Of a stretch of 49,610 nucleotides of DNA, positions 1-49,610 are shown in pieces (within the stretch, counting starts at the first letter, position 1; every line of letters begins with the position of its first letter). The notes beneath the pieces are model-generated. The model saw only the letters and a program-made list of their open reading frames with translations, had not been told where the DNA came from and did no database searches. A program made the translations under genes and the position numbers. Source of the stretch: a virus. The stretch lies in the IMG/VR virus record IMGVR_UViG_3300033550_000006, positions 1-49,610 of that record; one strand, given 5' to 3'.

Positions 1-75
1 CCCCCATGATGGACCACGGGGTCAAGACCCCCCACCCCCCTTTCACGTGTGTCGGAATTGTCTGGAACAAAAATT

Positions 76-105
76 TTGGACAACCCCACAAACCCAACGT
101 ATAAG
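76..105 (+). promoter_or_regulatory. Putative sigma70-type promoter for the rightward lysis/late region
   Basis: TTGGAC at 76-81 and TATAAG at 100-105 are separated by 18 bp, in a short AT-richer patch inside an otherwise GC-rich genome. It points toward the first rightward genes (232 onward). The surrounding 8-231 stretch has no convincing gene. It also holds a short inverted repeat (GGGGTC-AA-GACCCC, 18-31), and an interrupted TTGTC...GACAA dyad overlaps the -35 box. Start-site position is inferred, not observed. Confidence 0.5.
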
Positions 106-187
106 ACGCGCGTAGGGGATGCATATATAGACTCAACCCAGCCTACCACCCCTATAAACCGAACCGCGGCGCCCCCACGCCACCGCG

Positions 188-202
188 GTTGACTTTGCAC
201 CG
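188..202 (+). repeat. 15-bp direct repeat copy 1, possible phage promoter element
   Basis: GTTGACTTTGCACCG occurs here and again, exactly, at 2558-2572. Both copies lie just before a small rightward gene and begin with a -35-like TTGACT. No good -10 hexamer follows at 16-18 bp in either copy, so a phage-modified or activator-dependent promoter, or another protein-binding site, is an inference. Confidence 0.45.
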
Positions 203-231
203 AGCCGACCGTCACCAGCCCCGGCGCCATC

Positions 232-405
232 ATGCTGCGCTACATGCTCGCCAGCGGCACCAAAGCGGTGGTCGGTAGCGAGGCGCCGGCACCGTTCGTC
301 ATCCCGCCCAACAGCGGCGTGTTGGTGCGGTGCACCAATCCGGTGGCGCAGGCGGCCAGCGTTTCCTGCGATCTCACCTTCACCGAGGTGGCCGCGCTGC
401 TTTGA
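232..405 (+). CDS. Small hypothetical protein (57 aa), first rightward gene
   Basis: I do not recognise this 57-residue protein. It starts MLRYMLASGTKAVVG and ends FTEVAALL, with alternating small and hydrophobic residues that suggest a compact beta-rich fold. There is no signal peptide or membrane segment. No clear Shine-Dalgarno precedes the ATG at 232. A second in-frame ATG at 244 is possible. The gene sits 30 bp after the first GTTGACTTTGCACCG repeat and 51 bp before the next gene. Its place ahead of the lysis genes suggests a late or virion-associated role, which is only inference. A codon-usage test would settle whether it is real. Confidence 0.5.
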   Translation: MLRYMLASGTKAVVGSEAPAPFVIPPNSGVLVRCTNPVAQAASVSCDLTFTEVAALL

Positions 406-456
406 CTTCGGGCGGAGGCTGGCGCACGCTGGCCTCCCCTGTCCCGGAGACCCGTC

Positions 457-621
457 ATGGCCACGACCACCACTCCCGTCAAGCCCAGCTCGCGTGGCAA
501 GCAGGCGCGGGTCCACCCCAGCCCCGACCCGCGCGCGCCACTTAAGGCGCGGGTGGCCAGCGGCGACTACGGCACGGTGCAGCCGGCCGCCATGAGCCAT
601 CGTGGCCGGGGGCGGTGCTGA
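457..621 (+). CDS. Small basic hypothetical protein (54 aa)
   Basis: This 54-residue, Arg/Lys/Pro/Thr-rich protein (MATTTTPVKPSSRGKQARVH...) has no recognised domain and looks disordered and basic, so nucleic-acid or partner binding is conceivable. Its start is well supported by a GGAGA Shine-Dalgarno at 446-450, 6 nt before the ATG. The 15-nt leader CCCTGTCCCGGAGAC (437-451) is repeated exactly before the portal gene (6230-6244). The stop overlaps the start of the endolysin in a TGATG, which implies translational coupling. Confidence 0.55.
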   Translation: MATTTTPVKPSSRGKQARVHPSPDPRAPLKARVASGDYGTVQPAAMSHRGRGRC

Positions 622-1187
622 TGAACGGCATGCTCAGTACCTACGACCAGCTCGCGTGGGGCGCCAAGGTCAGCGCCGAGTTTCGTGACCGCGTGTTCGC
701 CATTGCGCGCGACCTGCGCGTGGATCCGAACTACCTCATGGCCGCCATGGCATGGGAGAGCGCCGAGACGTTCCGCCCCGACATCAAGAACATGGCCGGC
801 AGCGGCGCCACCGGCCTCATCCAGTTCATGCCGTCCACTGCCAAGGGCCTCGGTACCACCACCGCCAAGCTGGCGCGCATGACCGCGGTGGAGCAGCTGG
901 GCTACGTGCATGCGTACTTCGTCCCGGCGCGCGGTCTGCTGCACACCCTGTCCGACGTCTACATGGCCATCCTGTGGCCCAAGGCGATCGGCAAGGCCGA
1001 GTCCTACGTGCTGTGGGATGCCAAGAGCCGGCCGACGACCTACCGCCAGAACCGCGGGCTGGACGTCAACAAGGACGGCTACATCACCAAGGCCGAGGCC
1101 GCGGGCAAGGTGCACCAGAAGCTGGTCAAGGGCATGAGCGGTGGCCGGTTGTGGCGCAGCCCTGCCAGCCCGGCGCCCATGGTGTAG
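621..1187 (+). CDS. Endolysin: lysozyme-fold transglycosylase with an EF-hand loop
   Basis: This 188-residue protein probably cleaves host peptidoglycan at the end of infection. Residues about 20-120 look like a lytic transglycosylase/lysozyme domain. The catalytic Glu is likely E46 in AMAWESAETF, followed by the family-typical GATGLIQFMPSTAKGLG (62-78). Residues 148-159 form a textbook 12-residue EF-hand loop: D148, N150, D152, G153, Y154, I155, T156 and E159. This suggests calcium-dependent stability or activity, which is unusual for a phage lysin. There is no signal peptide, so it needs the holin downstream. The ATG at 621 overlaps the previous stop (TGATG) and is preferred to upstream GTG/CTG codons. 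The neighbours are holin-like and spanin genes, consistent with a lysis cassette. Confidence 0.85.
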   Translation: MNGMLSTYDQLAWGAKVSAEFRDRVFAIARDLRVDPNYLMAAMAWESAETFRPDIKNMAGSGATGLIQFMPSTAKGLGTTTAKLARMTAVEQLGYVHAYFVPARGLLHTLSDVYMAILWPKAIGKAESYVLWDAKSRPTTYRQNRGLDVNKDGYITKAEAAGKVHQKLVKGMSGGRLWRSPASPAPMV

Positions 1188-1229
1188 AGTGGCCGCGGGC
1201 AATTCCGCCCGCCCATGAGGAACGCACGC

Positions 1230-1439
1230 ATGGCCATGACCTACACCCGCTTCCAGCAGTTTCTGCGCGACGTTGGCATCAGTCCCGGCGACACCGAGGC
1301 CACCAACGCCAAGATGGCTGCTGCCGCCGCGGTTACCCCGATCGCCACCGCCGATGCCAGCGACCCGGCCACCACGCAGGCGCTGGCCAACGCGTGCAAG
1401 GCCAAGATCAACGAGCTGCTGGCCGCACTGGCGACGTAA
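1230..1439 (+). CDS. Small Ala-rich hypothetical protein (69 aa)
   Basis: This is an unrecognised 69-residue protein with an alanine-rich, probably helical C-terminal half (ALANACKAKINELLAALAT). It has no cleavable signal or transmembrane segment. The start at 1230 is favoured by an AGGAA at 1218-1222 with a 7-nt spacer. An in-frame ATG at 1215 has no comparable ribosome-binding site. A 6-bp hairpin (GCGGGC/GCCCGC, 1195-1212) lies in the 42-nt gap after the endolysin. It lies within the lysis block, but nothing visible assigns a lysis role. Confidence 0.6.
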   Translation: MAMTYTRFQQFLRDVGISPGDTEATNAKMAAAAAVTPIATADASDPATTQALANACKAKINELLAALAT

Positions 1440-1446
1440 CTGGGAC

Positions 1447-1481
1447 GGGGGTCACGCCGCCGTAACATCGGCTTGACCCCC
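1447..1481 (+). other. Stem-loop between small lysis-region genes
   Basis: GGGGGTCA (1447-1454) can pair with TGACCCCC (1474-1481) across a 19-nt loop. There is no T-run, so it is not a classic terminator. The GACCCCCCACCCCC tract in its right arm also occurs at 26-40, and with one extra C at 17567-17581. Confidence 0.3.
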
Positions 1482-1550
1482 CACCCCCTACATTGCAGAC
1501 TTCCCCTACCCGCCCGAGGCGGCTCCATGTCCCTTTCCAAGAGAGCCACC

Positions 1551-2051
1551 ATGAGCCAGCAGCCTGCTGCGGGTCAGGATCCCGACGTGGCGGTCCTGAA
1601 AGAAAAACTGCAGACCATCAGCGAGAACGTGCGCGACTTGGCCAAGGCGATGACCGAGGGCATGGCCGCGACCAACGTCAAGCTCGAACGCGTCACCGAG
1701 ATCGCGCTGAACCTGACGCAGGTGCAGGCACGCATGGAGGCCCATAGCGAGGGTCTGCAGCGCTCGTTCTCGGCCATCAAGGATCTGGAGACCACGATGG
1801 AGATGCAGCGCGCCGACGATTTGAAATGGCGCGAGCGGCACGAGTCTACCCATGCCATGATCGAGAAGCGGCTGAACCGCGCGTCCGGTGCCCTGTGGGC
1901 GTTCGGCGTGGTCGCCACCATCGTGCTGGGCCTGTTCATCTGGGCCATCAACCCATGGTTCGCCCAGATCACCGACAACACCAAGGGCCAGACCGAGCTG
2001 CAGCGCCGCGTGGACCGAATCGAAAACTCCGCCATGAGGACTTCGCCATGA
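1551..2051 (+). CDS. Coiled-coil protein with one C-terminal membrane segment
   Basis: The protein has about 166 residues. A long charged helical region (roughly 10-110, heptad-like, rich in Glu, Lys, Leu and Met) is followed by one transmembrane helix around LWAFGVVATIVLGLFIWAI, then a short polar tail. This architecture is common in phage lysis cassettes and in membrane-tethered coiled-coil proteins of unknown function. I infer a lysis or envelope role from position only. An alternative in-frame ATG at 1527 has its own GAGG (1516-1519, 7-nt spacer), and the ATG at 1551 has AGAG at 1542-1545, so two start products are possible. Its stop overlaps the holin-like gene (ATGA). Confidence 0.65.
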   Translation: MSQQPAAGQDPDVAVLKEKLQTISENVRDLAKAMTEGMAATNVKLERVTEIALNLTQVQARMEAHSEGLQRSFSAIKDLETTMEMQRADDLKWRERHESTHAMIEKRLNRASGALWAFGVVATIVLGLFIWAINPWFAQITDNTKGQTELQRRVDRIENSAMRTSP

Positions 2052-2344
2052 ACTTCATCATCCGCCTGCTGGGCCTGACCCCCGTCGCCAACGCCGACAA
2101 GTGGTACCGCAAACAGACCACGTGGCTATCGCTGCTGCAGGGCGCGCTCGGTGCCGGCGTCGCCGCCTACATCGCGCTGCCGGCGCGCATGACCGACCAG
2201 TGGCCGGACTGGCTCATCAGCAGCTTCGGCTACAGCACCGTCGCGGTGGCCATCGCCACGTGGGTCGCGGCCAACGTCCGGCAGGATAAGATCGCCGCCC
2301 CGCCGGTGGTGCACGAGCCGCTGCAGCGCCTGCCGGAGGAGTGA
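2048..2344 (+). CDS. Holin-like protein, two membrane segments (98 aa)
   Basis: This small protein has two predicted transmembrane helices, around TTWLSLLQGALGAGVAAYIAL and YSTVAVAIATWVAANV. They are separated by a short loop, and the C-terminus is polar. Size, topology and position next to endolysin and spanin genes fit a holin that opens the inner membrane for the endolysin. Holins share little sequence, so this is inferred from architecture. The ATG overlaps the previous stop (ATGA). A GAGGA at 2036-2040 gives a 7-nt spacer. The gene overlaps the next by TGATG. Confidence 0.7.
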   Translation: MNFIIRLLGLTPVANADKWYRKQTTWLSLLQGALGAGVAAYIALPARMTDQWPDWLISSFGYSTVAVAIATWVAANVRQDKIAAPPVVHEPLQRLPEE

Positions 2345-2562
2345 TGGCACGCAAACTGCTCATGGTCACGGTGCGCGGGACCCAGCACACGTGGGCGTTT
2401 CCGTTCTACGGCGACCCGGCGGACATGCCCGACTGGGCAGCGGACGGGTTGGACGTCGTGGAGGTAGTCAACGTCATCCCCGATTGGGTGCCGCCGGGCA
2501 TGACCCGGCTCTGGTGTGCCCTGCAGGACGTGTTCAACTTCAAGAACCCGTTTGCCCGTTGA
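2344..2562 (+). CDS. Small hypothetical protein (72 aa) coupled to the holin
   Basis: This unrecognised 72-residue soluble protein is rich in Trp and other aromatic residues (WAFPFYGDPADMPDW...NVIPDWVPPGMTRLW). The start has a strong GGAGGAG close upstream and a TGATG overlap with the holin-like gene, so it is almost certainly translated. The stop codon is embedded in the second copy of the GTTGACTTTGCACCG repeat. Function is unknown. Confidence 0.65.
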   Translation: MARKLLMVTVRGTQHTWAFPFYGDPADMPDWAADGLDVVEVVNVIPDWVPPGMTRLWCALQDVFNFKNPFAR

Positions 2563-2572
2563 CTTTGCACCG
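2558..2572 (+). repeat. 15-bp direct repeat copy 2, possible promoter element
   Basis: This is an exact second copy of GTTGACTTTGCACCG, overlapping the stop codon of the preceding gene. It is followed 43 bp later by the next start codon. See copy 1 at 188-202. Placement before the spanin sub-operon supports a regulatory role. Confidence 0.45.
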
Positions 2573-2614
2573 GGGGCGGTCAACCCTATGGCCGCCCCCC
2601 ACTGCGAGTCGCCC

Positions 2615-2716
2615 ATGTCCAACGCGATGCCCTACGTGATGCGCTACGGCGCGGTGTTCGACCTGAACGTCACGCTGCTGGCCAAGCATTGCATCATCGG
2701 GTTGTACGACCTCTGA
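2615..2716 (+). CDS. Very small hypothetical protein (33 aa)
   Basis: This 33-residue protein begins MSNAMPYVMRYGAVFDLN. It has no recognised family. An upstream in-frame ATG at 2588 would give 42 residues. Neither start has a strong Shine-Dalgarno. The main support is that its TGA overlaps the following ATG (TGATG), keeping the tight packing of the operon. Confidence 0.4.
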   Translation: MSNAMPYVMRYGAVFDLNVTLLAKHCIIGLYDL

Positions 2717-2976
2717 TGGCCAAGAACACACGCAAAGCCGCCAAGGCGGTGCTCCTCGATGCGGTCCGCTTCGTCGGCCGCGATGTCGTGGTCATCGGCG
2801 AGGATCTGGTGGCCACGTCCATCTCGCTCAATTCCAGCAAGGACATCCAGCGTGCCCTCACCCTCGTCAACGAAGCCCGGAAAAAGCTCCTGCGCTGGCA
2901 GCGAGAACGGGAGCAGCAGGAGAAAACCCATGCCGTCCAAGCCCTCAAAACCCTCCAAAGCCGCAACGGTCGGTAA
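2716..2976 (+). CDS. Hypothetical helical protein (86 aa)
   Basis: This 86-residue basic protein has a C-terminal charged helix (ALTLVNEARKKLLRWQRER and onward). There is no signal peptide or membrane segment and no recognised domain. The ATG overlaps the previous stop (TGATG), and the next gene overlaps its 3' end by 47 nt in another frame. Small charged proteins are often interleaved with phage spanin genes. A role in lysis timing is speculation. Confidence 0.6.
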   Translation: MAKNTRKAAKAVLLDAVRFVGRDVVVIGEDLVATSISLNSSKDIQRALTLVNEARKKLLRWQREREQQEKTHAVQALKTLQSRNGR

Positions 2977-3112
2977 GGCCGTGCTCGGTGCTGTCACCGC
3001 GCCAGCCCGTGGCACCGTTGGCCTGACGCGCAAGGCGCTGAAAGGCACCAGCGCGCCGGAGCCGCCGCCCATGGGCAAGTACCGCGGCAAGACCAGCGCG
3101 ACGCGCGGATGA
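2930..3112 (+). CDS. Small basic hypothetical protein (60 aa)
   Basis: This is a Lys/Ser/Pro/Gly-rich 60-residue protein (MPSKPSKPSKAATVGKAVLG...) that looks largely disordered and positively charged. The start at 2930 lies inside the preceding gene but has AGGAG about 7 nt upstream. The stop overlaps the inner spanin start (ATGA). Its function is unknown. Its basic charge resembles small DNA- or membrane-binding phage proteins, which is not evidence of identity. Confidence 0.55.
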   Translation: MPSKPSKPSKAATVGKAVLGAVTAPARGTVGLTRKALKGTSAPEPPPMGKYRGKTSATRG

Positions 3113-3510
3113 CCCCGGCCCTGTACTGGCGCATTGGCCTCGTGCTCGCCCTCGCGGCGGGCGCGTGGTTCGTGTACCACACGGTGCAGCAGAATGCGGT
3201 GCTGCGTGAGCGCGCCGACATCTTCGCCCGTCAGATCGACACGCTGCAGAAGCGTGCCGCCGCGCTCGAAGCCATGCGCGTGGAGAACCAGAAGTTCGAC
3301 ACCGAGACCGACACGCAGGCCAGCCGTGGCATTGCGCGCAACGAGTCCGCCCGCCGGAGCAACTCCGATGTCATTGCGATCGACAAGCCTTGGCCTGCTG
3401 CTGTGCGTGGCCGCGTGTTCGCAAACCCCGACCCGACCAGTGGCTCCACCGAGCCTGCAGGACACGCTGGCGCCGGAGGCAGTGGTCGGGACGAAGTACC
3501 GCAGCCGTGA
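3109..3510 (+). CDS. Inner-membrane spanin (i-spanin, Rz-like)
   Basis: This 133-residue type II membrane protein has a signal-anchor helix at the N-terminus (around residues 5-23, LYWRIGLVLALAAGAWFVY). A periplasmic charged helical region that could form a coiled coil follows (about 25-70). This is the classical Rz architecture. In the spanin mechanism it pairs across the periplasm with the outer-membrane lipoprotein and disrupts the outer membrane. The partner gene starts at 3368 inside this gene in another frame, the usual overlapped Rz/Rz1 arrangement. The last third, where the two genes overlap, has unusual Gly/Pro-rich composition, as expected for dual coding. Confidence 0.8.
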   Translation: MTPALYWRIGLVLALAAGAWFVYHTVQQNAVLRERADIFARQIDTLQKRAAALEAMRVENQKFDTETDTQASRGIARNESARRSNSDVIAIDKPWPAAVRGRVFANPDPTSGSTEPAGHAGAGGSGRDEVPQP

Positions 3511-3685
3511 CGAGCTGATGGCGGACCCGGCGGCCACGCCGCTGGATACCGACAACCAGCTCATCGCCACCGAGGCGGCGCTGCGCAAGGCCAACCGCGA
3601 CCAGATCGACAGCGCCGCCCTCCTGCGCGACGAAGGCAAGGTCGCCTGCGGCTGGTGGGCGCGCTTCCGAGGACGATGCCAGTGA
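3368..3685 (+). CDS. Outer-membrane spanin lipoprotein (o-spanin, Rz1-like)
   Basis: This 105-residue lipoprotein begins MSLRSTSLGLLLCVAAC. It has a short hydrophobic signal and a lipobox (VAAC) with the lipidated Cys at residue 17. A Pro/Thr-rich stretch follows, then a helical region. It starts inside the inner spanin gene and ends 175 nt beyond it, a partly overlapped spanin pair. At 105 residues it is longer than most Rz1 proteins. It should be anchored in the inner leaflet of the outer membrane and contact the inner spanin. Confidence 0.8.
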   Translation: MSLRSTSLGLLLCVAACSQTPTRPVAPPSLQDTLAPEAVVGTKYRSRDELMADPAATPLDTDNQLIATEAALRKANRDQIDSAALLRDEGKVACGWWARFRGRCQ

Positions 3686-3948
3686 ACGACAACGTGAAAC
3701 CGCTACGTAAGGACGTAGTGATCGCACAGGACAACACAGACCAAATCGTCAAGGAGCTGCGCGATCTGGCTGACAAATTCGAGCGGCGTGAGGTGGCGGT
3801 AGCCCACGGCACTGGAGTGCACGTGGCCTTTGAAGCGCACGACACTTTCATCCAGACCTACACGTGCGGTGACGACACGAAGCAGCACGCGGTGTTTGTG
3901 TTCGACGCTGGGCACGCCATTCACATGAGGACGCTGTTCGATGGGTAA
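3676..3948 (+). CDS. Hypothetical protein (90 aa)
   Basis: This unrecognised soluble 90-residue protein has a charged helical N-terminal half (TDQIVKELRDLADKFERRE) and a beta-rich C-terminal half containing HDTFIQTYTCGDDTKQHAVF. The ATG at 3676 overlaps the outer spanin 3' end and has GAGG close upstream. A GTG at 3682 is an alternative with better spacing. The gene overlaps the zinc-ribbon gene by 8 nt. Confidence 0.6.
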   Translation: MPVNDNVKPLRKDVVIAQDNTDQIVKELRDLADKFERREVAVAHGTGVHVAFEAHDTFIQTYTCGDDTKQHAVFVFDAGHAIHMRTLFDG

Positions 3949-4231
3949 CGTCGTTTCTTTCCCCGACAAGGGCAGTGGCCCTCATCTCGAAGGCCCGATG
4001 AAGTGCGTGCGCTGCCAGCATACATGGCGCGGCGTAGCACCAGTGGGCTTGGTCGATGGGTTCGAGTGCCCCGCCTGCCACAACATGACCGGCGTCATCT
4101 TCGGCATGATTCAGCCGGCGGATGAATTTTGGCAGTGCAATTGCGGGAACAACCTGTTCCACCTCGACCGCCGCGGCGCGCCTCTGTGTTGCAATTGCGG
4201 ACTGCGCGCCACCAGCTGGGCAGACAGTTAG
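3941..4231 (+). CDS. Double zinc-ribbon protein (96 aa)
   Basis: This 96-residue protein has two metal-binding Cys clusters. The first is C22-x2-C25 with C43-x2-C46. The second is C66-x-C68 with C83/C84 and C86. The pattern suits two zinc ribbons that could bind nucleic acid or protein. I do not recognise the family. It ends the rightward lysis operon and converges head-on with the terminase large subunit. The two stop codons overlap by 4 nt with no terminator between them, so antisense transcription or transcriptional interference is likely here. Confidence 0.7.
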   Translation: MGNVVSFPDKGSGPHLEGPMKCVRCQHTWRGVAPVGLVDGFECPACHNMTGVIFGMIQPADEFWQCNCGNNLFHLDRRGAPLCCNCGLRATSWADS

Positions 4232-5640
4232 GTCCACCCTCCCACCGGCGGCGCCACGACGGTACCGAACCGGCTCCCGCTGCCACGGCGCAGGAATTTG
4301 GGAATGCGGCCTTGCACGTCGCCCGCGGCGACCATGGTGGCGTACTGCAGCGCGTCGGACAGGTCCGAGACCGGATGCAGCTTCTCCGGCTTTTCCTCCA
4401 GCTCACCGCTCTTGGTGGTCTTGTAGCGGTAAGCGCTCGACACCGCGTTGATGATCTGCTTGACAGTTGGCGAAAACTCCATGCCATCGGCCAGCAGCAG
4501 CTGGCGCTCGACGGCGCCGATGCGGCGGTCCAGATCGTTGGTTGGCGCTGGCATGACCTTGAATCCGGCCAGCTCCAGCACGTCGGCCGGTGACTGGTCG
4601 TTGACCTGTGACTTGGCAGTGCCGGCCGGGTCCAGCACCACCAGCACCGGCAGGCCCGGGAAGTGGGTGGCCACCATTGGGCGCAGATACTCGGCGGCGA
4701 AGCGGTCCATGCCCATGGCGCTGGCGTAGGTCTCGGCCAGCACGCGCACTTTCTTGGTGTGCATGGCGTCCATCTGCACCGCGACGGCGGCGGGCGACCG
4801 GCCTTGGTCGACGCCGATGATGATGGGCGCCGGTCCGCGCGGCAGGAGAATTTCCTTGGCCACGTGGCGCTGGTAGTTGAACAGCGCGCCCCATACCGCC
4901 TTGCCGTCCAGTGAGTCCGGGAACTCGGACAGGATGTGGGCTTGGATCCAGTAGTGCGGTTTGCCGTTGAGCAGCATCTCGTAGTAGTCGGGCTTGAGGT
5001 TGGCGCGGTTTTCCGCGGTCGGCCCGATGCCGTTGGGCTGGATGTACACGGCTACGTTGTCGGGCCGGTTGACCATCAGGAAGTCGTACCACTCGCTGCC
5101 TTTGGTGCACATGTTCGACTCGCCCATGACGCCGTACCAGTCAGCGCCGCCTTCCGCGGCGGATGGGTAGCGGCCGGTACGCGACAGCACGTCGATGAGC
5201 AGGGAGTGCGGAATCTCGCGGAACTCCGATAGCCACGCGCCGGTGTATTCCACCGACAGCAGGCGGCGCGCATCTTTTTCGTCATCCAGCGGTCGGAACA
5301 TGATCTCGCAGTCGACGCGGGTACCGTCTGGCAGCGGGATATCCAGCGTCATGTCCATGTTGGTTTCGTGCCACTTGATGGTGCGGTTGTTCGGTGGCAA
5401 CCACTCGAACACCGTCTTGAGCACCGAGTCGCGCAGCTGCGGGCGCGTGTTGCGGACCACGGCCCAGCGCGTCTTGCGTACGCCGTTGGCGTTGGCTGTC
5501 TGGTGGTGGGCCAGATGCAGCAGCTTCATCAGCAGGCCGGTCGTCTTGCCGCCACCGAGCGGGCCGAACAGGAACTGCATGCGCTTCTGGTTGTGCAGGA
5601 AGGCCGCGATCGTGGGCGGAAAGGCGTAGGTCCGGCTCAC
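4228..5640 (-). CDS. terL: Terminase large subunit (packaging ATPase/nuclease)
   Basis: This 470-residue motor packages DNA through the portal into the prohead. The N-terminal ATPase has a Walker A at residues 26-34 (GPLGGGKTT). The C-terminal RNase H-like nuclease shows its acidic residues in IIIGVDQGRSP, VVLDPAG and DLSDALQYA, as in TerL nucleases. Length is normal. It is transcribed leftward, overlapping the end of the small subunit gene by 4 nt, opposite to the portal and capsid genes. In most phages the terminase is upstream of and co-directional with the portal. The 3' end overlaps the convergent zinc-ribbon gene. Confidence 0.9.
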   Translation of the reverse strand: MSRTYAFPPTIAAFLHNQKRMQFLFGPLGGGKTTGLLMKLLHLAHHQTANANGVRKTRWAVVRNTRPQLRDSVLKTVFEWLPPNNRTIKWHETNMDMTLDIPLPDGTRVDCEIMFRPLDDEKDARRLLSVEYTGAWLSEFREIPHSLLIDVLSRTGRYPSAAEGGADWYGVMGESNMCTKGSEWYDFLMVNRPDNVAVYIQPNGIGPTAENRANLKPDYYEMLLNGKPHYWIQAHILSEFPDSLDGKAVWGALFNYQRHVAKEILLPRGPAPIIIGVDQGRSPAAVAVQMDAMHTKKVRVLAETYASAMGMDRFAAEYLRPMVATHFPGLPVLVVLDPAGTAKSQVNDQSPADVLELAGFKVMPAPTNDLDRRIGAVERQLLLADGMEFSPTVKQIINAVSSAYRYKTTKSGELEEKPEKLHPVSDLSDALQYATMVAAGDVQGRIPKFLRRGSGSRFGTVVAPPVGGWT

Positions 5641-6185
5641 TTGGCGGCCTCTGCTTTCTGCTTCTCCAGCGCCGACACGGCCGCCGCTGCGGCGTCAATC
5701 GGTGCCTCGGTGATTTCCCGGCTCTGGCCGGGGGAGACGAAGTTGATGAGCGACCCGCCGCCATAGTTGACGGCTGCGCCCGGGGCGGCGCTGGCCGCGG
5801 CGCGCTGCGCCTGCGTGGTCATGCCGCCGATCTCCATCAGGACCTCCGTGGCGGCGATTCGGTCGGCTTCCCGCGCTTTGGGATTGCCCATGATGCCGAC
5901 CATGTCTGTGACCGCGTACTCGGCCACGGCCAGCTGGGCGGAGCGGCGGGCGCGCTCGACAGTACCGGCGATGCCGCCTAGGTCTTCGTGGGCGTTCTTG
6001 ACCATCTGGACGAACGCTGGCCATTGGCGCAGGGTGTCCCATTGGAAGGGCGATAGCCCCCGTTCGGCGGCCAGTTTGGCGGCGGTGTCCAGTTTCAGGA
6101 CGATGTCGCGGGCCAGTTCCGGCGCGGTGCGCCGCATGAAATCAGGACTGAGGCCCACGTCGATGGGGGTCAGGGTGTTGGACAT
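5637..6185 (-). CDS. terS: Terminase small subunit (DNA recognition)
   Basis: The protein is 182 residues and mostly helical, with a charged central part, a Gly-rich loop (NYGGGSLINFV) and an acidic-to-basic C-terminal tail. It is called from its position directly before TerL, with a 4-nt overlap, and from size. Small subunits recognise the packaging site and hand DNA to TerL. The ATG at 6185 is the natural start. An upstream extension would run into the intergenic dyad and the portal gene. Confidence 0.75.
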   Translation of the reverse strand: MSNTLTPIDVGLSPDFMRRTAPELARDIVLKLDTAAKLAAERGLSPFQWDTLRQWPAFVQMVKNAHEDLGGIAGTVERARRSAQLAVAEYAVTDMVGIMGNPKAREADRIAATEVLMEIGGMTTQAQRAAASAAPGAAVNYGGGSLINFVSPGQSREITEAPIDAAAAAVSALEKQKAEAAK

Positions 6186-6207
6186 ACTTTCGCTCGCTGG
6201 GCGGAGG

Positions 6208-6227
6208 CGTGGTAGCTTAATACCACG
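6208..6227. promoter_or_regulatory. Inverted repeat in the divergent terminase-portal intergenic region
   Basis: CGTGGTA (6208-6214) and TACCACG (6221-6227) flank GCTTAA in the 63-bp divergent gap. A similar half, CGTGGTAAGTTAA, lies at about 10790-10802 before the post-capsid terminator. It could be a bidirectional operator. No clear -35/-10 pair is visible. Confidence 0.35.
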
Positions 6228-6248
6228 AACCCTGTCCCGGAGACGACC

Positions 6249-8351
6249 ATGGCCGGCAACATCCTGCGCGTTGACTTCGGCCCGGCGCCCCCGACCGAAC
6301 TGACGCGCCCCTCTGCTCTGCCCACGCCCGGCGCCCCTGACGGCGGGTCGCCCACCGCGTCCTCGCAGGTGCTGAGCGGCTTGGCCGGTTATATCCAGAC
6401 CTGCTACCGCACCGCGGCGGACAACCGCCAGAACCAAGGCGTGGACGACCGCATGATGTCGGCCCTGCGCGCCCTACGCGGCGAGTACGACGCCAAGACC
6501 CTGTCCGACATCCGAAATTTCGGCGGTTCGGAAATCTACGCCCGGGTCATTGCCAGCAAGGTGCGCGGCTGCGCCGCCCTGCTCCGCGAGATTTACACCG
6601 CCACCTCCCAGCCGTGGGCGTTGTCGCCAACGCCGGATCCGTCCCTTGCCGGCCCGTCCGTGGACGAGACGGTGCGCAGCATCCTGACCGCCGAGGTGGG
6701 AGAGGTGCAGGCGGCTGGCGCTCCGATGCCTTCACTGGAACAGGTGCAAGAGCGGGTGACCCAGCTGCGCGACGAGATCATGCAGCACCGCAAGAAGCAG
6801 GCGCAGGACGGGCTACGCACGCGCGAAGCCGCCATCAACGACATCATGTGGGAAGGCGGGTTCTACGAAGCGCTTTGGGACATCCTCGGCGACATCGCCA
6901 CCTTCCCCTTCGCGGTGATGAAGGGTCCGGTCGTGCGCATGAAAACCCAGCTGGAGTGGCAAGGGCGCAAGCCGGTCGCCGTGGCCAAGCCGGCGATGAT
7001 GTGGGAGCGCTGCTCCCCATTCGACGTGTACTTCGCGCCGTGGGCACAGCGTCCGCAGGATGGATTCATCATCCATCGCGAGCGCATGAACCGCGCCGCG
7101 GTGCAGTCCCTGCGCGACCTGCCCAACTACAGCAAGGGCGCCATCGATCGCGTGCTGGCCAACTGGAATAGCAACAATTGCGAGTGGTACGACTACAACG
7201 AATCCGAACGCGCCGACTTGGAGCAGCGCGAGTCGCAGATCTCGCCCATCTACAGCGCCGAAGCCAACGAAAAGCCCATGCCGATGCTTTCGTTCTACGG
7301 CAGCGTCAGCGGCAAAATGCTGGCCGACTGGGGCGTGGACAAGAAATTCGTGCCAGATGAGTCTAAGGACATGCACGTGTTCGCCTACCTCATCGGCGGA
7401 GAAGTCATCGGCGTGACCTTGAACCCGCATCCCACCGGCAAGCTGCCTTTCTACGTGGACAGCTTCGAGCGCGTGCCGGGCAGCTGCTACGGCAACGCCA
7501 TTCCTGACTTGCTGGACGACGTGCAGGCTGTGGGCAACGCCGCGCTGCGCGCACTGGTCAACAACCTCGCCGTGGCCTCCGGCCCGATGGCGTGGGTCAA
7601 TGAGGACCGCATCCCGGAGAACGACCCCAACGCCACCAAGCTCTGGCCGTGGAAGGTGTTCCGCTTCACTGACCCCATGTCGGCCAACCAGACCGAAAAG
7701 CCGATGGAGTTTTTCCAGCCCGACGCCAACATCCAAGGGCTATTCATGGTCTACCAGCAGATGCTCAACATGGCCGACGAGCTGTCGACCATCCCGCGCT
7801 ACATGCAGGGCAATGGGCAAGGCGTGGGCGGCGCTGGCCGCACCGCCGCCGGCCTATCGATGCTGATGGAGGCCAGCAACCGCACGATCAAGCAGACCGT
7901 CACCAGCATTGACCACACCATCGTGGAGTCGGCGGTGGAAGACCTGAACGTGTATCTGGCGCTGACTCGCCCGGACATCGTGATGGAGGGCGATATCAGT
8001 GTGGACGCGCGCGGCGCCACTGAGTTGATGCAGCGCGAGACCCTGCGCATGCGCCGGCTGGAGTTCCTGAACATTACCAACAATCCCATCGACCAACAGC
8101 TGGTCGGCGTCGAAGGCCGCGGCAACCTGCTGCGCGAAATCTCGCGCGATCTGGCGCTGCCGACCGCCGACACCGTGGCTATGAATCCGCAGGTGGCCCA
8201 GCAGTTGCAGCAGATGATGCTCGCGCAGATGATGCAGGCGGCCAGCGGTGGTGGTATGAATGGCAACCAGCCGCCTCCGGCCAAGCCCGGCGCGCCGCCG
8301 CAGCCGACCCAAGGTATTGCCCGTCCCCAGAACAACAATCCCGGAGTCTGA
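6249..8351 (+). CDS. Portal protein (700 aa)
   Basis: This protein should form the dodecameric channel at the packaging vertex. Evidence includes its length (700, typical of podovirus-type portals), its position at the head of the capsid block, and an N-terminal helical segment. A long central region contains PYYV/WNE-type hydrophobic stretches, and the protein ends in a helical tail plus a Pro/Gln/Asn-rich terminus (residues about 675-700). No catalytic motif is expected. The ATG at 6249 has GGAGA at 6239-6243. The leader CCCTGTCCCGGAGAC is identical to that before the gene at 457. The next gene follows after 2 nt. Confidence 0.85.
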   Translation: MAGNILRVDFGPAPPTELTRPSALPTPGAPDGGSPTASSQVLSGLAGYIQTCYRTAADNRQNQGVDDRMMSALRALRGEYDAKTLSDIRNFGGSEIYARVIASKVRGCAALLREIYTATSQPWALSPTPDPSLAGPSVDETVRSILTAEVGEVQAAGAPMPSLEQVQERVTQLRDEIMQHRKKQAQDGLRTREAAINDIMWEGGFYEALWDILGDIATFPFAVMKGPVVRMKTQLEWQGRKPVAVAKPAMMWERCSPFDVYFAPWAQRPQDGFIIHRERMNRAAVQSLRDLPNYSKGAIDRVLANWNSNNCEWYDYNESERADLEQRESQISPIYSAEANEKPMPMLSFYGSVSGKMLADWGVDKKFVPDESKDMHVFAYLIGGEVIGVTLNPHPTGKLPFYVDSFERVPGSCYGNAIPDLLDDVQAVGNAALRALVNNLAVASGPMAWVNEDRIPENDPNATKLWPWKVFRFTDPMSANQTEKPMEFFQPDANIQGLFMVYQQMLNMADELSTIPRYMQGNGQGVGGAGRTAAGLSMLMEASNRTIKQTVTSIDHTIVESAVEDLNVYLALTRPDIVMEGDISVDARGATELMQRETLRMRRLEFLNITNNPIDQQLVGVEGRGNLLREISRDLALPTADTVAMNPQVAQQLQQMMLAQMMQAASGGGMNGNQPPPAKPGAPPQPTQGIARPQNNNPGV

Positions 8352-8353
8352 CC

Positions 8354-8566
8354 ATGAAAAGCATCTACCCTCAACTGACCCCGAAGGGTCTGGCGCTGGC
8401 CAACGGCGTGGATACCAAGGGCGAAGGCCGCACGCGCGCTGGTGGTTGTGAGGCGCCCGATCGTGGCGTCGTCAAGACCACCAGCACCCAGCCGTCCGGC
8501 CCGCTCGGCGCGATGGGCCTGTCCTCGCGCAAGCCGCCGAACGGCGCGATGAAGGGCAAGGCGTGA
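8354..8566 (+). CDS. Small hypothetical protein between portal and scaffold (70 aa)
   Basis: This 70-residue, Gly/Lys/Pro-rich and probably disordered protein (MKSIYPQLTPKGLALANGV...) is unrecognised. CGGAG sits just upstream. The same junction pattern (CGGAGTCTGA then CATG) recurs before the gene at 12286. The stop overlaps the next GTG start. A head-assembly accessory role is suggested only by position. Confidence 0.6.
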   Translation: MKSIYPQLTPKGLALANGVDTKGEGRTRAGGCEAPDRGVVKTTSTQPSGPLGAMGLSSRKPPNGAMKGKA

Positions 8567-8775
8567 GCACGCCGCTGCCCAAGGCCGATGACGCCTTGAA
8601 AAAGGCGATGTTCCATCTCCGGAGCGACCCGCGCTTCCGCGAGTTCATGAAGTACCAACAGGCGCTCTCGGATTACTACCGAGGGCGTCTGGTCAATGCG
8701 CCCCTGCAGGACGTTCCCGGTCTACAAGGTCGGGCCGCCCAGTTGCAGGATTTTTTCGACCTCCTCAAGGAATAA
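8563..8775 (+). CDS. Small hypothetical protein before the scaffold (70 aa)
   Basis: This 70-residue, mostly helical, soluble protein (DDALKKAMFHLRSDPRFREF...) starts at GTG 8563, overlapping the previous stop (GTGA). Several podophages carry a small helical gene between portal and scaffold. I cannot name its family. Co-translation with portal and scaffold suggests a structural or assembly role. Confidence 0.6.
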   Translation: MSTPLPKADDALKKAMFHLRSDPRFREFMKYQQALSDYYRGRLVNAPLQDVPGLQGRAAQLQDFFDLLKE

Positions 8776-8778
8776 GCC

Positions 8779-9813
8779 ATGTCTGTCCCCGCCCATGTTG
8801 CGGCAGCAGCAGCCGAAGCAGATAGCACTCTCGCTACCCTTGCCGCCGCCGCGCGCGACGGTACCCTGTCGCTGGACCAGCTCCGCGGCCAGCAGCCCAA
8901 TGTTACCCAGTTGCCTTCGCCGCCTGCTCCCGAACCAGTTCCCGCGCCTGCGCCGGAACCTGCGCCGGCCCCCGATCCCGCACCTGCGCCGGAACCGGTA
9001 TCGGTACCGACCAACCTGCAGGCCGAGCTGAGCCGCCTGTCCCAACAGCTGGCCACGACCCAAGGCCGTCTAGCTGCCCAGCAGGGCGAGGAGGGACTGC
9101 TGCGCCGCCAGCTGGAAACGCTGCAGGCGGAGATTCAGCTGCTGCGCAACCCGCCGGCACCTCCGGCTCCGCTGTTCAGCAGCGAGGAGACGGAAGCCTT
9201 CGGACCGGAGAACGTGGACCTTGTGCAGCGCATCATCCGGCAGGAAGTCGGTACCCGGCTGGAGGCAGTGGAGCGCAGCCTCAACGAAATCCGCGGTGCG
9301 GTCCATCGGCTGGGCCAGACCACGCAGCAGGTGCAGCAGACCACCCAGCGCAGCGCACAGGAGCGCCTGCTGGACGCGCTGGCCGAGGAGGTGCCGGACT
9401 GGGAGGCGGTCAACGTCGATACCCGGTTTCTTGACTGGCTTGAAAAAGTGGATATGCTCAGCAAGCAGAAATATGGCGCTGTGCTTGGTGACGCGTACGA
9501 AAACGCCGATTCCGCCCGCGTTATCCATATTTTCAAGCTCTACAAGCAGGAAAATGGCATCGCTTCCCCGGCCCCCGCGCCGGCACCGGCCCCGCCAGCT
9601 CCTCCTGCAGGCGTGGATCCGACGATCACGCTGGCCCCTTCGCCGGGCGCCCCGACACCTGCCCCCACTCAGCCGGCCCAGCCGAAAATTTGGACCACGG
9701 CCGAGGTGGACAAGCTGTACGAGGACTACCAGCGAAAGATCATCTCCGAACCAGAATTCAAGCGGCGCGAGGCGGAATACCTCATCGCGCTGCGCGAAGG
9801 TCGTGTACGTTAA
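8779..9813 (+). CDS. Scaffolding protein (344 aa)
   Basis: This is an acidic, Gln/Glu/Ala-rich protein directly before the major capsid gene, where head scaffolds usually lie. A Pro/Ala/Glu repeat linker occupies about residues 50-74. A long predicted coiled coil follows (about 75-125 and 150-195), and a second Pro/Ala-rich linker at about 258-300 precedes a C-terminal charged helix (EFKRREAEYLIALREG). Such helical, flexible, basic-ended proteins direct capsid assembly and are then expelled. There is no protease motif. An AGGAA lies just upstream of ATG 8779. Confidence 0.75.
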   Translation: MSVPAHVAAAAAEADSTLATLAAAARDGTLSLDQLRGQQPNVTQLPSPPAPEPVPAPAPEPAPAPDPAPAPEPVSVPTNLQAELSRLSQQLATTQGRLAAQQGEEGLLRRQLETLQAEIQLLRNPPAPPAPLFSSEETEAFGPENVDLVQRIIRQEVGTRLEAVERSLNEIRGAVHRLGQTTQQVQQTTQRSAQERLLDALAEEVPDWEAVNVDTRFLDWLEKVDMLSKQKYGAVLGDAYENADSARVIHIFKLYKQENGIASPAPAPAPAPPAPPAGVDPTITLAPSPGAPTPAPTQPAQPKIWTTAEVDKLYEDYQRKIISEPEFKRREAEYLIALREGRVR

Positions 9814-9844
9814 CCCCAGCAACCCCTAGCAGAGGAATGCCCCC

Positions 9845-10774
9845 ATGGCCGTTTTTCCGATTACCCCGGGTCCCAACCCGCCGGCGCATCCCGACTACTC
9901 GGGTACGCTGATCCCGCAGCTGTGGTCTCGCAAGCTGCTGGAGCGCTTCTACGACGCGACCGTGCTGAACGCGATCTCGAACACCGACTACGAGGGCGAG
10001 ATCAAGAACTACGGTGACACCGTGATCATCAACAAGATCCCGGACATCACCATCAGCAACTACCGCATGGGCGACAACCTGAACGTCCAGCGTCCGCCGT
10101 CTGATGTGGCCCAGCTGCTGATCGACCAAGGCAAATACTGGTCGTTCATCATGGATGACGTGGCCAACGTCCAGTCGCTGATCGACATGATTCCGCGCTG
10201 GGCCGAGAACGCCTCGGAGCAGATGAAGATCGTGGTGGACACCGAGACGCTGGCCTACCTCGTGGGCAAGGCGGCGGCGGCCAACCGCGGCGCGACGGCG
10301 GGTCGACTATCGGCCAACCTCAATCTGGGTACCGCTGGTGCTCCGGTTGCATTGGACAAGACCAACGTCATCGACTACATCGTCGACCTGGGTACGGTGC
10401 TGGACGAGCAGAACACCCCGGAGACCATGCGCAAGCTGGTCATCCCGGCGTGGATGGCGGCGCTCATCAAAAAGTCCGAACTGAAGGACGCCAGCCTGAC
10501 CGGCGACAGCGTGTCGATCGCCCGCAACGGTCGTCTGGGCACCATCGACCGCTTCGAGCTGTACGTGTCGAACCTGCTGCCCAAGGCCACGGTGAACCAT
10601 TACGTGTTCGCCCTGCACCCGAAGGCGCTGACCTTCGCCACCCAGCTGGTCAAGACCGAAAGCCTGCGTGCCGAGTCCACCTTCGGTGACATCATGCGCG
10701 GCCTGATGGTCTACGGCCGCTCCGTGCTGCAGCCCACCCTCATCGCCGAGGGCGTGGTGGTCAAGGGTCCGTAA
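9845..10774 (+). CDS. Major capsid protein (309 aa)
   Basis: This 309-residue protein follows the scaffold and precedes a strong terminator, the expected place for the most abundant virion protein. It shows HK97-like traits: an N-terminal segment without a long delta domain, then beta-rich stretches such as DYEGEIKNYGDTVIINKIPD and a C-terminal LYVSNLLPKATVNHYVFAL region. A long helical spine around WAENASEQMKIVVDTETLAY is also visible. A strong AGAGGAA lies 7 nt upstream of ATG 9845. The protein is low in Cys. The family is inferred from context and general fold pattern. Confidence 0.85.
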   Translation: MAVFPITPGPNPPAHPDYSGTLIPQLWSRKLLERFYDATVLNAISNTDYEGEIKNYGDTVIINKIPDITISNYRMGDNLNVQRPPSDVAQLLIDQGKYWSFIMDDVANVQSLIDMIPRWAENASEQMKIVVDTETLAYLVGKAAAANRGATAGRLSANLNLGTAGAPVALDKTNVIDYIVDLGTVLDEQNTPETMRKLVIPAWMAALIKKSELKDASLTGDSVSIARNGRLGTIDRFELYVSNLLPKATVNHYVFALHPKALTFATQLVKTESLRAESTFGDIMRGLMVYGRSVLQPTLIAEGVVVKGP

Positions 10775-10803
10775 CGGTCCTGCCACCGACGTGGTAAGTT
10801 AAG

Positions 10804-10834
10804 CCCCGCCGGGCCGTCCGGCGGGGTTTTTCTT
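10804..10834 (+). terminator. Rho-independent terminator after the major capsid gene
   Basis: A perfect 9-bp stem, CCCCGCCGG (10804-10812) with CCGGCGGGG (10818-10826), has a 5-nt loop and is followed by TTTTTCTT. Partial readthrough would give high capsid expression and lower expression of the genes downstream, which have no obvious promoter of their own. Confidence 0.92.
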
Positions 10835-10845
10835 AGGAGCCAGTT

Positions 10846-11298
10846 ATGCCCATCGAAATCCAGACGTCGGCCGGTACCGGCCCGCGCCACACCCACTACG
10901 TCAGCCTCCACAACAACACCATCCACCCGGCGCTGACCAGCCCGGCCGGGTTCGAGGACGCCAACCCGAAAGACTGGCGCGCGGCGACCCACGCTGAGAT
11001 CCAGCAGTACCTCGGCGGCCATGACTCGCTGGAAGTGCGCCCGTTGCCACTGACTGGCATCCCGGGTGGCTCGGAGGCGCTGTTGAACCCACGTTCCCTC
11101 AAGTTGGCTGAAGATGACCCGGAACCGGTTGACCAAGCGCCGGTGTACCCAGCAGTGGCGGCGATGCCGCAGGACGTGCCCGAGGCCCCCGTGCTTCCGC
11201 CGGTTGCACCGCCCGCACCGGTCAGCCCGGTCCTGCCGGCATCCCTTGCCGACCCGGACCTGTCCAACAACATTCCGCCGCCCCCGCCGGGCGCATAA
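10846..11298 (+). CDS. Hypothetical virion-region protein with Pro-rich tail (150 aa)
   Basis: Residues 1-85 look folded and contain several His residues (RHTHYVSLHNN). Residues about 95-150 are Pro/Val/Ala-rich and end PPPPPGA, a flexible tail. I do not recognise it. Head fibres, decoration proteins and small adaptors occur at this place after the capsid gene. The TTAGGAG before ATG 10846 is a good ribosome-binding site, and it begins right after the terminator T-run. Confidence 0.6.
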   Translation: MPIEIQTSAGTGPRHTHYVSLHNNTIHPALTSPAGFEDANPKDWRAATHAEIQQYLGGHDSLEVRPLPLTGIPGGSEALLNPRSLKLAEDDPEPVDQAPVYPAVAAMPQDVPEAPVLPPVAPPAPVSPVLPASLADPDLSNNIPPPPPGA

Positions 11299-11310
11299 GG
11301 AACCGCAGTC

Positions 11311-11652
11311 ATGGCCCGGACAGTTCAGGATGTCATCACGCGCGTGCAGCAGATTTTGCAGGACGCCACCGGCACCCGGTACCCGGTCGAAACCGACCTG
11401 CTCCCGTGGGTGGTCGATGCAATGCACACGGCGCGCTCGGTGCGTCCTGACCTGTTCGTGGCTGTATACGGGACGGTGATTCCCGATGCCTACGCGCTGG
11501 GTGATCCGTTCCCTCTACCTGACCAGTTTTTTGCTTCGGTCGCGTACTATGTGGCAGGGAATGCAGAATTGCGCGACGATGAGTTTGCTGTTGATGGTCG
11601 CGCGATGACGCTCAAGGAATCCTTCACCAAGAAACTTGTTTCGGGGATGTGA
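11311..11652 (+). CDS. Head-tail adaptor protein, DUF6682-like (113 aa)
   Basis: The protein begins MARTVQDVITRVQQILQDAT and continues with helices such as LLPWVVDAMHTARSVRPDLF. This resembles small phage adaptor proteins that dock under the portal. The family name is from memory of this pattern and has not been searched. It is placed between capsid and connector genes. It is followed 1 nt later by the next gene, so the two are probably translated together. Confidence 0.6.
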   Translation: MARTVQDVITRVQQILQDATGTRYPVETDLLPWVVDAMHTARSVRPDLFVAVYGTVIPDAYALGDPFPLPDQFFASVAYYVAGNAELRDDEFAVDGRAMTLKESFTKKLVSGM

Positions 11653-11653
11653 C

Positions 11654-12283
11654 ATGGCCGACGTTGCGTTCTCCACGATTTATGACCAAGTGATTCCGTA
11701 TCTACCCGGCGCGGAGCCGTCGATCATCGACACGCAAATCCGCAAGGCAGTGCGCGAGTGGATGAAGCGCACGACCATGTACCGCGAGACCTTCATCGTC
11801 ACCACGGTGGCTGGTGTCTCGGATTACAAACTGGTGCCGGGCAGTACGGACCGAATGGTCTCCAGCATCATGGCGGTCTACCCGGCCGGGTCTTCGCTGC
11901 CGATGGACCCGATACAGGAGGACCGTCGCCATCTCATCGCCGCCGGCCAACCGCGTGGCTGGTTTTCTCCGCTATCGGATGTGATTTCGTTCTACCCCCA
12001 GCCCGATGCCGCCTACGACTTCACCGTCAATGCAGTCCTGACACTACCGCAGAATGTATCCGTGATGCCCGAGGAACTGGCAGGCCAGCATGCTGAGGCA
12101 TTGGCGGCGGGAGTGCTGTCGCTGATGATGGATATGCCCGGCAAGCCGTGGACGCAGTCGCAGGTGGCCCGCGGTTACGGGCGGGTGTACTCCGGCGCGA
12201 TTAAGACCGAGCGTGGCAAGCTTCGCGATGGCGGCCAGCCCAACCACAGCACCCTACAACCGCGTGTTCGCTTCGGAGTCTGA
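11654..12283 (+). CDS. Head-tail connector / tail-tubular-A-like protein (209 aa)
   Basis: This 209-residue protein has an N-terminal helical part (IIDTQIRKAVREWMKRTTMYRE), a central beta-rich part (VVSDYKLVPGSTDRM-like segment) and a helical C-terminal half, the general plan of podovirus gatekeeper and tail-tubular-A proteins. Those proteins form the ring linking portal to tail hub. The start at ATG 11654 follows the upstream stop by 1 nt and is preferred to 11636, which overlaps the adaptor. The following gene starts 2 nt after its stop with the CGGAGTCTGA leader seen at 8342. Confidence 0.65.
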   Translation: MADVAFSTIYDQVIPYLPGAEPSIIDTQIRKAVREWMKRTTMYRETFIVTTVAGVSDYKLVPGSTDRMVSSIMAVYPAGSSLPMDPIQEDRRHLIAAGQPRGWFSPLSDVISFYPQPDAAYDFTVNAVLTLPQNVSVMPEELAGQHAEALAAGVLSLMMDMPGKPWTQSQVARGYGRVYSGAIKTERGKLRDGGQPNHSTLQPRVRFGV

Positions 12284-12285
12284 GC

Positions 12286-13434
12286 ATGGCCACTACCGTT
12301 TATAAGAACAACGCTGCCGGCACGCTCAACGCGAATATCGGCCCCACCGACACTGCAGTCTTACTCGGTACCGGCCAAGGCGCGCGTTTCCCGTCGCCCA
12401 CGGCAGGTGACTGGTTCTGGGCCACGATGGTCCACGTGACCACTGGCGTGGTGGAAGTGGTGAAGTGCACGGGCCGTTCTGTTGACACGCTCACGGTGGT
12501 GCGCGGCCAAGACGGCACGTCGGCGACGTCGTTCACTTCCGGCTCGGTGCTGGAGATGCGCGTCAACGCGGAAATTTTCCGCGAGCTGGATTATCGGCCC
12601 AAGCGTGGCGTTGCCAACGGGTTGGCGTCGCTGGATGCCAGCGTCAAGATCCCGGTGGCGCAGATCCCTGACCTGTCGGCGACTTATATCCCGATGACTC
12701 AGCGCGGCGCGGTGAACGGCGTGGCTACGCTGGATGGTTCGGGTGATGTGCCGGATGCGCAAATCCCCGCCGGCATTGCACGCACCAGTGCGCTGGCAGC
12801 TTACATCCCGCTGACTCAACGTGGCGCGGCTAATGGTGTGGCTACGCTGGATGCAGGCGTCAAAATCCCAGTGGCGCAGATTCCGTCACTGGCTTACTTG
12901 CCCACAGCGGGCGGTAGCCTGACTGGCGCGGTGACCAGCACCAACACCGTTTCGGCGACGGCGCTGACCGCGACCAGCACCACGGGTGTGACGTCCAACC
13001 AAAACTTCAAGTCGTCGACCACCACGGTGGTGCTCGCCACATCCGCTGCTGGCAGCGTACTACTGCGTCCGAACGGCGTTGCCAGTGCTACGGGTCAGCT
13101 GTCACTGGCCAACACAGGCATCGCGACGGCTGTGAATTTCATCGGAACCTCCGACCGACGCCTCAAGAAAAAGCTGCGCAAGGTGAATGTGCAGCCAGAG
13201 TTGGCGGATCAGCTGGCCATGTATGACTTCATCTGGAAAGACAACGACACTGAAGGCCGCAGCCTTGTGGCGCAGGAGGTGATGGACTTCGCTCCGAAAC
13301 ACGTGCATCGTGATGGCCGCGGCTACCTTGGCGTCGACAAGGGTGGCCTAGCCCTCGAAGCCATCATCGGCCTCGCGGAACGCGTACGCAAACTTGAACG
13401 GAGTGCTCATGCTCGACGTCGCCACGATCAATGA
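12286..13434 (+). CDS. Tail fibre with S74 intramolecular chaperone (382 aa)
   Basis: This is a receptor-binding or structural fibre. Residues about 105-205 contain three imperfect units built on GVA-x-LD...IP-x-AQIP (for example LDASVKIPVAQIP, LDGSGDVPDAQIP, LDAGVKIPVAQIP), typical of fibre shaft repeats. The C-terminus from residue 289 (SDRRLKKKLRKV) through WKDNDTEGRSLVAQEV to the end matches the S74 auto-cleaving intramolecular chaperone family. The conserved SD-x-RLK start contains the catalytic Ser289, so the last 94 residues should be cut off after trimer folding. The gene overlaps the next by 26 nt. Confidence 0.85.
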   Translation: MATTVYKNNAAGTLNANIGPTDTAVLLGTGQGARFPSPTAGDWFWATMVHVTTGVVEVVKCTGRSVDTLTVVRGQDGTSATSFTSGSVLEMRVNAEIFRELDYRPKRGVANGLASLDASVKIPVAQIPDLSATYIPMTQRGAVNGVATLDGSGDVPDAQIPAGIARTSALAAYIPLTQRGAANGVATLDAGVKIPVAQIPSLAYLPTAGGSLTGAVTSTNTVSATALTATSTTGVTSNQNFKSSTTTVVLATSAAGSVLLRPNGVASATGQLSLANTGIATAVNFIGTSDRRLKKKLRKVNVQPELADQLAMYDFIWKDNDTEGRSLVAQEVMDFAPKHVHRDGRGYLGVDKGGLALEAIIGLAERVRKLERSAHARRRHDQ

Positions 13435-13621
13435 CTGTTTGACCTTTTTGTCCCGTACGGAGTTGCGTGGCAATGAGGTGCCGGCTTTTACCAACGTTGT
13501 AAGCCGCCTGCAGTACCTGCGGGAGGAGTTGCAAAACCCCACCACACCTGAGCCGGGCGATGTACCCGCCCAAGAAATTCCACGGCGTGACCGTCGCAGA
13601 AAGGCTACGCCCGCCAAGTAA
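13409..13621 (+). CDS. Small protein after the S74 fibre (70 aa)
   Basis: The protein begins MLDVATINDCLTFLSRTELRGNEVPAF and continues VVSRLQYLREELQNP, ending in a basic Arg/Lys-rich tail. The N-terminal half resembles a short family seen in phage virion gene clusters, but I cannot name it. The start at 13409 has GGAG at 13400-13403. TTG 13394 and GTG 13403 are weaker in-frame alternatives. It overlaps the fibre 3' end. Confidence 0.6.
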   Translation: MLDVATINDCLTFLSRTELRGNEVPAFTNVVSRLQYLREELQNPTTPEPGDVPAQEIPRRDRRRKATPAK

Positions 13622-13632
13622 CCGAGGACCCC

Positions 13633-15450
13633 ATGGCCGCTGGATTCCGCATCACCAACTTCGGCGGCATTATCCCCCGGTTGTCTGACCGGGGGTTGCC
13701 TGAGAACGCCGCGCAGTTCGCGCTGAATGCGAAGCTCTATTCCGGCGAACTGCGCGCGTGGCTGAAACTCAAGCCGCTGTCGGCGCTATCGATTTCCAAT
13801 GCCCAGACGGTGTACCACTACCGCACAACGGTTGGTGCAGATGCGTATTTGGCGTTTCCGACTTTCACCAACGTGGTGAAGGCGCCGTTGGTTAATGAAA
13901 CGCTGGGCCGTCTGTACTGGACGCCGGAGGCTGGTGGCGGGATGGTCAATACGATCACTCGCATTCAAGCGGCTCAACCAGCTTTCAAATTGGGCGTGCC
14001 GCCGCCTACCGGCACCTTCACCGTGGTGCCTACGGGCGGCACTGCTGCGACGGCTGAGACGCGTGTTTATGTGGTGACGTTGGAGACTTCGTTTGGCGAA
14101 GAAAGCGCGCCTGCTGGTCAGGTGTCGGTGAGCGGCAACGCGGATGGAACGTGGACGGTCAACGGTCTCAACGCGTTGACTATCGATACAGCCAATTACC
14201 CCAACATCACCACGCTCAAGCTATATCGCACGCTGACTTCGGCGACTGGCGTGGATTACCGGTTGGTGAACTCTTGGGCTATTGGCGCGCGCCCAGCTTC
14301 GTACGTGGACAACGTGTCGGCTACGACTTTGTCTGCTCGTGAGGTTCTGGACTCGTTGGGCTGGGACCTTCCACCGGCTGACCTCAAAGGTCTGATCTCG
14401 GTGGCGGGCGGCTTTCTTGCCGGTTTCACTGGGCGCACGGTGCGGCTGTCGGTGCCGTATCAACCGCATGCGTGGCCGGTGGACTACAGCTACGCGGTGG
14501 ACGACGAAATTGTTGGCCTTGGCACTTTCGGCAACACCATCGTCATCTGCACGCAAGGCCGCGGTCAGATGCTGGTCGGCCCGCAACCCGACGCCATGTC
14601 GCTGGTGAAGATGGAAGGTGTGCAGCCCTGCCTGTCCAAGCGCGGCATCGTCTCCTCGACGGGTGCAGTGATGTACCCCAGTACAGACGGCCTCGCCGCG
14701 GTGGATGGGTCCAGCAACCGCGCCCAGATTGTGTCGCGCATGTGGGTGACCAAGGACGAGTGGCTGAGCCGGTTCAGCCCGAGCACGCTCAAAGCGTCGG
14801 TGTACCAAGACCGGTACCTCGCTTTCTACACGAGCCAGCTGGGCTTCACCATCGGATTCGATGACCCGGTGACGGGTTTCACGGAGCTGCAATACGAAGG
14901 CGTGTCGTCCGTGGATCTGGATACGCTGACTGGGCAGACCATGATCACGGTGGGCAGCACGGTATATGAGTGGGATGCGGACAGCAGTGGCGTGCTGTTG
15001 TACACGTGGCGGAGCAAGCCGTTCATGCTGACCAAGCCGGCGAACATGGCGGCGATCCAGCTACGTGGCGACTTCATCGGCAGCGGCACCAATCCGGACG
15101 TGCCCACCATCCCCGCACAGGGCATTGGTGGCTATGCCATGAACGACATCGGCATCAATGCAGGCAAAGACCAAGGCGCCAACATTGCCTTCGCCGGTGC
15201 CATCAATGGCGCGGCCACGTGGATGGCGATGGGCACGCCGCCCGCGCCGCCTGCGCCCGGTCCGGAAGTGGCGGTGAAGGTATATGCCGATGGTGTGCTG
15301 CGATGGATTGGTGCTATCGATGACGAAAGCGTGTACCGCCTGCCGTCTGGGTACAAGGCCGTCACCTACGAAATTGAGGTGCAGGGCGTGTCGCCGCTGT
15401 ATTCCGTTGTTATCGCAGATACGGCTAAGGGTTTGGAAAACATCCCGTGA
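13633..15450 (+). CDS. Tail hub / stabilisation protein, tail-tubular-B-like (605 aa)
   Basis: This 605-residue, beta-rich protein opens MAAGFRITNFGGIIPRLSDR with an RLPEN-like segment, then LNAKLYSGELRAWLK. This is the common start of podovirus tail-hub and stabilisation proteins that form the tail nozzle or cap. It has many Gly/Thr/Val/Trp and few charged helices, and an Ig-like middle region with repeated TVNGLN/TLKLYRT motifs. The C-terminal third contains predicted beta-propeller-like strands. It follows the connector genes and precedes another fibre. The GTG of the next gene overlaps its TGA. Confidence 0.65.
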   Translation: MAAGFRITNFGGIIPRLSDRGLPENAAQFALNAKLYSGELRAWLKLKPLSALSISNAQTVYHYRTTVGADAYLAFPTFTNVVKAPLVNETLGRLYWTPEAGGGMVNTITRIQAAQPAFKLGVPPPTGTFTVVPTGGTAATAETRVYVVTLETSFGEESAPAGQVSVSGNADGTWTVNGLNALTIDTANYPNITTLKLYRTLTSATGVDYRLVNSWAIGARPASYVDNVSATTLSAREVLDSLGWDLPPADLKGLISVAGGFLAGFTGRTVRLSVPYQPHAWPVDYSYAVDDEIVGLGTFGNTIVICTQGRGQMLVGPQPDAMSLVKMEGVQPCLSKRGIVSSTGAVMYPSTDGLAAVDGSSNRAQIVSRMWVTKDEWLSRFSPSTLKASVYQDRYLAFYTSQLGFTIGFDDPVTGFTELQYEGVSSVDLDTLTGQTMITVGSTVYEWDADSSGVLLYTWRSKPFMLTKPANMAAIQLRGDFIGSGTNPDVPTIPAQGIGGYAMNDIGINAGKDQGANIAFAGAINGAATWMAMGTPPAPPAPGPEVAVKVYADGVLRWIGAIDDESVYRLPSGYKAVTYEIEVQGVSPLYSVVIADTAKGLENIP

Positions 15451-16538
15451 GCACCAAGATCGAACGCACCCCAGGCATCCCGCCCGTTGCAGGCGTGAAT
15501 TTCCGCGCCTCGGTCGAGGCGCTGAAAATGATGGTGGACAAGCTGAGTGGCGCTGTGGGTCCGAATGCGCAGCGCGCCGTGCGCGTGTGCGAATTGGTCG
15601 ATGCCGGTCTCCTGAAACTGCTGCCGGATGGTCAGTTGGGCGAAGGCGAGAGCTTTAATGATTCTAATTATGTCCACCGCACGGGTGATGAAACAGTTGG
15701 CGGCGTTAAAACGTTTACCAATAAGTTGGTTATTGATAACGGCACGTCTGGCATTAGCGGTGGCCATCTAAGTTTGCGTAACACGACGGGTTACCAATTC
15801 GACATTGGCATGGGTGCTTCGGCGCCCACGGACACGCGCGCCTTTCTAGTGAACCGACACGCTTCTGGGTCCATCGGGTTTTATACCGGTTCCCCTACCA
15901 CGCTACGCGGTGTGGTGGACGCTGCTGGTGCGTGGTCGTTTAATGGTGATACCACCATCGACTGCTCGGGCGGAACCACCTACGCCTTGCGCGTGCTTCA
16001 GCCCGGGTCCTCGCCGGCTAGCAGTTTCGTGCAGGTTAGCTCTCCCAATGGAGCGCCGGGCATCATTGCGCAGGTAGGGACCACCAAGCGCCGAGACATC
16101 CGATTCACCAGCACGACTATCGAGTTGTCGGCTTCGAGCAGTACGGCCGCGGGCACCAACAACGTCTCCATCAGCGAAAGCGGCGATGTTACTGCGGCCG
16201 GCGCCTTCGTGGATGCGCTGGGCCGCGTGCGGTACGCACCATTGGTCTCGATGACCGCCAATATCAACGCGCAGTCCTCGTACTCCAACCGGCATGTAGT
16301 CAAGACGGTGAACGGCGCACTCCAGTTCTCGCTGCAGCCCAACGCCACTGTGGCCACGGACGTATCCATCTGGTTCATCGTAACCAACGATGGCAGCACC
16401 ACCGGCAACATCACCATCGCTCGCGGCGCTGGCGTGCAGTGTTTCCGCAACGGTCTCGATGGCAACATCACCCTCACCCCCGGGCAGTCGGTCATCCTGT
16501 CCAAGATCGCCACCGACCGGTGGCAGGCCCTCACCTGA
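15447..16538 (+). CDS. Second tail fibre / spike protein (363 aa)
   Basis: The start at GTG 15447 overlaps the previous stop. Residues 1-65 form a helical attachment domain. Residues 70-280 are Gly/Ser/Thr-rich beta structure (FNDSNYVHRTGDETVGGVKTF...). The end (about 285-363) is a compact domain resembling a fibre tip (SMTANINAQ, NGALQFSLQPNA, GQSVILSKIATDRWQALT). The phrase VHRTGDETVGGVKTF resembles shaft-start motifs seen in many phage tail fibres. A stretch at about 15655-15770 is clearly more AT-rich than its flanks, suggesting a recombined segment. Confidence 0.7.
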   Translation: MSTKIERTPGIPPVAGVNFRASVEALKMMVDKLSGAVGPNAQRAVRVCELVDAGLLKLLPDGQLGEGESFNDSNYVHRTGDETVGGVKTFTNKLVIDNGTSGISGGHLSLRNTTGYQFDIGMGASAPTDTRAFLVNRHASGSIGFYTGSPTTLRGVVDAAGAWSFNGDTTIDCSGGTTYALRVLQPGSSPASSFVQVSSPNGAPGIIAQVGTTKRRDIRFTSTTIELSASSSTAAGTNNVSISESGDVTAAGAFVDALGRVRYAPLVSMTANINAQSSYSNRHVVKTVNGALQFSLQPNATVATDVSIWFIVTNDGSTTGNITIARGAGVQCFRNGLDGNITLTPGQSVILSKIATDRWQALT

Positions 16539-16549
16539 CGGAGTACACC

Positions 16550-16756
16550 ATGGCTACCATGACCCTGACGCGCATCCTCTCCGATCGCCATTTCCAGTCT
16601 CCGCCGGATGCTCGGGTGTGCCGGTTGTTTTTCGAGGAACGGACGGAAGGCGCGCTCGACGCCCTGTCCACCACCATGCTGCTGTTGACGTTGACCGAAG
16701 CTGAGGCGTATACCCTCGGCCAGACATACGATATCGACCCTCAACTGGCCGTCTGA
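16550..16756 (+). CDS. Small protein after the fibre (68 aa)
   Basis: This 68-residue protein begins MATMTLTRILSDRHFQ and contains a Leu/Thr-rich helix (STTMLLLTLTEAEAYTLGQ). There is no signal peptide. I do not recognise it. A fibre-assembly chaperone is one idea, since such small genes often follow fibres, but there is no direct support. The gene ends 1 nt before the next start. Confidence 0.5.
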   Translation: MATMTLTRILSDRHFQSPPDARVCRLFFEERTEGALDALSTTMLLLTLTEAEAYTLGQTYDIDPQLAV

Positions 16757-16757
16757 C

Positions 16758-17390
16758 ATGCCCCTGCCTTCCAGCCCTCCCATTGACCTGCTACAGGTCC
16801 TCGCCGAGTTTGGGGCGCCCGTTAACACGCCCCTGACCAGCATGGTGCGCGGCGGCGTTTACGTACCCAACACAGCGGCTAATGCCGGGGTGCCGACAGC
16901 GCCGCCCATCGGCTTGTTGGACTTGCTGGGCGCCAGTAAGCAGACTGTGGTGCTGACGGCCAAGAACGTGTCGATGGCGCGGTACCGGGTGCAGAATGAC
17001 TTCCCACCACCGCCGTATGAACAACGCTCCGCCCAAGGAAACCTCGTTTTCCGCAACGATGGGACGTTGGAGTGGAATTACAGCGTGGGGGGTGACCATG
17101 CCCTTGACCCGGCGCTTTCCACTCAGACTTTCCCCGGCGAATGGTTGCCTACGGGCAATGTGGCGGACTTCGATGTCATGGTGGAGACGATCAGCGCAGG
17201 CAGCATCATCCCCAGCGGGTTTTCGTCCGGTACGTGGTACAACATGGCCTTGACCCGTGGGTTTGGGTTTGGGTGCCTGTATAACCAGAGCCTTGGCGTG
17301 TCCGGCACATGGCGGATGCACATCCGACCGGCAGGCGGCGGCGCGGATCTGGCCAACGAGCTGCTGACCGTCACGGCTACGACTTCGTGA
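16758..17390 (+). CDS. Hypothetical virion/appendage protein (210 aa)
   Basis: This is a Gly/Pro/Thr-rich beta protein with aromatic residues spread through its C-terminal half. It contains GGVYVPNTAANAGVP and a GIGLLDLLG-like segment near residue 50. A long beta domain includes GTLEWNYSVGGDHALDP and GTWRMHIRPAGGG. This composition resembles decoration or small tail proteins. It sits between fibre and ejection-type genes. Its TGA overlaps the next GTG (GTGA). I cannot assign a family. Confidence 0.55.
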   Translation: MPLPSSPPIDLLQVLAEFGAPVNTPLTSMVRGGVYVPNTAANAGVPTAPPIGLLDLLGASKQTVVLTAKNVSMARYRVQNDFPPPPYEQRSAQGNLVFRNDGTLEWNYSVGGDHALDPALSTQTFPGEWLPTGNVADFDVMVETISAGSIIPSGFSSGTWYNMALTRGFGFGCLYNQSLGVSGTWRMHIRPAGGGADLANELLTVTATTS

Positions 17391-17803
17391 CCGACCGGGA
17401 GCTACTGGAGCTGATTTATCGCCGACTGGTGCAGGTGCACGCCCGGTGGGGGGTGAAAATCGACCCGCTGGACCCGGACACGATGGACCCGGATTACGAA
17501 GTACACCAGTGCGGCCCGGATGCCGCACTGGCCTTTTTGGGAGATTACGTGCTGGTGGCGCTGCCTGACCCCCCCACCCCCGGTTCTGCCCGAAAAGTGG
17601 TACGGTTGCTGCGCCAGCGCCTGCTGGAGCGGGGCAGGACCAAGCACATGGTCTATCCCCTGAACTTCCCCTCGGTCAAGGCGACCCGTAAACTGGGCGC
17701 CGTCCCGGTAGGGCACGATTCCGATGGCTTCGTGCACTACGAACTTACCCTAGCGAGGTTCCTGCGACATGGGCAAGAAATCCAAGCCACCCAAGGCGCC
17801 TGA
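17387..17803 (+). CDS. GNAT-like protein (138 aa), possible internal virion acetyltransferase fold
   Basis: The protein begins at GTG 17387, overlapping the previous stop. It contains VRLLRQRLLERGRTKHMVYP followed by NFPSVKATRKLGAVPVG, which resembles the GNAT motif with a P-loop-like turn and the N-x2-A..LGF signature. It ends in a beta strand (GFVHYELTL). Podovirus internal virion proteins sometimes carry such degenerate acetyltransferase folds. Whether it binds acetyl-CoA is unknown. It overlaps the next gene by 35 nt. Confidence 0.5.
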   Translation: MTDRELLELIYRRLVQVHARWGVKIDPLDPDTMDPDYEVHQCGPDAALAFLGDYVLVALPDPPTPGSARKVVRLLRQRLLERGRTKHMVYPLNFPSVKATRKLGAVPVGHDSDGFVHYELTLARFLRHGQEIQATQGA

Positions 17804-19229
17804 CCTCACTCCCATCTCCAACGCACAGCTGGAGATCGCGAAGCAGTCCAACGAACTTGCGCGCGAGTTCATGGGCCTCTCGCGGGAGCAGTTCGCGTGG
17901 ATGAAGGAAAATGCCACGGCCGAGTACAACTTGGCCAAGGAACAGGCGGACCGACTATTCGAGTTCCAGAATCGCGCGTTCGAGTCGGACGAAGCGATGA
18001 AGGAATTCTCGCGCCAAGTGGGCCAGACCCAGATGGATGCGATGAACCTGCAAAAGCAGTACGCGCAGGAGGACCGCAAGCGCTACGAAGATGTGTTCCT
18101 GCCCATGCAGGATCGCATGATCTCCGAGGCCAATGCCTACGACACGCCCGAACGGCGTGAAGCGGAAGCGGCGCGCGCGCAGGTCGACATCCAGCGGCAG
18201 GCTGAAGCGGCGCGTACCAACGCGGATGCGCGGCTACGCTCCATGGGCATCGACCCCTCGCAGATGCGCAGCTCCTCGCTGCTGCAGACGCAGGATGTGG
18301 CCATGGCGGCGCAGCAAGCTGCCGCTGGCAACCAAGCCCGTCAGAATGTGGAGGACCGCGGCCGCGCGCTGCGTGCCGACGCCATCAACATGGGCATGGG
18401 TCTACCGTCGCAGGCGGCGGCCGGTTTCCAAGGCAGCAACGCCAGTGGCGCGGGTGCCATCAACGCCGGGCAGGCTGGCCAGCAGGCCAATCTTGCCGCC
18501 CTGCAGGGCGGTGCTGGCCTCATGGGTACCGGTCTGGGCTTCCGTTCGCAGGCGCTGGGCAATTTGGCCAACCTCACCGGCTCGCCGACCCAGTGGGCCA
18601 ACATGGGTATGGGAGGTCTGGGTCAGGCATCCAACGCCTACGGCAACGCAGCCAACACCATGTCGCAGGGTTTCAACAACCAGATGGCGTCGTGGCAGGC
18701 GGGCCAGCAGCAGGCGCAGCAGAATTTCTCCAACATCATGTCCGTCGCTTCGATGGCGGGCGGCATGATGATGGCCGAAGGCGGTGCGGTGCGGCGCTAC
18801 GCCGAGGGCGGTGGCGTGAAGCGCGAGAAGTTCCCGCTGGCCAAGCAGGCAATACAGGTCTCCGACGTGGGTGTGAGTGCGCCCGCGCGGGTCAGCAAGC
18901 CCGCCGGCCCCGGCATGATGGACCGCCTCGGCGGTGCCATGGACTTTGCCGCGCAACATCAGGCCGAGAACTTGTGGGAAGGCGCCGCGCCGATCCGCTC
19001 GGCCATCGTGGTGCCGCAGACTCAGTTCCAGAGTTACCCGGCGGTGGAGTACCAAGCCGAAGGCGGTCCGATGCGCGCGCGCGGCGCCCTGCCGCGCCGG
19101 CAATCGCGGGATGTCATCCCTGCGTATCTGGCCGAAGGCGAATACGTGGTGCCAGCCGACGTGGTCAACGCCAAGGGTCTAGAATTCTTCGACAAGCTGG
19201 TACAGAAGCATCATCGGGAGAACGCGTGA
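17769..19229 (+). CDS. Internal virion / DNA-ejection-type protein (486 aa)
   Basis: Residues 1-150 are charged and helical (coiled-coil-like). Residues 150-330 are rich in Gln, Ala, Gly, Met and Asn with regular MGMG/NAYGNAANT segments, like podovirus internal core proteins. A short conserved-looking motif AEGGAVRRYAEGGGV occurs near residue 335, and similar AEGG repeats recur near the end (YQAEGGPMR). It has no enzyme motif. It lies immediately upstream of the two other large virion proteins, and the next ATG overlaps its TGA. Confidence 0.6.
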   Translation: MGKKSKPPKAPDLTPISNAQLEIAKQSNELAREFMGLSREQFAWMKENATAEYNLAKEQADRLFEFQNRAFESDEAMKEFSRQVGQTQMDAMNLQKQYAQEDRKRYEDVFLPMQDRMISEANAYDTPERREAEAARAQVDIQRQAEAARTNADARLRSMGIDPSQMRSSSLLQTQDVAMAAQQAAAGNQARQNVEDRGRALRADAINMGMGLPSQAAAGFQGSNASGAGAINAGQAGQQANLAALQGGAGLMGTGLGFRSQALGNLANLTGSPTQWANMGMGGLGQASNAYGNAANTMSQGFNNQMASWQAGQQQAQQNFSNIMSVASMAGGMMMAEGGAVRRYAEGGGVKREKFPLAKQAIQVSDVGVSAPARVSKPAGPGMMDRLGGAMDFAAQHQAENLWEGAAPIRSAIVVPQTQFQSYPAVEYQAEGGPMRARGALPRRQSRDVIPAYLAEGEYVVPADVVNAKGLEFFDKLVQKHHRENA

Positions 19230-21463
19230 TGGCATACGACATCGCATCCACCATCGGCCGCGGCTGGGGTGTGGGCCGCGGCATCGGCGATGACATCGCG
19301 GAAGGCCGGTACCGCCGCGGCTCGCAGGAGATCGTGCAGAAGTACACCGATCTGGCCGCGGCCGAAGGCAAGACGCTGGAGGACTATTTGCCGGACATGG
19401 AAACCGAGTTGCAAAAGCTCGGCAGTGGCATGTTTGGCGCCGACCGTCGTGGTGTCGCCGGCCGTAGTGGCATCCCGGTGTCGCGTGAAGTGGCACAGGG
19501 CATCTACGATCAAGTCGGCCGGGCCAGTGAGCGCAGGGCCGGTGCTGCCGCGCTGGGCGGTGATCAAGCTGGCGCGCGCGACATCCGCGCCCGTACGCAG
19601 TACGGCATCGGCAACTTCGATCAGGGCCAAGGCCAGCAGGTGGCGGGTGATACGATCCGCGCGACTGCGGGCGCGCTGCGCCCTGATGGCACCTATGACC
19701 GGGCCGCAGGCGCGCAGGCGCTGGCAGGCGTGGGCGCACGCTACGGCGATGCCGGCAACGCCAACGAGCAAACGCAGGCGGCCACGTCGTTTCGTCTGCA
19801 GGAGGCCACTGCGCTGGCCGACCAGCTATTCCGCATCATCCAGAATCCCAAGGGTCAAGCGGACCGCTGGGCGGGCGTGTGGGAGAACTTCAAGCAGGCC
19901 GCGCCCGAGCTGTCGTATCTGGATACCCGGATGGACGATACCGGCAAGGTGACGCTGTATACCAACGGCCAACCCACCGGCGACCTGACCCCGCAGGAAA
20001 CGGCGCAGATGCTGACCCAGTTCACGCAGGCGCCGGGTCAGGCGCTGGGCCAGTACAACGCGGCGCGGCTCAAGGGCATCGAAGAGAGCAAGGCGCGCGA
20101 CACCAAGATCTCCGACGACTACCGAGCGGCGCGGCTGGACGTGGTCAAAGCGCTCAAGGCCGCAGGCGTACCCGAAACGTTGGCCACGAAGCTCACCGAT
20201 GCGCAGAAGGAAATCAGCGGCAGCGGTGGCGGCTGGCAGTTGCAGGACATCGGTGACGAGCCGGGTACGTTCCTGATGCAGAAGAACGGGCAGGTCTACA
20301 CCATCAAGACCAACGTGGCACCGGATCTGGAGAAGGGCCAGCGCGGCGGCACGCTGCAGGTGTTCGACAGCGAAGGCAACCCGGTACCGGGCGGTGTGCT
20401 CAACAAGGCTCAGCGCGAAAGCATGCAGTCCACGCTGCTGTCGCTCGCTGGCGAGGTGACCAAGCTCAACAATCGCATCAACCGCGACGTGCTGCGTGAC
20501 CAGCTGGCTGTTCTCAACGAGATGGAGATGCAGGAGCGCGGCACCAGCGGCACGCGCGCGCCGTCTGCTGCCGGTACCGGCCGCGGTGGTGGCAGTTCCC
20601 GCGCTGACCGCAACAACAATCCGGGCAACATCGAGGACGGCCCGTTCGCCAAGGCACAGCCCGGCTACAAGGGCAGCGATGGCCGCTTCGCCGTTTTCGA
20701 GTCGCCGGAGCAAGGTCAGCAGGCGCAGCAGGCGCTGCTGCAGAGCTACGGTCGCCGCGGCTTCAATACGGTCGGCAAGATCATCGGTCGCTGGTCGCCG
20801 CAAAGCGACCCGACCAATGCTGCCGGCAGTACGGGCAACTACGCGGCATATGTGGCCGAGAAACTGGGCGTGTCGCCCGACGAGCAGCTGAACCTCGCTG
20901 ACCCGCAGGTGGTTGCTGCGCTGCAGCAGGCCATGTATGAGTTCGAGTCCGGCAACACGGGTGGCCCGGCTCAGCGCCCCGCGCCGGCTCAGCGCCAGAC
21001 GGCGGGGTTGCCCACGCCGCAGGCGACCCCCGTTGCGTCGGCACCGGCGCCGCGCGGCGGCATCCCGGCGCGCGCTGAGATCAGTCCCGGCTACGTCCGC
21101 GGTGCCGCGGGGAGCCTGCAGCAGATGGCGGCTCAGTACGAGCAGGCGCGGGACGCATTGGCCCGATTTGATGCTGAGCAGGGCGTGGAGACTGGTTTTG
21201 TCGGTGGCCCCACCAACGCCTCGGTCGGTGGCCAGCGCCCGCTCAACCTGACGCCCTCGCAGGCCCGCGTGCGCGCCGCGCTGGAACAGCAGGTGGCGCA
21301 ATTGGAGCAGGGCCTGCGCACCGCCACGGCCGAGCTACGCGGCAACACCGGCGCGCTGCAGCGTCAAACTGCAGGCCAGCAACAGGCGGCGGATGACGCG
21401 GCGCTTGCCAGCCGGTATGGTGGCGCGGCAGACTTCTTTGCACGCGCCCGCGGTACCCAATAA
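19229..21463 (+). CDS. Large virion protein with a lysozyme-like (NNPGNI) domain (744 aa)
   Basis: The start at ATG 19229 overlaps the previous stop. Residues 1-450 are Gly/Ala/Gln-rich and helical. Residues about 458-580 contain RNNNPGNI (from R461), FAVFESPEQG, TVGKIIGRWSPQSDPTN and an AAYVAEKLG-type helix. This is the pattern of phage virion-associated peptidoglycan-hydrolase-like proteins often labelled structural protein P5. It could locally open the cell wall during DNA entry. Residues 590-744 are Pro-rich, then a charged coiled coil. The catalytic residue cannot be named confidently. Confidence 0.65.
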   Translation: MAYDIASTIGRGWGVGRGIGDDIAEGRYRRGSQEIVQKYTDLAAAEGKTLEDYLPDMETELQKLGSGMFGADRRGVAGRSGIPVSREVAQGIYDQVGRASERRAGAAALGGDQAGARDIRARTQYGIGNFDQGQGQQVAGDTIRATAGALRPDGTYDRAAGAQALAGVGARYGDAGNANEQTQAATSFRLQEATALADQLFRIIQNPKGQADRWAGVWENFKQAAPELSYLDTRMDDTGKVTLYTNGQPTGDLTPQETAQMLTQFTQAPGQALGQYNAARLKGIEESKARDTKISDDYRAARLDVVKALKAAGVPETLATKLTDAQKEISGSGGGWQLQDIGDEPGTFLMQKNGQVYTIKTNVAPDLEKGQRGGTLQVFDSEGNPVPGGVLNKAQRESMQSTLLSLAGEVTKLNNRINRDVLRDQLAVLNEMEMQERGTSGTRAPSAAGTGRGGGSSRADRNNNPGNIEDGPFAKAQPGYKGSDGRFAVFESPEQGQQAQQALLQSYGRRGFNTVGKIIGRWSPQSDPTNAAGSTGNYAAYVAEKLGVSPDEQLNLADPQVVAALQQAMYEFESGNTGGPAQRPAPAQRQTAGLPTPQATPVASAPAPRGGIPARAEISPGYVRGAAGSLQQMAAQYEQARDALARFDAEQGVETGFVGGPTNASVGGQRPLNLTPSQARVRAALEQQVAQLEQGLRTATAELRGNTGALQRQTAGQQQAADDAALASRYGGAADFFARARGTQ

Positions 21464-21470
21464 TGGCCAC

Positions 21471-21493
21471 CCTCGGGTGGCCCACACCCGAGG
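21471..21493 (+). promoter_or_regulatory. Hairpin sequestering the giant gene's Shine-Dalgarno
   Basis: A perfect 9-bp stem, CCTCGGGTG (21471-21479) and CACCCGAGG (21485-21493), has loop GCCCA. The GAGG Shine-Dalgarno for the ATG at 21502 is the right end of the stem. Folding would hide the ribosome-binding site until a ribosome finishing the upstream gene (stop 21461-21463) opens it. No T-run follows, so termination is unlikely. Confidence 0.6.
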
Positions 21494-21501
21494 TCAAAAA
21501 C

Positions 21502-24500
21502 ATGGCTTGGAACGACGAGACCACCAACCTTCGTATGGGGGCGCTGCGTCGCCCTTCTCCGAGCCTAGACCGGGTCAACCAGATCCTCGACGAAGGTCAG
21601 GCCGACCTTGAGCGCGATGTCGACAATGCGCAGCTGACCATGCGCAGCACCACGCGGTCGGGCATCCCTGCCGGCGCGGCCGAGTTCACGCCGGCCGAGT
21701 TCGCAATGAACGACCAGACGGGTGAGGTCGCGCTGCCCAACGGGCAGGTGCTCAAGGCCGACGCGCCCACCATCCTGCAGCTGGCCACCTTGCAATCCAC
21801 GGACGGTACTCCACTGCCCACCATGCGCGCGGTGCCGCGTGGCTTCCGCCCCATCTCGCAGGCCGAGATGAAGCGCATCGTCGACTCCATTCCGACCGAG
21901 TCGGACTTCTGGGGTTCGGCGATCGCGTCGGGCAAGAGCACGCTGGGCCTAGCTGCGTCCGCCATCGATGCCATGTTCGGCAACGACGACCCGTCCAACA
22001 CATGGAGCCGCGCGCAGCAGGATCTGCCGAGTCAGCAGAGCATCGGGCAGGTGAAGGCGGGCCAAGGTCGCTGGTACAGCTCGTTCGACAGTTTTCTGTC
22101 GCAACTGGGCGAGACCGCCGGCAACGTGGGCGGCACGGTGATAGGTGCACTGCCGGTGGCGGGTGCCACGGCTGGCGCCGGTGCGCTGAGCGGTGCGGGT
22201 GTGGGCGCCGTCCCGGGCGGCGTGCTGGGTCTGGGGCTAGGCATCAGCGGCGGCGCCGCGGCGTTCGGCGAGCAGGCCACCGAGTTCTACGACAACGCGC
22301 TGGATACGCTGCAGAAGATGAGTCCGCAGGCGGTGGAGCAGGAGAGTCCGCTATTCCGCGAGGTGGTCCGCGAGAACCCGGGCATCGGTTATGAGGAGGC
22401 CCTGCGCGAAGTGGCGATCCGGGGTGCGCGTGCCGCCGGTACCACGGCCGGTGCGCTGGGCGCAGCCGAGGGCATCATCGGTGGCCGGCTGGCCGGCAAT
22501 TTCCTTGCCCGCATGGGCGTGTCCAAGGCGTTGCTTGGCGCCCCGCTGGATGCCGTCGCCAAGCGCTCGGGAGCGACGGCGACTGCGCTGCGTGTGGGTG
22601 GCCGGGCGAGTGCTGGCGGTGTGGCGGCTGGCGCGGAGGAAATGGCCGAGACCATGTTCGGCCAAGCAGCCGGCGCGGCGGCCACGGGTATCGGCTCGAC
22701 CAATCCGCTGGACTATGCCGATCCGAACGAAGGTATTGATGCGGCGTTGACCGGCATTATCTTCGGCGCGCTCGGCGGCCGTGGCCGCGCGACTCCGGAG
22801 GAGATTGCGGTCAGCAGCGACGTGGGCGCGGCACTGGGTGCCAACCCGGACATCAACCAGCCGTGGAACCAACAGCCGCGGCTGACGGCCGAGCAGGACG
22901 CCATTCCTGCGGCGATGCGGCGCGGGTTCCGCGCCAGTCCGGGTCCCATCCCCGGCTTGGCTGGTCCGGCAGCGCCGACGCCGGAAGAACGCAACATGGT
23001 GCGCAATCAACTGGGCAACGTGTTGGCGGAGCGTTTCGGCCCGGATTGGTTCAACCGGCAGGAACAGATCGCACAGGACCCGGGTGGCCGCCAGCTGCTG
23101 GGCCAGCTGATCGCACTGGAGCGCGAAGCGTTCGAGGCCGAGGAGCAGCCGGCCTACGTGCGCCGCGCCAACATGGGTCCGGTCCCCGCCGGCCAGCCGG
23201 ACCTTCGTGGTCCCGCGTTCGGTGACCCGACGCTGCAGCTCGACGGCATGCCGCCGCAGGAAGCTCCAAGTGATGGGGCAAATGCTCCAAGTGGCGCCCC
23301 CTTCAACCCGGCGCAGGGCGAAATGTTCGGCCCGGTGGGGCCGCAGGCGACCGTGTCTGAGCCGCAAGGTGCTGGCATGCCTTTCAACCTGCGCGAGCGG
23401 CGTGCCGCGCAGCAGATGCGGCAGGAGGAAGCCGCGGTGGCCAGCGAGCAGAACCCCGCGCTACTGGAGCAGGCGTCGTCCCGATCGCTGGAGCAGACCA
23501 TCTTTCAGCTGGAGGACGAAGTGGAGGCCCTGCAGGAGCAGCTGGACGCCCGGCCGCCGCGCGACCCCCGCAAGAAATTCCTCCGCCAGTCTCTGCAGCA
23601 GGCGCAGCAAGCGCTGGCCCAAGCCGAGGCTCAGTGGCAGGAGGCACGTCTATCCGAAGGCCCCGGTGGTGTCGCGCTGCCCAATCGCGTGGACGCACCG
23701 GAGCCAGCGGCGGCGCCGACCGAGCGCACGCCGGACGGTCGTCCTGTGGGCGTGGCGCCTGCACCGCTGGAGAACCCCATCCCGATGTCACCCGCTGAGG
23801 CCGCCAGCCGCGCCCAGACGCAGGCTCAGCGCCGCGGCGTGACCAACCCCCGCGTCACGCCCGCGCAGGCCGCTGCCGCTGCGGCACAGAGCGAGGAGCA
23901 GGTCAGCGCCAGCACCCCGGAGCCGGCCGGCGACATCGCCGCGCAGGTGGAGGGCCTGCTGGATCCGGCCAGCGCCCGCGACGCCGTGTTCGTGGCCGCC
24001 GGCAACGAGGCCGCCATCCCAGCCAGCCTGCCGCGCAACGTGCGTCGGGTGACCCGCGAAGGCGTCGGTACCCTGCTGACCACCAACCCGACCAAGGCCA
24101 AGCGGTTCCGCGCGCCGGGGCTGACTGACACCGCGCTCCAGCAAATCATCGGCTACAGCGAGTCCAAGGCGGACGCCCTGCGCTCCGGTGAGGAGCCGGT
24201 GGTGGTGCAGGCCCGCACGCGCCGCGGCGTCGCCGCCGAGCAGCTGGCCAGCCGCCGGGGGGCGCCAGTCGCTCGCGCCGCGGTGCAGCGCCTCGCCCCC
24301 AAGGGCGCCAAGGTCATCGAGACCAGCGTGGAGCAGGCGCAGGCCGCCCGCGCCGAGCGCGCGCCCCGCAAACGCGACAAGAAAGCCCCCTCTCCCCCCA
24401 CCAAGCGGACAGCCAAGAGCGATGACGAACGCACCTCCCGCAAGGACCAAGATGACCGCACCCGCGCCGACCGTGCGCTCGCGCAACCGGGAGCGACGCG

Positions 24501-27500
24501 AGAAGCCCAAGCCCCTGCAGCCGCCACGGCGGATACCGTCGATCGGGCGAGCACGCGCAAAGCCGAACGGGTAAGTGCCGGCGGCAAGGCCACCACGCTG
24601 CCGGCCAAGATGACCCGCCGCACCGGCGTGCAGGGCCGTCAGGTCGACCTGCGCGTGGAGAGCATCGACGAGGATGCGCGCTACGCCGTGGGCGCCATGC
24701 TGGCCGGCGACACCATGACCGCCAGCGACCGGGCTAAGGCCGAAGCGGCGATGCGCGACTTCGAGCAGATGGACACGCTGCTGGATGCCTCGGTGGAGGC
24801 GGCGGAGCAGCGGCTGGCCGCGATGTACAAGGACGCGCCGGATGGTACCGAGCTGCTGCGCGAAGCCGAGCGCCGGCAGCTGGAGGTGGAGCAGGCCAAG
24901 ACCGAGGGCCAGCGCGGGCGCCCGCGCGAGAAGCCCCGCACCTCGGCGCTGGCCTACGCCCCCCTGCTGCTGAGCGAGTCCCGCGGCTTCCTGCGCGCGT
25001 TGCGCGACGAGGCCCGTGCCGAGCAGGACAGCTACAGCCCCGCCAACTCCGTGGCCCGCCAGATGGCCAACGCCATGCTGCCCAACTGGCAGGAGGCGCT
25101 GCTGTCCGAACGGGAGGGCCGCAAGATCATGAAGGCGCTGGCCAGCCTGACCGACGAGCAGCTGGAAGCCACGCTGCCGGCGATGCACCAGCGCATCATG
25201 GACTCCACGGTGGCCAAGCAGGTGATGCGCGGGGCCACCGAGGTGGCGCACGCCATCCGCCGCATGGAGCAGGATCTGGCCGGTAGCCGCGCCATCCCTG
25301 ACTTCGCCGACCACCGCATCGAGGGCGTGGAAGCCAACGTGCAGCCGCACGTCACCGAGCATGGCGACCTGCCCGAAGGCGCCAAGGGTGTGGTCAACGA
25401 GTGGATCCGGCTATTCGAGAAGGGCGGCAACAAGTTCTCCGCCCCGGTACACGTGATGAGCATGCGTGACGCGATGAAGATCGCGCCGTCCGCGTTCCTC
25501 GATGGCAAGACGCCCGGGGGCAAGTTCATTCGACGTACGGATGCCAAGGGCAACCCAACCGATTACATTCTGGCCGTCCACTGGCCGGCGTATCGGTTTG
25601 AGGGTGCCGCCATCGAGGCGCTGGCGCACGAGTTCGGCCATCTGGTCACCACCGAGTTGTACGCTCGCACCGACCCGCGCACGCGCATGGGCATCGACCG
25701 CGCCTACGACAGCTGGCTGCGCAGCCAGCAGGGGCGCTCGGTGGATGACATCCTGCGTGACCAGATGCCCGGCGCCGAGCGGCTGCAGTTCGGCGGTGGC
25801 CGCACCGATCGCGCCTACGCCACCAACTTCCACGAGTGGGCCGCGCGCAACGCCGCGCTGTATCTGCTGGACCCGAGCCGGCAGGCGCTGACCGGCGTGG
25901 AGAAATTCTTCAAGGCCATTGCCGACGCGCTGCGCCACATCTACGAGCGCATCACCGGCGTCAACAAGCCTGACCGCGCGTGGGAGGAGGCGCTGGATCG
26001 TTGGATCGACGGCACGGCCAACGTGGGGCGGATGCCGCAGGTGCCGGGCGTGGCCTACAACCATGCCGGCGAGGCGTTTGCCGATGTGCCAGAACCCAAG
26101 CGTGAGGGCACCGTGGAGCGCGCCCGCAAGGCGGTGGCCGCGATGAAGCCGCTGGCCGATGTGCTCACCGGCAACGCCAACATGGCCGACGTGCGGCAGA
26201 CGATGCAGCCGCTGACCGAAGGCAAGGCGATGGACACGCTAAAAACCGGTGGCCTGATGCTGGAGACCATGCGCCAGATCGAGCGCCAGTACCGCGATAC
26301 CCCGCTGGGTTCATCGCTGTCGGGCTGGGTGCGCGGCCAGCAGCTGAAAGCCAAGACCGCCAACACGCAGCTGGAAGCCGGTTCGCGCTGGATGGAGTTG
26401 GCCAACCAGCTCGATGCCAAGGTGCGCACCGCGCTGGAGCGGGTGATGTACAACGCCACTCACTTCGCCGTGCATCCGGACAAGCTCCTGAGCGACAAAG
26501 ACAACGCGCACCTGCTGCGCGGACCGGAGCGCGTACAGGCGGTCAACGAGCAGCGCTACCGCGCCACCCGCGCGCTGTACGAAGCGGCGGTGAAAGCCGA
26601 CCCCCGCGTGACCGACATCTATGCCGGCCTGCGCGACGCGTTCACCGACCTGCACCGCAAAACGTTGGAGAAGCAGTTGGAACTCATCGAGGGGTCCAAC
26701 TTTACCCAGAAGGTCAAGCAGCAAATTACCACCCGCATCAAGGCGGCGATGGCTGAGTTGCGCGAAGGCCCCTACTTCCCGCTGATGCGCGAGGGCAACT
26801 GGATCGTCAAGGTGCAGCTGCCTTCGCATCTGCTTGGCAAGGATGGCAAGGAGAGCGGCGAGTTCTTCGATACCAAGACCGCCGCGCGCGAGGAGATGCG
26901 CAACCAGCGTGCGCTCAACCCCGGCGCGCAGGTGACCGTCGAGCGTATCGCCGACGAAGGCAAGTGGGCGGTGCGCGTGTTCCAGCGCGGCGTCTATTTC
27001 TTCGACTCCGAAGCCGCAGCCAAAGCGGCAACCGACGAAATCATGGCCGAGGTGCGCGAGAACTACGCGGCGCACAACGTCGACTTCGACGACGCGCAGG
27101 CTGCGATGGAAGACGTGGACGATGGCGACGGGGCTGGCGCGACCAACGCCATCATCAGCCAGCCGTTCCGCGCCCGCGAAGGCTACGAGCAGACCAAGCA
27201 GGGGTCGCCTGAATTCCTGCAGGAGGTGCGCACGCTGGTCAACAGCAAGGCTATTGACCCCGAGGTCGGCGCGGTGCTGGAACGGTTGGCCATCGAGGCG
27301 CTGCCGGAAAACAACTACCGCAAGGCCCTGCTGCCGCGCCAGAACATCTTCGGCGCCAGCAAGCAGATGCTGCGGGCCTACGCGCATCGCTACCAAGGCG
27401 CAGCGCACTACTACGCCACGGTGGAGCATGGCGGCCCCATCAACCGCAACTGGCAGCGCGCATGGGAGGTGAACCGTACCTACTCCCCGGCGGGCCGCGT

Positions 27501-29154
27501 GCTCAACGTGCTGCAGGCCAACCAAGCCGAGATCCAGAAGCGCATGAACAACAGCGCCAGCAATCGGGCGATGAACTTCATTACCGATGCCAGCTCGCTG
27601 TATTCGCTTGGTTTCTCGCCAGCCTACGTGCTGACCAACTCGCTGCAGCCGTGGACGGTGACGCTGCCGGTACTGGCGGGCCTGTCCAAGCGTGACGGCA
27701 GCAGCGTGGGCGTCGTCGACGCGACCAAGTATCTCAAGGAGGCGTACAGCGGCGCGCTGCCTTTCTTCTCCAAGCGCGGCATCGCCGACTTCGTCAACGA
27801 GACCAAGGCGCTGCTGGGCACGCGTGCCACGGCGCAGGGCCTGCAGGAGACGGCCAAGGAGATCATCACCAAGTTCGGCAAGACCGAGGGCGAGCAGCGC
27901 ATGTTGGAGCACCTGCTGGAGCGCGGCACGCTCGACTTCTCGTGGCTGAACTCGCTGGAGGACGCCATGCGGTCGGGCAAGGCCGGTCAGGTCTGGGCCA
28001 ACGTCCAGCGCCTCGGCATGGCCATGCCCCAGCAGGTGGAGGCAATGAACCGCGTGGTGACCGCGTTGGCCGCGTACCGGCTGGCCAAGGCCGAGCGCCT
28101 GACCGATGGTGGCGAAGCGGCGCTCAACGAGTTCGCCGACGACATGGTGGCCGACACCCAGTTGGACTACAGCCGGATGAACCGCCCGCTGGCGTTCAAC
28201 AAGGCGGGCCTCAACATCATCCTGCAGTTCAAGCTCTACATGCAGGGTATGTATATGCTGTTCATCCGCAACGCCGGCATGGCGCTTCGCGGGGCCACGG
28301 CCGAGGAGCGCAAGCAGGGTCGCAAGACGATCGCCTACCTGCTGGCCAGCCACGCGGCCGCGGCCGGCGCCGGTGGTCTGGGTCCGGTCGCCGCGGTGGC
28401 CAAACTGGCGCTGGTCGCCTTCGCCGCCATGGGCGGTGACGATGACGACGAGTGGAAGTCCGGCGAGCAGCTGATGCACGAGCTGCTGCAGGACATGTTC
28501 GGCGAATACGGTGGCACGGTGGCCGAGAAGGGCCTGCCGGCGATACTGGGCATCGACATGTCCGATCGCATCGGCCTGCCGGTGCTGGCCGACACCCGGT
28601 TCGCCAACATCCGCGAAGACGACACCACGGCGCAGTCGATGGACAAGTGGGTGCTGTACTCGCTCGGCGCGCCCTACTCCAACTTCCGCCGCGCCGCGCA
28701 GGGTACTTCGGCGGCGCTCTCCGGCGACTGGCAGCAGGCGGCCAAGGGCCTGCCCTCGGCGGCGCGCGCGCTCGCGCGCAGCGGCCAGTGGATGGCCGAT
28801 GGTGTGGTGGACATGGATGGCGACCAGTTCATCCCGCGCGACCAGCTGGATTGGGGCGACCTGTCCATCAGCGCGCTGGGGCTGGCCCCGCTCACCACCA
28901 GCACGGCCTACCAGCAGCGCAGCGAGACCAAGCAGACCATGGCGCGCATCACCAGTGAGCGCAAACGCCTGCTGCAGGCGTACCGCACCGGCGAGGACGT
29001 GGGCGAGGACGTGGCCACGTTCAATGCCAGCGTGCCCAAGGCATTCCGGCTCACCGGCGAGCAGCTGCGGCGCAGCAAGGAGGCCAAGGGCGAGCGCGAC
29101 CGCGGCGAGGTGCGCAAGGAGGAAGCGGCGGTGCGGCGGTTGCTGGGCCAGTAA
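21502..29154 (+). CDS. Giant polyvalent virion protein with zincin motif (about 2550 aa)
   Basis: Residue numbers are from ATG 21502. GAGG lies 8 nt upstream; an ATG at 21463 lacks a ribosome-binding site and would place the hairpin in the coding region. The N-terminal part holds Gly/Ala-rich, membrane-active-looking segments (about 200-430). A long Pro/Ala/Gln-rich region (about 500-800) and a basic stretch follow. The middle holds HEFGH (1376-1380), a zinc-metallopeptidase HExxH motif, then FHEWAAR near 1444 that may supply another ligand. The C-terminal third has charged helices and a segment (about 2200-2290) with NFITDASSLYSLGF and FKLYMQGMYMLFIRNAG, resembling polyvalent-protein-associated domains. 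Such proteins are typically packaged and injected with the DNA. It ends the virion block before a hairpin terminator. Confidence 0.7.
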   Translation: MAWNDETTNLRMGALRRPSPSLDRVNQILDEGQADLERDVDNAQLTMRSTTRSGIPAGAAEFTPAEFAMNDQTGEVALPNGQVLKADAPTILQLATLQSTDGTPLPTMRAVPRGFRPISQAEMKRIVDSIPTESDFWGSAIASGKSTLGLAASAIDAMFGNDDPSNTWSRAQQDLPSQQSIGQVKAGQGRWYSSFDSFLSQLGETAGNVGGTVIGALPVAGATAGAGALSGAGVGAVPGGVLGLGLGISGGAAAFGEQATEFYDNALDTLQKMSPQAVEQESPLFREVVRENPGIGYEEALREVAIRGARAAGTTAGALGAAEGIIGGRLAGNFLARMGVSKALLGAPLDAVAKRSGATATALRVGGRASAGGVAAGAEEMAETMFGQAAGAAATGIGSTNPLDYADPNEGIDAALTGIIFGALGGRGRATPEEIAVSSDVGAALGANPDINQPWNQQPRLTAEQDAIPAAMRRGFRASPGPIPGLAGPAAPTPEERNMVRNQLGNVLAERFGPDWFNRQEQIAQDPGGRQLLGQLIALEREAFEAEEQPAYVRRANMGPVPAGQPDLRGPAFGDPTLQLDGMPPQEAPSDGANAPSGAPFNPAQGEMFGPVGPQATVSEPQGAGMPFNLRERRAAQQMRQEEAAVASEQNPALLEQASSRSLEQTIFQLEDEVEALQEQLDARPPRDPRKKFLRQSLQQAQQALAQAEAQWQEARLSEGPGGVALPNRVDAPEPAAAPTERTPDGRPVGVAPAPLENPIPMSPAEAASRAQTQAQRRGVTNPRVTPAQAAAAAAQSEEQVSASTPEPAGDIAAQVEGLLDPASARDAVFVAAGNEAAIPASLPRNVRRVTREGVGTLLTTNPTKAKRFRAPGLTDTALQQIIGYSESKADALRSGEEPVVVQARTRRGVAAEQLASRRGAPVARAAVQRLAPKGAKVIETSVEQAQAARAERAPRKRDKKAPSPPTKRTAKSDDERTSRKDQDDRTRADRALAQPGATREAQAPAAATADTVDRASTRKAERVSAGGKATTLPAKMTRRTGVQGRQVDLRVESIDEDARYAVGAMLAGDTMTASDRAKAEAAMRDFEQMDTLLDASVEAAEQRLAAMYKDAPDGTELLREAERRQLEVEQAKTEGQRGRPREKPRTSALAYAPLLLSESRGFLRALRDEARAEQDSYSPANSVARQMANAMLPNWQEALLSEREGRKIMKALASLTDEQLEATLPAMHQRIMDSTVAKQVMRGATEVAHAIRRMEQDLAGSRAIPDFADHRIEGVEANVQPHVTEHGDLPEGAKGVVNEWIRLFEKGGNKFSAPVHVMSMRDAMKIAPSAFLDGKTPGGKFIRRTDAKGNPTDYILAVHWPAYRFEGAAIEALAHEFGHLVTTELYARTDPRTRMGIDRAYDSWLRSQQGRSVDDILRDQMPGAERLQFGGGRTDRAYATNFHEWAARNAALYLLDPSRQALTGVEKFFKAIADALRHIYERITGVNKPDRAWEEALDRWIDGTANVGRMPQVPGVAYNHAGEAFADVPEPKREGTVERARKAVAAMKPLADVLTGNANMADVRQTMQPLTEGKAMDTLKTGGLMLETMRQIERQYRDTPLGSSLSGWVRGQQLKAKTANTQLEAGSRWMELANQLDAKVRTALERVMYNATHFAVHPDKLLSDKDNAHLLRGPERVQAVNEQRYRATRALYEAAVKADPRVTDIYAGLRDAFTDLHRKTLEKQLELIEGSNFTQKVKQQITTRIKAAMAELREGPYFPLMREGNWIVKVQLPSHLLGKDGKESGEFFDTKTAAREEMRNQRALNPGAQVTVERIADEGKWAVRVFQRGVYFFDSEAAAKAATDEIMAEVRENYAAHNVDFDDAQAAMEDVDDGDGAGATNAIISQPFRAREGYEQTKQGSPEFLQEVRTLVNSKAIDPEVGAVLERLAIEALPENNYRKALLPRQNIFGASKQMLRAYAHRYQGAAHYYATVEHGGPINRNWQRAWEVNRTYSPAGRVLNVLQANQAEIQKRMNNSASNRAMNFITDASSLYSLGFSPAYVLTNSLQPWTVTLPVLAGLSKRDGSSVGVVDATKYLKEAYSGALPFFSKRGIADFVNETKALLGTRATAQGLQETAKEIITKFGKTEGEQRMLEHLLERGTLDFSWLNSLEDAMRSGKAGQVWANVQRLGMAMPQQVEAMNRVVTALAAYRLAKAERLTDGGEAALNEFADDMVADTQLDYSRMNRPLAFNKAGLNIILQFKLYMQGMYMLFIRNAGMALRGATAEERKQGRKTIAYLLASHAAAAGAGGLGPVAAVAKLALVAFAAMGGDDDDEWKSGEQLMHELLQDMFGEYGGTVAEKGLPAILGIDMSDRIGLPVLADTRFANIREDDTTAQSMDKWVLYSLGAPYSNFRRAAQGTSAALSGDWQQAAKGLPSAARALARSGQWMADGVVDMDGDQFIPRDQLDWGDLSISALGLAPLTTSTAYQQRSETKQTMARITSERKRLLQAYRTGEDVGEDVATFNASVPKAFRLTGEQLRRSKEAKGERDRGEVRKEEAAVRRLLGQ

Positions 29155-29159
29155 AAGTG

Positions 29160-29190
29160 AAGCCCCGGCGCAGGGGGAGCGCCGGGGCTT
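29160..29190. terminator. Convergent (bidirectional) hairpin terminator
   Basis: A perfect 12-bp stem, AAGCCCCGGCGC (29160-29171) and GCGCCGGGGCTT (29179-29190), has a 7-nt loop. It lies between the giant rightward gene and the leftward early operon. The U-tract is weak on either strand (leftward CACTTTTAC), so efficiency is uncertain. Its position between convergent operons supports the call. Confidence 0.75.
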
Positions 29191-29226
29191 CGGTCCACGT
29201 CTGGGGAGGACGGTGGAGAGGGCGCC

Positions 29227-29715
29227 TCATGGAGGCGAAGGAAACTTAGCATTCAGCTGGTTGGCTTGCAACAGGTTGACCCACTGCGACCGCAAATGGT
29301 TGTCCAACTGCTGTTGCGCCTGACGGATCGCTTGTTCGGCAGTCAAAGGCATCGCTGCGCCGGTAAGACCACCAGCGGCCTGCCGTCGGGCCAGAGACGG
29401 CGGATTGGGTTGTGCCGCCGCACCCATGACAGGCGCCTGCTTGACCTCGTTCAAGGGCGAGGACAGCAGGCGCTTTTGCAGTTGGCGGGCCAGCAGGCGA
29501 CCCCGCCATGACAGCACGCGGTTGTTGGTGCCGAGCGGTTGAAAGGCCATGTACAGGCCCGGTCGCAACTGCCTGCGTTCAAGCATGATGACGCCCAGCT
29601 TTTCGTGGGCAAGCACCATGGTGTTGGGCATCAGGGTCACGCGCGCTTGGTTCAGCCCGAACAGGGACAGGATCTGGCGGTCGATGTCCGTCAGCTTGTT
29701 GACGTTGATTTTCAT
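29227..29715 (-). CDS. Hypothetical protein ending the leftward operon (162 aa)
   Basis: Residues 1-90 look folded (INVNKLTDIDRQILSLFGLN, then alternating hydrophobic strands). Residues 90-162 are Gln/Ala/Pro-rich and helical. I do not recognise it. The start at 29715 has GGAG 10 nt upstream. The ATG lies inside the end of the preceding gene's reading frame, with a 137-nt overlap that is large for this genome. As the last leftward gene it is far from its promoter. Confidence 0.55.
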   Translation of the reverse strand: MKINVNKLTDIDRQILSLFGLNQARVTLMPNTMVLAHEKLGVIMLERRQLRPGLYMAFQPLGTNNRVLSWRGRLLARQLQKRLLSSPLNEVKQAPVMGAAAQPNPPSLARRQAAGGLTGAAMPLTAEQAIRQAQQQLDNHLRSQWVNLLQANQLNAKFPSPP

Positions 29716-29959
29716 GACGAAGTTGCTCCAGCAGGGATTGGTAGACCGTTTGGCAGGTGACCGGGTCGTGGAAGTGCCACGTAATTAGCCCTCCGTCTCC
29801 GCTGCCGGGTGCAACGTTGAAATCGAAAACAATGGCTTTTTGGTTGTTTAAGCTGGTCTCGAAACTGGCTACTCGTGCTGCGTTGATGGGAGCCGCAGGG
29901 GCATAGGTTTTGTTCGCTGTGATGTACCCGTAGGCACCGTCAGGAGGCAGGAACCACAT
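29579..29959 (-). CDS. Small paralogous protein B (MWFLPP, W-x-F-x-D-x-V-x-C)
   Basis: The start at 29959 has a strong GGGAGGG 7-8 nt upstream. Residues 1-69 parallel the adjacent upstream gene: both start MW-[FL]-x-PP and reach the motif W-x-F-x-D-x-V-x-C at nearly the same distance (C69 here, C71 there). After about residue 85 the ORF runs on over the next gene in another frame, with composition like a shadow. The original stop may therefore have been lost and the functional part may be about 90 residues. The region is more AT-rich than its surroundings. Confidence 0.55.
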   Translation of the reverse strand: MWFLPPDGAYGYITANKTYAPAAPINAARVASFETSLNNQKAIVFDFNVAPGSGDGGLITWHFHDPVTCQTVYQSLLEQLRHENQRQQADGHRPPDPVPVRAEPSARDPDAQHHGACPRKAGRHHA

Positions 29960-30218
29960 CGACCGACCCTCCCAGTAGTGTGCAGATACGCTCGAACTCA
30001 GCAGCGCAACTCACCTCGTCCTGAAAGTTCCATACCTCGAAGTCCTCGGTGTATTCCATCTGGGTCGAGTCGATGTTGCCGAACCGTTGGTCGACCTTAC
30101 GGTTGAGCAAGCGCCCATAGCAAAAAAAGATGGTGAGGCTCCCTTTATAGAGCTTGCGCAACGTGGTCGTGTTAATCATCGTCGTGCTCTCGGACGACTT
30201 AGGCGGTCGCAGCCACAT
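29940..30218 (-). CDS. Small paralogous protein A (MWLRPP, W-x-F-x-D-x-V-x-C)
   Basis: This 92-residue protein starts MWLRPPKSSE at 30218, supported by a strong GGGAGGTG 5 nt upstream. An internal ATG (30179) is less likely because protein B shares the MW-x-x-PP start. It contains VWNFQDEVSC ending at C71 and has no signal peptide. Its function is unknown. It overlaps the primase-helicase 3' end by 20 nt and protein B by 20 nt, so all three are probably co-translated. Confidence 0.6.
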   Translation of the reverse strand: MWLRPPKSSESTTMINTTTLRKLYKGSLTIFFCYGRLLNRKVDQRFGNIDSTQMEYTEDFEVWNFQDEVSCAAEFERICTLLGGSVDVVPAS

Positions 30219-33200
30219 TGGCACCTCCCGGCGCGGCCAGCGTCACCGTTGCCCCGCTGCCCATGACCGCGTCATAACGGAACTCCGCCGCATCCACGTG
30301 CATCGACATGGAGGTTCCATCGAGATACAGCAGGCGCCCGTGCCGCAGTGCGCCTCCGGCTTTCATCCACTCCATCACTGGGCGGTAGCTGCCGTTGTCG
30401 TCGCGGATGAAACTGCGCAACAGGCCCACGGGAATCATCATGGTGTCGGGCTTGAAGGTGCCATTGACCGCCTTGCCGCGCACCTCGCCCATGAACCGCT
30501 TGGGCAGCGAGCCGATGTTGATGACCTGCTTGCCATCGGCTCCGCCGAACATGACGAACTCGGTCATGTGCCGCATCACGTAGGACCGCACGAAGTCGGC
30601 GGGGTTCTTGCGCTCGGCCTCGAACTCCACCACTTGCTTGGTCCAGTGCGAGCGCAGCACGTCGCCAATGGCGCCGGTGTCGAACGCATACCCCATCGCC
30701 TTGCCCAGCAACGCGCCGACCTCGATGAGCGCGCAGGTGGCTGAGCGGAAGCGGTCGCTGACCCCGTTGGCGTGGTGCTGGTCCCAGCGCGCGATGCGGG
30801 CCATGACCTGCTGCCGCCAGTAATCCGCCGGCTTGGCCATGAACAACTTCACCAGCTCCGGGCCGAGAAAGCCGTAATCGGTGCGCAGCGCTTGCAGGTC
30901 CAGCTTGATCTGGCCGCTCTGCGCCGGGTCGATGTGCAGCGGGCGCAGCCGCAGCTCGAACACGCGGGCGGCTTCAGCTTCGGCATCGCGGCGAAAGTCC
31001 TGCAATTTCTCGTGCACGGAGTTATTGGAGGTGCAGATGGCGGCGAGGCACCAGCGTTGGGCCGGCGCGTGGAACTTGGCATCAGCACCGAGGCGGTGCT
31101 TCTCGCGGCCCTGCGTCAGCGTGTAGATGTAATCGGAGAGGTATTTGCCTTCGATGTTGGTGAACTCGTCGATGACCAGCGGCATATTGCCGTTGGTGGC
31201 GGCCAGCTTGAAAGTCGCGTTGTTGGTGTCGCGGAAGTTCTTGACCAGCGTTTTGGGCGAACCCCAAATCGAGATGGCCGCATCGCCCAGCGTCGACTTG
31301 CCTACGCCCGACTCCGGCGAGTAGACGTTCATCATGACGCCGTCCACACCGGTGAAGGCCATCAGGGGGCCGGCGATCGACAGCGCCAGCACGCACTGGC
31401 GGTCCACGCCGCCGGACAAGGCGATGTCAAACGCCTTGCGCCAGCGGTCGTAGTTGCCTGCGGAGTGGTAGCCCTCCATCTCGCCCACCGCGCCGGAAGC
31501 TCGGATGTTCTCCACCGCGCCGTCGTTGCGGTACAACTGCTGGCCCAGCACGAAACTGGTGAAATCCTCTGTCCAGCCGCAGCGTCCGGCGATTTGAGCA
31601 GCGGCGCGCGCGCGCTGCATCTGTTGTAGAAGCTCGGTCATAAAGCGGTCCATGAATTCGGCAACCTGCTTGCGTGTGCAATACAGGCCCTCGCCTTGCA
31701 TTTTTTTGTAGAACGACTTGGGTTCGGCGAAGTCGGCATTCTCAAACTCCACCGCTGCCTCGCCATCCCGCTCTCGCTGGAAGGTGATCACCACCGAGGA
31801 CCGGCGCTGCGCTGCGTCCAGCAGGCGCTCAATACGCAGTAGCCGGTAGTCCAGCAGTTTCTTGTTGACCCATTTCTTGCCGCTGGGGTCATTCGGATCA
31901 TCCACCTGCGTGGCCCCGGTAGGGTAGCCGTCGCTGATGGACAGGTGCGTAGTCATGCGGCCGTCGACGACCTTGATGATGCTGGACGCCGGGTCGATGA
32001 TGAACACGCCCATCTGGAACACGTTGCCAGAGGGCGCCGCAACCGGCACCAGATTCGCCACGGGGGGAGGCGACGGGCCAAGCTCTGCATTCGGGTCTGC
32101 AGAGGGTGCCGGTTGCGGCGGTACAGCGGCGTCGCTTGGTGCGTGGTAGGTCGGTCGACCCAGCACCAGCGGCGAGGAGATTTTGCCGCGCAGCGGGCAG
32201 GTGGCGCACTCGGTCATGCCGGCGGCGGCCATGCGGCCGCAGGTTGGCGGGTGGTACCCTTGCGCCACGACCTGCGCCCACTTCTGCGCAAACCCCTCCT
32301 CAGTGAATTTCGGGTGCCCCTTGGACATGCCGCGCGCCACTTTGTACTTGACCGCGTCGGTGTCGTCGGATTTGTTGACCAGATCCAGTGTCGCCTTCCA
32401 CAGCGGCTCGGTAGCGCGCGCGCCGGCATCATGCACCATGGCCAGCAGGCCCGGGCACTGCTGCAGCATGTCGCGCATGAAATAGGGCTGGTGCAGGTTC
32501 TGCTGGAACTCGTCATTGCGCTGCGCGCGCAGGAACGGCGGCAATGACGCGTTGGTGTAGATGGCGTCGGCGGCCGGCAGATACCGGGTGACCTGATCTG
32601 GTCCCACGCTGTCGCCACGTTGCAGGATCTTCACCTCCGGTGGCGTGCCGGTGGCCACGTACTCGGGCTTGTTGTTGAGCGTGCCGGGCATGCGCAGCAC
32701 GCGCGCGGCGTCGATGGTGGTGGTGTGGTCGCCCTGCAACCCATAGGTCTCGCAGGCGGCGCGCAGGCGGCCGGCATAGCCGATCCATTCCTGTAGCGAT
32801 ACGTCGCGGTCGAATGCCCAGTACACATGGACACCGCCACCACTGTCGACCAGCCACGGCTTGGGCATCTGGTAGTGAGCGGTCATGCCCAGCACAGCCA
32901 GCAGGGCCTCGCGCTTGGTGCCGTAGGGCTTGCCAGCGCCGACGTCCACGTCCATGCGCAGGCAGCGATGCCAGACGGCGTACTTGGCCGCGCGACTCGG
33001 ATTGCCCTTTTCGTTTAGGCCCAACATGAAGCCAGCCACGGCGAAGTAGGAGTTGGCGCCGGAGCGCGACCCCCACGCACAGCGCTCGATCAGCGCCGCG
33101 GTTTCGCCCATTCCATACACCTGCTGGCCGGGGCGGAAATCCGCGTCACCCTGCTTGCCAAATGTGGTCAGGACGAAGCGGCTCCCCTGCGTTGGGAGAA

Positions 33201-33228
33201 CCGCGTTTAGAAATTCTGCAACTGACAT
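30199..33228 (-). CDS. Prim-pol / SF3-type helicase fusion (replicative primase-helicase, 1009 aa)
   Basis: The N-terminal part is an archaeo-eukaryotic-type primase-polymerase: D93-x-D95 (RMDVDVG), SGGGVHVYWAFD (129-140) and RVLRMPGTLNNK (176-187). A Cys cluster follows (about 330-350; CGRMAAAGMTECATCPLRG), perhaps a zinc or Fe-S site. The C-terminal half is a DUF927/D5-like AAA+ helicase with Walker A SPESGVGKST (about 637-645) and Walker B PLVIDEF (about 685-690). It should prime and unwind DNA at the fork for the family A polymerase in the same operon. The ATG at 33228 has GGGGAG close upstream. A hairpin separates it from the upstream gene. Confidence 0.85.
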   Translation of the reverse strand: MSVAEFLNAVLPTQGSRFVLTTFGKQGDADFRPGQQVYGMGETAALIERCAWGSRSGANSYFAVAGFMLGLNEKGNPSRAAKYAVWHRCLRMDVDVGAGKPYGTKREALLAVLGMTAHYQMPKPWLVDSGGGVHVYWAFDRDVSLQEWIGYAGRLRAACETYGLQGDHTTTIDAARVLRMPGTLNNKPEYVATGTPPEVKILQRGDSVGPDQVTRYLPAADAIYTNASLPPFLRAQRNDEFQQNLHQPYFMRDMLQQCPGLLAMVHDAGARATEPLWKATLDLVNKSDDTDAVKYKVARGMSKGHPKFTEEGFAQKWAQVVAQGYHPPTCGRMAAAGMTECATCPLRGKISSPLVLGRPTYHAPSDAAVPPQPAPSADPNAELGPSPPPVANLVPVAAPSGNVFQMGVFIIDPASSIIKVVDGRMTTHLSISDGYPTGATQVDDPNDPSGKKWVNKKLLDYRLLRIERLLDAAQRRSSVVITFQRERDGEAAVEFENADFAEPKSFYKKMQGEGLYCTRKQVAEFMDRFMTELLQQMQRARAAAQIAGRCGWTEDFTSFVLGQQLYRNDGAVENIRASGAVGEMEGYHSAGNYDRWRKAFDIALSGGVDRQCVLALSIAGPLMAFTGVDGVMMNVYSPESGVGKSTLGDAAISIWGSPKTLVKNFRDTNNATFKLAATNGNMPLVIDEFTNIEGKYLSDYIYTLTQGREKHRLGADAKFHAPAQRWCLAAICTSNNSVHEKLQDFRRDAEAEAARVFELRLRPLHIDPAQSGQIKLDLQALRTDYGFLGPELVKLFMAKPADYWRQQVMARIARWDQHHANGVSDRFRSATCALIEVGALLGKAMGYAFDTGAIGDVLRSHWTKQVVEFEAERKNPADFVRSYVMRHMTEFVMFGGADGKQVINIGSLPKRFMGEVRGKAVNGTFKPDTMMIPVGLLRSFIRDDNGSYRPVMEWMKAGGALRHGRLLYLDGTSMSMHVDAAEFRYDAVMGSGATVTLAAPGGANVAATA

Positions 33229-33254
33229 TGCTCCCCCCGTAACGGAATAGTAGA

Positions 33255-33280
33255 GGGTGACCGGACCCGCCCGGCCACCC
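33255..33280 (-). terminator. Hairpin between two replication genes (attenuator-like)
   Basis: GGGTGACCGG (33255-33264) pairs with CCGGCCACCC (33271-33280) with one mismatch and a 6-nt loop. On the leftward transcript it lies after the 465-residue gene and before the primase gene. The sequence after it is pyrimidine-rich but lacks a true U-run, so an attenuator or mRNA processing/stability hairpin is as likely as a terminator. Confidence 0.4.
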
Positions 33281-33290
33281 GTGTTTCCAG

Positions 33291-34688
33291 TTACGAGTTA
33301 AGCAGGGCGTCCACGGTGTTGGCCAGCCCCTCGCTCAGCTGCAGCGGCGGCAGGCCAGCTTGCGCGGTCGGGATGACCGAACCGGGCGCACCGCTGGGCA
33401 TGGGAGCCGGAGCGGCCAGTGCCATCGGCAGGGGAGCCGGGGCGGTCGGTGCGGGAGCGTTGATCCATGCCCCTTTGCCTTGGGCGACGATGTCCTGCGC
33501 CGTCCAGTTCGCCGACTTGTACTGGCTGAATTTGAACTCGGCGCCGGGCAGCATGCGCACGTTTTCCGCCGAGGCGGCGGCCACTTCCGGGTCCACCGGC
33601 GGCGCCGCAACGGGAGCCGGCATGGGCGCGGGGGACGGCACGGCGGCCGGCGGAGCCATAGGCGGTACCGGCGCGCCCGGAGGGGCCATGGGAGTCGGGG
33701 CGGGCGTGTGGAGCGGCACGACGTTGCTGGGCGGCACCTGCATGGGCACCGGGGCCACCGGCGGGGCCATGGGTGCCGCTGCGACAGGCGCGGCCTGCTG
33801 CGGGCCGGGGAGCGACGCCTGCGCCGGTGCCGCGCCCACGGCGCCGGACTCCAGAATCTGTTTGACCTGCAGGCCATCGCGCGCGGCCACGATCGCCTGA
33901 CCTTCGGCCTCGGACAGGCCGCGCACCGGCTGCAGCACGAACTTCGGGTACGCCTCGCTCTGGTCGAACGTCATCCGGGTCACCACGGCGTAGTACGGCA
34001 CGCCCATGGCCTGCAGCTTGCTGCTGTACTCGGCGAACACCTTGAGCGAGGCCGCCGGCACGCGCAGCAGCATGCCGCCGCCGAATTTGATGTTCTCCAC
34101 GTCCAGTTCCTGCTGCGGAGTACCGTCCGGGTTCATGGCGCCGGTGTTGCGCAGCGGGTAGACCACAACCTTGCGGGTGTCGGCACACGCCTTACCCTTG
34201 CGCATTTCACCCTGTCCGGCACCCTGCGCTTGCTTGGAACCGAACCGGTTCATCGGGCACAGGTTGCAGTCAGTGCACGGCGTACCGGCCGCCGGACCCG
34301 CCATCTCATCGAACAGCGGGCGAGACGCCACGGGGCCGAGCGGGGTCTTGCCATCTTCGGACCAGCAATCGGGCTGCGCGTCATCGCCTTCCTGATACCC
34401 GTTGCGGTACCACGTCTTGGACAACTCGGCCTTGGCCGCACCCAGCACGACGTCGAAGAACGGCGCGGCGAACAACTGCCCGTTCATCGAGATGGTCAGC
34501 GGGGTGGTCTGGCCGCCGTAGCGGATGTTGAAGCCTTTGCCCTTGATGGAGACCACGGCGAAACTCTGGCCGACGTTGGACTGCATCTCGTCGACGGTCT
34601 GGTTGGCCATGGCCTGCTGGATCGCGGCGGGCAGAACGAGCGCTTGGCCGCCCAGCTGGCTGTTGAAAAGGGTCATATCAGTGGTCAT
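33291..34688 (-). CDS. Cys-cluster replication-operon protein, possible ssDNA-binding protein (465 aa)
   Basis: Residues 1-250 are folded with a beta-rich start (SFAVVSIKGKGFNIRYGG). A Cys cluster comprises C108, C138-x2-C141-x2-C144 and C168 and probably binds zinc or an Fe-S centre. Residues 290-375 are an extreme Pro/Ala/Met-rich linker. A short domain (about 385-415, AEFKFSQYKSANWTAQDIV) and an Ala/Pro/Leu-rich tail follow. Several phages place a single-stranded-DNA-binding-type protein with such a cluster beside primase and helicase genes. I offer this only as a possibility. The ATG at 34688 has GAGA just upstream. Confidence 0.5.
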   Translation of the reverse strand: MTTDMTLFNSQLGGQALVLPAAIQQAMANQTVDEMQSNVGQSFAVVSIKGKGFNIRYGGQTTPLTISMNGQLFAAPFFDVVLGAAKAELSKTWYRNGYQEGDDAQPDCWSEDGKTPLGPVASRPLFDEMAGPAAGTPCTDCNLCPMNRFGSKQAQGAGQGEMRKGKACADTRKVVVYPLRNTGAMNPDGTPQQELDVENIKFGGGMLLRVPAASLKVFAEYSSKLQAMGVPYYAVVTRMTFDQSEAYPKFVLQPVRGLSEAEGQAIVAARDGLQVKQILESGAVGAAPAQASLPGPQQAAPVAAAPMAPPVAPVPMQVPPSNVVPLHTPAPTPMAPPGAPVPPMAPPAAVPSPAPMPAPVAAPPVDPEVAAASAENVRMLPGAEFKFSQYKSANWTAQDIVAQGKGAWINAPAPTAPAPLPMALAAPAPMPSGAPGSVIPTAQAGLPPLQLSEGLANTVDALLNS

Positions 34689-34699
34689 GGGATTCTCGA

Positions 34700-35119
34700 T
34701 TATTTGCGGACGGTGACGCGGGTTTCGCTGTTGGCCTTCAGCCCCGGCGGCAGCGTGCCGGTTTGCTGGACGTAGGTTTCCACCGCATCCTTGGAGACGC
34801 GGTTTTCATACAGGTGCTGGTTACCCGTGCCGACAGCCCATGCCCGGAACGCGGCGGGGTCCTCCACGGAGTAGGAGTTGCGGGTGGTGAAAAACGAGGT
34901 GCCAGCATCGGCGCGCAGCGACTGCAAGCCGCTGGCCATCATCTGGCTACCGAGCAGGGTTTCAATCATGCCCATGGCTTCGTTGAAGGGAGCCATTTTT
35001 GCCTTGTGCGCAGCTTCAATTTCGGCTTTCTTGTCGCGCAGCTGGATGTATTTCTGAATCAAGTCGCTGCTGCTGTACTGGACAGGTGCCGGACCAGCAG
35101 GGATGGCCGGTTGGTTCAC
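34700..35119 (-). CDS. Hypothetical recombination/replication accessory protein (139 aa)
   Basis: This 139-residue protein has an N-terminal charged helix (DLIQKYIQLRDKKAEIEAAH) and a C-terminal half reading FFTTRNSYSVEDPAAFRAWA and YENRVSKDAVETYVQQTGTLPPG. This C-terminal pattern appears in a widespread family of phage proteins of unknown function beside helicases and exonucleases. It starts at GTG 35119, overlapping the helicase stop (GTGA), so it is coupled to that gene. Confidence 0.6.
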   Translation of the reverse strand: MNQPAIPAGPAPVQYSSSDLIQKYIQLRDKKAEIEAAHKAKMAPFNEAMGMIETLLGSQMMASGLQSLRADAGTSFFTTRNSYSVEDPAAFRAWAVGTGNQHLYENRVSKDAVETYVQQTGTLPPGLKANSETRVTVRK

Positions 35120-36690
35120 GAGAGATCTCCTTTGTCTTGGCGTTCAAACATATCGAGAAGGACTTGCTGCACGTTGCCGCGACGATCGAGCACCCGGAAC
35201 AGCTGCTGCTCCAGTTTCGACGACACCAGTTGCACGATCATCTGAGCGTGCCGTTGGCCAGCGCGGGTGATGCGCCCATTCGCCTGTTCGTAGGTCTCAA
35301 GGCTCTGGGGCGGCCCCCACCACACGATCGTACTAGCCTCGGTCAAAGTCAAGCCGTGGGACATGCACTCCGGATGGGCCACCAACACGTGTGGGTCCGG
35401 GGCGTGCATGAAGTTGGAAAAGATGACTTCGCGCTGGCTGGGCGTCACGTCGCCGGACACGTAGGCGACCGACCAATGGGCGCTCAATTGCTTGACAAGC
35501 CACTCCAGCGATGCCTTGTACGGGGTGAACACGATGACCTTGGCGTTGGACTCGGCGATGGCTTCCTCCAGCAGCTTGCCCCGGCCCTTGGTCTCGAAGG
35601 CGATGGGCTGGTGGTTCTGGTCATACACGAAGCCCAGCGCGATTTGCAGGCACTTGTTGGCTTGGTCTGCCGCGTTGGCCGCTTTCACGCCCAGATGCTC
35701 GATGGCAGCTTCGTCCTGCATATGCTTGAACGCGCGGTGCTGGGTTGGCGTCATCGGCGTCTCGCGCATCACCGTCGTGCAGGGCGGCAGGTCGTAGCAT
35801 TCGTCGCGGGTGAAACGCACGGCCGGCTGCATCAGTTTGTGGACCGTGTCCAGCGCATCGCGCTTGTTGACCCAACGGTACGGGCCGTACTTGTTCATCA
35901 CCGTTTCGCGGAAGCGGGTGAACGACTGGCCACCCAGCACCGCGGGGGTCAGCATCTTGATCTGGCCGTAGGCGTCGCTGGCGTCCTTGGTCATGGGCGT
36001 AGCGGTCATGCCGCAGACGCGGTCCACTTCGCCGACAAACCGGTAAGTGCACTTCCACAGGTCCGTCTTGGCGTTCTTGTAGACCGACAATTCGTCCAGC
36101 CCCACCATTGAGAACATCCCCAGACGCTCGACCAATTCATCGATGATGGTTTCCACGCCGTCATGGTTGATGATGTGGATGTCCACGTCCTCGTCCAGCA
36201 GGCGTAGGCGTTTTTTCTTGTCGCCGTGCAGCACATTGCAGCGCAGGTGCGGGAACACCAGCGACACCTCGCGCTGCCACGTCTGGCGCAGGGTGGACAG
36301 CGGGGCCGTCACCAGCATGCGGCCGTAATTGGGCGTGGTCTTTTTCAGGAAGTCGTAGGCGTACAGCAGTGAGCGGGTCTTGCCGGTGCCAATGCTGTTG
36401 AGCACGAAACTGCGGCGGTTGGTGGTGATGAGCGCGGCGGTGATGCGCTGGGCATCGAAGGGCTGAGTACCCGGTGGCGACGGCCAGTCGTAGGACATGA
36501 GCACGGGTGGGCGCACGTCGTAGCCGAGGTTGCGCAGGACCTGCGTTTCGTCAACCTTGTGCGGGATGAGCATGCACTCCCGGCCTTCGTGCACGAAGGT
36601 CTTGGCGTGCGGCACCATGATGTGCAGACGGGGGTCCGCCTCCACGATCAGGTGTTCCTTGAAGTAGATGGGCTTGGCTTCCATGATCAC
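35116..36690 (-). CDS. SF2 (SNF2/DEAD-like) DNA helicase (524 aa)
   Basis: The RecA-like domain 1 contains Walker A SIGTGKTRS (99-107), motif II DELS (199-202, a DEAD-box variant) and motif III GMTATPM (227-233). Domain 2 contains the C-terminal motif VI-like QANGRITRAGQ, in which the two Arg residues are the arginine fingers. Overall it is a SNF2/SF2 translocase like those in many phage replication operons. The annotated start is GTG 36690, overlapping the nuclease stop. ATG 36684 would remove only two residues. Confidence 0.85.
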   Translation of the reverse strand: MIMEAKPIYFKEHLIVEADPRLHIMVPHAKTFVHEGRECMLIPHKVDETQVLRNLGYDVRPPVLMSYDWPSPPGTQPFDAQRITAALITTNRRSFVLNSIGTGKTRSLLYAYDFLKKTTPNYGRMLVTAPLSTLRQTWQREVSLVFPHLRCNVLHGDKKKRLRLLDEDVDIHIINHDGVETIIDELVERLGMFSMVGLDELSVYKNAKTDLWKCTYRFVGEVDRVCGMTATPMTKDASDAYGQIKMLTPAVLGGQSFTRFRETVMNKYGPYRWVNKRDALDTVHKLMQPAVRFTRDECYDLPPCTTVMRETPMTPTQHRAFKHMQDEAAIEHLGVKAANAADQANKCLQIALGFVYDQNHQPIAFETKGRGKLLEEAIAESNAKVIVFTPYKASLEWLVKQLSAHWSVAYVSGDVTPSQREVIFSNFMHAPDPHVLVAHPECMSHGLTLTEASTIVWWGPPQSLETYEQANGRITRAGQRHAQMIVQLVSSKLEQQLFRVLDRRGNVQQVLLDMFERQDKGDLS

Positions 36691-37028
36691 AGTTCAAAAG
36701 GCTCGCGTGGTTCCAGCTGCTCCAGCCAGTTTCGCAGGTAGCGCAGGGCCGTCTCATCCACGACGGTGTGCACTGTAGCGCCTGCGCGGCGGAACTCGCT
36801 GGCTTTCACTTTCTGCCGACCGGTCAAGTCGGCGTCGGGGTCATCGAAACGTTTGGCTTCCAGAATGAAGGGATGGCCAGCCACCACACCGGTGGCATCG
36901 AGCGTGGTGGTGAACATGGTACCTGCATGCCAGTCAATGCAGAACTCCATGCCGCGCCGCGCGCACACCTCTTCGATGGTTGCTTTGATGCGGTCCTTGA
37001 CTTTGTCCTCTGGCGTTTTCTTGCTCAC
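36687..37028 (-). CDS. VRR-NUC nuclease (113 aa)
   Basis: This small PD-(D/E)xK endonuclease has a predicted active site in GHPFILEAKR (E and K of the E-x-K) and the downstream LTGRQKVKASEFRRAGATV helix, as in stand-alone VRR-NUC proteins. Such enzymes cleave branched DNA or Holliday junctions and often partner with an SF2 helicase, which is the next gene. It starts at GTG 37028 and overlaps the methylase stop (GTGA). Confidence 0.8.
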   Translation of the reverse strand: MSKKTPEDKVKDRIKATIEEVCARRGMEFCIDWHAGTMFTTTLDATGVVAGHPFILEAKRFDDPDADLTGRQKVKASEFRRAGATVHTVVDETALRYLRNWLEQLEPREPFEL

Positions 37029-37516
37029 GAGAAGTCCCGGAAGATGGTGCTGCGCCGGATGATGCGGCGCTGTCCGTTGTACTGGCCCGCGTTGATGAGG
37101 AACAACGATGAGCCGCGCGTGTTGCCGTTGATTGGCTTGCCGTTGGCCCCGAGGAACCCGATGCGTCCCACCAGCGTGAACTCAAACGCGTTGGGGATAA
37201 GGTCGAAAAATCGCTCCTCTCCGTTGGGCGACATGATCAGCATCGCCGTCAGCGACGCGCATCCCAGCGCGTACGCCACCCACGGGTCGATGTCCGAGTA
37301 CGGCGGGTTGCAGAAGATGCGACACCCGTCCGGCCAGCGGTGGCTGAGCGAGTCGCCCGGGGTGAACTCGGGCCGGCTCCACAACGGCGTGGCCAGCGCG
37401 TTATTGCTGTCGCACGCGGCGTCGTAGTCGAATGCCCCGCCGGCCACGTGCTGCGCCCACCGATAGACCGACAGCGGCGTGGTCCACGTGTCGCGGTCGG
37501 CGGGGCGACCCGTCAT
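37025..37516 (-). CDS. dam: Phage DNA N6-adenine methyltransferase (Dam-type, 163 aa)
   Basis: This protein resembles the phage Dam family: WTTPLSVYRWAQHVAGGAFDYDAACD near the start and the catalytic NPPY at 70-73 (preceded by FC), then IMSPNGEERFF. It methylates adenine in DNA, probably to protect phage DNA or to regulate packaging or expression. Length is normal for the family. The start at ATG 37516 is fixed by a TGATG overlap with the small membrane gene upstream, so a longer ORF is not needed. Confidence 0.85.
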   Translation of the reverse strand: MTGRPADRDTWTTPLSVYRWAQHVAGGAFDYDAACDSNNALATPLWSRPEFTPGDSLSHRWPDGCRIFCNPPYSDIDPWVAYALGCASLTAMLIMSPNGEERFFDLIPNAFEFTLVGRIGFLGANGKPINGNTRGSSLFLINAGQYNGQRRIIRRSTIFRDFS

Positions 37517-37692
37517 CAACCCATCACTCCCAAGATCCACAAGCGCGCCAATACCGGTACGGCGAACAGGCCCGCGATGATGAAGCACACTTTTTTACCC
37601 CGAGGGGGCATATCCGGGGCGATGGAGAAAATCATCGCAAGCCCCGCGACCCCCATCATGAGCAGGTAGGTAAGTGCTAAAGAACGGTCCAT
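37516..37692 (-). CDS. Tiny two-helix membrane protein (58 aa)
   Basis: The reverse strand encodes MDRSLALTYLLMMGVAGLAM and continues through a short PDMPPRGKK loop into VCFIIAGLFAVPVLARLW. It has two transmembrane helices and no other domain. It starts at ATG 37692, and its TGA overlaps the methylase ATG (TGATG), so translation is coupled. Position within replication genes is unusual for a membrane protein. Superinfection exclusion or membrane anchoring of replication are guesses. Confidence 0.6.
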   Translation of the reverse strand: MDRSLALTYLLMMGVAGLAMIFSIAPDMPPRGKKVCFIIAGLFAVPVLARLWILGVMG

Positions 37693-37697
37693 GTCCG

Positions 37698-38135
37698 TTA
37701 CTTCCGCACCGGGTACAGCACGTCCACGATGGTCTCGGTCGGGTCTTTGAGTACGATACCGAGCAGCTGGCCAGTGGCGTCGTCATGCTCGACCACAATG
37801 GTGACGTCGCGGTGGCCCCGGGCGTGATAGTCTTCCTGCCGGTGTTCGGCATGCGCCACCAGCTGGTGCACCCACTCCGCCGGCATGTCACCATCGTGCC
37901 AGATGATCTCGGTACCATACTCCGGGTGGCCGTGCACGGACAGCATCTGCTCCAGCGAGGCGAACACGGAGACCGAGTTCGCCTTGGTGAGCCATTTCAG
38001 CACGCAGGTGCCATCGCCGAACACCACGCCTTCGTACTGCGGCTGGTCGTCGGGGTTGGCCTGCACTTCGCTGTGCGTGCCGCGTTCGGACAGGTTTCGC
38101 CGGAACGCGGTGAACCGGATGATCTTAGTTTCCAT
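37698..38135 (-). CDS. Hypothetical protein (145 aa)
   Basis: This is an unrecognised 145-residue soluble protein (METKIIRFTAFRRNLSERG...). It is rich in His, Asp, Glu and Val, with a His-rich middle (WVHQLVAHAEHRQEDYHARGHRD) that could bind metal. A beta-rich end (TIVVEHDDATGQLLGIVLKDP) follows. The start at 38135 has AGAGGG 6 nt upstream and overlaps the exonuclease stop by 11 nt. Confidence 0.6.
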   Translation of the reverse strand: METKIIRFTAFRRNLSERGTHSEVQANPDDQPQYEGVVFGDGTCVLKWLTKANSVSVFASLEQMLSVHGHPEYGTEIIWHDGDMPAEWVHQLVAHAEHRQEDYHARGHRDVTIVVEHDDATGQLLGIVLKDPTETIVDVLYPVRK

Positions 38136-38823
38136 TTTGCGCCCTCTCTTTGGCTTCGCGTGCATCGGTGGTGTTGTGCGGGCAAGCCTTGTAGGGGCAG
38201 TACGCGCACAGCGGGTTGGGGTTGACGGGGAAGTTGTTGGTCTGGATGGCCTCCTCCAGCGCGCGCACGCGGGTAATCCAGCCGTTCCACAGCAGCGACT
38301 CCTCCTGCCGGTGGACAATGCGTGGGTGCGCGGCGCCGTGCGCGTAGAACACCAGTCCGCCGTTGACCTGCTGCACCGCAGGGAAGTGGCGGAACACCAG
38401 CAGGGCGGTCAGCTCGATCTGGTCATCGCTCTTGCGCACCTTGCCCGACTTCCAGTCCAGATACGTGGCCTTGGCCCCGTTGACCTTGAGGTAGTCAGCC
38501 GCGCCGCGCACCCATGCGTTATTCCAGTCCGTGCCGCTGCATACCACCATCTGGTTGGTGAGCGTCATCTTGAACTCGATGTACTGCTCACCCGGCGCGG
38601 CGCGGATACGCTCGAACATGGACTGCAAGGGCGCCAGTCGCGGCGGCAGCGCAAGGCCCTGTTTCAGGAAGTGCTCAATGCCAGCGTGCTCAGCGTCGCC
38701 CTTGCGGTTGTGCTGGTTGCCGTCGTCCACCATCTTGCCGATCTTGACCGCCCAATACTTGCGGGGGCAGTTCTCGAACATGCCGAGCGCGCTGTAGGAC
38801 CACGCGACGATGGGCCTAGCCAT
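38125..38823 (-). CDS. Cas4/RecB-like exonuclease with Fe-S cluster (232 aa)
   Basis: This PD-(D/E)xK nuclease shows an N-terminal Cys, C19 (ENCPRKYW), an acidic residue E83 (YIEFK), the catalytic D110 and D123-W-K125 (YLDWKSGK) and a helix with Q. The C-terminal Cys triad C206-x2-C209-x4-C214 together with C19 makes the four-Cys iron-sulfur site of Cas4/AddB-type nucleases. It is probably a 5' to 3' exonuclease for replication or recombination. It is not CRISPR-associated: no array or other cas gene is present. It overlaps its neighbours by 8-11 nt. Confidence 0.85.
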   Translation of the reverse strand: MARPIVAWSYSALGMFENCPRKYWAVKIGKMVDDGNQHNRKGDAEHAGIEHFLKQGLALPPRLAPLQSMFERIRAAPGEQYIEFKMTLTNQMVVCSGTDWNNAWVRGAADYLKVNGAKATYLDWKSGKVRKSDDQIELTALLVFRHFPAVQQVNGGLVFYAHGAAHPRIVHRQEESLLWNGWITRVRALEEAIQTNNFPVNPNPLCAYCPYKACPHNTTDAREAKERAQNGN

Positions 38824-38986
38824 TAGCGCGCTTCTCCGCCAGTTCGGCTTCATAGCCGGCGTAAAAGGCCACGCACGCCGTTACGAAAAACACCAGTTGT
38901 TTTGCCAGAGGCAGGTGGGCGTGCATGGAAACCCCCGTCAGGAAGAGGCTTACTCCTGAAATCATGTAAAGCAGTCGTTTAATCAT
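38816..38986 (-). CDS. Tiny two-helix membrane protein (56 aa)
   Basis: The reverse strand encodes MIKRLLYMISGVSLFLTGVS (a likely membrane helix), a short loop, a second helix KQLVFFVTACVAFYAGYE, and a charged tail AELAEKRANG. The ATG overlaps the polymerase stop (ATGA), and its TAG lies within the 5' end of the exonuclease gene. It is the second tiny membrane protein in the replication operon. Confidence 0.6.
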   Translation of the reverse strand: MIKRLLYMISGVSLFLTGVSMHAHLPLAKQLVFFVTACVAFYAGYEAELAEKRANG

Positions 38987-40962
38987 CACTTGCACTCCGC
39001 ATAGTTTTGGCCGAAGCCCACTTCACAGGCTAACGGCAGGTCTGGTGCCCACACCGGGTTGGTCGTCATCGCCCACACCAGTGCATCCTTTACCCACTTC
39101 TCATCCAGCCCTTCGTCATACAGCACCACCAGTTCGTCGTGCACCGAAAACACGATGTCGAACACGCGCTGGCCATTGCCATACCGCAGGGAGTCCAGCC
39201 GCAGCAGCGCGTCACTGACGAACAGCCGCGCGACGTGCTGGGTGATGTTCTCCACCAGCAGCCCGCCGTAGATTTTCTTACGTACCTTCGCGCGTTTCCA
39301 GACGCGGCTGTAGGTCCACTCGCACCCCTGCTCGTTGGGGTCCTGCTTTTCTGCGTAGCGCAGGTCGGGGTAGTACATGTACGACCCGTCCGGCAACCAC
39401 AGCTTATAGTCCTTGACGATGTACGGCCCCAGCTGCCCCTGCATGCCGTAGGCGATGTTCTGCAGCTGCTCCCCCGCCCGGTACCAGAAGTTGGCGATGC
39501 GGTGGCGCTTGTTGCGGTAGCCCGACACCACGCGCTCACCGAACGACAGCGACTCATCCTGCAGCACGATGCTGTCGCGGCGTGCGGCCACCTTGAGCGA
39601 GTGCAGGAACTTTTTGGCGCCGCATTGGTAGCCGCACTGCAGCTCCGTGGTCTTGCCCACGAACCGCTCCTGCGCGTGAATGTCCTTGCCGCTCTCCTTG
39701 GTGACGGTGTAGCCGTACAGCGCGGTGGCTTGGTCGCTGTAGACGTCGCCACCGTTGCGCAGAATGTCGAGCACGTCGGTCTGCCCTGACTGCCACGCGT
39801 TGACGCGCAGCTCGATCTGGGACAGGTCCGCCGCCGCCATGCGCTTGCCCGGCGGGGCGATGAGCGCCTGCCGCAGGGGCGAGTATTCAATGACCGCCTT
39901 GCCTTTCTCGTCCTTGACGACGTTGCCGGCGTCGTCCTTTTTCAGCTTGTTCCGCGGGAAATTCTGGATGTTGATGTTTTCGTCGCCCGACCAGCGGCGC
40001 GTCGGCGTAGCGCCGCAATACTGCAGGGGCACGGGCAGCGGGCCACGGTCGGCGATGCTGATGAGACGGGTCAGACGCGACTCCAGCAACGAGGACTTCG
40101 TGCCCAGCCGCGCCTCCACCAGCGCTACCACCTGCTCATCACCCGAGTCCAGCAGATCCATAAACTCCACGTCCTGCTTGGAAAACGCGTACACCAGTTT
40201 GGGCGAGCCGTCCGGGTTTTTCTGTTTGGGGCTGTACTTCATCGGCGGTTCGATGCCCAACGCCGTCAAGTGGCGGGCCATCGTGTCGTCACTTCGCAAC
40301 ACGGCGACGTCAGCGATGCCGGCGTTCTGGAGCAGGCTACCCCGCCGCTGGTAATACGCCCCTAGTTCGTGCTGCAACACGGGCTTGTCCAGCATCAGAC
40401 GCGGCTGGCAGAAAGCGCGGATGGTCCAATCAATCAACTGCATCTCCGACTGCTGGATGTGCGGCAGCATGGTCATCAGCGCTTCGTGACACAGCTCCGT
40501 GTCGTCCACGCTGTACGATCCGTACCGGTTCAGCTGCTCAGTGGTGAAGTCGGCGCGGCGCTTGCCGTAGGCGTTCTCCACCTCCGTGCCCTTGCGCCGA
40601 CTCAATTGCAGGTACTCGGCCACAGCTTTCAGGCTGACACTGCTGGCTAGACCGAACAGGCCCTTGGCCATCGACATGGTGCAGATGTAGCGCTTGGGGA
40701 AGATGCCATACAAATGCGCCAGAATGAAGCCGTCGAACTTGCAGTTGTGCGCGGCCAGCACCACCTGCGACCAATCGAACTGGCGCAGGTGGGCGCCGAA
40801 CTCGGCGCGGGTGCCGGTGAACCAGTAAGCCGGGTCGTTATTGGTCTTGATGCTGACCAGAATTTCCTCGAACAGCGGGTCGCGCACATACTCCTCGGTG
40901 GTCTGGCTGGAGAAGCCACACACCGAGTCATAGAACGACTCCCAGTCGAGCGTGATCAGCAT
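38986..40962 (-). CDS. DNA polymerase, family A (658 aa)
   Basis: This is the replicative polymerase. A 3'-5' exonuclease domain comes first: D6-x-E8 (TLDWESFYD), NCKFDGFIL and YSVDDTEL supply the metal ligands. The palm and fingers follow: motif A AAADLSQIELRV near residue 378, motif B RFVGKTTELQCGYQCG (K in the O-helix) and motif C SVHDELVV near residue 607 (HDE). There is no 5'-nuclease domain. Length is normal for phage PolA. The start at 40962 has GGAGG 9 nt upstream and is preferred over the longer ORF to 41028. Confidence 0.95.
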   Translation of the reverse strand: MLITLDWESFYDSVCGFSSQTTEEYVRDPLFEEILVSIKTNNDPAYWFTGTRAEFGAHLRQFDWSQVVLAAHNCKFDGFILAHLYGIFPKRYICTMSMAKGLFGLASSVSLKAVAEYLQLSRRKGTEVENAYGKRRADFTTEQLNRYGSYSVDDTELCHEALMTMLPHIQQSEMQLIDWTIRAFCQPRLMLDKPVLQHELGAYYQRRGSLLQNAGIADVAVLRSDDTMARHLTALGIEPPMKYSPKQKNPDGSPKLVYAFSKQDVEFMDLLDSGDEQVVALVEARLGTKSSLLESRLTRLISIADRGPLPVPLQYCGATPTRRWSGDENINIQNFPRNKLKKDDAGNVVKDEKGKAVIEYSPLRQALIAPPGKRMAAADLSQIELRVNAWQSGQTDVLDILRNGGDVYSDQATALYGYTVTKESGKDIHAQERFVGKTTELQCGYQCGAKKFLHSLKVAARRDSIVLQDESLSFGERVVSGYRNKRHRIANFWYRAGEQLQNIAYGMQGQLGPYIVKDYKLWLPDGSYMYYPDLRYAEKQDPNEQGCEWTYSRVWKRAKVRKKIYGGLLVENITQHVARLFVSDALLRLDSLRYGNGQRVFDIVFSVHDELVVLYDEGLDEKWVKDALVWAMTTNPVWAPDLPLACEVGFGQNYAECK

Positions 40963-41183
40963 GGGCGGCGGCCTCCGGTGAGCAGCGCATTGTGCGCGTT
41001 GTTGCCCCACTGGGCGTCGAATACGCATCGCGGCGAGCCACAGCTGCAGCAGTACGGTGGCGGTTGGTTAGCGCGCAGCACGTCGTGCAGGCGGCGCAGG
41101 TCCCCGTCCGTGGGGGCATCCTTCAGCAGGACGCACACGGCGCGGGGGTTGTCGATCATGCGGGCGACGCCGAGAATCTTCAT
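40956..41183 (-). CDS. Small Cys-motif protein before DNA polymerase (75 aa)
   Basis: This 75-residue protein has a C-C-x-C...C cluster (YCCSCGSPRCVF) that may bind zinc, and a short helical N-terminal half (DGDLRRLHDVLRANQ). It is unrecognised. The gene overlaps the polymerase start by 7 nt. Small zinc-binding proteins often accompany phage replication genes, but no role can be assigned. Confidence 0.55.
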   Translation of the reverse strand: MKILGVARMIDNPRAVCVLLKDAPTDGDLRRLHDVLRANQPPPYCCSCGSPRCVFDAQWGNNAHNALLTGGRRPC

Positions 41184-41186
41184 CGC

Positions 41187-41381
41187 TCAGCCCTTCTTGC
41201 AGCGGTGGACCAAGAACGCGTACTTGCGAGACGTAGTGTTCATGCGCTTGGCATACGCGCGGGCATCCGCGCGGTCGTCAAACACCTTGACCGGCCAGTT
41301 GTCACCGGGAGTAAAGTCGTTTTCCGTCATTGCTTCCCTGTAGCGAAGTACGACCCAGACGATTTCCTGTTTTTCTGCCAT
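41187..41381 (-). CDS. Small hypothetical protein (64 aa)
   Basis: This compact basic 64-residue protein reads MAEKQEIVWVVLRYREAMTE and then KVFDDRADARAYAKRMNTT, an alpha/beta pattern. It may resemble short phage proteins of unknown function. GAGG is 7-9 nt upstream of ATG 41381. It ends 3 nt before the next gene. Confidence 0.55.
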   Translation of the reverse strand: MAEKQEIVWVVLRYREAMTENDFTPGDNWPVKVFDDRADARAYAKRMNTTSRKYAFLVHRCKKG

Positions 41382-41389
41382 GACACACC

Positions 41390-41725
41390 TCATCGGTTGG
41401 CGTTGCGGGCTTCCATCTTGTCCAGCCACTCGGGGGTGGCGTTAGACACGTGGGGGAGGTCGGCGATGTCGCACAGAGTGCGAAGCATCACATCGGGGAT
41501 ATGGCGCAGTGATTGCGTGCCGTTGGCAAACAAGCCGGTGCGTGGCATGAGCAGGGAGGCAGCGCGAGTGCGCTTGTGAGTGATGATGGACTGCATCTGC
41601 AGCAGATGTTGGAGCACCACGTTCAGCGCTTCGCGGTCGGTCGCTTGCGCCATCATGCGCTGCAGCGACGGAATCAGATCAGGTCGTTCCGCGCGAAGTT
41701 GGTTCGCGATTGCTTGCACGTCCAC
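41390..41725 (-). CDS. Hypothetical helical protein (111 aa), downstream of the operator palindrome
   Basis: This 111-residue, mostly helical protein reads MDVQAIANQLRAERPDLIPS and LLQMQSIITHKRTRAAS, with no recognised domain. It starts at GTG 41725, preceded by GGGGA. The 17-bp palindrome (41737-41753) ends 11 nt before the start codon, so it is probably the first gene controlled by that site and heads the replication operon. Confidence 0.6.
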   Translation of the reverse strand: MDVQAIANQLRAERPDLIPSLQRMMAQATDREALNVVLQHLLQMQSIITHKRTRAASLLMPRTGLFANGTQSLRHIPDVMLRTLCDIADLPHVSNATPEWLDKMEARNANR

Positions 41726-41736
41726 GATAGTCCCCA

Positions 41737-41753
41737 GTTAAAACGGTTATAAC
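41737..41753. promoter_or_regulatory. 17-bp palindromic operator copy 1
   Basis: The sequence is GTTAAAACGGTTATAAC. Reverse-complemented, it differs from the copy at 46238-46254 only at the centre base. It lies just upstream of the GTG at 41725. The leftward strand carries TATAAC, which could be a -10 hexamer. See also the copies at 48539 and 48599. Confidence 0.7.
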
Positions 41754-41824
41754 AGCCCTTTGCACTGCACCCCTCGCTTTCTGCCCTCAGCAAAGGCTTT
41801 CATCGCGGCCATGTAGGAAGGCAT
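41747..41824 (-). CDS. Candidate leader peptide (25 aa) ending in the operator
   Basis: The leftward strand encodes MPSYMAAMKAFAEGRKRGVQ plus five residues. Its TAA stop lies inside the palindromic site. There is no strong ribosome-binding site. If transcribed and translated, ribosomes would stop on the operator and could affect expression of the GTG at 41725. The rest of the 41825-41959 stretch shows no convincing gene. Confidence 0.25.
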   Translation of the reverse strand: MPSYMAAMKAFAEGRKRGVQCKGLL

Positions 41825-41959
41825 GGCTGGCGGCGGTATGAGGCTGCAGGCAACTCCAGACCCGCCGGGGCGCAGTGCAAAACGCTTTTGGCCGGCACCT
41901 CCTGAGCGCGCTGACTAGGCGTCCCATTAGCTTGTCAAGCTGGAGGTGACGGGCAAAAG

Positions 41960-41990
41960 GGCACTGGGGTGGTGCGAACACCCCAGTGCC
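41960..41990 (-). terminator. Rho-independent terminator of the secreted-protein gene
   Basis: A perfect 12-bp stem, GGCACTGGGGTG (41960-41971) and CACCCCAGTGCC (41979-41990), has a 7-nt loop. The leftward transcript continues CTTTTGCCC, a short U-run. It ends the single-gene unit at 42010-42945. Confidence 0.85.
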
Positions 41991-42009
41991 GGAGGTCAAG
42001 CGACCCTGC

Positions 42010-42945
42010 TCACTCGCCCTCGGGACGAACGATGCCCCGACGCTGCGCAGGAGTCAAGGTGTAGAGCAGCGGCACGCCCGCGCACTGGGCGCGGTTGGCC
42101 AGCTGGTACGCCTCGTGCAGGCACAGCACGCGCTTGCCACCTTCCGGGTCGATGGCCGCGGACACGCGCGCCAGCTCACGGTACTCGCAGTTCTGGTCGA
42201 TCTTGCCGCCGCTGAACGACGCGCCACCGAACCACGAACTGAGCGCGCCGCCGCCGGTCTTGTAGCAGGACGCGGTGGCATACGGCGCCGACACCAGCAT
42301 CGACGGGGCCTGATCCACACGCACGCGGTCCGGCGCCTTGGCCTCGTTGAAGGTCACGTTGGTTGACTGCGCGTTGCCGTTGTTGCTGGCGTTGCTGGAG
42401 GTCGACTGCGACTGGCCTTGCGTGGTGCTGGTCGAGGTGCCCACGGTGTTGGACACGTTGTTGCGCACGTCGTTGGTGTTGGACTGGCCCTGCGTCTGGC
42501 CGTTCACGCCGACATTGGACTGGTTCTGGCCTTGGCCCTGCGACTGGCCTTGTCCTTGGTGCTGGCCCTGACCCTGCGAAGCGTTGCCGCCAAGGCCGAT
42601 GCCAGTGCCGCCTGCACCCCCAAGGCCAATGCCAGTCCCACCATCACCTCCACGGCCGCCTTGACCACCCTGACCTCCCTGCCCGCCTTGGGCGACGTTC
42701 TGGTTGATGTTGGTGCTGTCCACGCTGGCGTTGCCACCGGTGGCACTGCCGCCCTGACCGATGCCGACGCCGATGCCCACCCCGGTACCGTTGCCGCCCG
42801 TGGCGGTGTTGTCGCCGCCGGTGGTCGGCGGATTGCAGTTGTTGCCGTGATTGCCGCACGGATTCGGTTGGCTGGGCGCGGCCATGGCTAGACTGGAGGT
42901 GGCCAGCAGGATCGCCAGCAGCAGGTAACGCGAGTGCATCTTCAT
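42010..42945 (-). CDS. Secreted low-complexity Gly/Gln/Asn/Ser protein (311 aa)
   Basis: The protein begins with an N-terminal signal peptide, MKMHSRYLLLAILLATSSLAMA, with cleavage likely after AMA, followed by a Cys pair (CGNHGNNC). Residues about 45-200 are a low-complexity region of Gly-rich units (GTGIGLGGAGGTGIGLGG) and Gln/Gly repeats (QGQGQHQGQGQSQGQGQ), then Asn/Ser/Thr. The C-terminal domain (about 205-311) has four Cys and a GGKIDQNCEYRELAR segment, a pattern I have seen in secreted phage and bacterial hypotheticals. It should be exported, perhaps as an outer-surface or amyloid-like protein. It has its own promoter (43022-43049) and terminator. The start has GAGGA 7 nt upstream. Confidence 0.75.
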   Translation of the reverse strand: MKMHSRYLLLAILLATSSLAMAAPSQPNPCGNHGNNCNPPTTGGDNTATGGNGTGVGIGVGIGQGGSATGGNASVDSTNINQNVAQGGQGGQGGQGGRGGDGGTGIGLGGAGGTGIGLGGNASQGQGQHQGQGQSQGQGQNQSNVGVNGQTQGQSNTNDVRNNVSNTVGTSTSTTQGQSQSTSSNASNNGNAQSTNVTFNEAKAPDRVRVDQAPSMLVSAPYATASCYKTGGGALSSWFGGASFSGGKIDQNCEYRELARVSAAIDPEGGKRVLCLHEAYQLANRAQCAGVPLLYTLTPAQRRGIVRPEGE

Positions 42946-43021
42946 TTAGGAGTCCTCGTTGGATGAGGGGCACAGACGACCCCGCCACGTGCCCCCTTGC
43001 CGTGACGGGTGGTGAAACTGG

Positions 43022-43049
43022 AATGTACGCCTAACTCGAACAGAGTCAA
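43022..43049 (-). promoter_or_regulatory. Sigma70-type promoter of the secreted-protein gene
   Basis: On the leftward strand TTGACT (43044-43049) and TACATT (43022-43027) are 16 bp apart, about 75 nt upstream of the secreted protein's ATG (42945). The leader between them is free of other genes. Confidence 0.65.
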
Positions 43050-43059
43050 GCGTCACAAA

Positions 43060-43254
43060 TTAGTGCGTTGGGCGCTCGCCCACCCGCATGATGCTGACCA
43101 TGACCCGATCGTCGCTGCACTGGAACTGCAACATGCCGGTGTGCGCCAGCAGCGCGACGCTGGCCTCCATCAACTGCTCCGTCAGGCGGGCATACTCGGC
43201 CCACGCCGCGCCTTCCTTGTCCATCAGGTCCTCGACAGCGAACTGCGTTTTCAT
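43060..43254 (-). CDS. Small hypothetical protein (64 aa)
   Basis: This 64-residue protein begins MKTQFAVEDLMDKEGAAW and is rich in Glu, Met and Leu (helical). It ends MVSIMRVGERPTH with no recognised domain. The ATG at 43254 overlaps the upstream stop (ATGA). It is upstream of the secreted gene's promoter and terminates the small-gene operon. Confidence 0.5.
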   Translation of the reverse strand: MKTQFAVEDLMDKEGAAWAEYARLTEQLMEASVALLAHTGMLQFQCSDDRVMVSIMRVGERPTH

Positions 43255-43466
43255 GGCGGCGCACCCCGGTCCCAGAACAGGAATTCCTGCGTCACGACGG
43301 CCTTGCTCAGTTCCTCCAGCGTGGCCGCCGTGTCGGGGATGACTTTCTTGTACCAGCCGCCGATGGGCATGAAGTCGTTGGCATCGGAGATGCGCACGTA
43401 CAGCTCCGACCACTGCGGCTTGACCACCGCACGCAGTTCCAGAATGTCGTATTTGCTGGTAGCCAT
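43251..43466 (-). CDS. Small hypothetical protein (71 aa)
   Basis: This 71-residue, beta-rich protein reads MATSKYDILELRAVVKPQWS and FMPIGGWYKKVIPDT. It is unrecognised and has no signal peptide. The HNH gene's stop is 1 nt upstream of its ATG, and its own TGA overlaps the next ATG. Confidence 0.5.
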   Translation of the reverse strand: MATSKYDILELRAVVKPQWSELYVRISDANDFMPIGGWYKKVIPDTAATLEELSKAVVTQEFLFWDRGAPP

Positions 43467-43467
43467 G

Positions 43468-43692
43468 TCAGCCCCCCTTACGTCGATTGGCCGAGCGCGA
43501 CAGGATCTGCCGGTTCGACTTGGCGTTGTTCATCGGGTTGCCGTCCTTGTGGTCGACTTCCTTGCCGTCGCCCTTGTGCACGCGGCCGGCGCGTTCTTCC
43601 TCGCGGCGCGCGGCATTGCGGCTGGCGCGGGCTTTTTTCTGCTCCGGGGTGCCGTGGTACTCCCGGTATTCCTTTTTGTAGTCGCGTGCCAT
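43468..43692 (-). CDS. Small HNH endonuclease (74 aa)
   Basis: This is a basic protein whose C-terminal half holds the beta-beta-alpha-metal fold: VDHKDGNPMNNAKSNRQIL. D47-H48 start the motif, with Asn and the basic NRRKGG tail. It resembles free-standing HNH nucleases of phages. The start at ATG 43692 has GAGGG 8 nt upstream. ATG 43698, which overlaps the upstream stop, is too close to that ribosome-binding site. It is probably a nicking or homing-type enzyme or a packaging accessory. Confidence 0.7.
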   Translation of the reverse strand: MARDYKKEYREYHGTPEQKKARASRNAARREEERAGRVHKGDGKEVDHKDGNPMNNAKSNRQILSRSANRRKGG

Positions 43693-43694
43693 GG

Positions 43695-43985
43695 TCATTC
43701 CCTCATAGACAGGAGTTGCTGGGTCACCTCGTTGGCCAGCTTGCTTCCACCGTGCTTGTCGGGGTGGCATAGGCGGATGAGGCGTTCGAGGAATTCTGGA
43801 TCGAATCGAGCAGGTTTGCCATACGCCGCGGCGCGGAACAGCGACGGCACGGCAGCGCCCTCCTGCCGAAACAGCCGCTCTTGGGCCTTGGCGTAGGCGT
43901 CAAGGTAGACCTTGCGCTCATGCGCAGCTACCGCCCATTTCCACGCGGTGAAAAGCAGCAGCACCAGCAAAATCTCGTACTCCAT
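43695..43985 (-). CDS. Membrane-anchored J-domain-like protein (96 aa)
   Basis: An N-terminal membrane anchor (EILLVLLLFTAWKWAVA, residues about 4-20) is followed by a charged helix. A J-domain-like end follows with HPD at 74-76 in RLIRLCHPDKHGGSKLANEV. The HPD tripeptide is the Hsp70-stimulating signature of DnaJ, so this could recruit host DnaK to the membrane. The J-domain seems shortened. A chance HPDK match in a small family is possible. It overlaps its neighbours by 1-3 nt. Confidence 0.5.
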   Translation of the reverse strand: MEYEILLVLLLFTAWKWAVAAHERKVYLDAYAKAQERLFRQEGAAVPSLFRAAAYGKPARFDPEFLERLIRLCHPDKHGGSKLANEVTQQLLSMRE

Positions 43986-43986
43986 G

Positions 43987-44394
43987 TCACTTCTCCCCGA
44001 GTTTGGCCACGTACTTGTCCCATCCACCGCAGCGGTCAACTGCCGCGATGGCCCCCTGCAGCGTCGACGTCGCCACGCCCGCGCCAGCCGCCATAGCTTG
44101 GATGCCCAGCTTGCGATCGAGCGAATGGTATTCCGCGTGCAGCTTGCCCAATTTACCCAACGTCAAGGCGCGCGGCAGGCGGGGGCGGAAGTCAGGATCC
44201 ACCTCCACCTGCACGCGCTTGGATGGCTTGCACAGCAGAGCGCCGCAGGAACGCACCCGGCCATCACGCAACGCCGGGGCCGGCACCATCTTGACGACGC
44301 CGCATGAACACCGGACGCTCACCATCGTCTCCCTGCCGCCCCAGACACTCGTCAGGACAGAGAGCTTGCCGTACTTTTTGCGTAACTTCTTCAT
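43987..44394 (-). CDS. Zinc-ribbon protein, HNH-associated-type N-terminus (135 aa)
   Basis: Residues 1-55 read YGKLSVLTSVWGGRE and then RCSCGVVKMVPAPALRDGRV-RSCGALLC. This is a zinc-binding domain found at the N-terminus of many phage HNH/AP2-type proteins, here without the nuclease. Residues 70-135 are helical (LHAEYHSLDRKLGIQAMAAG). It may be a DNA-binding relic or regulator. Its 5' end overlaps the preceding gene by 131 nt. Confidence 0.55.
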   Translation of the reverse strand: MKKLRKKYGKLSVLTSVWGGRETMVSVRCSCGVVKMVPAPALRDGRVRSCGALLCKPSKRVQVEVDPDFRPRLPRALTLGKLGKLHAEYHSLDRKLGIQAMAAGAGVATSTLQGAIAAVDRCGGWDKYVAKLGEK

Positions 44395-45103
44395 AGTCGA
44401 TTTCTCGTGGGTCGATCTCGTACATGTGGTACAAGGGTTTGCCCGTCACGCCGCTATACAGGCTAGATGCGTCCCGGGTCACGCTGACAGGGCGAGGGTT
44501 CCGCACGTCAATCACAGCGCCGGGGTCCACGCCGGTCAGCGCGCTGAAATACACCGTGCGCGGGCTGATGTTCATCACGTCACGATCGCGCTGGTCAATT
44601 TGCGACAACACTGCCCCAATGCCGTACGTGTAGCACACGGGGTCATCCACTTTGCCCATCAACAGAGCATAAAGCGCTGGGTTGGCCTCGGGTTCGGCCA
44701 GCGTGTTGGCCACAAGGCGACCATAGAACGCCCCCATGCGGTCCACCAGCTGCTGCGAGGACATAAGCTGCCAAGCCCCTTTGATGTTGGTGAAATCAGG
44801 GAACATCAATCGCAGGTTTCGGTACAGCACCAGCGACACGTCCACGGGGTAGCCGCGCATGAGCAACATAATGAACACCGTGTCGGCGCCGTACGACGAC
44901 ATGTCGAAGTGCGGATGTGCTTGGAGCAGAGCAATTGGGTGATAGGGTGCGCGCGTGGCGACCCGCTGCCTCGCCAAGTCAGCAACCCGGTCCATGACCC
45001 GCTTGTCGTGGACAGAGCAGTTGGCGCGGATAAGCACGCGGTTAACCGATTCGCGCCATCCGCGTTCCTCGGCTTCCAGCATTTCAAGCCTCTTGTCGGA
45101 CAA
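44264..45103 (-). CDS. Hypothetical protein (279 aa)
   Basis: This is a mostly helical, soluble protein (LEMLEAEERGWRESVNRVL..., DTVFIMLLMRGYPVDVSLVLYR, MGAFYGRLVANTLAEPE) I do not recognise. It starts at TTG 45103 with a strong GGGAGGTG 5 nt upstream. ATG 45082 is a weaker alternative. The last 40 residues overlap the next gene and are Arg/Gly-rich, like a frame shadow. The true stop may have been lost by mutation. Confidence 0.55.
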   Translation of the reverse strand: MSDKRLEMLEAEERGWRESVNRVLIRANCSVHDKRVMDRVADLARQRVATRAPYHPIALLQAHPHFDMSSYGADTVFIMLLMRGYPVDVSLVLYRNLRLMFPDFTNIKGAWQLMSSQQLVDRMGAFYGRLVANTLAEPEANPALYALLMGKVDDPVCYTYGIGAVLSQIDQRDRDVMNISPRTVYFSALTGVDPGAVIDVRNPRPVSVTRDASSLYSGVTGKPLYHMYEIDPREIDYEEVTQKVRQALCPDECLGRQGDDGERPVFMRRRQDGAGPGVA

Positions 45104-45332
45104 TCCACACCTCCCGGTCGGCTAACCACGTCATGCTGAAAGACCTGCCTGAGCGCTGCAGAAAACGCGCCACCACGTTGACGTCACGGGTGTCAGCGTA
45201 GGCGCCCACGCCATGCACGCTGAACTCCTGCAGTAGTTTTTTGATGTACTGCTTGCGGGGGAAAGGCGACACCCGCAGGAGCGGCGCCTCCCGCGGGTAC
45301 CCAGCCGCATAGTGACCGTGGGTGATGGTCAC
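45084..45332 (-). CDS. Small hypothetical protein (82 aa)
   Basis: This 82-residue protein starts at GTG 45332, overlapping the DUF3150-like gene's stop (GTGA). It is basic, with KQYIKKLLQEFSVHG and FSMTWLADREVWIVRQEA, and no recognised domain. It is coupled to the regulated module, so it may belong to the same functional unit. Confidence 0.5.
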   Translation of the reverse strand: MTITHGHYAAGYPREAPLLRVSPFPRKQYIKKLLQEFSVHGVGAYADTRDVNVVARFLQRSGRSFSMTWLADREVWIVRQEA

Positions 45333-46219
45333 TGGCCGAGCGTCGAATGCAGCTTGGACAGGATCTCGTCGGTAGACTGCTTGACCGACATGGCCACACC
45401 CACGTTACTGCGCAGCACCTCGGCGTCGAACCCGGCGATGCGCTCGCGCACCTCCCGCGTCAACCGCTCCAGCGTCGCATCGCCGAACACGTTGAGCGAA
45501 GCCAGCAGGTCCACCGTCTCGCGCAGCTGGGACACCATGGTATCGCGAAACACCTTGGTCTTGCCCTTCTCCTCGTCCAGCTGCAGCCGGTCGCTGTAGC
45601 GCTCCAGCGACTCGCGCAACCGCCCCCATGCCGCCCGCAAGGCGTCGCCCACCTGCCGCTGCACGTTACCTTCGTAGTGCTGCTGCCATGCGACAGCGGC
45701 CTTCTCGGACATGCCCACTCGCACGTCGCCAAAGTCCTTGGGGACCGGCGAAAATGAAACCTTGATGGAGAACTTGCTGCGCACCACGTCCGGCTGCGGG
45801 TAGTCGCTGTCCTCGCCCATATCGCCGAGGTTGGCCACAGCCTGCGCGCGCAGCACCGGGTACTGGGCCACGAAATCGTCCACGGTCTTATCGAACTCGA
45901 CCTCCAGATCACGCAGCTTGCCGACCACCACCAGCGCACGGGCGTTGGGCAGCAGGCGGTTACCGGCGTCGTCCCACGGCACCGTGTTGGTGTCGATGTA
46001 GTCGCGGATCTGGTTGGCCTTGCGCTGCACTTCCTTGAGCGCGGCATCGGCGTTGGCGAGCAGATGCTTGTTGACCCGGGCCGCGTCGTTGGTGGCGCCG
46101 GCCGCCGTGATGGTTTTCTGGGTCTGCTTTTTGTCCAGCTTGCGGGCGGACCACACGCTGATGGAGCAGTAGGCCAGCATGCATGCGTCGGCGATGTTGG
46201 GAATGGTGACGTTGGTCAT
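45329..46219 (-). CDS. DUF3150-like protein of the MoxR/VWA module (296 aa)
   Basis: This 296-residue helical protein (SISVWSARKLDKKQTQKTI..., KANQIRDYIDTNTVPWDDAG, then long coiled-coil-like helices to the end) fits the DUF3150 family by size and by its place beside CobS-like AAA+ and VWA genes in other phages and plasmids. The assignment is from memory and context. The palindromic site 46238-46254 lies 19 nt before the ATG, which has AAGGAAA upstream. It may be separately transcribed or regulated within the operon. Confidence 0.6.
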   Translation of the reverse strand: MTNVTIPNIADACMLAYCSISVWSARKLDKKQTQKTITAAGATNDAARVNKHLLANADAALKEVQRKANQIRDYIDTNTVPWDDAGNRLLPNARALVVVGKLRDLEVEFDKTVDDFVAQYPVLRAQAVANLGDMGEDSDYPQPDVVRSKFSIKVSFSPVPKDFGDVRVGMSEKAAVAWQQHYEGNVQRQVGDALRAAWGRLRESLERYSDRLQLDEEKGKTKVFRDTMVSQLRETVDLLASLNVFGDATLERLTREVRERIAGFDAEVLRSNVGVAMSVKQSTDEILSKLHSTLGQ

Positions 46220-46237
46220 GGCGGTTTCCTTGCGGTA

Positions 46238-46254
46238 GTTATAACGGTTTTAAC
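46238..46254. promoter_or_regulatory. 17-bp palindromic operator copy 2
   Basis: The sequence is GTTATAACGGTTTTAAC. It occupies half of the 35-nt gap between the VWA gene's stop (46255-46257) and the DUF3150-like start. On the leftward strand TATAAC follows, a possible -10 box, so it may mark an internal promoter. Confidence 0.7.
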
Positions 46255-47436
46255 TTAGCCCTCGATATACACGTGCCGCAGCTTCTCCGGCGGCTTAACG
46301 CTGGGGACAGTGATGGCCCAGATGAGCGGCTTCTCACTGTCGCAGAACGGCGTATAGCCATCGGTCAGGACTACGATGATGTCCGCCTTCTCTTTCTCGC
46401 CACGGCGTACGCCCTTGGTCATGTCCGTGCCGCCGCCACCCGGCACTTTCTTGTTCAGCACCGCGCGCAGGTCCGAGCTGTTTTTCACCACGTCCACGCG
46501 GTGCACGGCGGCATCGGTCCACGCGATGCTGACCATCTCGGGGCGCGCGTCGTCCATGATGGACGCCATGTGGCCGCCGAAGAACTGCAGCATCTCGTCG
46601 TTGATGGACCCGGACGTGTCCACCACGATGAAGATGTGCCCCGTGCCGTGCGCCGTGCGGCCCGGAGCACCGATGCCCCGCACCACCAGCCGGCGCTGCA
46701 GCCGGCGCCACGTGGAGTTGTCGTTGCCGCGGAACACCGACTTGACGAACTGGCGCAGGATGGCCCACGGCGACTCGTTGGGTCGCTTGAGCGCGCCCAC
46801 CAGCCGCTCCATGCCGGCGGGGTAGTTGCCGGTGATGGCCTTGTGCGCCTCCGCCGCCTGCATCACCTCGGCCGGGCCGATGGGCGCGGTCTTGCCCTCG
46901 GCCGCCTCGGCTTCACCGCTGCCGTGACCATCCAGCGCCTGTTGCCCATCGGTCTTACTGCCCTTGCCATTGCCGTTGCCGTTTCCCTGATTGTCCGGCA
47001 TCAAGCAGTAGATCTCCTCCGGCGTCATCTCGTCGGTGTACTGGTTGTCCAGACAGATCTCGAACCCGACTCGATTGGGGTCAGGCACCGCGCCCACACC
47101 GCTTTTGCGCAGAGCGAAGTTGATGGCGTAGTCCGCCGCTTTGTTCATCTTGTAGTGGTTATACGGCTTGCCGTCTGGGCCAACGCCCGATTTGATGAAC
47201 TGTTCCATGCGCGGCAGGTGCCCCCATGCCATGTGCATGATCTCATGCGCCACACAGAACACCGCCTCATCGTCAGTCAGCTTGGCAATGAACTCCGGGT
47301 TGTAAGCGATCTCGTACGGAGTCACGTACAGAGTCGGTTGCTTAGGGTCCTCCCGGTGCGGCACCTTGTGCATCAAGGTACCGAAAAACGGGTGGGACAG
47401 CTGCAGGGCCATACAGGCTTCGTTGTAAATCGCCAT
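46255..47436 (-). CDS. Metallopeptidase-VWA protein (CobT/DUF2201-like, 393 aa)
   Basis: The N-terminal part is a zinc-peptidase-like domain: H64-EIM-H68 with W71-GH following (CVAHEIMHMAWGH). A Gly/Asn/Asp-rich linker (150-185) follows. The C-terminal VWA-like domain has the MIDAS D273-TSGS (VVDTSGSIN), T337 (GGGGTDMT) and D359 (LTDG). It corresponds to the DUF2201 arrangement of a metallopeptidase domain plus a VWA-like domain. It works with a MoxR AAA+ partner in chaperone-like complexes. The start at 47436 has GAGG 7 nt upstream; the gap to the ATPase gene is 8 nt. Confidence 0.8.
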   Translation of the reverse strand: MAIYNEACMALQLSHPFFGTLMHKVPHREDPKQPTLYVTPYEIAYNPEFIAKLTDDEAVFCVAHEIMHMAWGHLPRMEQFIKSGVGPDGKPYNHYKMNKAADYAINFALRKSGVGAVPDPNRVGFEICLDNQYTDEMTPEEIYCLMPDNQGNGNGNGKGSKTDGQQALDGHGSGEAEAAEGKTAPIGPAEVMQAAEAHKAITGNYPAGMERLVGALKRPNESPWAILRQFVKSVFRGNDNSTWRRLQRRLVVRGIGAPGRTAHGTGHIFIVVDTSGSINDEMLQFFGGHMASIMDDARPEMVSIAWTDAAVHRVDVVKNSSDLRAVLNKKVPGGGGTDMTKGVRRGEKEKADIIVVLTDGYTPFCDSEKPLIWAITVPSVKPPEKLRHVYIEG

Positions 47437-47444
47437 GACGAACC

Positions 47445-48524
47445 TCAGACAGTGATGTACTTGGAGAACTTCTGCAGCAGCGGCTGATTGGCCATGATCC
47501 ACTGGTACGCGGCCGGCGTGCCCATGAACTGCGGATTGCGGCGGCACAGTGCGACGAAGCCGGTCACGGCGAAGTTCGGGTCGAACCGCGCCAGATACGT
47601 GCACACCTGCTCCATGTGGGGGAGTTGGCAGCGCACCGCCACCAGCATGACCATGGCGTAGCGCATGTCCAGACCTTCCGGGATGGGCGTGCCAGTGGGG
47701 TTGGCCACAACCTGCTCGTAGCTGGGCAAGTTCATCGCCGTACGCACCAGTCCGGCCAGCTCACCCGCCGGGCCTCCGCCGATGACACCCGCCAGAAGTG
47801 CCATGCCCAGTTTGTTGTCGACCATGGCGCGGATGCCACCGGGGTAATGCTTGGCCAAGTCACTGCAGGCATGAATGGAGCGCGGCGTGCAGTACGGCGC
47901 ATCGGGAGCCTTGGGCACCGTACCGGCGAACACCACTTCCGGGCGGAACTTGGCGAAGGCGATGACTTCCGGCTCCAGCCCGGCTTCGATCGCCCACATT
48001 GCCCAGTCGTCCGGGGTCGGAGAGTTGACCTTGACGATGCTCAATCGGTTGACGACGTGCGACAGCAAGGTGTTGGCGCCAGCACCGTCGTCCAACCCGT
48101 TACCCGCCAGCACCACCATCCAGCCATCGGGCAACTGGTAGCTGCCGATGCGGCGTTCGTAGATGAGCGGCGCCACGGCTTTCTGCACCTCATGCGGGGC
48201 CTGCACGAACTCGTCGAGGAACAGGATACCGTAGGGGTGGTTCTCGACCGCATCCCAGAACGCCGGCTTGGTGAAGCGGGCGTTGTCGCCATCGGGAATG
48301 AGGTAACCGCGCACATCCACTTCGGACACCGAGGTGAGGTGGAACTCTTCCACGTGCACCGGCTTGACCAATTCCAGTTGCAGGTGCGAAGCAGCGAGAC
48401 GGACCATGGCCGTCTTGCCCACGCCGGGCGGGCCGATGAACAGCGGGGTACGCTTGGCGTGGTAGCAGGTCTTGATGGCGTCGACGATGTCGTTGGCGGG
48501 GATATTGAAGTTGACGTTGCTCAT
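47445..48524 (-). CDS. MoxR/CobS-like AAA+ ATPase (359 aa)
   Basis: Walker A is GPPGVGKT (31-38). Walker B is ILFLDEF (100-106). A sensor 1-like AGN follows LPDGWMVVL, and the arginine-finger region NRLSIVKV comes after it. The C-terminal helical part fits the MoxR family. It likely remodels a target with the VWA protein. The ATG at 48524 has AAGGA 9-10 nt upstream. An operator palindrome lies 15 nt upstream, and a strong promoter lies at 48589-48617. Confidence 0.85.
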   Translation of the reverse strand: MSNVNFNIPANDIVDAIKTCYHAKRTPLFIGPPGVGKTAMVRLAASHLQLELVKPVHVEEFHLTSVSEVDVRGYLIPDGDNARFTKPAFWDAVENHPYGILFLDEFVQAPHEVQKAVAPLIYERRIGSYQLPDGWMVVLAGNGLDDGAGANTLLSHVVNRLSIVKVNSPTPDDWAMWAIEAGLEPEVIAFAKFRPEVVFAGTVPKAPDAPYCTPRSIHACSDLAKHYPGGIRAMVDNKLGMALLAGVIGGGPAGELAGLVRTAMNLPSYEQVVANPTGTPIPEGLDMRYAMVMLVAVRCQLPHMEQVCTYLARFDPNFAVTGFVALCRRNPQFMGTPAAYQWIMANQPLLQKFSKYITV

Positions 48525-48538
48525 GTGCAGGGTCCTTG

Positions 48539-48555
48539 GTTAAAACGGTTTTAAC
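48539..48555. promoter_or_regulatory. 17-bp palindromic operator copy 3 (perfect)
   Basis: GTTAAAACGGTTTTAAC is a perfect dyad: GTTAAAAC and GTTTTAAC around a single centre base. It lies between the promoter and the ATPase ribosome-binding site, about 27-43 nt downstream of the predicted start of transcription, so a bound repressor would block the transcript. Confidence 0.8.
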
Positions 48556-48588
48556 TGGGAATCTGTCCGGCCATCGAACAGTGTAGAT

Positions 48589-48617
48589 ATTATCGCAAGT
48601 TATACCGGTTAAGTCAA
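48589..48617 (-). promoter_or_regulatory. Near-consensus sigma70 promoter for the MoxR-VWA-DUF3150 operon
   Basis: On the leftward strand TTGACT (48612-48617) and GATAAT (48589-48594) are exactly 17 bp apart. The expected start of transcription is near 48582. The -35 overlaps the stop codon of the upstream small gene, and the spacer holds a degenerate operator. Confidence 0.85.
48599..48615. promoter_or_regulatory. Degenerate operator copy 4 inside the promoter spacer
   Basis: GTTATACCGGTTAAGTC matches copy 2 at 12 of 17 bases: one half-site is good and the other weak. It lies between the -35 and -10 boxes and overlaps the -35, a typical place for a repressor's secondary site. Confidence 0.5.
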
Positions 48618-48823
48618 TAGCTGATGTCGAACCTGTCCATCCAGAACTTGGCTGGAGGCAAGCCGGGGCCGGTGGTCACGATGATAAAATCACGGCCGCC
48701 GACGACTTCGCATCGGCACGAAAGGCTGAGCTTGTGGAACAGTTTCAGCACCTCCGCGTACTTGACCCGCATCTCGGGTGAGAGTTTGTTGTAGTCGCTG
48801 CGGATGGCGGCAGGCAGTTGCAT
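48614..48823 (-). CDS. Small hypothetical protein (69 aa) between terminator and promoter
   Basis: This 69-residue protein reads MQLPAAIRSDYNKLSPEMRV and KFWMDRFDISY, with two Cys in CRCEVVGG. It is unrecognised. The start at 48823 has GGAG 5-6 nt upstream. It begins just after a strong leftward terminator (48834-48863), and its end overlaps the next promoter, so its own promoter is unclear. It may be expressed by readthrough. Confidence 0.55.
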   Translation of the reverse strand: MQLPAAIRSDYNKLSPEMRVKYAEVLKLFHKLSLSCRCEVVGGRDFIIVTTGPGLPPAKFWMDRFDISY

Positions 48824-48833
48824 GGGTGCTCCG

Positions 48834-48863
48834 AAAGAAAAGGGGGGCGCCCGAAGGCGCCCC
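48834..48863 (-). terminator. Rho-independent terminator (leftward) after the right-edge gene
   Basis: An 8-bp stem, GGGGCGCC and GGCGCCCC (48844-48863), closes with a UUCG tetraloop on the leftward transcript and is followed by CCTTTTCTTT. The tetraloop and U-rich tail make a strong intrinsic terminator for the gene ending at 48871. Confidence 0.9.
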
Positions 48864-48870
48864 GTGATGG

Positions 48871-49610
48871 TCACTCCTTGCCGGGGGCAAAGATCTCGTC
48901 GGCGATCTGGTACACGCCGTCGCGGCTGGGCAGCGCCGACATGTTGGCGTCCACCTCGCGCAGGAACTGGCGCAGCTCGGCTACGGTCAGCGCCGGGTCC
49001 GCGTTGCGCAGCACCTTGTCCATCAACTGCACGAGAATGGCGTACGACTGCACCGGCCCGCTGCCGGTGCTGCTCGGGTCGAGCGCGTTGGCCGGGTTGT
49101 CGATGAACAGCTTCGGCGCCGACACCAGCAGGTGCGCCCACCAGAACGGTGGCTTGCCGACCTTGCTGCGCTGCTCCACCGGACGCTCGAACGGCGACTT
49201 GGCCGGGCGGCCAGCAGCGCTGGTGCGGTCGGCCATGACGTCGGCCGTGGGCAGGCCCTCCACCGGCGCCAGATGCTGCTCGCCGATGGCCTGCTGCAGC
49301 GTGACCTGCGCCGGACCCGGCACGCCTTGCGCGGTGACCGGCTGGGGGCCGGCGGCCTGCACTGCTTGGTACTGGCGCTGGGCGGCTTGGTGGGCCATCA
49401 GGTCCTCGGCGCTCAGCGTGCCCGGGGGCAGCACCGGCGCAGCCGGAGCGGCCGGCGTGGTCACGGTCGGCGTGGCCGCCGGGACGGTCGTGGGCGCGAT
49501 GATAGGCGCCACCACGGCGGCCTGCGGACCCAGCGCCTCGTTCAGCAGCGCGGCCAGCCCGGTGTCGCCAACCGGTGCGGCGGGGGCGGGAGCCGGTGCC
49601 GGCGGAGGTG
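48871..49610 (-). CDS. Partial Pro/Ala-rich hypothetical protein, cut by the window end
   Basis: The frame is open to the last base. The visible N-terminal part is a Pro/Ala/Thr/Val-rich disordered region of about 85 residues, then a Gln-rich helix. A folded C-terminal region (about 130-247) contains KSPFERPVEQRSKVGKPPFW, YAILVQLMDKVLRNADP and VYQIADEIFAPGKE. I do not recognise it. The start lies outside the window. If the window ends are joined, the frame continues into an ATG at positions 7-5 of the left edge. GTG 49515 is a poor alternative because the Pro-rich frame continues upstream. Confidence 0.6.
   Translation of the reverse strand, partial: PPPAPAPAPAAPVGDTGLAALLNEALGPQAAVVAPIIAPTTVPAATPTVTTPAAPAAPVLPPGTLSAEDLMAHQAAQRQYQAVQAAGPQPVTAQGVPGPAQVTLQQAIGEQHLAPVEGLPTADVMADRTSAAGRPAKSPFERPVEQRSKVGKPPFWWAHLLVSAPKLFIDNPANALDPSSTGSGPVQSYAILVQLMDKVLRNADPALTVAELRQFLREVDANMSALPSRDGVYQIADEIFAPGKE

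Follow-up and report, generated by a model that had tools for sequence, protein, structure and literature searches.

Three adjacent genes near one end of a viral contig raise the question of what a phage does with a MoxR-type ATPase, a metallopeptidase fused to a VWA domain, and a helical protein of the DUF3150 family. The contig (49,610 bases, referred to here in its full length as the window) is classed as linear and lacks end repeats, so that it may be a fragment, as such contigs often are. Its layout is podovirus-like. The first 29 kb encode the terminase, portal, major head protein, and internal virion proteins, with most of these genes on the plus strand. On the minus strand, the last 20 kb encode a family A DNA polymerase and an exonuclease together with a helicase and a primase/helicase. 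The three genes form the upstream end of this minus-strand block of replication and middle genes, separate from the structural genes. In its major capsid protein, the window phage shares 50% identity with the Rhizobium phages RHph_TM3_14A and TM27A (60.9 kb), which places it in a podovirus lineage different from that of N4, and 82% with a related viral contig of 60.9 kb (G001). All three genes and their neighbors are syntenic in G001, where the MoxR, VWA, and DUF3150 proteins are 57%, 54%, and 65% identical to those of the window. This retention of synteny across such divergence shows that the three genes are under selection. The open reading frames to which an earlier note on this DNA had assigned the module were confirmed on the minus strand (Table 1).

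Table 1. Positions in the window of the module genes and of the sequence elements near them.
Feature	Position	Strand	Remarks
DUF3150-family protein, 296 aa	45329..46219	-	Divergent; predicted to be mostly long helices; third member of the cassette
DUF2201 protein, 393 aa	46255..47436	-	N-terminal zincin-like metallopeptidase and C-terminal VWA with complete MIDAS; homolog of phage N4 gp25
MoxR/midasin-type AAA+ ATPase, 359 aa	47445..48524	-	Homolog of phage N4 gp24
Palindrome GTTAAAACCGTTTTAAC	48539..48555	-	14 nt upstream of the MoxR start codon; same position in relative L006 (3398-3414)
Palindrome GTTAAAACCGTTATAAC	46238..46254	-	18 nt upstream of the DUF3150 start codon; same position in L006 (5973-5989)
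Palindrome, third copy	41737..41753	-	11 nt before the GTG of a 111-aa gene (41390-41725); same place in L006 (9517-9533)
Sigma-70-like promoter TTGACT-N17-GATAAT	48589..48617	-	Upstream of the MoxR gene

The three proteins

The ATPase contains the Walker A motif GPPGVGKT, the Walker B motif ILFLDEF, a sensor asparagine (Asn142), and the arginines Arg160 and Arg215. Four positions do not vary among 25 MoxR proteins: the lysine of Walker A, the aspartate of Walker B, the sensor asparagine, and Arg160. The protein matches AAA_5 (4e-10) and, over 346 residues, the ATPase family PHROG 1297 (1.5e-69). Its closest solved structures are the AAA domains of midasin, followed among MoxR-type proteins by NorQ and CbbQ. 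Midasin, NorQ, and CbbQ are all AAA+ proteins with VWA partners. With tblastn, the ATPase was found in 587 of 50,697 phage records, every match being below 60% identity.

Eight bases separate the ATPase gene from the VWA gene, whose start is taken as the ATG at 47436 that aligns with relatives; the mechanical open reading frame opens upstream, at 47604. The encoded protein matches the DUF2201_N model of a putative metallopeptidase domain (3e-31), the DUF2201 VWA model (1e-14), and PHROG 1314 (1.4e-71), and it carries both an HExxHxxxxH motif (HEIMHMAWGH) and the DxSxS, T, and D residues of a MIDAS (DTSGS...GGTD...LTDG). The HExxH histidines and glutamate, the histidine five residues further on, and N98/D102 are each present in at least 25 of the 27 aligned proteins, and the MIDAS residues in 24 to 25 of the 25 that reach that region. 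HExxH and the candidate third ligands H73 and D102 are thus near-invariant, but a few plasmid-type cassettes have lost the site. Some of these (Paraburkholderia L048 and Variovorax L016) lack HExxH and keep the MIDAS, which indicates that proteolysis is not always needed, and remodeling may be more important than cutting. In the predicted structure (mean pLDDT 84), the VWA half matches VWA domains, with the MIDAS domain of midasin at rank 4, and the peptidase half gives weak matches to selecase and to M48-type peptidases. This protein was found by tblastn in 237 of the 50,697 phage records, again with every match below 60% identity.

Compared directly with the DUF3150 model (PF11348), the third protein scores 16.4 bits, under the Pfam cut-off of 24.9. 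PF11348 is, however, matched by 14 of the 29 members of its family (best 1.7e-12), and the family profile retrieves the DUF3150 protein of plasmid pCAR1 at 8e-12, a protein that itself matches PF11348 at 8e-92; the DUF3150 scans rest on narrower alignments, the most diverse alignment having no conserved stretches. Membership in DUF3150 is secured through these relatives. The predicted structure (pLDDT 87, pTM 0.54) consists mostly of long helices. It has no fold match in the PDB (best E 0.35), and its structural matches are only viral DUF3150-like predictions, the best of them a BFVD protein named DUF3150 (6.7e-18). The earlier note had described the module as a MoxR-type ATPase, a protein joining an HEIMH peptidase-like domain to a VWA MIDAS, and a DUF3150-like helical partner. 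All three descriptions hold, the last by way of the relatives and the long-helix model.

The ternary cassette in plasmids and phages

The same three families stand side by side in MoxR–DUF3150–DUF2201 cassettes on Burkholderiales plasmids. A search with DUF3150 alone as the query gave 51 bacterial loci with strong matches (L018–L068). DUF3150 adjoins a VWA gene in 51 of these and a MoxR gene in 48, with 2 of the 3 exceptions at contig ends; the counts include many near relatives and do not represent independent events. Most of these loci are from Burkholderiales and the annotated examples are plasmids, the cassette being present on plasmids of Cupriavidus, Robbsia, Rhodovastum, and Variovorax. 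Gene order on the plasmids is MoxR–DUF3150–VWA, whereas it is MoxR–VWA–DUF3150 in the window phage. On the IncP-7 plasmid pCAR1, AAA, DUF3150, and VWA genes lie in the ORF100–103 cluster, which is reported to be conserved in R478, Rts1, SXT, and R391 (PMC2642839). The pCAR1 ATPase carries a CbbQ C-terminal domain, unlike the ATPase of the window, and the pCAR1 VWA protein belongs to a different subfamily, with profile comparison aligning only the HExxH region at a probability of 6.6%.

Cyanophage MinM2 and further viral contigs also contain all three genes. DUF3150 is next door in 4 of the 9 viral loci found with MoxR alone and not in the other 5, and a profile check of four whole viral records without an adjacent DUF3150 found none. 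A sensitive profile search likewise found no DUF3150 homolog beside the pair in N4-like or Rhizobium phages. N4 gp24/gp25 (PHROG 1297/1314) and their homologs in Schitoviridae have the same make-up: the gene for a MoxR-type ATPase comes first and that for the DUF2201 protein with metallopeptidase and VWA domains second, within the middle/replication region (PMC2784036, PMC4193335). N4 gp25 matches the two DUF2201 models at 3e-87 and 1e-46. The window pair, however, is only ~25% identical to them, and N4-type phages have no recognizable DUF3150 gene beside the pair, so DUF3150 is not obligatory in every such machine. On the MoxR and VWA trees, the presence of DUF3150 needs at least two changes, with the deep branching order unsettled, and identity between lineages is ~20–30%. 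In deltaproteobacteria and planctomycetes, DUF3150 occurs with another (classic) AAA ATPase, in one case together with a SprT-like peptidase, an arrangement consistent with DUF3150 being an adaptor that links an ATPase to a peptidase.

A MoxR-type AAA+ protein likewise works with a VWA MIDAS protein in RavA–ViaA, NorQ–NorD, CbbQ–CbbO, and the midasin MIDAS, systems whose clients are known. To our knowledge, none of these combines its VWA domain with a fused zincin-like domain or has a DUF3150 partner.

A set of 14 core genes drawn from 25 N4-like phages includes both N4 genes, under the entries unknown and vWFA domain, and in N4 the two are middle transcripts (PMC4193335; also PMC2784036). The name HNH endonuclease, which PHROG and RefSeq give to the gp25 family, is wrong, as no domain match bears it out. 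Two family-wide core genes are involved, one of them hidden publicly by this name. Statements on gp24/gp25 function in the literature searched are at the level of annotation, and the word DUF3150 is absent from the open-access part that was searched, most subscription papers being outside its scope; the earlier note was right to call the module uncharacterized. The MoxR–VWA pair itself is already known. In the same literature we found no account of the ternary form common to phages and plasmids, with DUF3150 as partner, which seems to be undescribed. Linking gp24/gp25 to DUF3150 through a cassette that is constant on plasmids makes them part of a testable three-protein system and defines DUF3150 as a partner.

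Function and probable client

An important question is what such a machine would act on. The reading we prefer, with a probability of about 0.5, is that the three genes encode a MoxR–VWA protein-remodeling machine, the N4 gp24/gp25 pair in ternary form with DUF3150, and that it most likely acts on a protein of the infected cell or of the element's own replication and not on a part of the virion. The analysis shows the identity of the genes, their motifs and conservation, their association as a cassette, and their place in the genome, and from these we infer complex formation, a peptidase activity, and a client. The MoxR protein would form an ATP-driven ring, and the metal site of the VWA domain would bridge this ring to the client. 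Within the VWA protein, the zincin-like domain may then trim or grip a stretch of the client exposed by the ring. The DUF3150 protein would be a separate adaptor or scaffold that picks the client or holds MoxR and VWA together. As a weak guess, the client could be a replication, expression, or protein-handling protein of the infected cell, or could belong to the element's own replication. That it is most likely not a virion part follows from the plasmids, which carry the same three genes. A wider and more doubtful proposal is a hitherto unrecognized ATP-dependent protease or remodelase used across mobile elements, in which DUF3150 would be the adaptor of the AAA+ ring to the zincin–VWA protein and which would have one class of host protein as its target, whether encoded by a phage or by a conjugative plasmid. 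If true, this would account for core genes 24 and 25 of the N4-like phages.

The role so far proposed in print is in the virion. A 2021 comparative study found a MoxR–vWA pair with an N-terminal metallopeptidase in jumbo phages of group 2.2 and explicitly proposed a chaperone of virion assembly, citing the need for MoxR–VWA in tail assembly of an archaeal virus, the Acidianus two-tailed virus (PMC7824862). The domains are the same as here, whereas the genome type and gene context are different; the passage that describes the pair makes no mention of DUF3150 and assigns the role by analogy only. Applied to the window, the MoxR–VWA proteins would fold or remodel a structural protein, for example of the tail, and the fused peptidase would process it. 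Dedicated chaperones are often needed by virion proteins, and in roseophage RPP1 virion genes forming a second structural module lie near the gp24/gp25 homologs (PMC4193335), which fits this role and counts against our preferred reading. The N4 transcripts, however, are middle and not late (PMC4193335), and the window genes lie in the replication block, on the strand opposite to most of the head and tail genes. The ternary cassette is moreover frequent on plasmids, and plasmids produce no virions. This and the location within the replication block make a role confined to the virion unlikely, and the plasmid cassette speaks against the published idea as the whole story. Since plasmids carry the same ternary cassette, a host-directed or general mobile-element role is possible.

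One such role, suggested by the earlier note, is anti-defense or host takeover, in which the complex would unfold or cleave a host defense protein in phages and plasmids alike. Both kinds of element carry the cassette and both are targets of the same defenses; the early/middle gene position and the large sequence divergence (~20–30% identity between lineages) are also consistent with it. All 25 N4-like phages compared nevertheless have the pair among their core genes (PMC4193335), whereas anti-defense genes are usually patchy, and an optional, purely anti-defense role is therefore unlikely. PADLOC returned no specific defense model and only generic AAA-level matches (best 6.8e-4). Together, the core status and these generic matches make an anti-defense machine improbable. 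We give even less credence to defense carried by the element itself, namely a MoxR–VWA conflict system that would guard the host cell against competing phages and thereby protect the element as well. Bacterial ternary systems of this kind with a peptidase-bearing VWA protein have been described (PMC7159879, PMC12839542), and the module too has three parts. Its ATPase, however, matches bpMoxR at 19.1 bits against a cut-off of 27, the third components VMAP, beta-propeller, FtsH, and iSTAND have no Pfam match among the neighboring genes, no PADLOC model applies, and core status in lytic N4-like phages is a misfit, all of which makes this reading very improbable. The usual cobS/cobT annotation would make the module a chelatase for cobalt or magnesium insertion, in line with the general likeness of MoxR–VWA to CobS–CobT. 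No CobN (PF02514) was found in the window (G000), which is perhaps incomplete, or in G001, with control genomes positive, and the VWA protein matches DUF2201 and has no CobT_C match. Within the limits of an incomplete genome the chelatase is ruled out, and the label is wrong, in agreement with the earlier note, which saw no large chelatase subunit.

Palindromes and a promoter-like sequence

The module had also been thought to have a dedicated promoter and two operators. A promoter-like sequence and palindromes are indeed present, but the word dedicated does not apply, since the palindrome is spread over many genes. The 17-base palindrome GTTAWAACSGTTTWAAC has three copies in the window, far above the shuffled expectation, and in both the window phage and G001 it precedes the MoxR and DUF3150 genes and not the VWA gene. 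G001 has about a dozen copies, clustered in the early block and in nearly every case 9–15 nt ahead of a start codon. Among 14 palindromes whose flanks were examined, 12 (3 in the window and 9 in G001) lie 9–18 bases before a start codon on the strand of the gene, counting open frames of at least 67 codons, compared with ~3% in a comparable control. The palindrome is thus a start-associated element common to many genes of the lineage, and its presence before so many genes gives no sign of special control of the module.

The palindrome is most likely an operator for some regulator. Its copies fold inconsistently (z -2.7 to +1.7) and do not preserve the outermost base pair, which makes a DNA operator more likely than an RNA hairpin. 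It consists of a 7-bp stem and a 3-nt loop, as do the early promoters of N4. Hairpin promoters for an N4-type virion RNA polymerase were considered and rejected, as the giant protein of 2550 aa matches DarB-like antirestriction and unknown families and not RNA polymerase; this protein has no PDB match. A T7-type RNA polymerase was not found in the window or its relatives, in a weak search that left the controls unmatched too. Matches to the sigma-70-like promoter are not above chance, with 2 found versus 1.3 expected. Inside the spacer of the one upstream of the MoxR gene lies a degenerate palindrome, at about 48599-48615.

DUF3150 cassettes and the naming of a partner family

In the DUF3150 cassettes of Paraburkholderia (L048) and of a Variovorax plasmid (L016), the VWA proteins have lost HExxH and kept the MIDAS residues. 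In the bacterial loci L069-L081 (deltaproteobacteria, planctomycetes and others), the DUF3150 gene is adjoined by a classic AAA ATPase gene and, in L069, also by a gene for a SprT-like metallopeptidase. It is possible that these neighbourhoods represent a second AAA–DUF3150–peptidase system. The family of phage N4 gp25 carries the name "HNH endonuclease" in PHROG 1314 and among RefSeq phages, despite its domains being a DUF2201 metallopeptidase and a VWA.

Genes of the window

The module neighbour with the highest conservation in the related viral contig G001 is a small HNH protein. Downstream of DUF3150 lie two function-unassigned proteins whose gene order is preserved in G001, and which are possibly on one transcript with DUF3150. 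For the giant protein encoded elsewhere in the window, no match was found in the PDB.

Features of the window and of the related Rhizobium phage RHph_TM3_14A (locus L003)
Feature	Position	Remark
Giant protein, 2550 aa	21502-29154	C-terminal part matches DarB-like antirestriction and uncharacterised giant-protein families
Phage Dam-type DNA adenine methyltransferase	37025-37516	PF05869, 7e-18
Small HNH protein	43468-43692	81% identical in G001
Function-unassigned protein	44264-44902	26% identity in G001
Function-unassigned protein	43987-44289	37% identity in G001
17-bp palindrome GTTAAAACCRTTTTAAC	41737-41753, 46238-46254, 48539-48555	also in L017 and L006 (G001)
GTTACC-N6-GGTAAC (examples)	L003 1450-1465, 3540-3555, 5023-5042, 7207-7226

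Palindromes at gene starts

Many early-block genes of the phage lineage have the GTTAAAACCRTTTTAAC palindrome immediately 5' of the Shine-Dalgarno sequence or start codon. RHph_TM3_14A has a different repeated palindrome, GTTACC-N6-GGTAAC, and genes start a few bases downstream of some of its copies.
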